Shown one piece after another: positions 1 to 35,252 of a stretch of 35,252 nt of DNA (its first letter is position 1; every line of letters begins with the position of its first letter). The translations under genes and the position numbers were made by a program. The stretch is from positions 1-35,252 of IMG/VR virus record IMGVR_UViG_3300007512_000112. One strand, given 5' to 3'. The notes under the pieces are model-generated. The model was given only the letters and a program-made list of their open reading frames with translations. It ran no database searches and was not told the DNA's origin. This DNA is from a virus.

Positions 1-23
1 CTTTTGTTTTCCTATCTCCCAGC

Positions 24-263
24 TCATGGCCAATTCCTTAATTCTGAAGGCTCAAGAAAGCCTTCGTTATGCGCGTACATTAAATCTAACCAAACATCAT
101 GTGGTTTAATATAAATATCATAATACTCCATTTCTCTATAGACTTCAAACATTCCCTCCCTGACGATAAACCTCCTATCTTTAAAAAGATTTATAAATCC
201 AGGCAGACACTTAAAGTGCGCACCCCCATACTTAGTCCTGACTATCAATTCCATATTTGTCAA
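24..263 (-). CDS. Hypothetical protein, 79 aa
   Basis: Not recognised. It is a mixed-charge soluble protein rich in aromatic residues, with no signal peptide or membrane segment. Its first 32 bases overlap the 3' end of the upstream nuclease gene, so it is probably the last visible gene of that operon. A second ATG three codons in (254) is an equally possible start. Confidence 0.6.
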   Translation of the reverse strand: MTNMELIVRTKYGGAHFKCLPGFINLFKDRRFIVREGMFEVYREMEYYDIYIKPHDVWLDLMYAHNEGFLEPSELRNWP

Positions 264-1191
264 TAAAATATTGAAAATCTATGTTCCATAAACTCTTTCC
301 TCCAAGAAGTAGTTTAGGTATTAACGTTTCAGAGTTTTGCCTGTTGCCTGTGAATATAAACTGACACACGTCATGGTATTCGTGAGTGAGCGCCCTTAAA
401 TTATGAAAGATATATTCTAGGTTTGACCTGTGTGCCCCAAAAATATTATTTTTTTGAATCTTCCTGATATCGCTTTCTACAACAATATATAAAAAGCTTT
501 TGAACTCCCGAGCCCTATCGAGTTCTTTTTTGAACCGTTCTAACCCTTGGCTTAGCGTTCCCTTGAAGTCTGACTCGCTCTTGCGGTCAACGTAAGTATA
601 TGTATAATTTTTACCTCCTGTAGTATAATCCCCGAAGTCCAGCTTCATGGGCTGGGCATTTTTGAATTCAAGAGGCTTCTGCTCTCGAGTATCTACAAAT
701 ATAGGAATGTCTTCAAATTTTTTGTTCCTCTCAAAAAATTGCTCAGGAGACTTAAGCCCTCGTTTAAATAATGGCTCTATATCAAGTTCATTGCAAACAG
801 TAGAGTAAGTATTAAAATATTCGATAAATATGTCAATCGAAGGTAATTTTAACATTTCTAATTCAAGGTGAAACGGAGCATATCTCAATTTTTTATTTTG
901 AATACGAAAACTTAACTGATTAACAATGTAGTCCTTGACTTCGTCTTCGGGGGATTTGCTAATCCATTTAATCATTTGCTCCCGTGTAGTAAAATCCTTC
1001 GTAAAGTAATCAAACTTATTCTTAAAAGGAAGGGGGTCGCCTGTTAATTTGTTAATTCGCGGGTACTCTTGACAATAGTATTCTGCTACAATAAGCTTAT
1101 GTTTTTTGAAGTGTGAATGCAATGACCTTTCTGATTTGAATTTTTCACTACAAATCTTACAGTAAAGGTTATCCTTCAAAGGGTCGATCAT
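232..1191 (-). CDS. C2H2 zinc finger plus ERCC4-type nuclease, 319 aa
   Basis: Probable structure-specific DNA nuclease. The N-terminus has a classical C2H2 finger (C11, C14, H27, H31). The C-terminal half has the ERCC4/XPF nuclease signature in order: VDTREQ (166-171), LDFGDY (184-189) and VDRKSESDF (201-209), matching the family pattern of D, GDxxxxxxxxxERK and D. In this family these acidic residues bind the metal. A finger ahead of an ERCC4 domain suggests DNA targeting of a phage repair or recombination nuclease. The start overlaps the stop of the next upstream gene by four bases (ATGA), which implies translational coupling. Confidence 0.85.
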   Translation of the reverse strand: MIDPLKDNLYCKICSEKFKSERSLHSHFKKHKLIVAEYYCQEYPRINKLTGDPLPFKNKFDYFTKDFTTREQMIKWISKSPEDEVKDYIVNQLSFRIQNKKLRYAPFHLELEMLKLPSIDIFIEYFNTYSTVCNELDIEPLFKRGLKSPEQFFERNKKFEDIPIFVDTREQKPLEFKNAQPMKLDFGDYTTGGKNYTYTYVDRKSESDFKGTLSQGLERFKKELDRAREFKSFLYIVVESDIRKIQKNNIFGAHRSNLEYIFHNLRALTHEYHDVCQFIFTGNRQNSETLIPKLLLGGKSLWNIDFQYFIDKYGIDSQD

Positions 1192-2243
1192 GTTACATCG
1201 CCCTTACTAATCCCAAGAACACGAGCTTTCCAGCCTGGCATGGATTCAATATTTAAAGCCTCTGCTGCTACTACTTCTTTTTGCATTTCTGCCATTCTTA
1301 ACATAATTTGACGCTCATTTTCATCCTGGAATAATTGTACTAAAGATAAGATAGATGCATTCTCTTCTTGTCTGCCTTGTATCCTTCGCGCTCTGTCACC
1401 GTTTAAACGGTTGATGAGCGACTCCATTCTCTTTTCACATTGATTGTATTCGTCGCTTTTAGTTTTTAATAACTCAGCAAGTCTTACTGTCATATCTCTC
1501 TGATCCTCTGCTTCATGGAACATTCTATTTAGTTTTTCCATTGCTTTAGTTATATTCTTTAGATTAACATAGTCTATGCATACATTGATATATAGATTTA
1601 TTTCATCTGCTGTTAGATCTGGTTTGTCCCAAGTCGTGCGAATAAACTCTGCCTCAAATAGCTCCCTGTCTGTAATGTCCGTATAATTATTGATGACCTG
1701 CAATAGTCGAGGAGAAGATAAAAACTGCAAAACTGATTCCACGCACTTTCTTTCTCTCAATGCTAGCTTATCAGGCTTTAATTTACTGTGAGTATATTCA
1801 TTAACTAGCTTTACTGCTGCCAATTGAGTCTGCGGGGGTTGATACTTCTTCCCCAAAGCAGAGTCTTCCATTTGAAGTAGGTTTGGTCGTTGCTGCTTAA
1901 TATGCTCTCCAACTACCAAGGTTTCTTTGCTGAGGGGAGTAATGTGGCTCTCGGGCCATAAAATACATGCGATTTGATAGGCGTTCATGCCATCTTGTGC
2001 AGAACGCTCAATAAACTCTTTCTCGTCATCATCCAATAAGATTCTTTTTGCTTTTTTCTTTTTTGTGGTATTGTATTTAAACCCACACTCTACCAAATAT
2101 TCTCGAACAAGCTTACCCTCTTTAGTCCTCCCATCTAAAGAATCGTCATTGAAAACTTTTCGAGTTAATTCAATTAAGTCCGAAATGGTCTTGTGATTGG
2201 AATCTATATACGCCTTCTGTTGCTCAGTAAGTTCTTTTTCCAT
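1188..2243 (-). CDS. Hypothetical HTH/coiled-coil protein, 351 aa
   Basis: Function unknown. Residues 70-98 look like a helix-turn-helix (an acidic lead, then DGMNAYQIACILWPES), and residues 235-295 are strongly helical and charged, likely a coiled coil. It lies between the sigma-like gene (20-bp overlap) and the ERCC4 nuclease (4-bp overlap), so it is made with both. The context would fit a transcription co-factor or DNA-processing partner, but nothing in the sequence decides this. Confidence 0.75.
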   Translation of the reverse strand: MEKELTEQQKAYIDSNHKTISDLIELTRKVFNDDSLDGRTKEGKLVREYLVECGFKYNTTKKKKAKRILLDDDEKEFIERSAQDGMNAYQIACILWPESHITPLSKETLVVGEHIKQQRPNLLQMEDSALGKKYQPPQTQLAAVKLVNEYTHSKLKPDKLALRERKCVESVLQFLSSPRLLQVINNYTDITDRELFEAEFIRTTWDKPDLTADEINLYINVCIDYVNLKNITKAMEKLNRMFHEAEDQRDMTVRLAELLKTKSDEYNQCEKRMESLINRLNGDRARRIQGRQEENASILSLVQLFQDENERQIMLRMAEMQKEVVAAEALNIESMPGWKARVLGISKGDVT

Positions 2244-2970
2244 TTGATGAAATAATTATATCTTCTTTTTGAAGAAGTTCTTCTACGGTTGTTTTAAAAA
2301 ACTTTTTAAGATTGCGGATTTGTTTATATCCTGCCGTTCTGCCTGTTTCTGATGTTTTATACCCCATGGCCTCAGCAACTTCTCTGTCTGATAGATTATC
2401 TATATATAACATTTTATAGGCTTTATACTTTTTCTCGTTCAACATGTCCTTCATCCGACCATGCACTCTACCAATTGCATCCTCAAGGCACGGATAAGAG
2501 GTTTCTGGTAGCGAGAAAGCCTCTTGCGAATGATGTTCTATGGTCACGGCCATCTTAGTCATGTATGCTGATTTTTTTGTAACCTCCCATTTTGCATAAA
2601 GCGGACATTCATTGCATTGGAGACCGCTAGCAGTAAAGCCGCAAAGACCGTCCTTGTCTTCTGTCGGTGGCCCACTTTGATTAAAGGGACAATTTAAACA
2701 CGGGCGAACATAGTTCCCGTAGTTATTCCTTAAAATGTTTTTTAATTGATTAGAGATAATTTTATTTAACCAGGGCTCTAATGCCCTGGATTGATCCCAT
2801 TGATCCCATTTTTTGTGGATATGGGCGCGAATGATTTGCTTGACATCGTCATAGTCCATCCACGCAACAGAGTTGAGAAACCATTTATGGCTTCGTTTGG
2901 CTAACTCCGCGTCTATTACCTCCGCTTTATCTGCGTAGGTTAGTTTCGGTTCTTTTTTCTTTTTACTCAA
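2224..2970 (-). CDS. Sigma-70-like phage sigma factor with cysteine cluster, 248 aa
   Basis: Likely a diverged phage sigma factor that redirects host RNA polymerase, in the role of T4 gp55. Residues 36-84 resemble region 2 (helical, ending KIISNQLKNILRNNY). Residues 185-226 resemble a region 4 helix-turn-helix (LSDREVAEAMGY, then a basic recognition helix). Between them is a cysteine cluster, CxxC at 91-94, C110, and CxxC at 119-122, which probably binds zinc and is not part of standard sigma factors. It overlaps both neighbours. An alternative is another HTH transcription factor of similar fold. Confidence 0.7.
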   Translation of the reverse strand: MSKKKKEPKLTYADKAEVIDAELAKRSHKWFLNSVAWMDYDDVKQIIRAHIHKKWDQWDQSRALEPWLNKIISNQLKNILRNNYGNYVRPCLNCPFNQSGPPTEDKDGLCGFTASGLQCNECPLYAKWEVTKKSAYMTKMAVTIEHHSQEAFSLPETSYPCLEDAIGRVHGRMKDMLNEKKYKAYKMLYIDNLSDREVAEAMGYKTSETGRTAGYKQIRNLKKFFKTTVEELLQKEDIIISSNGKRTY

Positions 2971-3358
2971 CGTCTTCAGGAGGTTTGGTTCTAGCGCTTT
3001 TGCAGATATCCATACTCTCCATCAATACGTCTTTAGGCCCTGCTATCGGCCGATCAGGGCTTTGATTAGATCTTTTGACTTTATTTTCAGAAGGCTGCTC
3101 CAACATGACATCTCTTAATTTCATTTTTTGAGCTCCTACTCCTTCTATTTCATATTCTAACTTATTTATCAAAGGTACTCTATCTATTTCACGATCAGCA
3201 TCGGCCTCTACATTTTGCGCGGATTGGCGAGGTCGACGAATTGTAGGACCACTAGCAACTGAACCGTTCAAAGACTGGCCGCAGCTCCCACAGAAATTCG
3301 GAACCATACCCGCGTACACATTTTTGTACCCACAGTGCTGACAATATTCTACATTCAT
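2963..3358 (-). CDS. Zinc-ribbon protein, 131 aa
   Basis: The N-terminal 30 residues form a zinc ribbon (CQHC then CGSC, about 17 residues apart). The rest is low-complexity and charged, without a recognisable fold. The stop overlaps the start of the sigma-like gene by eight bases, so the two are co-expressed. A role in nucleic-acid or polymerase binding is plausible but unproven. Confidence 0.7.
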   Translation of the reverse strand: MNVEYCQHCGYKNVYAGMVPNFCGSCGQSLNGSVASGPTIRRPRQSAQNVEADADREIDRVPLINKLEYEIEGVGAQKMKLRDVMLEQPSENKVKRSNQSPDRPIAGPKDVLMESMDICKSARTKPPEDVE

Positions 3359-3379
3359 ACCAATATTATAAGTTTTTTT

Positions 3380-3955
3380 TTAAGCTTTTAAATAGCCTGC
3401 GATAATACAGGACTGATTTTTAATAAAATTCTTTTGTTGGGCATTTAGCTTTTTCCCTCCCTTAACGTAGTCTATACCTAGTATCCCAATAATTTTACCA
3501 GTTAACAACTGGATTGCTACACAATAAGAACTTTTAGTGCCCTGATCTTCAAAAAAAGTTTTTGTTACGATGTCTTCTACTTGATCTATATCCCAAAAAC
3601 CATATTCGTCTTCATCCACTAAAGGCTTAATAAATCTATTAAAAGAAGAAACCCTTAAGTTTTGTTGGTTTTTGAGTTCAGAACTTACTCCCTCAGACAA
3701 GACTTCGTAAGTATTGCTAAATTTTTGCTGAGAACTTCCTGAATAATAAACATCTCCATTATGAAATTCATAAACCACCACCCTATCGCATTCTATTTCC
3801 GTGCGCGAATACTCAAGCGCCCGATAAACGTCTTCATTTTGAACGGTATGCTTTTGAAGCTTACCTTTTTCCAAAAAAGCCTGCAGGTACGTCTTGAGAA
3901 TAACCGCCCCAATTGTGGCAACGGCTCCTATTGAGGCAGCAATAATAATGTCCAT
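3380..3955 (-). CDS. Membrane-anchored GAF-like protein, 191 aa
   Basis: The protein begins with an N-terminal transmembrane helix (IIIAASIGAVATIGAVIL, about residues 3-20) followed by a soluble domain. The pattern VVVYEFHNGD, SSYCVAIQLLTGKIIGILGIDY and a C-terminal helix resembles GAF-type sensor domains. I chose the ATG at 3955 because an upstream in-frame ATG at 4003 would overlap the end of the PhoH gene. Its role in the phage is unknown; membrane sensing or lysis timing are possibilities. Confidence 0.65.
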   Translation of the reverse strand: MDIIIAASIGAVATIGAVILKTYLQAFLEKGKLQKHTVQNEDVYRALEYSRTEIECDRVVVYEFHNGDVYYSGSSQQKFSNTYEVLSEGVSSELKNQQNLRVSSFNRFIKPLVDEDEYGFWDIDQVEDIVTKTFFEDQGTKSSYCVAIQLLTGKIIGILGIDYVKGGKKLNAQQKNFIKNQSCIIAGYLKA

Positions 3956-3971
3956 GTTGTATCTTAATACA

Positions 3972-4703
3972 CTAACTACGCTCCACACTTTCAAGTTTAC
4001 CAATAATAAAACTTAAAATTTTATTTCGCTTTATATCTTTTCTTGTAAACCCAAAAGTATGTATCCCCTTCTTTTTGCTCTCTTCATCATTAAACAGATT
4101 AAACATGGTCTTAAACCCTGTCTTTCCATTAATATCTGATTGAAGGAAGTCCCCGCAAATGATAAGCTTGCTACTCTCTCCCAGTCTCGTGACTAAAGTA
4201 GTTAATTCTTTAAAAGTAAAATTTTGTGCTTCATCTGCCACAACAATCTTATTATTCCAACTTGCTCCTCTTAAATAGTTAATAGGCATTGCTTGGATCC
4301 TTGATTTAGATATTAGCTCTGGAATAATTGACGGCTTAATCATTTCTCGCAGTTTATCATCTAGTGGAGCCATGTATGGATTAAATTTTTCATCTATGTC
4401 ACCAGGAAGAGAGCCAAGGTTTCTTTCTCCGCTTTCCACCACTGTTCGAACGTAGAGCAAGTCGAGGTCTACATTTGAACTTAAATATCGTAGGGCTGAA
4501 TAGACTGCAACGTAGGTTTTAGTCGTGCCAGCGGGTCCAGCACAAAAAATAATATTTGTTGCGGGGTCTAGCGCTATTTCCAGAAATTGCCTCTGCTTTT
4601 CTGTTAGCCTTTTGGACTGAACATGAAAATGAGACATAAGACCATTAAAGTCTTGTGCTTTCAAATTTTCTTCCTGTAAATGAGAAGCCTTTTTTCTTGC
4701 CAT
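3972..4703 (-). CDS. phoH: PhoH-like P-loop ATPase, 243 aa
   Basis: Predicted ATPase of the PhoH family, common in marine phages; its function in infection is not settled. Walker A is GPAGTTKT (56-63, with Thr where Gly is usual), Walker B is VVADEAQ (154-160), and a sensor-like GDFLQSD follows (184-190). Length is typical of phage PhoH. The start at 4703 (MARKKAS) gives a clean N-terminus; an in-frame ATG five codons earlier exists. This is the first gene of the leftward block, divergent from the plus-strand cluster. Confidence 0.9.
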   Translation of the reverse strand: MARKKASHLQEENLKAQDFNGLMSHFHVQSKRLTEKQRQFLEIALDPATNIIFCAGPAGTTKTYVAVYSALRYLSSNVDLDLLYVRTVVESGERNLGSLPGDIDEKFNPYMAPLDDKLREMIKPSIIPELISKSRIQAMPINYLRGASWNNKIVVADEAQNFTFKELTTLVTRLGESSKLIICGDFLQSDINGKTGFKTMFNLFNDEESKKKGIHTFGFTRKDIKRNKILSFIIGKLESVERS

Positions 4704-4739
4704 CGCTATATAATACACTCTTCCTGTGTATATTTAAAT

Positions 4740-5006
4740 GTGAGGTCTATATTTTTTATACTTTTCTTAAGTTATACCGTTGGACAACACTATTTATATA
4801 AGTACTATATCCAAGAGAACTATAAATCCTACCAAGAAGAACTGCAAAAACATAATAAACTCTTACTCGAGGCAGACCTTGCAATCTATGATCTCATTAA
4901 AATAAGCAGGGGACAAGAGAAAATTATTCAACAACAGCAAATATTAATAAAAAAATACCAAAAAGATTTGTATTATAATCAAAGAGCATTTTATGAACAA
5001 AATTGA
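4740..5006 (+). CDS. Small membrane/coiled-coil protein, possible i-spanin-like, 88 aa
   Basis: It has one N-terminal transmembrane segment (about residues 3-24), then a helical ectodomain rich in Gln, Lys and Tyr that looks like a coiled coil. That topology matches Rz-type inner-membrane spanins, but many other phage membrane proteins share it. The start is the GTG at 4740; the earlier in-frame ATG (4680) lies inside the divergent phoH gene. First of four plus-strand genes. Confidence 0.6.
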   Translation: MRSIFFILFLSYTVGQHYLYKYYIQENYKSYQEELQKHNKLLLEADLAIYDLIKISRGQEKIIQQQQILIKKYQKDLYYNQRAFYEQN

Positions 5007-5181
5007 GCTTATGAAAAAGATCACGTCCAGCTTCTCTTTATACGGCGCAGCAAAATGGCTGAGCAAAAACCGCTCAGAACTAAACAATAAGACTCCCGCA
5101 GAATATATTAAAGAAGGGAAAATAAACGAAGTGGCCTTGTTACTGGAACAGGATAACAACAAAAAGAATGGAAGCGGTTGA
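4993..5181 (+). CDS. Small protein resembling MbcA/ParS-type domain, 62 aa
   Basis: Residues 19-53 (AAKWL, then LNNKTPAEYI, then VALLLEQ) match the pattern of the MbcA/ParS/Xre antitoxin toxin-binding region (an xxWL..L..KTP..Y...G....V..LL layout). The match is short and made by eye. No RES-type toxin is adjacent, so an antitoxin role is not supported by context. It overlaps the preceding gene by 14 bp and the next gene by 14 bp, so it is translationally coupled to both. Confidence 0.6.
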   Translation: MNKIELMKKITSSFSLYGAAKWLSKNRSELNNKTPAEYIKEGKINEVALLLEQDNNKKNGSG

Positions 5182-5386
5182 CATTTGTGAGAGATATTCC
5201 GAGGAGACGTTTTCTAATAAAGATGCCTCTAATATTGTAGTTCGTATTAAGAAAGTTTATGTTGATGACTTAACAATCCTGTTAAGAGACATTAATTATC
5301 GACCGAAAACAACTGTCCGAGAATCTAAGATTTATTATATTATCAATTTCGAAAAAACTTATCCTTTTGACTGGATTTCTAATTAG
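5168..5386 (+). CDS. Hypothetical protein, 72 aa
   Basis: Not recognised. A small soluble alpha/beta-type protein with alternating charged and hydrophobic residues and no membrane segment or motif. It overlaps the previous gene by 14 bp in a different frame and is followed 21 bp later by the next plus-strand gene. Confidence 0.55.
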   Translation: MEAVDICERYSEETFSNKDASNIVVRIKKVYVDDLTILLRDINYRPKTTVRESKIYYIINFEKTYPFDWISN

Positions 5387-5407
5387 TTTCTTTTAATATT
5401 ACATATT

Positions 5408-5704
5408 ATGGAAGAAACACAAAACACTCCCGCAGTGCTGTCCGAAGAAGAACGGACAGAGCTTACCGAATTTGTTGCAACTAAAATGTTTTCAAATTTG
5501 CAATTTAATCAAGTTTTGCTTACAATCGAGAATCAATGCCGCGCGCAAGCCGCTCAAGTCGTTAGTACTGCTGACGAAGAGACGGTTAATAAGATCCGCA
5601 GTGATCTTGCTCAAGTCCGTGCAGAAAGTCAGATTTTGGGCGGGGCTAACGTTCAAGAAGGAGCCCCACAGGTTCCTGATTTCGCGAACGTGCCTACTCC
5701 TTAA
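5408..5704 (+). CDS. Hypothetical acidic helical protein, 98 aa
   Basis: Not recognised. Residues 12-75 are predicted mostly helical, with an acidic start (SEEERTEL). The last 20 residues are Pro/Gly/Ala-rich and probably unstructured. It is the last gene of the plus-strand cluster; a strong rho-independent terminator lies about 90 bp downstream. Confidence 0.65.
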   Translation: MEETQNTPAVLSEEERTELTEFVATKMFSNLQFNQVLLTIENQCRAQAAQVVSTADEETVNKIRSDLAQVRAESQILGGANVQEGAPQVPDFANVPTP

Positions 5705-5791
5705 GGCTTACGTCTTCCCTCTGTATCTCGTCCACTATACGTTATGCTATAGTTCCTATTTTTTCTTATAGGGTTTGATTATGAAAATAAC

Positions 5792-5834
5792 CACCCCCCC
5801 CTCAAGATTTTTTTTTGCGGGGGGGCTTTTTTTT
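5792..5834 (+). terminator. Rho-independent terminator of the plus-strand cluster
   Basis: A run of eight C's and a run of G's pair around a T-rich loop and are followed directly by CTTTTTTTT. It closes the plus-strand cluster and faces the leftward transcription coming from the other side. Confidence 0.85.
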
Positions 5835-5863
5835 GATTAATGGGGGGGGAGTGCTTGCACCGC

Positions 5864-5953
5864 TCAATCCTTTGAGATGTGGGAGCAAGCGACTTGCAAG
5901 CCCCACACAAACCAAATAAGACCGACTGCGAGAAATAAAAATAAATCAATCAT
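5864..5953 (-). CDS. Tiny membrane peptide, 29 aa
   Basis: The ORF starts after TTAACTTATATTAAAA, a leader sequence that recurs before the gene at 7322. Residues 4-18 (LFLFLAVGLIWFVWG) form a single transmembrane helix. It follows the acidic 78-aa gene by about 20 bp. It belongs to a set of 21-38 aa membrane peptides scattered through this phage. Confidence is limited because so short an ORF can arise by chance. Confidence 0.4.
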   Translation of the reverse strand: MIDLFLFLAVGLIWFVWGLQVACSHISKD

Positions 5954-5974
5954 TTTTAATATAAGTTAATAGGT

Positions 5975-6211
5975 TTAGCTGAACATGGCGAGCATGGCAG
6001 GACTGACTGCGGTCATGTCAATCTGCTCTTCGTCGTCTTCGTCGATAGGGTCAACGTCAACGTCGGTCTTGAGCAAAACGACTTCGTCAAGAATGTCCTC
6101 CTTCGAGGCTTTTGTTTGTGTGCCGTCAATGGCTTCGTGAATGTCTTGCTCGGCTTTAAGCTCGGCAAAGAGGTTCTGGAATTCTTGCGGAAGGTCAGCG
6201 ATGTTTTTCAT
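5975..6211 (-). CDS. Acidic protein, paralogue of 12472-12720, 78 aa
   Basis: Function unknown. The C-terminal half is extremely acidic (DVDVDPIDEDDEEQIDM) and ends in SPAMLAMF. The same layout, DTDPIDEDDESQIDM followed by SPHM, occurs in the protein at 12472-12720, so the two are paralogues with a conserved acidic tail. Strongly acidic small phage proteins are sometimes DNA mimics or anti-defence proteins, but that is only a suggestion. The leader is A-rich with no Shine-Dalgarno sequence. Confidence 0.7.
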   Translation of the reverse strand: MKNIADLPQEFQNLFAELKAEQDIHEAIDGTQTKASKEDILDEVVLLKTDVDVDPIDEDDEEQIDMTAVSPAMLAMFS

Positions 6212-6269
6212 AATGGTTTTTTTTGGTTTGTGGTTCTTAAAAGGTCTTTCTCAATTTTCTATGTAATAC

Positions 6270-6298
6270 ATTATAAAGCATTTTTGGAAAAATACGAG
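6270..6298 (-). promoter_or_regulatory. Probable promoter for 6211 gene
   Basis: A consensus -10 TATAAT (6270-6275) with only a weak -35. The upstream TTTTTCCAAAAA resembles the spacer of the promoter at 10259. Confidence 0.45.
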
Positions 6299-6504
6299 AA
6301 CAAAATCGAGCCACGAGCCCAGTAATAGAGCCAAACAGCAAAATAATTTCAAAAAAAATCGTTTAAAGCTCTTTAAATTGTCAAAAATTCGGGGAGAAAT
6401 CATTTAATCCATTTAATTCGAATTTAATTCGGAATAAATACTACTTTTAATATAAGTTAATACTTACCTAAGTATCGGCCGCCAGCCCAGTGATAGAGCC
6501 ATTT

Positions 6505-6533
6505 GGCACGGGGCGGCCTGCACGTTCCGTGCC
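6505..6533 (-). repeat. 29-nt GGCACGG hairpin element, copy 1
   Basis: GGCACGG and CCGTGCC arms around a 15-nt core with conserved TGCA. A GGCGGCC tract just downstream can pair with its core GGCCGCC. It is flanked by two GCTCTAT elements. Confidence 0.8.
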
Positions 6534-6601
6534 AAAAACCTATCGGCTGTCAGCCCAGTCATAGAGCGGGCTAGCGGTCGATAAGTTTAGTAAGTAAAAA
6601 C

Positions 6602-6814
6602 TTACTCGTCGTGTAACACCCAAACACAATCCGATTCGGGCAGCCCCAGTTGGTCGGTTACTTCTTCCAGCCTGTCTTTGTTCGACAGAACGCAGTCAAT
6701 GCTCATTGGCATGTCTCGACCAGTCGGTTCATAAAACGGATTGTCCTTGCGTAAAATAATGTTGTGCTGATTCAAGGAGGTCAGGACAAAAGGTGATTCA
6801 ATTTGATTTTCCAT
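6602..6814 (-). CDS. Hypothetical protein, 70 aa
   Basis: Not recognised. A soluble, acidic small protein. Its ATG lies 7 nt after a predicted -10 element, so its mRNA is predicted to be leaderless or nearly so. A palindrome (AGTAAGT/ACTTACT) directly follows the stop. Confidence 0.65.
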   Translation of the reverse strand: MENQIESPFVLTSLNQHNIILRKDNPFYEPTGRDMPMSIDCVLSNKDRLEEVTDQLGLPESDCVWVLHDE

Positions 6815-6821
6815 GTCTTTA

Positions 6822-6849
6822 AGTATGGCAGGAAATTAAAAAATGTCAA
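6822..6849 (-). promoter_or_regulatory. Sigma70-type promoter, leaderless class
   Basis: TTGACA, 16-bp spacer ending TGC, then -10 CATACT; the ATG of the 6814 gene is 7 nt later. Confidence 0.75.
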
Positions 6850-6854
6850 GGGAA

Positions 6855-7145
6855 TTACTCAATCCCCATCCGATGGTGACGAGAAATTTCCTGATACATA
6901 TGCTCCTGCATCAGCGAATAATCTGCATATTCCTGTTCGGTCTTTTCCTCGACCTTTACAATCTTGTAGGCTTCTCGACCATCACGAGAGCAAGAAGTGA
7001 TATGCTTCCAGGCTTGTTCCATGTCCTTTGCCCAGGTAGTGCGGATGTCTGGATCTCCACCCTTCAGGGTGCGGATGTGAGAAACAAACTTGTCGCCAGT
7101 TTCCCTGTACTTGTAAAGATTTTCGTATGTAACTTTGACTGCCAT
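6855..7145 (-). CDS. Hypothetical protein, 96 aa
   Basis: Not recognised. A charged, soluble, mostly helical protein. The 3' part (EQEYADYSLMQEHMYQEIS) looks like an amphipathic helix. Its stop is just upstream of the promoter at 6822. The start is three bases below the stop of the 57-aa gene, so the two form an operon. Confidence 0.65.
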   Translation of the reverse strand: MAVKVTYENLYKYRETGDKFVSHIRTLKGGDPDIRTTWAKDMEQAWKHITSCSRDGREAYKIVKVEEKTEQEYADYSLMQEHMYQEISRHHRMGIE

Positions 7146-7148
7146 GTC

Positions 7149-7322
7149 TTAAATAATGGTTGTGATTCCGTGGAAGGGCTTGAGGGTGCGGAGATCCTTT
7201 ACGCAAGCAATTAGCTTTTTGTCGGAGCCAACGCCCTTGAGCAAAGCAATTTTACTGCGAATGGCTTGCACTTTGCAAAGATTGTTTTGTGCGGTGAGAA
7301 CGATATCGTTAATTTTAATCAT
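7149..7322 (-). CDS. Hypothetical small basic protein, 57 aa
   Basis: Found by direct reading. Residues 2-24 (IKINDIVLTAQ, then VQAIRSK) suggest a small beta-rich fold; the protein is Lys-rich and has no membrane segment. The leader TAACTTGTATTAAAA is nearly the same as the one before the peptide at 5953. It is followed three bases after its stop by the 96-aa gene. Confidence 0.6.
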   Translation of the reverse strand: MIKINDIVLTAQNNLCKVQAIRSKIALLKGVGSDKKLIACVKDLRTLKPFHGITTII

Positions 7323-7341
7323 TTTTAATACAAGTTAGGGT

Positions 7342-7536
7342 TTAGTTCCAGATGACGTGAACAGGCTTGCCATGTCCAGCATGGGATGGGCTTGCCATCC
7401 TGTCGGTATACTTGCGAATCACTCGCTTGATATACTTGCGACTCTGGGAGTTGTGGATTGCGATGCGATAACCGCAGTTAAAAACAGTCAGGCAGTAGTT
7501 GCCGTGATCGGTGAGTGGTTGGATGATGAATTGCAT
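7342..7536 (-). CDS. Hypothetical protein, 64 aa
   Basis: Not recognised. Two likely beta strands (YCLTVFNCGYRIAIH) are followed by a basic helix (RKYIKRVIRKYTDRM). The layout, a strand pair then a helix with Arg/Lys, resembles the 9441-9635 product, but similarity is weak. An A-rich leader without Shine-Dalgarno separates it from the promoter at 7575. Confidence 0.6.
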   Translation of the reverse strand: MQFIIQPLTDHGNYCLTVFNCGYRIAIHNSQSRKYIKRVIRKYTDRMASPSHAGHGKPVHVIWN

Positions 7537-7574
7537 ATGTGGTTTTTACTTTCTTTTTTGATTGTTATAATAAT

Positions 7575-7602
7575 AGTATGACAGAATTTTTTGCAAAGTC
7601 AA
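7575..7602 (-). promoter_or_regulatory. Sigma70-type promoter with long A-rich leader
   Basis: TTGACT, 16-bp spacer ending TGT, -10 CATACT. The TTGACT/TGTCA pair is separated by 13 bp. Confidence 0.75.
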
Positions 7603-7675
7603 GGGTTAATTTCACTTTTTTTCACTTTTTTTTATCTTTTGTCCATCGCCCGCCAGCCCAGTGATAGAGCCAATT

Positions 7676-7704
7676 GGCACGGCGCGTGCTGCACGTCCCG
7701 TGCC
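7676..7704 (-). repeat. 29-nt GGCACGG hairpin element, copy 2
   Basis: Same arms as the other copies, with an inner CGTG/CACG helix possible in the core. A GCTCTAT element lies directly downstream (about 7650-7672). Confidence 0.8.
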
Positions 7705-7714
7705 AAAAAGAAAT

Positions 7715-7747
7715 GCCCGCCGAGGAGAACCACCAACCTCGACGGGC
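7715..7747 (-). terminator. GTCGAGG-type terminator hairpin
   Basis: 11-bp stem (GCCCGTCGAGG/CCTCGGCGGGC in the transcript, one U·G pair) with an 11-nt loop, followed by ATTTCTTTTT. It ends the 7757 gene. Confidence 0.75.
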
Positions 7748-7756
7748 GAACCCATA

Positions 7757-7945
7757 TCACGAAACTAAAGGCTGATGCTGTTTGGTAACAGCTTCGACAA
7801 ATCGGGTTTGGTCAAAGTTTGGGTTGAGATCCTGAAATTTTACTGACAGGTCAAAGGCGATTGCCTCGACCACGTTCTTGTTGTGGTCGTGCTGGTGAGC
7901 CTTGTTGAGTGTTTGGGCGATAAGTTCAAAATGTTTCTTGGTCAT
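7757..7945 (-). CDS. Small phage protein (NPNFDxxRF motif), 62 aa
   Basis: The pattern is an N-terminal helix (MTKKHFELIAQTLN), a middle helix (VVEAIAFDLSVKFQ), then NPNFDQTRFVEAV. It is the layout of a widespread small phage protein of unknown function, known to me from many tailed phages. The leader is A-rich. The GTCGAGG-type terminator lies 10 bp after the stop. Confidence 0.7.
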   Translation of the reverse strand: MTKKHFELIAQTLNKAHQHDHNKNVVEAIAFDLSVKFQDLNPNFDQTRFVEAVTKQHQPLVS

Positions 7946-7969
7946 AGGTTTTACTTTCTGTTTTGTGGT

Positions 7970-8128
7970 TTAAACAAATTTTCGTTTGGTGGCAATCTTC
8001 GCCAGAAAATCCACCTTAATGGCTTGCGGAACGTCCGACCATTGAACCATTGTGCGGGCAATAGTCAAGTCGGTTCCGCATTTGGCGGTACGGATTAGGT
8101 TGTTTAATTGGGTGATTGTTTTTTGCAT
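7970..8128 (-). CDS. Hypothetical protein, 52 aa
   Basis: Read directly from the sequence. A helical, basic small protein (ITQLNNLIRTAK at the N-terminus; KIATKRKF at the C-terminus). It is preceded by the AAAACCACAAACCAAAAAACC leader class and the promoter at 8167, and is the first gene of an operon with the 62-aa gene. Confidence 0.6.
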   Translation of the reverse strand: MQKTITQLNNLIRTAKCGTDLTIARTMVQWSDVPQAIKVDFLAKIATKRKFV

Positions 8129-8166
8129 GGTTTTTTGGTTTGTGGTTTTAATCTTAATCTTTTAAT

Positions 8167-8194
8167 AGTTTGACAGAATTTCCTGCAATGTCAA
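8167..8194 (-). promoter_or_regulatory. Sigma70-type promoter with A-rich leader
   Basis: TTGACA, 13 bp, TGTCAA: a perfect inverted repeat spanning -35 and -10 (CAAACT). Confidence 0.75.
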
Positions 8195-8199
8195 GGCTT

Positions 8200-8388
8200 T
8201 TAGGAAAAAAATGGATGTTTTTTTAATCCTTTGCAACGGATGCCATGCCTGACTTGTGAGCGATACAAACGGCAGTTGGCAACTTCGCCCCAAGTTGGGT
8301 GAATGACAATCTCCTCGATTTCGTAAATTTCTCCTGTGCTGGCGGTAACAATGTCGCCCTTTTTTAATGTGGTTTCTAATTTAATCAT
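8200..8388 (-). CDS. Small beta-barrel-like protein, 62 aa
   Basis: KKGDIVTASTGEIYEIEEIVIH followed by further alternating residues suggests an SH3/KOW-like small beta barrel; no family was firmly recognised. The ATG is 6 nt after the -10 of its promoter, so the transcript is predicted to be leaderless. Confidence 0.65.
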   Translation of the reverse strand: MIKLETTLKKGDIVTASTGEIYEIEEIVIHPTWGEVANCRLYRSQVRHGIRCKGLKKHPFFS

Positions 8389-8394
8389 GACTAT

Positions 8395-8422
8395 AGTATG
8401 ACAGAAAATTTCATAAAGTCAA
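8395..8422 (-). promoter_or_regulatory. Sigma70-type promoter, leaderless class
   Basis: TTGACT, 16-bp spacer ending TGT, CATACT, then 6 nt to the ATG at 8388. Confidence 0.8.
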
Positions 8423-8454
8423 CCCCTAAATGCAAAAAAAATAAAGTTTTTTTT

Positions 8455-8483
8455 GGCACGGGGCGGGCTGCACGTCCCGTGCC
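8455..8483 (-). repeat. 29-nt GGCACGG hairpin element, copy 3
   Basis: Consensus copy directly after the 8488 gene's stop, followed in the transcript by A8, CTTTA, T8 and then the next promoter. Confidence 0.85.
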
Positions 8484-8487
8484 AATC

Positions 8488-8724
8488 CTAGAGGTCTAGG
8501 TCTTGGTGCAGGACTCGCTCATTGCGAGCATCCAGCAAGTGGGTGACTTCCCCACCGATGGACGAGCAATGACCATGCTCGTTATCCCAGCGAGCAAGGC
8601 CGTCCCAAGCCGAAAGCTTGGCCGCCTTGATGGCCTTCTGCGGGGACTTGGAAAATCCAAACCCGCAAGCAGAATTGCCAGCGTGGGGGGTAATGATGAA
8701 GTGAGTGGCTTTGAACATTTGCAT
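8488..8724 (-). CDS. Hypothetical protein, 78 aa
   Basis: Not recognised. A Gly/Ser/His-containing N-terminal half (GNSACGFGFSKSPQKAIKAA) and an acidic C-terminus. The KSPQKAIKAAK stretch is probably a helix. Five bases separate it from the 64-aa gene upstream, so it is the second gene of an operon. Confidence 0.6.
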   Translation of the reverse strand: MQMFKATHFIITPHAGNSACGFGFSKSPQKAIKAAKLSAWDGLARWDNEHGHCSSIGGEVTHLLDARNERVLHQDLDL

Positions 8725-8729
8725 AATAA

Positions 8730-8924
8730 TTAATGTGCGAGTTGCTGGGTGAGTGAAGAGAAAGGGCGCTCGGCCTGACGGGCCAAATCTTCCTCGTGCA
8801 TGTGGTTAAGAATTTCCTCCTGTTCGGCAGGCGTGGGTTGCTGGGCATCGAGCCAAGCGTTAAATCCGTGCAGGGCGGTGGCACGTTCGGTCGAATCTTG
8901 ATGGGCGAGGTCTTGGATTGTCAT
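8730..8924 (-). CDS. Hypothetical acidic helical protein, 64 aa
   Basis: Not recognised. A Gln/Glu/His-rich helical protein (AWLDAQQPTPAEQEEILNHMHEEDLARQ). It is first in the operon with the 78-aa gene. The promoter is at 8963 and the leader is A-rich. Confidence 0.6.
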   Translation of the reverse strand: MTIQDLAHQDSTERATALHGFNAWLDAQQPTPAEQEEILNHMHEEDLARQAERPFSSLTQQLAH

Positions 8925-8962
8925 GATGATTTTTTTTGTGCGGTTAATCTTAATTTAAAAGA

Positions 8963-8991
8963 ATTATCTCAGAAATAAGGCAAATTGTCAA
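8963..8991 (-). promoter_or_regulatory. Sigma70-type promoter with A-rich leader
   Basis: TTGACA, 17-bp spacer, GATAAT. Confidence 0.75.
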
Positions 8992-8999
8992 GGGTTTTT

Positions 9000-9191
9000 T
9001 TAAAAAAGATTCCAAGGCAGCACTGGGTCTTGCTTGATAACTTCGACAACCCGAAACACGTTGCCACCCTGAGCAAAGAGAATGTCGTTCATCTCCGAGA
9101 CGGAGAGCTTGCCATCTGTTTCCATTGTGACGCCAGACTTGACTACGGAATTGTCTTCTGGATTGATTATATCGATTTTTAATTGGTGCAT
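9000..9191 (-). CDS. Hypothetical protein, 63 aa
   Basis: Not recognised. A small acidic protein, probably beta-rich at the N-terminus (HQLKIDIINPEDNSVV). The start at 9191 is chosen because an upstream in-frame ATG lies at the promoter. Its stop abuts the upstream tract of the promoter at 8963. Confidence 0.6.
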   Translation of the reverse strand: MHQLKIDIINPEDNSVVKSGVTMETDGKLSVSEMNDILFAQGGNVFRVVEVIKQDPVLPWNLF

Positions 9192-9222
9192 AATTTTTGT
9201 GGTTTTAATTTTAACTATACTA

Positions 9223-9251
9223 CAGTCTACCACATTTTCCGCATTTGTCAA
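9223..9251 (-). promoter_or_regulatory. Probable sigma70-type promoter
   Basis: TTGACA with a 17-bp spacer and a weak -10 (AGACTG). The spacer lacks TGTCA. Confidence 0.5.
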
Positions 9252-9282
9252 GGGCTAATTGCAAAAAAAATAAAGTTTTTTT

Positions 9283-9311
9283 GGCACGGGGCGGGCTGCA
9301 CGTTCCGTGCC
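9283..9311 (-). repeat. 29-nt GGCACGG hairpin element, copy 4
   Basis: Consensus copy, followed in the transcript by A7, CTTTA, T8 and the next promoter. Confidence 0.85.
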
Positions 9312-9321
9312 AATTCCTAAA

Positions 9322-9341
9322 GCAGAGGGCAAGCCCTCTGC
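9322..9341 (-). terminator. Perfect 9-bp hairpin, probable terminator
   Basis: GCAGAGGGC/GCCCTCTGC with a 2-nt loop, followed by TTTAGG. A second small CCCC/GGGG hairpin precedes it (9345-9355). It lies between the 9386 peptide and hairpin copy 4. Confidence 0.5.
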
Positions 9342-9385
9342 GCTCCCCTATGGGGCTATTTGGGTGGCTCCTGTTTCGCTCTTCC

Positions 9386-9451
9386 CTAGCGGGTAATATA
9401 AGCGTAAACAATAGTCGCCATAATTATGACTAGCACAATCTCAACTATCAT
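9386..9451 (-). CDS. Possible tiny membrane peptide, 21 aa
   Basis: The start overlaps the stop region of the 9441 gene. Nearly the whole peptide is one hydrophobic helix (IVLVIIMATIVYAYI). It fits the set of tiny membrane peptides in this phage but may be chance. Confidence 0.3.
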   Translation of the reverse strand: MIVEIVLVIIMATIVYAYITR

Positions 9452-9635
9452 TTAAAAGTTCCTTGTGGGTCTTTTCCTTGTTGTCCAAGTCTAATACTTG
9501 CATCCTTCGTTCTTGTGCAAGTTTTTTAGCGTAGCGAACAGCATGGATGCGAGAAGAAAACTGGTCAACGAGCTTGTTGTAAATGCTGACATTTATCCAG
9601 TTGTCAAGGTTTGCGTGTCTTTGGATTTTAATCAT
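9441..9635 (-). CDS. Hypothetical protein, 64 aa
   Basis: Not recognised. Two strands (IKIQRHANLDNWINVSIY) are followed by a basic helix (IHAVRYAKKLAQERR), a strand-helix arrangement often seen in small phage proteins. Its start overlaps the stop of the 64-aa gene upstream, so both share one transcript. Confidence 0.6.
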   Translation of the reverse strand: MIKIQRHANLDNWINVSIYNKLVDQFSSRIHAVRYAKKLAQERRMQVLDLDNKEKTHKELLNDS

Positions 9636-9829
9636 TATGCTATAACTTTAAATGTTTTGTTGGTGAATAGCCAGAAAGTGCCTTTGGGCATTCCTGCGAC
9701 ATTCGAGGGTCGGAAGAAAGTTGCCTTGGTCGAGGCATCCTCCTTGACTTCGGCAACATCAAAGACATCGCCCACTTCAAGGAGATGCTCATTTATGCGG
9801 AGTGGTTTTATAACTTTTAATCTTTTCAT
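9635..9829 (-). CDS. Hypothetical beta-rich protein, 64 aa
   Basis: Not recognised. The stretch KVIKPLRINEHLLEVGDVFDV and the end TFKVIA suggest a small beta barrel. Its ATG is 6 nt after the -10 element, so the transcript is predicted to be leaderless. Confidence 0.6.
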   Translation of the reverse strand: MKRLKVIKPLRINEHLLEVGDVFDVAEVKEDASTKATFFRPSNVAGMPKGTFWLFTNKTFKVIA

Positions 9830-9833
9830 AGTT

Positions 9834-10034
9834 CTATTCTGACAGGTTTTGCTTCTTTGTCAACACTTTTCTTTTGAAGATAGCATAATATCCATCTCCC
9901 CCGAATTCGTTCCAAGTGCATTGCTGTTTTGCCTTTAAGGCTTTAGCTTGCTTTTTGGACTTGAACACGCCCAGGATGTCTGATGGGACACCGCACTCGA
10001 TGCACCCGATTCTAGCTAATACGTAAACTTTCAT
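9834..10034 (-). CDS. Hypothetical small protein (GVFxSKKxA pattern), 66 aa
   Basis: It begins MKVYVLARIGCIECG and continues SDILGVFKSKKQAKALK, a layout common in small phage and bacterial proteins where a strand is followed by a GVF..s...A helix. Its function is unknown. The promoter for the next gene overlaps its end. Confidence 0.6.
   Translation of the reverse strand: MKVYVLARIGCIECGVPSDILGVFKSKKQAKALKAKQQCTWNEFGGDGYYAIFKRKVLTKKQNLSE
9836..9863 (-). promoter_or_regulatory. Sigma70-type promoter, leaderless class
   Basis: TTGACA, 13 bp, TGTCA; -10 CAGAAT; 6 nt to the ATG at 9829. It lies within the end of the 9834 gene. Confidence 0.75.
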
Positions 10035-10223
10035 TTATGCAATCCCCTTTTCCCAATTTACTTCGTTGCTGATGATCTTGCCGAAAGCCATGTCAGCTTC
10101 CAGCTTGGCAATCTTTTTCAATTCGTCTTGCGCTCCGATAATTGCGGAAATTGCAAAGGCGTCTCCACGCTTGGCAGATTCCCAATGGTCGGATACGATT
10201 TGATTAAGTGTTTCTTTTGTCAT
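10035..10223 (-). CDS. Hypothetical helical protein, 62 aa
   Basis: Not recognised. A helical, Ala-rich protein (AFAISAIIGAQDELKKIAKLEADMA). The start at 10223 (MTKETLNQ) is chosen because the promoter lies between it and an upstream in-frame ATG at 10313. Confidence 0.6.
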   Translation of the reverse strand: MTKETLNQIVSDHWESAKRGDAFAISAIIGAQDELKKIAKLEADMAFGKIISNEVNWEKGIA

Positions 10224-10258
10224 GGTTTTTTTACTTTCTAGTTTGATTTTATACCTTA

Positions 10259-10286
10259 AGAATATAGAGTTTTTGGAAAATCGCAA
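10259..10286 (-). promoter_or_regulatory. Probable promoter, variant class
   Basis: TTGCGA, 16 bp, TATTCT; the spacer is close to those at 17158 and 20014 (TTTTC..AAAAA.TC). Confidence 0.6.
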
Positions 10287-10379
10287 GAAAAAAATCATTA
10301 AATTCTTTCGCATAAGTAAAACTTACGTAGGCATGAAAATAGCTAATGACCGCCCGCCAGCCCAGTCATAGAGCCAATT

Positions 10380-10408
10380 GGCACGGGGCGGGCTGCACGT
10401 TCCGTGCC
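10380..10408 (-). repeat. 29-nt GGCACGG hairpin element, copy 5
   Basis: Consensus copy with a GCTCTAT element downstream (10350-10376), whose GGCGGGC can pair with core GCCCGCC. Confidence 0.85.
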
Positions 10409-10414
10409 AAAAAA

Positions 10415-10449
10415 GCCCTGCCGAGGAGAACCACCAACCTCGACAGGGC
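10415..10449 (-). terminator. GTCGAGG-type terminator hairpin
   Basis: 12-bp stem (GCCCTGTCGAGG/CCTCGGCAGGGC in the transcript) followed by TTTTTT. It ends the 10474 gene. Confidence 0.85.
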
Positions 10450-10473
10450 GCACCATGCATATACAAACAAATT

Positions 10474-10788
10474 TTAAATAACTGCCTTATCTTTGTTGAG
10501 GCTTGCACCATTACCCTCTTGGATTGTTGCCATCATGGCTGTAATCTGTTCGGGTGTCTGCCAGCCAAGAACATCGTCCCATTCTGACAGGGCAATCATT
10601 CCCTCCTTGCCGAAAACGGCAACTTCATAAGTCCCTGCGAGTTGCGAGCCATAGAGTCCACCATACTGGGGCTTGTCACCCTTCATGGTCACGACAGAAA
10701 CTTGATAATCACCCAAGTTAAGGCGAGCCATTAGTCCGCCAGCGGTGTTTGGGTGGTCTTTGAATACTAGGTTATCGAATGTTTTCAT
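10474..10788 (-). CDS. Hypothetical protein, 104 aa
   Basis: Resembles small phage proteins of about 100 aa that start MKTFDNLVFKDH and contain a central Tyr/Gly-rich region (YGGLYGSQLAGTYEVAVF) followed by an acidic WDDVLGWQ. The central part is probably beta-rich. Its function is unknown. The ATG is 7 nt after the -10 element. Confidence 0.65.
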   Translation of the reverse strand: MKTFDNLVFKDHPNTAGGLMARLNLGDYQVSVVTMKGDKPQYGGLYGSQLAGTYEVAVFGKEGMIALSEWDDVLGWQTPEQITAMMATIQEGNGASLNKDKAVI

Positions 10789-10795
10789 GGTAATA

Positions 10796-10824
10796 ATAAT
10801 GTACTAATTTTAGGTTTTTGTCAA
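10796..10824 (-). promoter_or_regulatory. Sigma70-type promoter, leaderless class
   Basis: TTGACA, 17 bp, CATTAT, then 7 nt to the ATG at 10788. No TGTCA repeat here. Confidence 0.75.
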
Positions 10825-10876
10825 GTAGAATTTTACGTTTTCTGAATATGGTTTCCAAGTTTGTTCTTTCATGGCT

Positions 10877-11125
10877 TTAAACAATTTCTGCGATTAATTC
10901 GTCCAGCCTTTCGATGTCCAAAGCGGAATCGTTAAGGGCAACCCTGTCAGGGGTTTCGATAAAGTCAACATCTCTCAAGGTTTGTTGAAATTCTCCGTAA
11001 GAGTCAAAGTCCTTTGCAAAATTGTAAAGTCCTTCGTCGTTTGAAATCCACAATGCGACATTCCATGTCGCATGGTTCTTCCAGCCGTTGTAGGTGGTGT
11101 CTTCGGGTTGGTCGTGTTTACTCAT
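10877..11125 (-). CDS. Conserved small phage protein (YNGWKNxxTWNVALWI), 82 aa
   Basis: The segment YNGWKNHATWNVALWISNDEG is characteristic of a small family found in many phages and some bacteria; its function is not established. The C-terminus is acidic. Its start overlaps the stop of the 51-aa gene (ATGA), so the two are coupled. Confidence 0.75.
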   Translation of the reverse strand: MSKHDQPEDTTYNGWKNHATWNVALWISNDEGLYNFAKDFDSYGEFQQTLRDVDFIETPDRVALNDSALDIERLDELIAEIV

Positions 11126-11277
11126 GATTTTTTCTTTTGTATTCTTTCCATTACTATAATCGCTCGTTCCCTTGCGTCTTCAACGCTCAAGTGACTGCAA
11201 ACTCTTTTGAAGGTTTCCCAGTCCAAGCGAGGCTCAGGCAAGGACATCCAAACTACTTTTCTTTTCCAACTTTTCAT
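11122..11277 (-). CDS. Hypothetical basic protein, 51 aa
   Basis: Read directly from the sequence. A basic N-terminus (MKSWKRKVVW), then a helical region (VEDARERAIIVMERIQKKK). The ATG lies exactly 6 nt after the -10 element, so the transcript is predicted leaderless. It is the first gene of the pair with the 82-aa gene. Confidence 0.65.
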   Translation of the reverse strand: MKSWKRKVVWMSLPEPRLDWETFKRVCSHLSVEDARERAIIVMERIQKKKS

Positions 11278-11283
11278 GATCTT

Positions 11284-11311
11284 AGTCTGACAGATTTTTT
11301 GATAAAGTCAA
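11284..11311 (-). promoter_or_regulatory. Sigma70-type promoter, leaderless class
   Basis: TTGACT, 13 bp, TGTCA; -10 CAGACT; 6 nt to the ATG at 11277. Confidence 0.8.
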
Positions 11312-11382
11312 CCCCTAAATGAAAAAAGATGAAGTTTTTTTGCCTGCCTTAAGATATATGCAAAATGCATACAAATGCAATT

Positions 11383-11411
11383 GGCACGCGGCGGGCTGCA
11401 CGCCCCGTGCC
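11383..11411 (-). repeat. 29-nt GGCACGG hairpin element, copy 6
   Basis: Arms GGCACG/CGTGCC with one mismatch at the seventh pair, and a covaried inner helix (GGC/GCC). Confidence 0.8.
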
Positions 11412-11415
11412 AATC

Positions 11416-11694
11416 TCACATATCGTGAAAGGCGTGGTAACCATAGTCGAGATCCACGGCTTCGTCCTGCCTCCACTGGTTCTGGCCAGTAGCATCAGGG
11501 GACTGGGCGTCCGCCAGAAACTCCTGAGCATCTTGGCGTGCGTCACGCTCGCCTGACTGATACTCATCAGCCCAGACCCTCCAGTTGTCGCCCTCATCCG
11601 CATAGCGGGCAGGCATAGAAGCGGACTCGCGACCTTCCCATCCTGCGTCGAATGCGTCTTTGGCGATTTGGTTGGTGTCGGTAATTTTTTCCAT
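11416..11694 (-). CDS. Hypothetical acidic protein, 92 aa
   Basis: Not recognised. An Asp/Gln/Ala-rich soluble protein (FDAGWEGRESAS; WADEYQSGERDARQ). The pattern of a helix with aromatic and acidic residues is common in small phage early proteins. The promoter is at 11732 and the leader is A-rich. Confidence 0.6.
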   Translation of the reverse strand: MEKITDTNQIAKDAFDAGWEGRESASMPARYADEGDNWRVWADEYQSGERDARQDAQEFLADAQSPDATGQNQWRQDEAVDLDYGYHAFHDM

Positions 11695-11731
11695 GGTTTT
11701 TATAATATGAGGTTAATCTTAAGTTTCCCCT

Positions 11732-11759
11732 AGTTTGACAGAAAATTAAATAAAGTCAA
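11732..11759 (-). promoter_or_regulatory. Sigma70-type promoter with A-rich leader
   Basis: TTGACT, 13 bp, TGTCAA; -10 CAAACT. Confidence 0.75.
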
Positions 11760-11791
11760 CCCTTTTCTGCAAAAAAGATAAAGTTTTTTTT

Positions 11792-11820
11792 GGCACGCGG
11801 CGGGCTGCAAATCCCGTGCC
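11792..11820 (-). repeat. 29-nt GGCACGG hairpin element, copy 7
   Basis: The core reads GATTTGCA instead of GACGTGCA, which makes its 5' half an exact match to the sigma54 -24/-12 pattern. Confidence 0.8.
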
Positions 11821-11939
11821 AATCCTGGGATTGCTAAATCCCCCGCAGGTTGCCCCTTAGGGGTAATATTTGGAGCTTACCTATTTAGCCTATTTGCAGA
11901 AAATGGGCAAAACGGGCCACTTGACTTATACAAAAAGAA

Positions 11940-11973
11940 CCCCTGCCGAGGGCATCGACTACCTCGACAGGGG
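11940..11973 (-). terminator. GTCGAGG-type terminator hairpin
   Basis: 12-bp stem CCCCTGTCGAGG/CCTCGGCAGGGG (transcript) followed by TTCTTTTT. It ends the 12026 operon. Confidence 0.85.
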
Positions 11974-12025
11974 CCAGTTATAACAAGAGGCAAACAACCC
12001 TCAATGCATATGTTTATACAAAATT

Positions 12026-12190
12026 CTAATCCCTCTTTGGGCAAAGCACACGAAGCTTTTCTTCAGCTTCTTTTTTCTCCTCTTCATCCCCATGATACAT
12101 CATATCAAGACAATAATCAATCAATTGCGCCCTTGTTAGGTTTAACTCTTTAATGGCGGGATCTGTTTCTATTGTGTCTATTGTATGCAT
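12026..12190 (-). CDS. Hypothetical acidic protein, 54 aa
   Basis: Not recognised. A helical protein with an acidic run (GDEEEKKEAEEKLR). The start at 12190 (MHTIDTIE) follows the stop of the upstream gene by two bases; an in-frame ATG at 12211 lies inside that gene. It is the last gene of a five-gene operon. Confidence 0.6.
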   Translation of the reverse strand: MHTIDTIETDPAIKELNLTRAQLIDYCLDMMYHGDEEEKKEAEEKLRVLCPKRD

Positions 12191-12192
12191 AA

Positions 12193-12405
12193 TTATTCTG
12201 CCCTGTCCCAATATTCTCTCACGCTATAAAATATATCGTCTTCAAAACAATAATAGTCGTGAATCTCTTTGATTGTGTTCCATACCATCAGATATGTCTT
12301 GCTGTCCCTGCCAATGGTGGGAGTTTCTTTTTCATCACATGCAACCTTATAGTCAGGATGTGCAAATGATAGTTCTCGTGGATATGTAAATTTAACGGCT
12401 TTCAT
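12193..12405 (-). CDS. Hypothetical protein, 70 aa
   Basis: Not recognised. Soluble and rich in Tyr, Asp and Glu (EIHDYYCFEDDIFYSVREYW). Its start overlaps the end of the 26-aa membrane peptide by 14 bp. Confidence 0.65.
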   Translation of the reverse strand: MKAVKFTYPRELSFAHPDYKVACDEKETPTIGRDSKTYLMVWNTIKEIHDYYCFEDDIFYSVREYWDRAE

Positions 12406-12472
12406 TTACTTCAATAACTTTTATCATTAAATAAGCAAAGACAACGAGTCCAATGAATGGCACAATCCACAT
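12392..12472 (-). CDS. Tiny membrane peptide, 26 aa
   Basis: The start overlaps the upstream stop (TAATG), and the peptide is mostly one transmembrane helix (IVPFIGLVVFAYLMIKVI). The tight coupling on both sides supports it. Function unknown. Confidence 0.45.
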   Translation of the reverse strand: MWIVPFIGLVVFAYLMIKVIEVNESR

Positions 12473-12720
12473 TACTCGTACAGCTTTCTCATGTGGGGTG
12501 AAATTGCGTCCATGTCGATTTGACTCTCGTCATCTTCATCAATGGGGTCAGTATCCACTTTGGTATCCAACTGCTCAAGTTCATCTTGAACATCTTCTTT
12601 GGTTGTGGGCAGTAAGCCATTTTCAGTAACAATCTTCTCAGCTTCAATATCTGCCTTGAGTTCATCAAAGAAGGAGCGGTCGAGTCCGAGTTCTGCGAGT
12701 GCTTTTTCTAATTTAATCAT
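12472..12720 (-). CDS. Acidic protein, paralogue of 5975-6211, 82 aa
   Basis: Shares the acidic block DTDPIDEDDESQIDM and the ending SPHMRKLY with the 5975-6211 product. The N-terminal half differs and is helical. Function unknown; the two acidic tails are the conserved part. It sits in the middle of an operon. Confidence 0.7.
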   Translation of the reverse strand: MIKLEKALAELGLDRSFFDELKADIEAEKIVTENGLLPTTKEDVQDELEQLDTKVDTDPIDEDDESQIDMDAISPHMRKLYE

Positions 12721-12738
12721 GGTTTTAATTATGTGGAT

Positions 12739-13008
12739 TTATGCCTCGGTGTCAAGGTCTTTATGCGTAATTGTTACTTTTTTTCGGCCTTTCCAATCAT
12801 AGGTCGCCTCACGAAAATCAGGATCTTCTTTGAATGCCCTATATATCTGTTGCGTCTCTGTTTGATGTCGCATTATCTTTGCATAAGCTTGTTCATCAGA
12901 AAAACCAAGCTTTTTAAGTCCCTGCACTAATGCCTCACGGGCACGGGTAAAATCATCCAATAAGTCAAGGATGTCTTGCGGTGGTAATTCGAAGCTTTCG
13001 TTTCTCAT
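12739..13008 (-). CDS. Hypothetical helical protein, 89 aa
   Basis: Not recognised. Mostly helical, with a charged C-terminus (YDWKGRKKVTITHKDLD). The start at 13008 (MRNESFELPPQ) overlaps the stop of the 50-aa gene (ATGA); a longer reading to 13131 would run through that gene in another frame. Confidence 0.65.
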   Translation of the reverse strand: MRNESFELPPQDILDLLDDFTRAREALVQGLKKLGFSDEQAYAKIMRHQTETQQIYRAFKEDPDFREATYDWKGRKKVTITHKDLDTEA

Positions 13009-13157
13009 GAGTTTTGGCTGTCTACAATTTTGGCAAGGCGAGTAAGTTCCTCCGTGATGCCACGGACGGACTCGGAAGAGGCCTTGGGGTTTCGGAGGAC
13101 TGCAACCATGGCTGGCATAAGAGCCTCCCATGTTGGTGTTACGTCTATGGTTTCCAT
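13005..13157 (-). CDS. Hypothetical helical protein, 50 aa
   Basis: Not recognised. A helical protein (WEALMPAMVAVLRN, then GITEELTRLAKIV). The start at 13157 lies two bases beyond the stop of the basic 51-aa gene; an earlier in-frame ATG at 13190 lies inside that gene. Confidence 0.6.
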   Translation of the reverse strand: METIDVTPTWEALMPAMVAVLRNPKASSESVRGITEELTRLAKIVDSQNS

Positions 13158-13158
13158 G

Positions 13159-13314
13159 TTACTTTTTTGCATTACGTTCTTGTGCTTCACGAACCTTTGG
13201 GCGAACCATGACGTTCGGGTGAGTTAATGATTCCACCAATGGCAGGTCGCCTGTATGAGAAGCCTTCTTGCCATACTTGGAGGATTGACGGGTTTTCATA
13301 ATTTTCTTGCTCAT
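13159..13314 (-). CDS. Hypothetical basic protein, 51 aa
   Basis: Read directly from the sequence. Strongly basic at both ends (MSKKIMKTRQSSKYGKK; REAQERNAKK), suggesting nucleic-acid binding. It is the first gene of a six-gene operon driven by the promoter at 13336. Confidence 0.65.
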   Translation of the reverse strand: MSKKIMKTRQSSKYGKKASHTGDLPLVESLTHPNVMVRPKVREAQERNAKK

Positions 13315-13335
13315 TTTTTAACTTTCTATGCATCT

Positions 13336-13363
13336 AGTATGACGGAAAAATAAATAAAGTCAA
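13336..13363 (-). promoter_or_regulatory. Sigma70-type promoter
   Basis: TTGACT, 13 bp, CGTCA; -10 CATACT. A leader of about 21 nt precedes the ATG. Confidence 0.75.
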
Positions 13364-13405
13364 GGCTAATCGCAAAAAAGATGAAAAAAGTTTTGAGGCT
13401 AGGTT

Positions 13406-13434
13406 GGCACGGCGCGTGCTGCACGTCCCGTGCC
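13406..13434 (-). repeat. 29-nt GGCACGG hairpin element, copy 8
   Basis: Core identical to copy 2 (GACGTGCAGCACGCG), directly after the stop of the Trp-rich protein gene. Confidence 0.8.
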
Positions 13435-13439
13435 CAAAT

Positions 13440-13784
13440 CTAGAGCGTACAGAAATTAAACCATTGTTGGGTTTGTGGGTTCCATGCTTGAGGATACACG
13501 TCGCCATGCGTCCACACCCAACTCTGTTCATTTTCCCAGAAAAGCCAAACACCACAATTCTCATCGCCTTCGGGATAGAGCCAACCTTTGTCGCAATGAT
13601 AAATCCACCAATCCTCTGTTTGGAAGTATGCCCCGAACCACTCAAGGTAATGCCACGCATTACCCGATAGAAAGCTGTCGGAAAGGTTAATCGCCGTGGT
13701 GTTCCATTCCTCGACTACGTGGCGATTGCGTTGCCCACTAAGGGGAGTGGCAATCAATAAGGCTAATAATATAAACTTTTTCAT
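13440..13784 (-). CDS. Secreted Trp-rich protein, 114 aa
   Basis: A signal peptide (MKKFILLALLIATPLSG) leads to a mature domain with a repeating Trp/Tyr/Gly pattern: WFGAY, GWLYP, WLFWEN, SWVWTHGDVYPQAW. This pattern is familiar from secreted proteins of Verrucomicrobiota, often at their C-termini. The protein at 33164-33511 is a paralogue with the same layout. At the signal cleavage site it has Gln where a lipobox Cys would be, so it should be periplasmic or secreted rather than lipid-anchored. A role in the envelope or superinfection exclusion is only inferred. Confidence 0.75.
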   Translation of the reverse strand: MKKFILLALLIATPLSGQRNRHVVEEWNTTAINLSDSFLSGNAWHYLEWFGAYFQTEDWWIYHCDKGWLYPEGDENCGVWLFWENEQSWVWTHGDVYPQAWNPQTQQWFNFCTL

Positions 13785-14032
13785 TTGTTTGTAATAGAGA
13801 TGATGCCTTCATAACGGAATGAGCGAATGCCCTCACGTTCGTAGCAATATGCACGGATACCTACGTTTTCCCAGTTCTCTCGTTGGTTACCGAAGTAATT
13901 CCAATAGTTCAGGTTGCGTAGCTTATAGGTTTCAAGTTCTCCGTTAATCTTCCGATAGGTAAGCGTGAATGGTTCGCTTGGCTGTTGTGGTTTACGGAAG
14001 AAGTTGATGATTCTTTTTATAATTTTTTTCAT
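13781..14032 (-). CDS. Small WYL-domain-like protein, 83 aa
   Basis: After a basic N-terminus (KKIIKRIINFFRK) comes a beta-rich domain ending in VGIRAYCYEREGIRSFRYEGIISI, which resembles the core of a WYL domain (ayC..R..iRtFr..rI). WYL domains bind nucleic acid or nucleotides in regulators; here the domain stands alone. The ATG is 7 nt after the -10 element. Its stop overlaps the start of the Trp-rich gene (ATGA). Confidence 0.6.
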   Translation of the reverse strand: MKKIIKRIINFFRKPQQPSEPFTLTYRKINGELETYKLRNLNYWNYFGNQRENWENVGIRAYCYEREGIRSFRYEGIISITNK

Positions 14033-14039
14033 AACTTTA

Positions 14040-14067
14040 ATTATGCAGTTTTTTGTGTTTGTGTCAA
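14040..14067 (-). promoter_or_regulatory. Sigma70-type promoter, leaderless class
   Basis: TTGACA, 16 bp, CATAAT, then 7 nt to the ATG at 14032. Confidence 0.75.
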
Positions 14068-14164
14068 TGCTAAATTGTGTGTTGTACCTTTTTCTCTCTC
14101 CCCTTCGGGTTGTAGGCGTGTGCTGACGCCTCGTTGTTCAATCTTTCGATCTACAGAAAAAGCA

Positions 14165-14287
14165 GTCCACGGAGGGATTCGAACCCTCGTCTTCGCCTAT
14201 CCCACAACTGATCAGGTTGCTCCACCATTATCTAGAATAGATGAAGTAAAGGAGGCGCTGTTCTAGACCTGACTAAACTACGCGGAC
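14165..14287 (-). tRNA. Aberrant tRNA-like gene with about 47 extra nt
   Basis: The 5' end (acceptor GTCCGCG, then D arm GTTT..GAAC) and the 3' end (T arm GAGGG-TTCGAAT-CCCTC, then acceptor CGTGGAC) fit one tRNA with a fully paired acceptor stem. Between them lie 70 nt where about 22 are expected. GCGCC and GGCG(A) could close an anticodon stem with a 56-nt loop instead of 7 nt. No anticodon can be assigned and CCA is not encoded, unlike the other three tRNAs here. It may be an interrupted tRNA, a tRNA mimic or a decayed gene. Confidence 0.5.
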
Positions 14288-14318
14288 ACAATAAAAGTCT
14301 TTCAATTAACTATCTCCA

Positions 14319-14346
14319 ATAATAGACTATAGGGGTTTAAAGTCAA
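14319..14346 (-). promoter_or_regulatory. Promoter for the tRNA-like gene
   Basis: TTGACT, 16 bp, TATTAT. The next feature downstream is the tRNA-like gene. Confidence 0.75.
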
Positions 14347-14388
14347 GGCTTTTCTTGAGAAAAATAATCTTTTTTCGGCTTGACTTTT

Positions 14389-14417
14389 GGCACGGCGCGG
14401 GCAGCACGTCCCGTGCC
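14389..14417 (-). repeat. 29-nt GGCACGG hairpin element, copy 9
   Basis: Core GACGTGCTGCCCGCG with TGCT in place of TGCA. Confidence 0.8.
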
Positions 14418-14419
14418 AA

Positions 14420-14458
14420 ATCCCATCCACGCCATACCTTTCGTGGGGCGTGGGGGAT
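14420..14458 (-). terminator. Hairpin upstream of copy 9, possible terminator
   Basis: CCACGCC/GGCGTGG plus an outer ATCCC/GGGAT helix, followed by TTTGG. The U-run is weak. Confidence 0.45.
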
Positions 14459-14490
14459 CTGGCCCGAAGCGCTATATTTACCGTATTTGC

Positions 14491-14652
14491 TTAGTTATTA
14501 AGAACCTGAAAATACCCCTGTTTTATAAGCAGGGCCGTTTCCGCGGGCAAGACGGTTCCCAGGAGATAGGCCGCCTGAAACTCACTGTAGCCTGCATCTA
14601 GGAGTTCTTCGTAGTTCCTGATAACTTCCACATAGTATTTATAGTTAATCAT
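14491..14652 (-). CDS. Hypothetical helical protein, 53 aa
   Basis: Read directly from the sequence. MINYKYYVEVIRNYEELLDAGYSEFQ and the continuation look wholly helical; function unknown. The start follows an AT-rich leader, and no strong promoter was found directly upstream, so it probably belongs to the transcript of the GP88-like gene. Confidence 0.55.
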   Translation of the reverse strand: MINYKYYVEVIRNYEELLDAGYSEFQAAYLLGTVLPAETALLIKQGYFQVLNN

Positions 14653-14742
14653 TTATAATAATATACATTACAATTATACTCATAATAATAACTAGGCCCA
14701 TTCATTTTTTCTATGTTTTGAGGTTAACGTTAAATAATAGCA

Positions 14743-15516
14743 TTAATGAGCCATATATGCAATACCTTTTTTACATCCTTTAATAAAGCACAGCTTGCAA
14801 CCATTGCCAGCACAGGATGAGAGGGTCGCTCTTTCTTTCTTGTCAACCTTTCTCCATTCTTTTTTGCCCATTCTGTGGGCATGGATTGTTGCAGGGCAAA
14901 TGTAATGATTGTCTTCCAAGGCTTTTTCCTCGGACGTGTAGACAGCAGTCCCAGCATCCAACCCTTTAATCTGTGGAGCTTTTTCATCCAAACGTAAAGC
15001 AGAAGGCTTAAGGCAAACATTTTGCAATAAAGCTAATTGTTGCAAGTACGGCATTTGGTCAACCCTTGCATACTCACGAGTCGGGAACCAAAAACGAATA
15101 TCTGGCAATGCCTCACAGATTCGAATCCAGCAGTTAATATACGCACCAGAAAATAGGTCGCCTGCATCGTGGACACGGAAAAGGTCGGTGTCGCAATTCT
15201 TGAGTTTTTTCTTTTCGCCATTTGGCTTGTAATACTTCAGGCGAATTTGCTTTACCATTTCTGCCACAAAAGAATCCCCGTTATCTTTCCTGATGGACTT
15301 GACAATGAAATCCCCTTTGTTCTTTAATGCCTCGGCAACATTTGGCATCATATAAAAACCTTTGCAAGCATAGCAACTTGAGCAAATAATCTTGTCCATT
15401 GCCTCCTTTGCTTTCTTGGCTAGGTTTAGGACAATTTTCGCCGCAGGACAAAACTTCAACGCAGGAATGTTAAAGCTAAAGCAGGGCATTTTGGATGGTG
15501 TTGATAATAAGTTCAT
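14743..15516 (-). CDS. GP88-family phage protein, 257 aa
   Basis: Matches the phage family called gene product 88. Conserved features in order: PCFSFNIPALKFCPAA (11-26), a Cys cluster CSSCYACKG (45-53), FRVHDAGDLFS (113-123), ALPDIRFWFPTREY (136-149) and a C-terminal Cys group (235, 240, 243, 248). The cysteines suggest a metal or Fe-S site. The biochemical function is not established. The start at 15516 is set by the promoter: the ATG is 7 nt after its -10, while earlier in-frame ATGs lie in the promoter itself. Confidence 0.75.
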   Translation of the reverse strand: MNLLSTPSKMPCFSFNIPALKFCPAAKIVLNLAKKAKEAMDKIICSSCYACKGFYMMPNVAEALKNKGDFIVKSIRKDNGDSFVAEMVKQIRLKYYKPNGEKKKLKNCDTDLFRVHDAGDLFSGAYINCWIRICEALPDIRFWFPTREYARVDQMPYLQQLALLQNVCLKPSALRLDEKAPQIKGLDAGTAVYTSEEKALEDNHYICPATIHAHRMGKKEWRKVDKKERATLSSCAGNGCKLCFIKGCKKGIAYMAH

Positions 15517-15523
15517 ACGTATA

Positions 15524-15551
15524 ATCATGACAGAATCAGGGTCAATGTCAA
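15524..15551 (-). promoter_or_regulatory. Sigma70-type promoter, leaderless class
   Basis: TTGACA, 13 bp, TGTCA; -10 CATGAT; 7 nt to the ATG at 15516. Confidence 0.75.
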
Positions 15552-15584
15552 CAAGAAAAATAATCTTTTTTGTGCTTGACTTTT

Positions 15585-15613
15585 GGCACGGGGCGGGCAG
15601 CACGTCCCGTGCC
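15585..15613 (-). repeat. 29-nt GGCACGG hairpin element, copy 10
   Basis: Lies 4 nt after the 3' end of tRNA-Leu, with TGCT in the core. The downstream tract matches that of copy 9 (AAAAGTCAAGC, then AAAAAAGATTATTTTTCT). Confidence 0.85.
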
Positions 15614-15617
15614 AAAT

Positions 15618-15703
15618 TGGTGCCCAAGGAGGGAGTCGAACCCTCACGCCTGTTACGGCAACGGATTTTAAGTCCGTAGTGTCTACCATTCCACCACTTG
15701 GGC
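15618..15703 (-). tRNA. tRNA-Leu (UAA)
   Basis: 86 nt with encoded CCA. Acceptor GCCCAAG/CTTGGGC, anticodon stem ACGGA/TCCGT, loop CTTAAAA giving anticodon UAA, a long variable arm (TGCCGTAACAGGCG) and T loop TTCGACT. It begins 7 nt after the stop of the 69-aa gene, so it is made as part of that mRNA and must be processed out. Confidence 0.95.
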
Positions 15704-15710
15704 AGAATGC

Positions 15711-15920
15711 TTATATATTATGCTCTTTTATGTAAGCAAGCAGTTGGTCGAGAACCTGTTGCTTGTTCCCCTTAAAGCCAAACTCCTGCTTGACAATCGA
15801 GTATACCGATTGCCCCCTCCGAGTCATACCCAAGACTTCCAGCTTGAGGGCACTCCTTAACATACGGGTGCGAAACCCATCGATTGCTTGTGGCGTATCT
15901 AATACTACTGTTTTATTCAT
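15711..15920 (-). CDS. Hypothetical basic helical protein, 69 aa
   Basis: A pattern of helix with paired Arg/Leu (GFRTRMLRSALKLEVLGMTRRGQSVYSIVK), then FGFKGNKQQVLDQLLAYIKE, which resembles small uncharacterised proteins of marine phages. Function unknown. Its start overlaps the upstream stop by one base. tRNA-Leu follows its stop. Confidence 0.7.
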   Translation of the reverse strand: MNKTVVLDTPQAIDGFRTRMLRSALKLEVLGMTRRGQSVYSIVKQEFGFKGNKQQVLDQLLAYIKEHNI

Positions 15921-16138
15921 TATACTAATCCCAAGAATTGCATTACTTTTTGTTTTGTGTGATTAACTTCCCAGAGAGCTTTTTCTGCATTGCCAGCAGA
16001 CAAGTGAAACTCAAGGCTATACCTACCAAATGTTACTACTTCACAAATTTTATCGTCTTGCTCCAGTATATCTTGGTGATTCTTAATGAGGTCAGCAACC
16101 TCACCTGACCCTAATGCGATTTGTTGTTCAATTTCCAT
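15920..16138 (-). CDS. Hypothetical protein, 72 aa
   Basis: Not recognised. An acidic helical N-terminus, then a strand-rich part (VVTFGRYSLEFHL) and a helix. The ATG is 6 nt after a strong -10 element and also overlaps the stop of the upstream gene (TAATG), so it can be translated from two transcripts. Confidence 0.65.
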   Translation of the reverse strand: MEIEQQIALGSGEVADLIKNHQDILEQDDKICEVVTFGRYSLEFHLSAGNAEKALWEVNHTKQKVMQFLGLV

Positions 16139-16335
16139 TATTCTAGTATGACAGGTTTTTCTGTTAGGTCAACACCTTTTTTAACAAAAGACAAAACTTT
16201 TTGGAAGGTTTCGCTTACTTCGTTTAAAAACTCTTGAGATCCCATAGCGGAGTAAACGTGTTTGATGTCATTAGGATCGTAGACGTTAAGTACATCCAAA
16301 ATTACTTTCAATTGCTCGTTAGTGAGTTCATCCAT
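16138..16335 (-). CDS. Hypothetical helical protein, 65 aa
   Basis: Not recognised. All-helical, with hydrophobic heptad-like spacing (LKVILDVLNVYD; FQKVLSFVKKGVDL). The promoter for the next gene is inside its last codons. It overlaps the preceding gene by eight bases. Confidence 0.6.
   Translation of the reverse strand: MDELTNEQLKVILDVLNVYDPNDIKHVYSAMGSQEFLNEVSETFQKVLSFVKKGVDLTEKPVILE
16145..16172 (-). promoter_or_regulatory. Sigma70-type promoter inside an operon, leaderless class
   Basis: TTGACC, 13 bp, TGTCA; -10 CATACT; 6 nt to the ATG at 16138. It is embedded in the end of the 16138-16335 gene. Confidence 0.75.
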
Positions 16336-16561
16336 TTTCTTGATCCTCCATGAGTTGAAGAAGTAACTCTTCTAGTTTTTCTTTGGAGTTAAACATATAG
16401 TCAAGCGTATCGTCCTCGTTGTAGTGATCCACGAATGTCGTGATCCATGCTTCCACCTTGTCGCACCAATCTACATTGTACTGCGGATTATAAACAGAAG
16501 ATGCAATCTTCAGTTCGTAGAGTTTTGGCTCCATTACTGGATGTGGTATTGTTTCAGTCAT
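16328..16561 (-). CDS. Hypothetical acidic protein, 77 aa
   Basis: Not recognised. An acidic protein with several aromatic residues (YNPQYNVDWCDKVEAWITTFVDHY) and a Leu/Glu-rich C-terminal helix. Its start overlaps the stop of the glycosylase-like gene by one base. Confidence 0.65.
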   Translation of the reverse strand: MTETIPHPVMEPKLYELKIASSVYNPQYNVDWCDKVEAWITTFVDHYNEDDTLDYMFNSKEKLEELLLQLMEDQENG

Positions 16562-17145
16562 TATGCCCTTATGGTTGATGTTGAGTATTGTTTCCAGACT
16601 TGAAGGTCGAGGTCGGCAACCGACATCCTTCTACGCTTGGCAATGGTTGTGAATTGTTTTGCGAGAGAGTTGTAAAGTTTCTCGTCTTGCGGAGTGGACT
16701 TTGGTACGTTTTTAATTCCTTCAGCTTTTAAGAATTTAAGAACGTGAGTATCTAATACAGGTACATTATACCCTTCCCTTGAATGAGTCAAGAAGAAATT
16801 TGATGTCTTTAACTTTACGCCACGGATGGTGCAGAGTTGTTGGAGCGTACATTTACGCAAATCCAAGCCCGAATAGATAATGTCCTGAAAGGAGCTAACA
16901 AGACGACCATACTGCCCCATCTTAACTTCTTCTAAAGACTTACGCAGTTGACCATAGTCATCGAGTCGCTCAGCATACTCAAAAGGAGAATCGTGACGAT
17001 GAGTTCGTGCATCATACCAGTCTGCCAACTTGCGAGCTTGCGTATCAGACTTCTTCCCAGCAACTACGACACAAAACAACAGAAAGAATTCCAGTTCGGC
17101 ATCGGTGCGATTGTAATCGGTGATTTCTTGAGGATTAATTTTCAT
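16561..17145 (-). CDS. HhH-GPD DNA glycosylase-like protein, 194 aa
   Basis: Candidate base-excision DNA glycosylase. Residues 105-140 carry the helix-hairpin-helix plus catalytic-loop layout: CTIRGVKLKTSNFF, then VPVLDTHVLKFLK. In OGG1/AlkA-type HhH-GPD enzymes the Lys (here K113) forms the Schiff base and the Asp (here D132) is catalytic; both are present. No C-terminal Fe-S cysteines are seen. A second protein at 31990-32736 has the same signature. Possible roles are repair, action on modified bases, or attack on modified host DNA. The ATG is 6 nt after the -10 element. Confidence 0.7.
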   Translation of the reverse strand: MKINPQEITDYNRTDAELEFFLLFCVVVAGKKSDTQARKLADWYDARTHRHDSPFEYAERLDDYGQLRKSLEEVKMGQYGRLVSSFQDIIYSGLDLRKCTLQQLCTIRGVKLKTSNFFLTHSREGYNVPVLDTHVLKFLKAEGIKNVPKSTPQDEKLYNSLAKQFTTIAKRRRMSVADLDLQVWKQYSTSTIRA

Positions 17146-17151
17146 ACCTTA

Positions 17152-17179
17152 ATTAAATAGATTTTTCAGAAAAACGCAA
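17152..17179 (-). promoter_or_regulatory. Promoter, variant leaderless class
   Basis: TTGCGT, 16 bp (TTTTCTGAAAAATC core), TTTAAT, then 6 nt to the ATG at 17145. The same spacer recurs at 20014. Confidence 0.65.
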
Positions 17180-17211
17180 GCAAAAAATGCGTAAAGTTAG
17201 AAAAAACTTTT

Positions 17212-17240
17212 GGCACGGGAGGTGCAGCACGGCCCGTGCC
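17212..17240 (-). repeat. 29-nt GGCACGG hairpin element, copy 11
   Basis: Most diverged core (GCCGTGCTGCACCTC), but the length is still 29 nt and the outer pairs number eight. Confidence 0.8.
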
Positions 17241-17243
17241 AAT

Positions 17244-17274
17244 TCCCTCGGGCCGACCACCTCGACCCAAGGGA
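17244..17274 (-). terminator. Hairpin with GTCGAGG loop
   Basis: 9-bp stem TCCCTTGGG/CCCGAGGGA in the transcript, with a U·G pair. It has the GTCGAGG motif but no U-run. Confidence 0.5.
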
Positions 17275-17289
17275 TGTATGCACTTTTAA

Positions 17290-17529
17290 TTAAAGTGCAG
17301 AGCGAGCAAACACCGCCTTGCCACAAGCGGTACGCAGGACGCTCTTACGAGCGACTCGCCTGTTAGGACGACCATTATTGGTGTCGGTGAAATAAACGTG
17401 AGTTGGGGTGACTTTCGCCACCTTTCCCGAATGAGCCTTGCGCTGAAGACCCTTGGCAACCAGAAGGGAAACGAATCGCCCCTGTGCGCCTGTTACTACT
17501 TGAGTGATGTTAGTTGCAGTATTTTTCAT
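17290..17529 (-). CDS. Basic small phage protein, 79 aa
   Basis: A basic beta-rich protein (GRFVSLLVAKGLQRK; VTPTHVYFTDTNNGRPNRRVARKSVLR). The VxPTHVYFTDTN...R.V.R.S layout is common in small phage proteins of unknown function. It has the TTATATTAAAA-type leader and is co-transcribed with the DUF932-like gene upstream. Confidence 0.65.
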   Translation of the reverse strand: MKNTATNITQVVTGAQGRFVSLLVAKGLQRKAHSGKVAKVTPTHVYFTDTNNGRPNRRVARKSVLRTACGKAVFARSAL

Positions 17530-17579
17530 AACTTTTAATATAACTAATTGTTTTTGTTGAAGGTGGGCAACTGGGAGGA

Positions 17580-18335
17580 TTAAGCCTCCGCAGTTGCATC
17601 GAATAATGAGTGAAGTGAAGTTGAGCGAGCAGGGAGCAATCCGAGATTGCCTTTCCAGACTTCGCTGAACGAATTGTAAAGAGAGTACAGATTGCGGTCA
17701 GTAAACTCATTGTGGTTGGGCTTGTTCCATTGTTCCACAATGTCAGCGATTTGCGTCTTGGAGCAAGCACCCGACTGGTACGCCCGAATGATGAGGTCAT
17801 TAGCCTCCTTGTTGGAGCCAAGGTCATATTCTTTGTAAGCGTTCACACGCTTTTCCTGACCAATCCAAGATTCACGCAACTTGCCGATTGCGTTGGCAAT
17901 CTTCATAAAGATATTGCCAGCAACATTGACGTTGTCGATGTTCTTGGTATGCCTCCGAGCAATGACAATCTCATTGTTGAAAATAAGATTGGAGCAAACG
18001 AAAGGGGCATCCCCAGCCATAATGCCAGCAGGGAAGCACTTGTCGTGACCATTGCGTAGCCCAACGATAGTTGCCCTATCGGCATTTTCGGGAGCGGTGC
18101 GGTCTTGAACTTGCATCAGTCCAAAGTAGCGTTGCCCAAAACGAGCGAGGTTGTGGTTTTCATCCACAATATCGAAACCATTCTCGTCAAGATGCTTGCG
18201 AGTCTGTTCAATGAGAAAGCCGTGACCAATGGGAGTCCATGTGTCGGTCTTTTGAGGAGTCTCGACTTCGAGAACTTCATCATAAGTGGCTTGAGTGCGG
18301 TCAGAACCGCAGATGTTTAGGTTGAGTTGCTTCAT
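17580..18335 (-). CDS. DUF932-like phage/plasmid protein, 251 aa
   Basis: Belongs to the DUF932 type of phage and plasmid proteins. The diagnostic middle part is GLRNGHDKCFPAGIMAGDAP, then FVCSNLIF and EIVIARRHT (about 92-130). These proteins occur in many plasmids and phages; their function is unknown. Length is near that of the family. The promoter at 18372 is followed by an A-rich leader. Confidence 0.8.
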   Translation of the reverse strand: MKQLNLNICGSDRTQATYDEVLEVETPQKTDTWTPIGHGFLIEQTRKHLDENGFDIVDENHNLARFGQRYFGLMQVQDRTAPENADRATIVGLRNGHDKCFPAGIMAGDAPFVCSNLIFNNEIVIARRHTKNIDNVNVAGNIFMKIANAIGKLRESWIGQEKRVNAYKEYDLGSNKEANDLIIRAYQSGACSKTQIADIVEQWNKPNHNEFTDRNLYSLYNSFSEVWKGNLGLLPARSTSLHSLFDATAEA

Positions 18336-18371
18336 AATTTTCTAGCTTTTTGAGGTTAATTGTTATATATA

Positions 18372-18399
18372 ATTAAATAGATTTTTTAGGAAACGTCAA
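18372..18399 (-). promoter_or_regulatory. Promoter, variant class
   Basis: TTGACG, 16 bp, TTTAAT; the leader is about 36 nt. Confidence 0.65.
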
Positions 18400-18499
18400 G
18401 CCTTTTTTTGTGCTTTTGTTTCCTAGGTAGGATTTTGTTGACACGCTTGTGAGGGCGAGCCTTACTGAAAATTCCTGTCTTTCTTACCTTAACTTTCAT
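18386..18499 (-). CDS. Very basic small protein, 37 aa
   Basis: Read from 18499 because the promoter's -10 ends 7 nt before this ATG; a longer reading to 18676 would run through the tRNA-Cys gene and the hairpin. About 16 of 37 residues are Lys, Arg or His (KARPHKRVNKILPRKQKHKKR), so it probably binds nucleic acid. Its end overlaps the next promoter. Confidence 0.6.
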   Translation of the reverse strand: MKVKVRKTGIFSKARPHKRVNKILPRKQKHKKRLDVS

Positions 18500-18506
18500 A
18501 ACATTA

Positions 18507-18534
18507 AGTATGACATTTTTTACGATTAAGTCAA
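18507..18534 (-). promoter_or_regulatory. Sigma70-type promoter, leaderless class
   Basis: TTGACT, 13 bp, TGTCA; -10 CATACT; 7 nt to the ATG at 18499. Confidence 0.75.
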
Positions 18535-18576
18535 GGGTAATCGCACAAAAAACAAATTTTTTTTTATGGACAGATT

Positions 18577-18605
18577 GGCACGGGGCGGGCTGCACGTTCC
18601 GTGCC
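18577..18605 (-). repeat. 29-nt GGCACGG hairpin element, copy 12
   Basis: Consensus copy 3 nt after the 3' end of tRNA-Cys. Confidence 0.85.
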
Positions 18606-18608
18606 AAA

Positions 18609-18682
18609 TGGAGTACCGAGCGGGATTCGAACCCACGTAAAGGGTTTTGCAGACCCCTGCCTAGCCACTCGGCCATCGGTAC
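18609..18682 (-). tRNA. tRNA-Cys (GCA)
   Basis: 74 nt with encoded CCA. Acceptor GTACCGA/TCGGTAC, D arm with AGTGGCTAGGC, anticodon stem GGGGT/ACCCT, loop CTGCAAA giving GCA, T loop TTCGAAT. Its first G is also the last base of the TAG stop codon of the gene upstream. Confidence 0.95.
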
Positions 18683-18915
18683 TAGTATTCAGAAGGACTT
18701 GCCCAAGACTTTTTGAAGTCTTCTAGCTTCTTGCCTTGCGCCATGCGAGAAACAATATACTTGAGGATGTCTTCCCCAATCTCATGCTTAACCGCACCGA
18801 AATTATATGTCTCTAAATCTCTGGGCGATCCATAGCCAAATTGTATTTCAATATAGCAATCATCAATAACGTCTTCGCTATCGGTTACCGCACATCTGTT
18901 GCTGTCCATGTCCAT
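18682..18915 (-). CDS. Hypothetical protein, 77 aa
   Basis: Not recognised. An acidic N-terminus (SEDVIDDCYIEIQFGYG) and a basic C-terminal helix. The TAG stop shares its last base with the first base of tRNA-Cys. Two in-frame ATGs (18915 and 18909) are possible starts. Confidence 0.65.
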   Translation of the reverse strand: MDMDSNRCAVTDSEDVIDDCYIEIQFGYGSPRDLETYNFGAVKHEIGEDILKYIVSRMAQGKKLEDFKKSWASPSEY

Positions 18916-18916
18916 T

Positions 18917-19063
18917 TTACTTTTTAATTAAAAGCCTTATAGCTCCACCGCTCTCTTCAAGCTCGAACTGTACGCCTTGTTGTTGGAAGCGATAAATTAG
19001 CTCTACAAAGAAATCCATGTCATCGCCCTTGTGTTTTTCAAAAAATAATTCGCTGTAATTCAT
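18917..19063 (-). CDS. Hypothetical protein, 48 aa
   Basis: Not recognised. A small protein with strand-like ends (VQFELEESGGAIRLLI). The start at 19063 lies one base after the upstream stop; a longer reading to 19153 lies inside that gene. Confidence 0.55.
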   Translation of the reverse strand: MNYSELFFEKHKGDDMDFFVELIYRFQQQGVQFELEESGGAIRLLIKK

Positions 19064-19064
19064 T

Positions 19065-19340
19065 TTACATATATAGGTCAGGTGTGTCTGGAATGTGGGA
19101 AACATCTTTGAGTTCGTCATCAAAGAGTTTATGTCCATAAGAAATCTCTCCATCCTCTCCTTTTAAAGAAGGGAAAGCAGAAACAGCATCCTCTTCGGTG
19201 TCAAAGGTGTCGAGGAAATCAATACGAGTCATCCCCGCACAAACGGAATGCTTTGGGTATCCATCGTTGAGATAGCCTTTAACAGTAAAGCCATATTCGT
19301 CTTGATGTAGTTGCAAGTAGTCGTAGTTAGGTATATTCAT
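19065..19340 (-). CDS. Hypothetical acidic protein, 91 aa
   Basis: Not recognised. An acidic protein with alternating polar and aromatic residues (YDYLQLHQDEYGFTVKGYL) and an Asp/Glu-rich second half. The start at 19340 follows the 79-aa gene by seven bases; an upstream in-frame ATG is inside that gene. Confidence 0.6.
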   Translation of the reverse strand: MNIPNYDYLQLHQDEYGFTVKGYLNDGYPKHSVCAGMTRIDFLDTFDTEEDAVSAFPSLKGEDGEISYGHKLFDDELKDVSHIPDTPDLYM

Positions 19341-19347
19341 TTTTTTA

Positions 19348-19587
19348 TCAATTAAGGTTAAGGTCTGCGTAGTCCATACTTCTTTTCCAATCTGCTTCAT
19401 ATGCTTGGTCATCGTCTCCATAACCTGCATCATAAACTTTTTGCATGTATTCATGATGCCATTCATTCATAAGATTGTCAACCTCTAAATCTCGAATCTC
19501 AGAGGCGTAACGCTCACGCACATCATCATATCTTGCCCCGAATTCGTGGTCGAGGTGTTCTTGTAGTAGTTGGCTTTGTAATAACAT
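19348..19587 (-). CDS. Hypothetical acidic helical protein, 79 aa
   Basis: Not recognised. A helical, acidic protein (EHLDHEFGARYDDVRERYASEIRD) with a Tyr/Asp-rich C-terminus. The start at 19587 lies two bases after the upstream stop. Confidence 0.6.
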   Translation of the reverse strand: MLLQSQLLQEHLDHEFGARYDDVRERYASEIRDLEVDNLMNEWHHEYMQKVYDAGYGDDDQAYEADWKRSMDYADLNLN

Positions 19588-19589
19588 TT

Positions 19590-20000
19590 TTATATCACCC
19601 TTACTTCGTTTGGATACAGTTTTACGAACGAGGCGAACCATCTTGGTTTTTCCGTTCGTTTATCTACAAAAGATTTATACTTGTAGGGATTGTAGGTAAT
19701 GGGGGCCATTTCCCACCATCCTATGTCATCCCAAGCTTTAAAGGATGGGTCAGGATGGGAAAGGTAGCCCTTGATTCCTGCATGAACATTTTTTCTCTTT
19801 TCTCTCAGTACTCTCTGTCTGCCCTTGCTGTTGACATACATAGTTGCTTGGTATAAATTAATCGGGTCTTTATCCGAATGAGCTTTTACCAATCCGTCCT
19901 GCTTAATCGACCAGCAATCTTTGTGCAGGTTCTTATAGATGAATACTTTGCGGGAGTCATCAAGGTCATAACGTGGGTCATGCGGTTTTCTACTTTTCAT
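19590..20000 (-). CDS. Conserved phage protein (GRxRVLREKRKNVHA), 136 aa
   Basis: The central motif GRQRVLREKRKNVHAGIKGYL and the preceding VFIYKNLHKDCWSIKQ layout are familiar from a small conserved phage protein family of unknown function. A basic patch at 70-85 suggests nucleic-acid contact. The ATG is 7 nt after the -10 element; it is the first gene of a five-gene operon ending with tRNA-Cys. Confidence 0.7.
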   Translation of the reverse strand: MKSRKPHDPRYDLDDSRKVFIYKNLHKDCWSIKQDGLVKAHSDKDPINLYQATMYVNSKGRQRVLREKRKNVHAGIKGYLSHPDPSFKAWDDIGWWEMAPITYNPYKYKSFVDKRTEKPRWFASFVKLYPNEVRVI

Positions 20001-20007
20001 ACCTTTA

Positions 20008-20035
20008 ATTAAATAGATTTTTCAGAGAAAGTCAA
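20008..20035 (-). promoter_or_regulatory. Promoter, variant leaderless class
   Basis: TTGACT, 16 bp, TTTAAT, then 7 nt to the ATG at 20000. Confidence 0.75.
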
Positions 20036-20067
20036 GGGTAAAACGGATAAAGTTATCTTTTCATTTT

Positions 20068-20096
20068 GGCACGGGGCGGGCTGCATTTTCCGTGCC
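20068..20096 (-). repeat. 29-nt GGCACGG hairpin element, copy 13
   Basis: Core AAAATGCAGCCCGCC, next to the stop of the 20099 gene. It is the last copy and marks the edge of the GC-richer region. Confidence 0.8.
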
Positions 20097-20098
20097 AA

Positions 20099-20341
20099 TT
20101 ACCGACCCTGTCTCTCCAGCCATAAATCGACTGCATCAACTAACTTATTTAACTCTAACATATTTGGCGTATTACTATTTAACTTTTCTAGAGTATCATC
20201 TAAATTATCTTGTATAGCCATATCAAATAATCTATCAATCCTTTCGCAGACTAATTCATATTCTTCTTCTGTCTCTATTACATATGTTGTATCAGGATGT
20301 ATTATCCACTCCTGCATTTCCTTTATTTGCTTCTTTGTCAT
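20099..20341 (-). CDS. Protein resembling N-terminal half of HigA-type antitoxins, 80 aa
   Basis: The pattern I.TEEEYELVCERIDRLFDMA, then a spacer, then LNKLVDAVDLWLERQ, resembles the helical N-terminal part found before the HTH in some HigA-type antitoxins (i.t..dYe.al..ie.L.d......l..lv..v..yE). No HTH follows and no toxin is adjacent. The similarity is modest. It overlaps the SprT-like gene by four bases. Confidence 0.6.
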   Translation of the reverse strand: MTKKQIKEMQEWIIHPDTTYVIETEEEYELVCERIDRLFDMAIQDNLDDTLEKLNSNTPNMLELNKLVDAVDLWLERQGR

Positions 20342-20838
20342 CTGACTGATATTATGTCTTCTGTATTAAGACCATATTCTTTTGCTGTTCTTTGCCTGAC
20401 AAATAATTCTCTATCGCATTTCTTGCAATGATAGGTGTTCTCTTTAAATAGGCGATGTTTGCGGAAGTTAGTGCCACAACATTTGTCGTTATATAAATAT
20501 TTAACTTTTGCCTTGGAGTTGCATCGCTCTTCTGTGCATCCTACTACTCTACACCATTTTCTCCAATGCTTGTCGTGCTTACTATCTCCACGCTCCTCTA
20601 TGTCTAGGGCATGGGCAATTTCATGTAAAATTGTATTAGTTACGCTCGCCTCATCATTTTGGTCAACGTAATGCCTGCTCAAACAAATCTTACGCTCCCC
20701 TTCCTCAATGTAACATTCACCTAGCGTCCTCCGCTTATTCGTGAACCCTCCCCACTTCCACTTCAGGTTGCCATCACCAAAAACGCCCCATTTAACCATG
20801 AGGCGTACACATAAGAGTTGAGCTTTTATCAATTTCAT
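20338..20838 (-). CDS. SprT-like zinc metalloprotease-type protein, 166 aa
   Basis: Member of the SprT/Spartan-like group. The active-site motif is HEIAHALD (72-79, HExxH), with H88 and H91 as further ligand candidates. A C-terminal zinc ribbon has CC at 120-121 and CxxC at 138-141. Cellular relatives cut DNA-protein crosslinks; the phage role is unknown. The start at 20838 is chosen because its ATG lies 7 nt after the -10 and the earlier in-frame ATG overlaps the promoter. Confidence 0.85.
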   Translation of the reverse strand: MKLIKAQLLCVRLMVKWGVFGDGNLKWKWGGFTNKRRTLGECYIEEGERKICLSRHYVDQNDEASVTNTILHEIAHALDIEERGDSKHDKHWRKWCRVVGCTEERCNSKAKVKYLYNDKCCGTNFRKHRLFKENTYHCKKCDRELFVRQRTAKEYGLNTEDIISVR

Positions 20839-20845
20839 GCCTTTA

Positions 20846-20873
20846 ATTATGACATGGTTTGATAAATTGTCAA
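20846..20873 (-). promoter_or_regulatory. Sigma70-type promoter, leaderless class
   Basis: TTGACA, 13 bp, TGTCA; -10 CATAAT; 7 nt to the ATG at 20838. Confidence 0.8.
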
Positions 20874-21103
20874 GCTTCAATTATTCGTGGATTATCTTCA
20901 ATTTCAATATGATAGTAAGCATTCTTGATCCAGCCTCTTGTCTTAAAGAAATAATTCTCAGCAGTTACATAACATCTTTTATTTAATAAAGTTGAGTCTA
21001 CAGGTTTGGGTCTTTGTAGTTCATCCTTCTTTATTTGTGATATATATAAAAAATCGGCATCTTGCGGAGTTTCATATAATATTGCCTTATATTTAATGGA
21101 CAT
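20870..21103 (-). CDS. Hypothetical protein, related layout to 30273-30572, 77 aa
   Basis: Not recognised. The layout YKAILYETPQDADFLYISQIKKDE, then KRCYVTAENYFFKTRG, resembles the 30273-30572 product (TYKAVLYSY, then LRKNCFELATEIFKKRG), so they are probably distant paralogues. The ATG is 8 nt after the -10 element. Confidence 0.65.
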   Translation of the reverse strand: MSIKYKAILYETPQDADFLYISQIKKDELQRPKPVDSTLLNKRCYVTAENYFFKTRGWIKNAYYHIEIEDNPRIIEA

Positions 21104-21111
21104 GATTTAAT

Positions 21112-21139
21112 ATAATATTATGTATGTGTTATTTGTCAA
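21112..21139 (-). promoter_or_regulatory. Sigma70-type promoter, nearly leaderless
   Basis: TTGACA, 16 bp, TATTAT, then 8 nt to the ATG at 21103. Confidence 0.8.
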
Positions 21140-21140
21140 A

Positions 21141-21172
21141 TAAAAAAACCGCTCCCGATACGGAGGGGCGGT
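21141..21172 (-). terminator. Rho-independent terminator of the ncRNA
   Basis: ACCGC/GCGGT stem continued by TCC/GGA pairs, followed by TTTTTTTA in the transcript. It sits just upstream of the next promoter. Confidence 0.85.
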
Positions 21173-21437
21173 CTTTTAAAAAAAATGTGAGGGAGAGGAT
21201 TACTTATTTTACCTCTAACTTTTCGGGATAAACTAAAGTTCGTTTACCTACTTCGAGCCACCATCTCTTTCCTCATCCATTTGGACATCAGTCAAGCCTA
21301 GCGCACTTTATGGGGAGTATCAACCCATTGTTCGGTCACCCTCTTAATTCAGCCAGCCGTCGCTAACCAAAAGTTTTAAAATCTGTCAAAAATCAAGGTT
21401 ATTTGTTTTTGTTTGAGTTACCCTTCTCAATTATTAT
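21141..21437 (-). ncRNA. Candidate structured non-coding RNA, about 297 nt
   Basis: The unit has its own near-consensus promoter (21444-21472) and ends at a strong terminator (21141-21172), with no ORF longer than about 15 codons in the transcribed strand. Visible helices in the transcript include TAAAC/GTTTA (around 21229-21246), AGAGG/CCTCT (around 21190-21215) and TGGG/CCCA. Base composition is more balanced than the AT-rich surroundings. I do not recognise tmRNA, RNase P RNA or 6S RNA signatures. Confidence 0.7.
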
Positions 21438-21443
21438 ACGTAT

Positions 21444-21472
21444 ATAATACAATAAATTTGGTTATTTGTCAA
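21444..21472 (-). promoter_or_regulatory. Near-consensus sigma70 promoter of the ncRNA
   Basis: TTGACA, 17-bp spacer, TATTAT. It is the best promoter in the window by consensus. Confidence 0.85.
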
Positions 21473-21578
21473 GGACTTTTTGGTAAAAATCAGAAATTGT
21501 TTTTTGGTTACGCTCCATTATTGCTCCAATTACAATAAATGCAACTAATAGTACAATAATTACTTTTTCTTTAAACAT
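21462..21578 (-). CDS. Tiny membrane peptide, 38 aa
   Basis: Read directly from the sequence. One transmembrane helix (VIIVLLVAFIVIGAIM) is followed by a short polar tail. The start follows the stop of the lipoprotein gene by three bases. Its end overlaps the ncRNA promoter. Confidence 0.55.
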   Translation of the reverse strand: MFKEKVIIVLLVAFIVIGAIMERNQKTISDFYQKVLDK

Positions 21579-21581
21579 TAT

Positions 21582-22130
21582 TTACTCAAATTTTGCCCAA
21601 CCTGCATTAAATGTATTTCCAGGCGCATATATTAGCTGACCATCTTTCTCATAAACATACAAGTCATCGTGGAAGGGCATGTATTTCTTAACGTATTGTC
21701 GTGCTTCTTCTAGGGTAGGCGAAAGATAAAGTGTCTCGCTCTCTCCACCATTTTCAAGTTTAACTATATATTTAGCGTTGGGGACATTTGCCACTCCACC
21801 CTGCCAATCAAACGATTTATTTTGTGCAGTTCGCCTTGGGATTATCTTTGTAGGCTGACTAACCAGAAAGGGGTCAGGCAATAAATCATGTGCAGTTACT
21901 CTCTTAATCTTATTTGTGTTGACTTGATGCAGGTAATTAACAACAGACATATCCATGTGCTTTGCCTCTTCTTGTATTTGCTCCGCATGAGTGTTCAATT
22001 GTTCTTGCGTAATTACTTTATTATTAAATGTAGTTGAAGTTGTATTGCTAGTCCCTCTGTATTTACCCCAATCAGCATTGGAGGCGCAACCAGATAGAAA
22101 AAGTAGTAGAATTAAGTAGGTGTGTTTCAT
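21582..22130 (-). CDS. Predicted lipoprotein, 182 aa
   Basis: A signal peptide with lipobox LSGC (about residues 12-15) predicts a lipid-anchored protein. The mature part has helices and a C-terminal strand-rich domain (AKYIVKLENGGESETLYLSPT). Function unknown; surface exclusion would be a possible role for a phage lipoprotein. The start overlaps a 21-codon ORF upstream (ATGA). Confidence 0.75.
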   Translation of the reverse strand: MKHTYLILLLFLSGCASNADWGKYRGTSNTTSTTFNNKVITQEQLNTHAEQIQEEAKHMDMSVVNYLHQVNTNKIKRVTAHDLLPDPFLVSQPTKIIPRRTAQNKSFDWQGGVANVPNAKYIVKLENGGESETLYLSPTLEEARQYVKKYMPFHDDLYVYEKDGQLIYAPGNTFNAGWAKFE

Positions 22131-22192
22131 TTTAATAATATTTGGATTGTTTTATAGATGGCGAACCACATTGTGGCACATACTATTGTCAT
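22127..22192 (-). CDS. Possible tiny membrane peptide, 21 aa
   Basis: The ATG is 13 nt after a -10 element and the stop overlaps the lipoprotein start (ATGA). The peptide is hydrophobic (TIVCATMWFAIYKTI). It could be a leader ORF for the lipoprotein. Confidence 0.4.
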   Translation of the reverse strand: MTIVCATMWFAIYKTIQILLK

Positions 22193-22205
22193 TGTTAAGT
22201 AAACC

Positions 22206-22234
22206 AGTATGACCTCTACTCCATCTTTTGTCAA
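22206..22234 (-). promoter_or_regulatory. Sigma70-type promoter
   Basis: TTGACA, 17 bp, CATACT, upstream of the tiny ORF and lipoprotein. Confidence 0.7.
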
Positions 22235-22283
22235 GCCCGAAATTGAGCCAAGTGAACTGCATAAAGAAAAGAATAAAATTAAG

Positions 22284-22508
22284 CTACTCACTTACCCTAG
22301 CCTTCAAGTACATATTCCAATTCCTCTCTGCCTCTACTAAAGATTCTTTATTATTATTTGCGTTGTATTCCATTCGGCTTGCAATGTATTCTCCTAGATA
22401 TGCTTCACTAGGATAAGGCTGATGACTACAACCAAAAGATAGCAAGAATAAAAATATTATAAATACAACTATAATTGTCCATAAACCTTTGAGTGCGTGA
22501 TTTTTCAT
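22284..22508 (-). CDS. Small predicted lipoprotein, 74 aa
   Basis: N-terminal hydrophobic segment (TIIVVFIIFLFLLSFGC) with Cys 27 in a lipobox-like position, then a polar helical tail. Either a lipoprotein or a single-pass membrane protein. Function unknown. Confidence 0.65.
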   Translation of the reverse strand: MKNHALKGLWTIIVVFIIFLFLLSFGCSHQPYPSEAYLGEYIASRMEYNANNNKESLVEAERNWNMYLKARVSE

Positions 22509-22571
22509 TATTTGTTCTTATTTGTTGTTATTTGCTCGAAATGCGCCAAAAGTATTGAAAATTCTTTAAAA

Positions 22572-22955
22572 TTAGCGAGTCTTTCTTCTACCATTTGAAC
22601 CGCCAAACTTATTATTATGCCAATCTCGCTTTATAAATTTTGTTTTATTATTATTTGGGGGCTTTTCTTCTAGCTTTTCCTCTAAATCTTCTTTTATTTG
22701 CTCTTCCTGCTCTGTAAGATTTTCTTTATTATTAAGTTGCTCTAGTAATTGCGAGTAAGTTTCTAATTCTTTATTTGCTTTATTTATTTGTGTGTTCTGA
22801 TAAATTAAGGCGCAAGCTAATGGCATAATTGATAATAGAATAGTTAATACTAAATTTCGAGCGCAGGGAGCGGGAGAAGTGGAGGCGGTATCGCAACCGC
22901 CCCCACTTGATTCCTGACCAACCCTTTTATTGCGTCTGGATTTGGGATACCGCAT
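22572..22955 (-). CDS. Membrane protein with acidic coiled coil, 127 aa
   Basis: A basic and Ser/Pro-rich N-terminus, one transmembrane helix (LVLTILLSIMPLACALIY, about 35-52), a coiled coil (about 56-95, rich in Glu, Leu, Asn) and a basic tail. The first 29 bases overlap the upstream gene, so the true start may be later. A GC-rich hairpin (GGCGGT/ACCGCC) lies in the 5' coding part. Confidence 0.55.
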   Translation of the reverse strand: MRYPKSRRNKRVGQESSGGGCDTASTSPAPCARNLVLTILLSIMPLACALIYQNTQINKANKELETYSQLLEQLNNKENLTEQEEQIKEDLEEKLEEKPPNNNKTKFIKRDWHNNKFGGSNGRRKTR

Positions 22956-23220
22956 CCTTTATTTCGCCCCGCAACTCAACAATTTTTTCCATCAAATTAT
23001 TTGCGCCTTCTACTTCTTCATTTACTAATGAATGTGTTATTATTTTATTTAAAGCTAATTCGGGCTTGTCGCAGTACCCGACAAAATGCCACTTTTTTTC
23101 GTGCGATTGTCTTTCGGCAATCTTTGGATTCTTGCTCAAAGCTGGAGTTCTTAAATTTTCAACGACTAAATTTAAATCGTCTGCTCGTTTAATGCGATAG
23201 TTTCCAATTGTGATATTCAT
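22927..23220 (-). CDS. Hypothetical protein, possibly DUF5405-like, 97 aa
   Basis: The beginning MNITIGNYRIKRADDLNLVVENLR and the later FVGYCDKPELALNKII resemble small phage proteins in which a strand pair is followed by a GYY...AL helix (DUF5405 type). The match is by eye and weak. The promoter is at 23267. Confidence 0.65.
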   Translation of the reverse strand: MNITIGNYRIKRADDLNLVVENLRTPALSKNPKIAERQSHEKKWHFVGYCDKPELALNKIITHSLVNEEVEGANNLMEKIVELRGEIKDAVSQIQTQ

Positions 23221-23266
23221 ATTATTATTGTTGTTGAGTTTGGCTTACTTGATTTTGTCTGATAAT

Positions 23267-23295
23267 AGAATAGAGGAATTAAACTGGAATGTCAA
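23267..23295 (-). promoter_or_regulatory. Sigma70-type promoter
   Basis: TTGACA, 17 bp, TATTCT, ahead of the 23220 gene. The remaining 190 bp up to 23486 is very AT-rich with no visible gene. Confidence 0.75.
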
Positions 23296-23486
23296 ATACT
23301 TTTTTAATTTATTTTCCTAATTGAAATAATGATTTTATTATACAAAAATATATATTTAATTAGGAGTGGTAGTATTTTTCACCTAAATTTTCCAGCAATT
23401 TTTACTTTATATATTATTATATAATATATACTTCTTGTATTTGGCTATATATTCTTCCTTATATGGATATAATACCAAATAGAAAA

Positions 23487-23681
23487 CTATTTCTTCTTCT
23501 TGGGCTTTTGGTAAACTACCTTCTCCTGACGAGGTTCCCCATCGCTAACAAGGGTCACTTTACCCTCTAATTGGTCACAAGCAATCTTCGCCCATCTCAA
23601 TGCCAGAGCCTTGCCAAAGCCCAAGTTGTAGGAGGTTGCCCATCTGTCCTCTTTGTCGTAAACACTATATCTTTGATTCAT
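23487..23681 (-). CDS. Hypothetical basic protein, 64 aa
   Basis: Not recognised. It has a possible nucleic-acid-binding profile: a basic Lys-rich tail (VVYQKPKKKK) after a helix with Trp and Ala. The start at 23681 is supported by AGGAG six bases upstream, one of few clear Shine-Dalgarno sites here; an in-frame ATG at 23702 lacks one. Confidence 0.65.
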   Translation of the reverse strand: MNQRYSVYDKEDRWATSYNLGFGKALALRWAKIACDQLEGKVTLVSDGEPRQEKVVYQKPKKKK

Positions 23682-23732
23682 AAAGTCTCCTGTTGGTAGC
23701 ATATTTTCTAATGTCTTTGTAATTGTTTGGAA

Positions 23733-24002
23733 CTATAATTGTTTATTGAAATGTTTTACTTTTGCAATTGCGGTATCATATTTACTCTTATAAAGAGAGT
23801 CGGGAGTATAATTTACTCTACCATTCTCTGCCATTTCTAAAACTAATTCCAATGCTTTATTTAAAGACATTGTGTTTTGCTCTTGTATTTGCTTAATAGT
23901 TGGATAGCCATTATTTTTTATATAATCATCTAACATCTTTTCCATGAAGTCGATTTTGGTTTCAATAATTTTATAGTCCGATTGTGTTTCGCTATCACTC
24001 AT
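23733..24002 (-). CDS. Hypothetical acidic helical protein, 89 aa
   Basis: Not recognised. Mostly helical (IETKIDFMEKMLDDYIKNN; LNKALELVLEMAENGR), acidic at the N-terminus. The segment PTIKQIQEQNTMSLNKALELV is like a winged-helix or HTH turn and resembles the rIIB C-terminal region (PTIKQVQSRMKGISLSSKEII). It overlaps the ligase stop by eight bases. Confidence 0.6.
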   Translation of the reverse strand: MSDSETQSDYKIIETKIDFMEKMLDDYIKNNGYPTIKQIQEQNTMSLNKALELVLEMAENGRVNYTPDSLYKSKYDTAIAKVKHFNKQL

Positions 24003-25173
24003 AATCTCTAAATCCTATTGCGTAAGGAAATCTTGGTATTCCATCTGGAGTCTTTTCAAAGAATTTGATTGTTGCCATTTTGCCAATGTACTCATCTTTA
24101 TTATTAAGAATTTCTGCCAAATATTCAAAATTACCTTTAATATTAGAATTGAATTGCTGATAAGATTTTGGGTCAATCAACACTAAATGTTTTGCCGTTC
24201 CTTGGCGATTCCCATTTCCTTCTTCAATATCGACCACTTTATACTCTGCATCCCTAAATTCCTTACGTTTTAATAGAAACGTAGAGCGTTTCTGTTCGTA
24301 CTGCATATCCTTCCTTACCATCTGACCTTCAAAGCCATCTCGTAAGTATTCGTTATAACATTCATCCAAGCCTTTTTGTCCAGTAATTTCTGTTGTCTGC
24401 ACAAGTTTAATGCAATCCTTTTCTTGTAAGGAATTTAATAATGTCTCAAACCTTAAAAAGAATGGAACCTTCTCTTCTGCATGAGCTATTTTCGGGCAAT
24501 CATAAATCCAGTATTGAATTGTTTCTGCTCCCTCTTCTAGCCTATCGGCAAATTCTTTTTCTTTCTTGGCAAACGCCTTATCTGTCATCTTCGCTGATTT
24601 AACAGGTTTTTGTTTGCGAACAAGTGAAACAATCTTATTGAAATTATCTTTCAAGTCGTGATTGTATAATTCTCCATCTAAAATAGAATTTTGGTTTGCT
24701 AGGAAAAAACTTTTTAATGAATTAGTGATATGGGGAATTGCTTCTATTACTTTGCCATTCCTTGTTCTGGCTACAACCTCTCCCTTTTCTAATCTTGTGA
24801 TGCACCTAATTCCATCTAATTTTGGTTGCGAATAAACAGGAAACTTCACTTCGTCTGCTCTGTCTTTATAATTATGTGCCAACATAGGCTCATAAAACTT
24901 TTTGTTATCTACATCATTTACGTTTGAGAAATAACCTGCCTTTAGCTTCTTCTCCCATTTTGCTTGAGCTTCAAGTTCTGCTTGCTCTTCTGGAGAAGTT
25001 TCATTTATGTGTCCCAAATTTTTTGAATGACAACTTGTTGGTTTGGCGACATTCATCTTCATTCCCCGAATGCCTCCTTCTGTCCAAAACTTGTTTCCTT
25101 GAACGTGAATTGTCCATTGGCGAATCTTGCCTTTGGTATCTCTCTTGTATAATGTATCGAATTTCTTAATCAT
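23995..25173 (-). CDS. ATP-dependent DNA ligase, 392 aa
   Basis: Seals nicks in DNA using ATP. Motif I is QPKLDGIRC with adenylation Lys 118; motif III is LDGELY (165-170), motif IV EGQMVRK (282-288) and motif V LLKRKEF (300-306), with an OB-like C-terminus. The N-terminal 90 residues (RQWTIHVQGNKFWTEGG) resemble the WGR-like extension seen in several phage ligases. The ATG is 6 nt after the -10 element. Confidence 0.93.
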   Translation of the reverse strand: MIKKFDTLYKRDTKGKIRQWTIHVQGNKFWTEGGIRGMKMNVAKPTSCHSKNLGHINETSPEEQAELEAQAKWEKKLKAGYFSNVNDVDNKKFYEPMLAHNYKDRADEVKFPVYSQPKLDGIRCITRLEKGEVVARTRNGKVIEAIPHITNSLKSFFLANQNSILDGELYNHDLKDNFNKIVSLVRKQKPVKSAKMTDKAFAKKEKEFADRLEEGAETIQYWIYDCPKIAHAEEKVPFFLRFETLLNSLQEKDCIKLVQTTEITGQKGLDECYNEYLRDGFEGQMVRKDMQYEQKRSTFLLKRKEFRDAEYKVVDIEEGNGNRQGTAKHLVLIDPKSYQQFNSNIKGNFEYLAEILNNKDEYIGKMATIKFFEKTPDGIPRFPYAIGFRDYE

Positions 25174-25179
25174 GCCTCA

Positions 25180-25207
25180 ATTGTGACAGGTTCATTGATA
25201 ATGTCAA
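25180..25207 (-). promoter_or_regulatory. Sigma70-type promoter, leaderless class
   Basis: TTGACA, 13 bp, TGTCA; -10 CACAAT; 6 nt to the ligase ATG. Confidence 0.75.
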
Positions 25208-25210
25208 TGA

Positions 25211-25237
25211 AAAAACAACTTTCTGCTTCAGAAAGTT
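25211..25237 (-). terminator. Terminator of the 25228 gene
   Basis: Perfect 9-bp stem AACTTTCTG/CAGAAAGTT, followed by GTTTTTTC. The stem overlaps the gene's stop codon. Confidence 0.85.
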
Positions 25238-25569
25238 TCTTCCTCTTTCATTAAAAATCTTTTATAATTATCTGTTAGCATATTATGTAGCTTAAAAAAT
25301 CTTACTTTGCGATTAACTCCCTCCGTATCCTTTACTTCAATTCTGTCATCGAATCGGCTCGCCTCAAATAATTCTCCTTGAGTAAAAGAAACATCTTTAA
25401 AATCTTTTTCATATTTCTCATTGTATGGCAATGTAACAACAACTCCATCATCATCAGTAATAGCAAATAATTTAACAATAATTGGTGGAAGGTTATCTAT
25501 CGCTACAAAATGAGCCTCTTGAAAGTAAGAGTAAAATAAATAACTTTTTATGCTATTAAGTTTGAACAT
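25228..25569 (-). CDS. Hypothetical protein, 113 aa
   Basis: Not recognised. Beta-rich in the middle (IIVKLFAITDDDGVVVTLPY; DDRIEVKDTEGVNRKVRFFKL), with a basic C-terminal helix. The strand pattern could be a small barrel. It lies between rIIB's terminator and its own terminator. Confidence 0.65.
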   Translation of the reverse strand: MFKLNSIKSYLFYSYFQEAHFVAIDNLPPIIVKLFAITDDDGVVVTLPYNEKYEKDFKDVSFTQGELFEASRFDDRIEVKDTEGVNRKVRFFKLHNMLTDNYKRFLMKEEETF

Positions 25570-25581
25570 CTGTAATAAAGG

Positions 25582-25607
25582 GAGGGAGGCATTAGCCCCC
25601 CTCCCAT
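25582..25607 (-). terminator. Terminator of rIIB
   Basis: 11-bp stem GGGAGGGGGGC/GCCTCCCTCCC with a TAAT loop, followed by TTTATTA. One G·U pair fits only the minus-strand transcript. Confidence 0.8.
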
Positions 25608-25616
25608 ATTATAATA

Positions 25617-26675
25617 TTAATTCCTATAGTTAGCGTAAATTTCAGACCGACTTGTTTTCTTATCGTCAATCGACTCTACCTTAAAAGTCCATCCATCAGA
25701 ATTAAGCCCTTCAACAATCGCAATGATTTCTTTAGAAGATAACGAAATGCCTTTCATCCTTGACTGCACTTGTTTTATTGTTGGATTAATTCCCTCTGCA
25801 TGACGATTTTCAATGTAATTCCGAATTGATAATTCATTTGCAGACAATTCATCATCCCATGATTCATCTTCATCATCGTCATAATACTCTTCATCCCAAT
25901 CAGAATCATAATCTTCATCCTCATCAAAATAGACAGGCTTATCCCATTCCTTGCGACCATCAGTAATTTCATTAATCACTTCGTATTTACATACTCGCAA
26001 CTTTTGATATGAAGAACAACTAGGAACACTTACTGCATCCTTGGGATCAAAACGGACAACCATGAGCTTGCCATCTCCACCAGCCCAACCATCTGCATAA
26101 TCAAATGATCCAACGTGAAACCCATAAGAGCATCCGTTATTAGGATCATCATCGACACTCCTACGCTTCATTTCAAGCGTTTCTCCAACGCTATTATCAA
26201 ACTTTCCAGAATACTTGTCCTTATAATCATCACTAACACCCTTGTATCCAATAACATATCCATCTGGATCAATAGGTAATTCTTTGTAATCAAGAAAGTT
26301 ATAAAGTTGCTCTACTGAATTACGAGAGGGATTATCCAATAGCTTTTCAATAAAATTGAAGATCGGAGAAGGGTCTTTAATGCCTTCACGCATAAGAGAC
26401 AACAACTTATCAATCACAACTCCATTGAGCTTTTCTTGCTCGCCAGAAGAATGATTGTAATAAACATCACCCTCCTTAATCTGGATATTGCCCAAAGAAT
26501 AGTCTTCAACTGCACTCTTTGTGTCTACCAGTTTGATAACTTTATCGTAATTTCCGTCAAGTAAAGACTGACGAACCTGCATGAAGTTCAAATTGTCCCT
26601 GCGAACTGAATGAACTTGACCATCCGCAAAGATGGTGATGGCGTTTTCTCCGAGATTATAAGCTAGTTTAGTCAT
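25617..26675 (-). CDS. rIIB: rIIB-like protein, 352 aa
   Basis: Relative of T4 rIIB, a membrane-associated protein that works with rIIA in lysis control and exclusion. Conserved layout: N-terminal region, then DGYVIGYKGV (138-147), VDDDPNNGCSYGFHVGSFDYA (174-194) and a beta-rich part. Residues 251-277 are an extreme Asp/Glu/Tyr run. The C-terminal segment (PTIKQVQSRMKGIS) is HTH-like. It has one of few strong Shine-Dalgarno sites (AGAGGAG at 26684-26690, 8 nt before the ATG). Directly downstream of rIIA. Confidence 0.9.
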   Translation of the reverse strand: MTKLAYNLGENAITIFADGQVHSVRRDNLNFMQVRQSLLDGNYDKVIKLVDTKSAVEDYSLGNIQIKEGDVYYNHSSGEQEKLNGVVIDKLLSLMREGIKDPSPIFNFIEKLLDNPSRNSVEQLYNFLDYKELPIDPDGYVIGYKGVSDDYKDKYSGKFDNSVGETLEMKRRSVDDDPNNGCSYGFHVGSFDYADGWAGGDGKLMVVRFDPKDAVSVPSCSSYQKLRVCKYEVINEITDGRKEWDKPVYFDEDEDYDSDWDEEYYDDDEDESWDDELSANELSIRNYIENRHAEGINPTIKQVQSRMKGISLSSKEIIAIVEGLNSDGWTFKVESIDDKKTSRSEIYANYRN

Positions 26676-26709
26676 ATTTTTTTCTCCTCTTTAATTTTTA
26701 ACTACCATA

Positions 26710-26738
26710 AGTTTATGATAGATTCTTCTTTTTGTCAA
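26710..26738 (-). promoter_or_regulatory. Promoter for rIIB
   Basis: TTGACA, 17 bp, TAAACT, followed by a leader with a strong Shine-Dalgarno site. Confidence 0.65.
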
Positions 26739-26754
26739 TGTTTTTCTTTAAAAA

Positions 26755-26799
26755 TTTTGAGCAACCAGAGGGAACGTAGTTCCCTCTGGCTACTACTAT
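26755..26799 (-). terminator. Terminator of rIIA
   Basis: CCAGAGGGAAC/GTTCCCTCTGG 11-bp core with further wobble pairs, then CTCAAAATTTTT. It separates rIIA from the rIIB promoter. Confidence 0.75.
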
Positions 26800-26812
26800 G
26801 ATTACACTTGTT

Positions 26813-29068
26813 TTACTGATTAAGATTCCCTTGCTGAAGTCGAGTTAGCTCATCCATTTGTTTTATGTAATTAACCAATTTGGTTGCTGAATCTTTGCCA
26901 AATCTCCAAGAGTACAATTCAACCATTTCAATCATCGGATATAACTTATAAGCCTTTTCTACATCCTCTTTGCTTAATTCAGCAGTATATTGCTTGATAT
27001 TATTAGAGATGAAATCTCCATCGTAAGCAGTATCCATCGCTTTTAAAGCTACAAGCAGAGTCTTAACCCTTTGGAGAGAATGATAATGATATGATCCATC
27101 GTCATGCTTTGGAAGGAAGTTGATAGCTTTTTTAATGATATTAGAATCATCCAATTCTTCAGCTTTCTTTACAAACTCTTGGCAAGACATAAAGTCAATT
27201 GAACTAATATTATTGTACGATAATTCATCAGCATATTCCTGCCACAACTTTGGAGTGATAATCGTATCAACATTTTTCTTCAACCAAGATTTAAAATGCG
27301 TCCAGTTAGAATCGTCCAACTTTTCGGTATCCTTACAACGGACTCCATAAACCTCCACTTCTAATCCGCAAATATCTTTTATGCTTTTAATAAAGGTTGC
27401 TAATTCTCTTGTGTCAAAAGATTCAGCATGACGTTTACCATTAACAATCTTGTATCGCAGGATTGGTACATAAACACCTTGAGTTGGCGCATCATCTGTT
27501 TCAACATCAAGCCAATTGTCTTGGTCATTGTGAGAGGAATCCAAACGCAACTTAAAAACCTTAACGTGTTGGCGAGAACCTGCTGATGATTTTCGAGTGC
27601 CTCCCTTTGAAACGTAACCGCTTGGAGCCTTATCTAGCTTTGAAAAATAATTTATATTATTATCGCTAATGTGTTCAAAGTCTCGTTCATCATAAAACTT
27701 TTTCTTTGTGGTATCATCCTTGAACCAAACCATAAAGATATTCTTTGCATCTGGATTTGCCTTAAATAATGTGCGAGCTTTTAATGCCATACCATGATTT
27801 GATGTACAATCATTATATCCAAGCAAATTATCTGCATGACAATCAATTGTCCTTACTAATCGACTTTTTACTTTATAGCCATCTGTATTATCGGAATCAT
27901 CTTCCTTCCAGTAATTACGGATAGTCATTTCTGGGCTATAATGATCCACCCTAATTTGGTGAATGCGAGCATCAGTAATTTTAATACCATTCCACTTGAA
28001 ACTATTCTGCAATACCTGTTGAATAGAATATGGCAACGAATTAATAATAGACGCATAATTGCACTTCGCTTCATAAAGATCAGAAGCATTACCTAATTTT
28101 TCTTGTGCAATATCTTCTAGATCATCTTTAACTAACTGAATTTTCTTTTTAATTGCCTCTTGAGTACGCTTGGTATATTCCAAGCCTTCACGACTTGGAG
28201 CAATATTTAATTCTCCAATGTCAAATTCAATTTCAAGATTATCTACGGACAATAAATCTTGTAGATTAGAATCCATGTGCTGAATAGAATCACTCTGAAT
28301 AGGATACCCGATATTCCCCATTATAGCAATCGTCTGATTTGACCTACTATAATCATACCTTGCCCGATAACCATTATGGTTGGCAGTACCATCATCATAT
28401 AGAGTCCAAAAGTCACCTTTTAATGAAACAACTTTTTCTTCAAGTTTATCTTCGCCTAGATTGTGAATCTTTGGCTTGATTTTAAAATAACGAAATAAGT
28501 TGAGCGATTCTTTTCTAAAAGTATCAACATCAGTATCAGCTACCGAAATAACAATTTCCATACCATTAGGTTCAGTAGTCGGAGATGAATCCATAAGAAT
28601 TACTTTGCCTTTAGCCGACTCATCAATTTGAGCATTATAAGTATTCTTTGTGCCATTATTGTACGAAATGATACCGAAATTATCTCCATAAGCAAATCCA
28701 GCCTTGCACCCGATACCTAATTGACCAGTAAAAGCATTGGAATTACGTTTCGTTGACTTACAATAACGAGTATAAAGATTGCGAATCTCTTCGTCAGTCA
28801 ATCCAGTACCTAAATCACGAACCTTAAAGGTTGGCTCAAACTTCGTTGGCAATGTAACCTCAATAGGAGTATCGCCAATCCCTACTTCAGCATGGGCATC
28901 TACGGCATTGGTAGAATATTCCCGAATAACTGCGAGAGGTTTATTAGAATAAATTTGATTCCTCAATAAATCAATAACAAAAGAAATGTCCTCTTGGTCG
29001 ATGCCAAATTCGGATTCTTTAAAGTCATGTGAGCGAACCAATGTGTGTGTCTTGTTTGTAGTAATCAT
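26813..29068 (-). CDS. rIIA: rIIA-like protein with GHKL ATPase fold, 751 aa
   Basis: Relative of T4 rIIA. The N-terminal GHKL (Hsp90/gyrase-type) ATP-binding motifs are clear: REYSTNAVDA (49-58, Asn for Mg), VRDLGTGL (83-90) and GQLGIGCKAGFAYG (115-128). The remaining ~600 residues have no motif I can name; the end is helical. Length is close to T4 rIIA. It is upstream of rIIB, as in T4, but here each gene has its own promoter and terminator. Confidence 0.92.
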   Translation of the reverse strand: MITTNKTHTLVRSHDFKESEFGIDQEDISFVIDLLRNQIYSNKPLAVIREYSTNAVDAHAEVGIGDTPIEVTLPTKFEPTFKVRDLGTGLTDEEIRNLYTRYCKSTKRNSNAFTGQLGIGCKAGFAYGDNFGIISYNNGTKNTYNAQIDESAKGKVILMDSSPTTEPNGMEIVISVADTDVDTFRKESLNLFRYFKIKPKIHNLGEDKLEEKVVSLKGDFWTLYDDGTANHNGYRARYDYSRSNQTIAIMGNIGYPIQSDSIQHMDSNLQDLLSVDNLEIEFDIGELNIAPSREGLEYTKRTQEAIKKKIQLVKDDLEDIAQEKLGNASDLYEAKCNYASIINSLPYSIQQVLQNSFKWNGIKITDARIHQIRVDHYSPEMTIRNYWKEDDSDNTDGYKVKSRLVRTIDCHADNLLGYNDCTSNHGMALKARTLFKANPDAKNIFMVWFKDDTTKKKFYDERDFEHISDNNINYFSKLDKAPSGYVSKGGTRKSSAGSRQHVKVFKLRLDSSHNDQDNWLDVETDDAPTQGVYVPILRYKIVNGKRHAESFDTRELATFIKSIKDICGLEVEVYGVRCKDTEKLDDSNWTHFKSWLKKNVDTIITPKLWQEYADELSYNNISSIDFMSCQEFVKKAEELDDSNIIKKAINFLPKHDDGSYHYHSLQRVKTLLVALKAMDTAYDGDFISNNIKQYTAELSKEDVEKAYKLYPMIEMVELYSWRFGKDSATKLVNYIKQMDELTRLQQGNLNQ

Positions 29069-29108
29069 AATCAGTAATTAGTGTAGGTTTTTCTTAATCT
29101 TGTAAACC

Positions 29109-29136
29109 AGTCTGACAGGTTTTGGCGCAATGTCAA
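29109..29136 (-). promoter_or_regulatory. Sigma70-type promoter of rIIA
   Basis: TTGACA, 13 bp, TGTCA; -10 CAGACT; leader of about 40 nt. Confidence 0.75.
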
Positions 29137-29145
29137 ATCTTTTTT

Positions 29146-29556
29146 TTAAAAAACGTCAGAAACTTGATGGTGCAAAGCCTGACAACTTGTTGAGCCTGTC
29201 CTTTTTAGCCTGTCAAGTGCAGGTTTGCTCAAACTATCCTCGTAGGCAGTTGTCGGGTCAATAAAGTTAGCTTCAATAGTTTTTTTATTTGGCTGATACT
29301 TGTCCTCCATCTGTAAATAATTGTAAAGTTGTTTTCCTTCTTTTTTCTTTTCGACTAGGATTCGTTGCTCCAAGCAAAATTGTATTAAATTAAGTATGTC
29401 CTCCTCTTTTATTTTAACTCTTCCAGATTGGATGACGTTTCCATCAGCCCCATTTGTTCCACCTTCAATAATATATTCTTCAAGAGTATAGGTTTTATTA
29501 TAGTAATCAGTCTGATTTTGTTTTACTCTATATCTTGTAGTTTTAGTTAAGCTCAT
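29146..29556 (-). CDS. Hypothetical protein, 136 aa
   Basis: Not recognised. A basic beta-rich N-terminus (TRYRVKQNQTDYYNKTYTLEEY), a Lys/Glu-rich middle (EEDILNLIQFCLEQRILVEKKKE) and a polar C-terminus. The middle resembles a winged-helix layout. Its first base overlaps the stop of the preceding gene. Confidence 0.65.
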   Translation of the reverse strand: MSLTKTTRYRVKQNQTDYYNKTYTLEEYIIEGGTNGADGNVIQSGRVKIKEEDILNLIQFCLEQRILVEKKKEGKQLYNYLQMEDKYQPNKKTIEANFIDPTTAYEDSLSKPALDRLKRTGSTSCQALHHQVSDVF

Positions 29557-29990
29557 TAGACTTCCTCGTATATTTCGCTAGGTTTAATATAGCCTTTCTT
29601 AATCATTTCACTAAAATAGTCGAATACTCTTTCGTATCTTAATGAATGAAGATTTTTAATTGATTGAAGTGTTTCTTTTATTTCGCTAGGTCTAGGCGAG
29701 TGCCTGTCAATTTTATCTATTAAAGCCTCAATGTCGCTTTCAACGTCTGCGCTAATAGTAATTAATTCTTCCAGTTCAAAATAGTCTGTTCCATGTTCTG
29801 ATGAACTGCCATCCCATAAAACACCTCCTTTGATGCCGTTTAATTTAGCCACACAAATTTTAGCGTCTTGTAAGTTATTAAATGTTGGACAGATGATTTC
29901 ATCTGTATCGTCCTTGATGGAGTGAGTGTCTATTACTTGGTAATACTCCTTGCCGAAAGCATCTACCTCGTTTGAAATTTTATAACGCAT
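29556..29990 (-). CDS. Hypothetical protein, 144 aa
   Basis: Not recognised. Strand-rich N-terminal half with a DAKICVAKLN helix (the pattern of small phage proteins with a strand pair and an A..c...N helix) and a helical C-terminal half with Asp/Glu/Ser. A 20-bp copy of the start of its coding sequence is repeated at about 30101-30120. Confidence 0.65.
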   Translation of the reverse strand: MRYKISNEVDAFGKEYYQVIDTHSIKDDTDEIICPTFNNLQDAKICVAKLNGIKGGVLWDGSSSEHGTDYFELEELITISADVESDIEALIDKIDRHSPRPSEIKETLQSIKNLHSLRYERVFDYFSEMIKKGYIKPSEIYEEV

Positions 29991-30119
29991 TTGAATTGTT
30001 AAGTTTTATTTAATAGTTGAAAGTCTTTCCGCTTTTATGTGATTACGGAAAAGGTGATGAAAAGTAACCAGTCTCTTATAACACCAATCGACCGCCACAA
30101 TACCTCGTTTGAAATTTTA

Positions 30120-30221
30120 TTAATTTAAATAGTTTAGAATCAAGTCGTACTTGTATTCTGCGACTGCGCCTATTACGGCAAATGTTAAAGCCAAGATTGA
30201 AGCTATTAGTATTTCTTTCAT
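30120..30221 (-). CDS. Tiny membrane peptide, 33 aa
   Basis: Read directly from the sequence. A single transmembrane helix (ILIASILALTFAVIGAVA) followed by a polar tail. It is the first ORF after the TTGACA/TGTCA promoter at 30232, whose -10 ends 10 nt before the ATG. This is the best supported member of the tiny membrane set. Confidence 0.65.
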   Translation of the reverse strand: MKEILIASILALTFAVIGAVAEYKYDLILNYLN

Positions 30222-30231
30222 TGTGAATATA

Positions 30232-30259
30232 AGTCTGACAGGTTTTTGGAGAATGTCAA
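30232..30259 (-). promoter_or_regulatory. Sigma70-type promoter
   Basis: TTGACA, 13 bp, TGTCA; -10 CAGACT; 10 nt to the ATG at 30221. Confidence 0.75.
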
Positions 30260-30272
30260 ATGTTTTTTAAAT

Positions 30273-30572
30273 TTAATTCTGGCATCCACTCAACGCCCAA
30301 TCACAAAAAGATTCTGCTCTGACGTTACCCCTATTGGGTACGATGCCGACACATAGCCCCTCATCCGAATCCCAATCGTACTCATGCCCTCTCTTCTTAA
30401 ATATTTCCGTAGCTAATTCAAAGCAATTTTTCCTTAAACCAACCTCGTCTATGAAAGTCTTTTCTATTTTAAGTAAATTAAGGTAATCCCTTTTTTTGGA
30501 AAACCCATGATACTTCCTATCATCTTCCTTGTAAGAGTATAAGACTGCTTTGTATGTGAATTTTTTATTCAT
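30273..30572 (-). CDS. Hypothetical protein, layout like 20870-21103, 99 aa
   Basis: Not recognised. It shares the layout TYKAVLYSY, then a charged segment and LRKNCFELATEIFKKRG with the 20870-21103 product, suggesting distant paralogues. The ATG is 7 nt after the -10 element. Confidence 0.65.
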   Translation of the reverse strand: MNKKFTYKAVLYSYKEDDRKYHGFSKKRDYLNLLKIEKTFIDEVGLRKNCFELATEIFKKRGHEYDWDSDEGLCVGIVPNRGNVRAESFCDWALSGCQN

Positions 30573-30579
30573 GTAATTA

Positions 30580-30607
30580 AGCCTGACAGATTTCTGGGGA
30601 ATGTCAA
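30580..30607 (-). promoter_or_regulatory. Sigma70-type promoter, leaderless class
   Basis: TTGACA, 13 bp, TGTCA; -10 CAGGCT; 7 nt to the ATG at 30572. Confidence 0.7.
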
Positions 30608-31005
30608 ATGTTTTCTAAAAATTCTTTAACTGAACTGGATATTTTAAAAAGCGAATAAAATTCTGACTCGCTGATTTCTCCACCGCTTCCCCAACTAAAG
30701 GTATATTCCTTTGTGTCTTTATCAAAGTAAATATTTGTTACAGACTTGGGTCGATAAGTCCATGTATGTCCATTTGGTCGCCATTGATTCGCTGGATAAT
30801 GTTTAGTCTTGCTTTTGCCCCAAAAAGTTATTGAAGCATTTTTTCTTTGCGATTTAATCTGCGACATTTTAATCACAAATGTTTTGTCGGGATAAGTATC
30901 AGTCTTGCGACTTGTCTTTATCTTTTTTAAATCCATGCTTTTTATAATGGAATTGTTTACCCAGAGAACCTCCTCTGGAATATTTGGCTGATTGTAATTA
31001 TTCAT
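30604..31005 (-). CDS. Hypothetical basic protein, 133 aa
   Basis: Not recognised. Lys/Arg/Trp-rich central region (SQRKNASITFWGKSKTKHYPANQWRP) suggests nucleic-acid or polysaccharide binding. It overlaps the 89-aa gene by eight bases. Confidence 0.65.
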   Translation of the reverse strand: MNNYNQPNIPEEVLWVNNSIIKSMDLKKIKTSRKTDTYPDKTFVIKMSQIKSQRKNASITFWGKSKTKHYPANQWRPNGHTWTYRPKSVTNIYFDKDTKEYTFSWGSGGEISESEFYSLFKISSSVKEFLENI

Positions 31006-31267
31006 TATTTGATATTGAATCTAATAGTTTTCTGTATGCGTTTGTTGTGTCATAAATCTTTTGCGCTTTCCGCTCGTCTTTATTGTCTAGGCTTAAATAA
31101 GCCTCCCCATGCTCAATCACTTTACGAATAGTATATTTATACGAATTAATAAGCTCTCTTACCTTTTCTGGATGATATTCAGTCTCATGGTTTGCAAGCT
31201 CTGTTTTGATTTTTGCTAATTCTGTAATATAAAATTTAACTGATTCGTAATATGTATCTGCATCCAT
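30998..31267 (-). CDS. Hypothetical helical protein, 89 aa
   Basis: Not recognised. Predicted entirely helical (YITELAKIKTELANHETEY; VRELINSYKYTIRKVIEHG), like a helical bundle or coiled coil. Confidence 0.65.
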   Translation of the reverse strand: MDADTYYESVKFYITELAKIKTELANHETEYHPEKVRELINSYKYTIRKVIEHGEAYLSLDNKDERKAQKIYDTTNAYRKLLDSISNNE

Positions 31268-31286
31268 GCAGGAGATTACACTTTGA

Positions 31287-31586
31287 TTACATAGTATATT
31301 CTAATGTATCTTCGATAGAATTAATAAAGATGGGAGTGCTTTCTCCCATATAGGCTCCTGCTACGTTATAATCATAAAACTCTACCGCATCTTCATAGCT
31401 CATGCCATCCCTTTCTTGGAAAATTTTTATAACTTGCCCTACGTCATAAACTAGCCGTATATTTCTATTGTGTCCATTCCAAGAATCAGTCCAGCCAATA
31501 CACGCCTCGTCTAATCCAGTTGCTCGCAGAATCTTCTCATCATAATTCCTATCGGCAAAGTCATCTATAATTGTTTCTTTATTCAT
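31287..31586 (-). CDS. Conserved phage protein (GAYxGExTPIF), 99 aa
   Basis: The C-terminal pattern GMSYEDAVEFYDYNVAGAYMGESTPIF matches a small protein that occurs in many phages (D.....eA.E...yN..gay.Ge.TPif); its function is unknown. It follows the 58-aa gene by one base and is followed by the 89-aa gene. Confidence 0.75.
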   Translation of the reverse strand: MNKETIIDDFADRNYDEKILRATGLDEACIGWTDSWNGHNRNIRLVYDVGQVIKIFQERDGMSYEDAVEFYDYNVAGAYMGESTPIFINSIEDTLEYTM

Positions 31587-31587
31587 T

Positions 31588-31764
31588 TTAAAAAGGAGTG
31601 TCTGCTTGTGTCTTTATTCTTAATTCATATTCTTCCATGAATATTTTATTAATAGTTTCGTGAACTTCTTTCTCTATTTCTTCTGCTAAATATTCTCTAG
31701 CATATTTGCTTGCCATATTAATGTCTTGATTGGCTTCAAGAATTACTTTTATAATATCTTTCAT
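31588..31764 (-). CDS. Hypothetical acidic helical protein, 58 aa
   Basis: Read directly from the sequence. One long amphipathic helical region (YAREYLAEEIEKEVHETINKIF). It overlaps the stop of the 75-aa gene by four bases (ATGA) and leads directly into the 99-aa gene. Confidence 0.65.
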   Translation of the reverse strand: MKDIIKVILEANQDINMASKYAREYLAEEIEKEVHETINKIFMEEYELRIKTQADTPF

Positions 31765-31988
31765 TTTTTTTCTACCGCTTCCAAGATTATTTTGATATGC
31801 TTGCCGTCACTTTCTCTTTCTATTTTTAATGTAATAGACTTGTTGATGCTTAAAGCCCTCCTTACTATCCAGTCTAGGTCAGACTCATGCAAGCCTCCTA
31901 GAACTCTAATGCGAGGTAATGCACTTCCTAGAGCATCCCAGATTCTCTGGCGAGCTTGAGCTTTTCTTTTGGAATCTTCTCTTGACAT
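31761..31988 (-). CDS. Hypothetical basic protein, 75 aa
   Basis: Not recognised. A basic helical N-terminus (SREDSKRKAQARQRIWDALG) and a strand-rich C-terminus (SITLKIERESDGKHIKIIL). The start at 31988 is preferred to a longer in-frame reading that would run into the upstream gene. Confidence 0.6.
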   Translation of the reverse strand: MSREDSKRKAQARQRIWDALGSALPRIRVLGGLHESDLDWIVRRALSINKSITLKIERESDGKHIKIILEAVEKK

Positions 31989-31989
31989 T

Positions 31990-32736
31990 TTAATTCTCCA
32001 AGCAGTATGACCAGTAACGACTATTGCGCTTGCCTTGAACCTTATTCCAATACAATTCTCGTACAACTCCATAGCCTAGACCATGTTCATCACATTTGTC
32101 AATCCATTTCTGCTCCATCTCTTCATACTTGACGAGAGAAGGACTTTCCTTCTTGTCCCAACCAAGAAAACGCAAGAGGTGAACATCTAGACAACATACG
32201 GATGCCTCAACTGGAAAGCTCAAATTAAGAACAAAAGAAGTCTTTGCTAATCCAATTCCATAAGTATCTTTAGCAAGTCTATTCCGACATTCCTGCCAAG
32301 TTTCATTGTTTTTCTTATAAAACTGCTTTGGGTTTGCCCGAAACTTACGAGTGAAATCCCAAAGTGCTTTATAGCGCATACTGGTCAAGCCCAACGAGCT
32401 ATCTTGAATCATCTCCAGCAAACGCTCCTTTGAAAGAGTCCAAGAAAGGTCTTGAGTTAAAATATTATATCCCTTGACGTTATTCTCCCAAGTCGTATGA
32501 ATGCTACAAAAAGCAAACACCCAACGCTTAAAATAATCTACATCATTTTTTACTTTAATGCCTTCCCAATAATCTGTACCTTCCTTAACCTTGCCGTAGG
32601 TCAAGTCATTGATAAAAGAGTCAAGGGTCAGTTCCTTCTTTTTGCGAACAGGTCGAAACTCCTCAAAAGGAACAACAAGTTGCTCCTGCAATTTCGGGTC
32701 AACGAACAGCGAATCCATAATTTTTGCGTAATTCAT
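31990..32736 (-). CDS. HhH-GPD glycosylase-like protein, 248 aa
   Basis: Carries the same signature as the 16561 product: TYGIGLAKTSFVL (158-170) with K165, then CLDVHLLRFLGW (182-193) with D184, matching the Lys and Asp of HhH-GPD DNA glycosylases. The N-terminal 150 residues are helical, as expected for this fold. The two proteins are only distantly similar, so they may act on different bases. The start at 32736 has its ATG 7 nt after the -10; an in-frame ATG at 32745 overlaps the promoter. Confidence 0.65.
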   Translation of the reverse strand: MNYAKIMDSLFVDPKLQEQLVVPFEEFRPVRKKKELTLDSFINDLTYGKVKEGTDYWEGIKVKNDVDYFKRWVFAFCSIHTTWENNVKGYNILTQDLSWTLSKERLLEMIQDSSLGLTSMRYKALWDFTRKFRANPKQFYKKNNETWQECRNRLAKDTYGIGLAKTSFVLNLSFPVEASVCCLDVHLLRFLGWDKKESPSLVKYEEMEQKWIDKCDEHGLGYGVVRELYWNKVQGKRNSRYWSYCLEN

Positions 32737-32743
32737 GCCAACC

Positions 32744-32771
32744 ATTCAAGTGATTTCTGGCGAAAGGTCAA
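32744..32771 (-). promoter_or_regulatory. Sigma70-type promoter, leaderless class
   Basis: TTGACC, 16 bp, TTGAAT, then 7 nt to the ATG at 32736. Confidence 0.65.
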
Positions 32772-32790
32772 GAAAAAAAAGAAAAAAAGT

Positions 32791-32815
32791 CTCCAGACCG
32801 CTGATAGAGCCAACT
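32791..32815 (-). repeat. GCTCTAT element, isolated copy
   Basis: Reads TTGGCTCTATCAGCGGTCTGG in two parts matching the first half of the elements at 6490, 7660 and 10360, then runs into a T-rich tract and the promoter at 32744. There is no 29-nt hairpin beside it. Confidence 0.5.
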
Positions 32816-32997
32816 CACTCCTCCTCTAAATGTCGCAACCATTCGGGGATAGTATGCTCTTCAAGGTATTTTCGGTCAATTGTGGTGGAAAAATGGAGCT
32901 TGCCATCAACGTAAACGTCCCAACATTCTTTATTGTACGAGGATTTATCTGCGGTATTCCCGCATCTTGGATAGGAAGGTTTTATTTCTATTTTCAT
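32815..32997 (-). CDS. Hypothetical protein, 60 aa
   Basis: Not recognised. Charged small protein with a strand-rich middle (WDVYVDGKLHFSTTIDRKYLEE). It overlaps the 57-aa gene start region by four bases. Confidence 0.6.
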   Translation of the reverse strand: MKIEIKPSYPRCGNTADKSSYNKECWDVYVDGKLHFSTTIDRKYLEEHTIPEWLRHLEEE

Positions 32998-33167
32998 TCT
33001 ACAAAACTTTTTAGTATTTTAAGTTCGTTGAGTCCATTATCTTTAATGAACAGATTAATAAATTCAATTACTTGTGCTGGATGAAATTTTGCTACCTCTT
33101 CTCCAACTTCGATATATTTGCCATCTTTCCATGCTTCAATTAATTTTATGTAATTATAATTGCTCAT
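32994..33167 (-). CDS. Hypothetical acidic protein, 57 aa
   Basis: Read directly from the sequence. A helical acidic protein (YIKLIEAWKDGKYIEVGEEVAKF, then VIEFINLFIKDNG). Its stop overlaps the start of the 60-aa gene (ATGA), and it starts at the end of the Trp-rich gene. Confidence 0.65.
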   Translation of the reverse strand: MSNYNYIKLIEAWKDGKYIEVGEEVAKFHPAQVIEFINLFIKDNGLNELKILKSFVE

Positions 33168-33511
33168 CTTACAAAATCAAAAGTTGTCGTAAGTCTTACC
33201 TCCCATTGAAACCAATTTTCCGTAAAACTATCCCATGCCGTAGGATATATTTGGGGATGAGTCCAAACCCAACTATCAATCATTTCCCAATAAAACCAAA
33301 TACCATTATTTGGGTCGAGAGAAGGATAAATCCACCCTTGCTTGTTGTGGTAAATCCATCCGCTCTCTGTCTCATAATACGCCCCAAGCCAATCTAAATA
33401 CTTCCAGTTCGATTCAGTATTCTGCAATACGCTTGAAAGGTTGAGTGCATTTACATCCCATGTTCCACAAGCAATAAATGGCAAAAGTAATAACAATAGA
33501 ATTTTTTTCAT
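33164..33511 (-). CDS. Secreted Trp-rich lipoprotein-like protein, 115 aa
   Basis: Paralogue of 13440-13784. It has a signal peptide (MKKILLLLLLPFIACG), with Cys 15 in a lipobox-like context, and the same ordered motifs: WLGAYYETESGWIYH, GWIYPSLDP, IWFYWEMIDSWVWT and YPTAW. I know this pattern mainly from Verrucomicrobiota exported proteins. The Cys makes it a candidate lipoprotein, while the other copy lost it. tRNA-Arg lies just upstream. Confidence 0.75.
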   Translation of the reverse strand: MKKILLLLLLPFIACGTWDVNALNLSSVLQNTESNWKYLDWLGAYYETESGWIYHNKQGWIYPSLDPNNGIWFYWEMIDSWVWTHPQIYPTAWDSFTENWFQWEVRLTTTFDFVR

Positions 33512-33516
33512 AAAAC

Positions 33517-33591
33517 TGGTAGGGACAGAGGGAATCGAACCCCCATCTAAAGATTAGAAGTCTCTTGTTCTGTCCGTTGAACTATGCCCCC
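33517..33591 (-). tRNA. tRNA-Arg (UCU)
   Basis: 75 nt with encoded CCA. Acceptor GGGGGCA/TGTCCCT with two wobble pairs, D stem GTTC/GAAC, anticodon stem AGAGA/TCTTT, loop CTTCTAA giving UCU, T arm GGGGG-TTCGATT-CCCTC. It begins one base after the stop of the 61-aa gene. Confidence 0.9.
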
Positions 33592-33592
33592 T

Positions 33593-33778
33593 TTAAAATA
33601 AAACTATTAAGAATATTAAAAAATTAATAAACAGGACTCCTGCCAAGAGTCCAAATAAAAGATTGGTTCCTGCATATTCAGCATTGGGGCATCTATATTT
33701 AAGGTTATTATTATATTTTTGTTTAGGTGACTCTGGTTCAACGTCAAAGCGGTCTTTTTTATAATTCCATTTTAACAT
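33593..33778 (-). CDS. C-terminal membrane-anchored protein, 61 aa
   Basis: A polar N-terminal 38 residues, then a hydrophobic C-terminal end (LLFGLLAGVLFINFLIFLIVLF) that forms one or two membrane helices and ends the protein. Tail-anchored topology; function unknown. The tRNA-Arg starts one base after its stop. Confidence 0.6.
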   Translation of the reverse strand: MLKWNYKKDRFDVEPESPKQKYNNNLKYRCPNAEYAGTNLLFGLLAGVLFINFLIFLIVLF

Positions 33779-33796
33779 ATATATTATTACACTTGC

Positions 33797-34270
33797 CTAG
33801 CCTCCGCAAGCTACATAGTCAAATATTACTGGCTTGTCATCTATCCATCCTACGTTTTCTGGGTGAACATCAAATAGCTCACAATAATCTTTGCCTAGTC
33901 TTTCTTCTAAAAACTTATATGCTTTATTTTTCTTATTTCTCTTTGCTTTGGGCTGAATACAGATGCATTTACATTTGTAGTACGGCTTTACGCAATATTT
34001 GGTTAATTTAAATCTCTTGTCTTCTCTATCATCAATGGAACCAGTATGGTAAATCTTTACTACAAAGTCAATACTTTTCTTTGAGAATACTAATTTATAC
34101 GCTCCCTCGCCAATACATTCAAAATTTTGTGCTTCTAACTTTTCTATAAATGTTTCCTTCGCTAATGTAAAATCTATTCCATTGCTTACGTTGTTCAAGT
34201 CCCATGTAAGGGCATCGTCTTTGCATTGTCGCCATAGGTTAAGAATCTTCTCTGCTTTGTGATTGTTCAT
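33797..34270 (-). CDS. Kinase-fold-like mini-protein, 157 aa
   Basis: Resembles a shortened protein-kinase-like fold: GEGAYKLVF (54-62) is a Gly-rich loop, VVKIY with K72 matches the beta-3 Lys, DVHPENVGW (134-142) matches a catalytic loop (HxxN type), and PVIFDY (147-152) could play the DFG part. The usual large C-lobe is absent. Several Cys and Lys lie between (KCKCICIQPKAKRNKK). It may act on small molecules or be inactive. The match is based on motifs only. Confidence 0.6.
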   Translation of the reverse strand: MNNHKAEKILNLWRQCKDDALTWDLNNVSNGIDFTLAKETFIEKLEAQNFECIGEGAYKLVFSKKSIDFVVKIYHTGSIDDREDKRFKLTKYCVKPYYKCKCICIQPKAKRNKKNKAYKFLEERLGKDYCELFDVHPENVGWIDDKPVIFDYVACGG

Positions 34271-34436
34271 TATTTGATTGATTAATTATTTGTTTCAAAA
34301 TACCTTGGATTGTCGCCTCCTCAAGAGGAAGCGCATATAGGTCATGCTCCATTTCTTCTGCGAGTTGCTTGACCATTTCGAGGTCAAACTCATCAAGAAT
34401 AATCTTATACTGCTTGACTATAAGTTTGTCTCGCAT
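34239..34436 (-). CDS. Hypothetical acidic helical protein, 65 aa
   Basis: Not recognised. Helical with an acidic run (DEFDLEMVKQLAEEMEHDLY) and a polar Ser/Gln tail. It overlaps the kinase-like gene by 32 bp and the next gene by 32 bp. Confidence 0.6.
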   Translation of the reverse strand: MRDKLIVKQYKIILDEFDLEMVKQLAEEMEHDLYALPLEEATIQGILKQIINQSNNEQSQSREDS

Positions 34437-34788
34437 TTTGTTTCCTTCGATTATATTCTAAAGCCTGTTCCATCCAACGCTCAACAGGTTTCAACGCCTC
34501 AAGCATTTCGTGCCACTTATCTAAAGTAAATGCTCCAGAGCAACAGGTATTAAACCAATGTATTTGATCGCCATTCCATGAATTTTCTAGCATTAAAGTT
34601 TGTGGATAATTATATGCTCCATATTCTTTAATCCAACACCTTATAGAAGGAAAGCCATTCTCTGTTACATAAAGAACCTTTACAATAATTCCTTCTGGAA
34701 ACTCACTTGTTCTAGTGCTTGCCTTTAATATTTGAGAGTTGAGGGGTTGTCCTTCAATTCGTTTATTATTTAATAGATATATATTCAT
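34405..34788 (-). CDS. Hypothetical protein, 127 aa
   Basis: Not recognised. A mixed alpha/beta protein with several Trp and Tyr (RCWIKEYGAYNYPQTLMLENSWNG; DKWHEMLEALKPVERWMEQA). The first base overlaps the stop of the gene upstream. Confidence 0.65.
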   Translation of the reverse strand: MNIYLLNNKRIEGQPLNSQILKASTRTSEFPEGIIVKVLYVTENGFPSIRCWIKEYGAYNYPQTLMLENSWNGDQIHWFNTCCSGAFTLDKWHEMLEALKPVERWMEQALEYNRRKQNARQTYSQAV

Positions 34789-34988
34789 TATTCACAACTT
34801 TCTGGCGTTTCTGTTCTACCGATTTGTTCGATATAATTTATTTCTGCATTCTCTACCCATGCTGGAGAAACTTCAAAGTCTTCTTCAAGAGCTTTTAAAG
34901 CTATCTCATTTGCTTCATGCTCTGACTCTGCATCCACATAATATGTGCGAAAGGTTGATGAGGTAAATTCTACTTCATAGGTTTTCAT
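34788..34988 (-). CDS. Conserved small phage protein (YxVEFTSxTxRTYYVDAESEHEA), 66 aa
   Basis: The layout of one beta strand pair (TYEVEFTSSTFRTYYVDAES) followed by a helix with EANEIALKALE is typical of small phage and prophage proteins in a widely distributed family of unknown function. Confidence 0.7.
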   Translation of the reverse strand: MKTYEVEFTSSTFRTYYVDAESEHEANEIALKALEEDFEVSPAWVENAEINYIEQIGRTETPESCE

Positions 34989-34989
34989 G

Positions 34990-35247
34990 TTACATTAAGT
35001 CTTGTAGGTTATCGGTTGGATTATCTTTATTAAATTTATCTAGCCGTTCTTGCTCTTTATTTACGTGATGCGCTCCATCGAAATCTGTAGGGAATCTCTT
35101 ATATCCCATTTTTTCAGCTTGAGCTAATAAATCTTCAGCCATTTCAGTAACAATGCTATTAACTTCTGCTCCCATGCCCACTTCTTCAACTACTTCTACA
35201 TAGTCGTACTTGGGATCATATTGCATACTGCCTTCATAACCTCCCAT
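34990..35247 (-). CDS. Hypothetical acidic protein, 85 aa
   Basis: Not recognised. An acidic helical protein (EVNSIVTEMAEDLLAQAEKMG) with a Lys/Asp-rich end. The start at 35247 is five bases from the window edge, so an earlier start outside the window cannot be excluded. Confidence 0.55.
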   Translation of the reverse strand: MGGYEGSMQYDPKYDYVEVVEEVGMGAEVNSIVTEMAEDLLAQAEKMGYKRFPTDFDGAHHVNKEQERLDKFNKDNPTDNLQDLM

Positions 35248-35252
35248 TTCAT

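Follow-up and report, generated by a model that had tools for sequence, protein, structure and literature searches.

What does a phage make from a stretch of about 297 nt that lies between a promoter and a terminator and holds no conserved ORF? The stretch is found on the minus strand of a 35,252-base virus record from IMG/VR (the window, by which we mean the whole stretch of DNA analysed). The first-pass annotation had read it as a free-standing structured RNA gene of unknown class, with a near-consensus promoter, no ORF, a strong terminator and none of the hallmarks of tmRNA, RNase P RNA or 6S RNA. The unit is borne out by our analysis, and its free-standing character is supported by a related contig in which promoter, fold and terminator are all conserved, but "unknown" is not right: a match at a relaxed Rfam threshold, an independent covariance model and covariation all point to a divergent manA homologue. 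We put at roughly 0.6 the probability that the locus is a monocistronic, independently transcribed manA-like RNA gene of a T4-like phage, most likely acting in trans.

The features of the locus are collected in Table 1. Judged by the promoter sequence, transcription is predicted to start at ~21437 on the minus strand; a sigma-70-type polymerase starting there would stop at the terminator, near 21142, and release an RNA of ~297 nt. Six minus-strand promoters of the same quality occur in the window, compared with ~0.7 expected in shuffles, and that of the RNA is the only one of the six without an ORF of at least 40 codons within 150 nt. No ORF of at least 20 aa was found on the minus strand between 21104 and 21461.

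Table 1. Features of the RNA locus and its surroundings, all on the minus strand; L074 is the related contig described in the text.
Feature	Positions	Remarks
Upstream 38-aa ORF with hydrophobic stretch	21462-21578	3´ end (last codons) overlaps the -35 box of the RNA
Sigma-70-type promoter, TTGACA-17 nt-TATTAT	21444-21472	-35 box 21472-21467, -10 box 21449-21444; 11/12 consensus bases
5´ hairpin UUGAG-(8)-CUCAA, in the ~67-nt leader before the core	21413-21430	L074: stem identical, loop different
manA-like core RNA	21184-21369	RF01745 model positions 1-192; E 9.2e-12 in record search
P1 hairpin, 7 bp, loop GACG	21351-21368	Four substitutions vs L074, all pairing-preserving; GACG also in Rfam consensus
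Closing helix, 5´ strand GAGGG	21339-21343	Pairs with CCCUC (21193-21189); manA consensus GGGAG/CUCCC
Two-pair helix (AC/GU), CGAACAA + UAAAG internal loop, P3 hairpin UGGG/CCCA	21305-21336	
P4 region, in place of the typical manA GGUGGU/ACCA three-hairpin domain	21259-21303	Helix 6: three pair-preserving changes vs L074
P5 hairpin GGUAAAC/GUUUAUC, loop ACUUUAG	21227-21248	manA consensus aCUguAg
P6 hairpin AGAGG/CCUCU, loop UAAAAUAAGUAAU	21194-21216	Helix 11; manA consensus UAuacAguAAU
Closing helix, 3´ strand CCCUC	21189-21193	Helix 2: 100% paired across the alignment
Intrinsic terminator, U7 tail	21141-21177	Stem AAAAGACCGCCCC..GGGAGCGGUUUUUUU; -17.5 kcal/mol
Promoter of the next gene, TTGACA-16-TATTAT	21112-21139	ATG 8 nt past the -10 box
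Next gene, 77-aa hypothetical protein	20870-21103	No Pfam match

The Rfam search that the first-pass annotation had proposed as a check was negative as a routine scan, with no match at the RNA locus, and positive at a relaxed threshold, where 21369-21184 aligns with the whole of manA (RF01745; E 5.3e-10). The score of 43.5 bits falls under the curated gathering cut-off of 55.2 bits, which explains why a standard scan misses the RNA; the related contig L074 and the Bifidobacterium copies L277 and L294 described below are under the cut-off too. A second covariance model (R1), built only from 22 marine cyanophage-type manA RNAs with the window left out, has the RNA as its sole match in the window (E 2.8e-7, model positions 1-197) and also recovers the L074 and Bifidobacterium RNAs, such that the likeness in sequence and structure is full-length under both models. 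No Rfam model for tmRNA, RNase P RNA, 6S RNA, GOLLD or ROOL matched the RNA, in agreement with the earlier reading for the first three, and weak matches to PGK, RNAI, trpB and other families at the locus were rejected (E 0.5 or worse). GOLLD and ROOL, stand-alone structured phage RNAs that are often near tRNA islands (PMC12286853), are the nearest comparison in terms of function, and in those terms only, being much larger and unrelated in sequence and fold. A direct search of the window DNA against named phages gave short weak matches only.

The core (21369-21184) would fold as a divergent manA RNA, with a GACG-loop hairpin followed by a closing helix round a multi-branch junction. Together with these elements, it shares with RF01745 the YGAAYAA motif, the UAA-RUG internal loop and a P6 with GGUA...AGUARUCC. 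In contrast, neither the window nor L074 matches the central domain of the model, with its three hairpins and their GGUGGU and ACCA loops. Because this domain is replaced, we call the RNA a divergent variant of the manA family and keep it outside RF01745. The window RNA also differs in its 67-nt 5´ extension, whose hairpin is absent from other manA RNAs, in its own terminator, and in having no role as leader of a metabolic gene. The folding energy of the whole RNA is no lower than that of shuffles (z -0.79) and was dropped as uninformative; the case for structure thus rests on homology and covariation. A minimum-energy fold of the window RNA made without any alignment includes P1, the closing helix, P3 and P6.

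Covariation was assessed in an alignment of 20 related RNAs that is model-fitted and so leans towards structure; in it, 90.5% of pairing cells are paired, compared with 68.6% in shuffles and 38-45% in slid versions, the covariation score is 0.488 (0.165 in shuffles), and double changes occur in 41 of 54 pairs (31 in shuffles). Helices 2 (closing), 3 (two-pair) and 11 (the last hairpin, P6) are paired in all 20 sequences. In the closing helix, two double changes (GGGAG/CUCCC to GAGGG/CCCUC) come from the window and L074, and P6 carries compensatory changes across the 20 sequences. The closing helix and terminal hairpin expected of a manA RNA are therefore kept by covariation in the window RNA, and the examination of homologues that the first-pass annotation had called for does reveal compensatory changes in conserved helices.

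The whole unit recurs in L074 (contig IMGVR 3300047669_002090), where RNA, promoter and terminator are found with 84% identity at the same place, flanked by homologues of the genes that neighbour the RNA in the window. The L074 promoter reads TTGACA-17-TATACT, and its terminator, of other sequence, folds equally well (-21.7 kcal/mol). Gaps of 1, 2 and 3 nt break the frame of the alignment; a conserved reading frame in relatives, which had been named as grounds for abandoning the RNA gene, was not seen. Since this comparison has two sequences, it was judged by a slide control and pair-by-pair changes rather than by a shuffle test: every change in P1, P4 and the two-pair helix leaves the pairing intact, the last having a C-G to U-A change. 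In the relatives L073 and L304 the RNA region is not present, and the window-type RNA occurs in two contigs only. A sister contig encodes a T4-kind DNA polymerase, UvsX and a DnaB-like helicase. Directly upstream of the L074 RNA is a 34-aa ORF (2111-2215) that resembles the 38-aa ORF of the window; it stops before the -35 box, whereas that of the window overlaps it.

Does the RNA control the gene behind it? Weinberg et al. (2010), who described manA as commonly located in potential 5´ UTRs, scored it as a possible riboswitch (PMC2864571), Rfam types it as cis-regulatory, and later cyanophage work retains that label (PMC9964418). Were the RNA to act in cis, as a riboswitch or attenuator, its manA-like aptamer would control the 21177-21141 terminator and hence expression of the 77-aa gene. 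The terminator does lie ~7 nt past the core, and the gene starts 38 nt past the terminator. However, folding predicts a terminator pair probability of ~1 within the full-length RNA, and neither in the window nor in L074 did any anti-terminator duplex outdo those of shuffled RNA; the alternative pairing on which such a switch would depend is thus not detectable in the window RNA. The 77-aa gene also has its own predicted promoter, so that a terminator and a separate promoter precede it in place of the 5´-leader arrangement of manA, and relatives of the RNA have tRNA genes on both sides or are followed by unrelated genes. We therefore consider control in cis unlikely. Given a terminator predicted to be constitutive and no detectable anti-terminator, we infer that the RNA is the gene product proper, a stable and structured molecule that would work in trans instead of switching the gene behind it.

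A simple terminator scan did not list the 21177-21141 terminator. Promoters of the form TTGACA-16-NATNAT were observed on the minus strand at 21139-21103, 20873-20838, 14067-14032 and 12755-12720, each with an ATG 7-8 nt after the -10 box; with this spacing, the genes behind the four are predicted to give leaderless mRNAs.

The organization of manA loci elsewhere bears on the same question. Pattern scans yielded 132 loci after removal of near-copies, 123 of them with enough upstream sequence. A promoter with at least 10 of 12 consensus bases and its -10 box 20-32 nt before the closing helix is present at 117 of the 123, compared with 3.7% of random windows, although the loci are mostly from marine cyanophages and mutually related, so that counts in this set do not represent independent events. 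With the -10 box so placed, the predicted 5´ end of the transcript is at the very beginning of P1. The remaining loci include manA copies adjoining tRNA genes. The -35 box is often embedded in the hairpin that terminates the gene before (for example GAGGGTGCTTGACACCCTCTTTTTTT-ATGCTATAAT), and a compact terminator-promoter fusion, GAGGGTG-CTTGA-CACCCTC-T7, was noted at L084, L116, L124, L292 and many cyanophage loci. Downstream, a run of at least five T within 14 nt is found at 51 of 132 loci (2.2% in the control), and a strict terminator precedes the next ORF at 19. The ORFs that come first downstream are diverse, with 40 groups; products tested were gp32, transaldolase, ThyX and a phosphomannomutase-like protein, a match to 2OG-Fe(II) oxygenase was weak and under the Pfam cut-off, and in phage P-TIM68 the gene after manA is on the opposite strand. 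What these loci have in common is most likely an RNA with its 5´ end at P1, not any downstream gene. Counting against a trans-acting RNA, most cyanophage loci have an ORF 5-243 nt downstream, gp32-like at 40 of 132, which is compatible with a 5´ leader. It is possible that cyanophage manA serves as a leader for gp32 or talC, and the family could do both.

Several pattern matches were set aside. Those of the L077/L080/L113 group were rejected as chance, since their flanks differ, and L300 and L301 were rejected with no manA match. Most of 58 matches in bacterial genomes look like chance as well; L252, L277 and L285 fit the R1 model, and L237 fits the manA regular expression. L285, L237 and L252 are in contigs binned as Gammaproteobacteria, Euryarchaeota and Prochlorococcus, respectively; because their flanks resemble those of cyanophages, they may be phage contigs within genome bins. 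A near-invariant block unrelated to manA, GCCGCCGTTGTGATAAGACGGAGCTCGTGGTACCGG...CCGCCACTGTAATGCTC, is common to long contigs (L077, L080, L088, L113, L121 and others) and may be another structured RNA.

Some copies are lodged among tRNA genes. That of Bifidobacterium callitrichidarum (L277) has tRNA-Lys on one side and tRNA-Arg on the other, within an array that includes tmRNA; in two megaplasmids (L294, L295) and a viral record (L303), manA follows tRNA-Phe. In the cyanophage contig L217, manA is separated by 1 and 3 nt from the tRNA genes on either side, and this copy has the typical three-hairpin GGUGGU/ACCA domain, unlike the window RNA. The copies on Bifidobacterium megaplasmids such as pMP7017 are more like ours, with 41.5-46.9 bits, a reduced central domain and no position as a 5´ leader, but they lie inside a tRNA/tmRNA array without a promoter of their own, whereas the nearest tRNA to the window RNA is 2.5 kb away. 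A transcriptome study of pMP7017 noted the adjacency of its manA element to a tRNA array and kept the cis-regulatory label (PMC10832533). Among 101 Bifidobacterium genomes, stricter filters left a manA match in that of L277 only, in keeping with travel on mobile elements. Elsewhere in the window, Rfam reports a tRNA over 124 nt (14164-14287, minus strand, 44 bits) that ARAGORN does not; it may be a tRNA interrupted by an insertion or intron.

The tRNA neighbourhood, a feature of the other elements and not of the window, suggests that the target of the RNA during infection may be the translation machinery or a host defence directed at tRNA, a guess against which we would still give odds. One form of trans action, overlapping with our preferred explanation, would have the RNA serve as a decoy or sponge for a host RNA-binding protein, a tRNA-directed nuclease or a defence sensor. 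Such a role would suit both the tRNA and tmRNA genes around the copies in mobile elements and a free-standing phage gene; set against this, no antisense match of at least 13 nt was found between the RNA and the rest of the window, and we rate a decoy as improbable.

Quite improbable, in our estimate, is that the RNA is a detached cassette that stabilizes the 5´ ends of phage mRNAs or enhances their translation. In its favour, transcripts predicted from the cyanophage promoters would have a stable hairpin at their very 5´ end, often a short way upstream of gp32 and transaldolase genes. Yet in the window no mRNA follows before the terminator, other copies are embedded between tRNA genes, and the strongly conserved loop sequences UGAAUAA and AGUAAUCC suggest specific recognition. 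Divergence from the family and confinement to two related contigs would also be expected of a decaying remnant without function, but this is most improbable given the pairing kept in P1, P4 and the two-pair helix and a terminator re-formed from different sequence in L074.

Within the open-access literature, a free-standing manA-like gene in a T4-like phage lineage, the sub-cut-off variant of the core and the promoter statistics of the family are new, although earlier reports may exist. A wider proposal, to which we give an even chance, is that manA is a family of trans-acting RNAs of phages and other mobile elements, expressed from their own promoters or out of tRNA arrays, of which the window would hold a divergent form, missed by standard Rfam scans, as a complete gene with promoter, RNA and terminator. 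Divergent relatives of manA are hidden by the Rfam cut-off. manA RNAs are widespread in cyanophages and, in the papers found from 2010 on, have been treated as riboswitch-like leaders. That one copy stands free between a promoter and a terminator of its own, and that others are lodged between tRNA genes in unrelated elements, argues that the RNA is the product, in which case it is what manA RNA binds, rather than a ligand, that should be sought.
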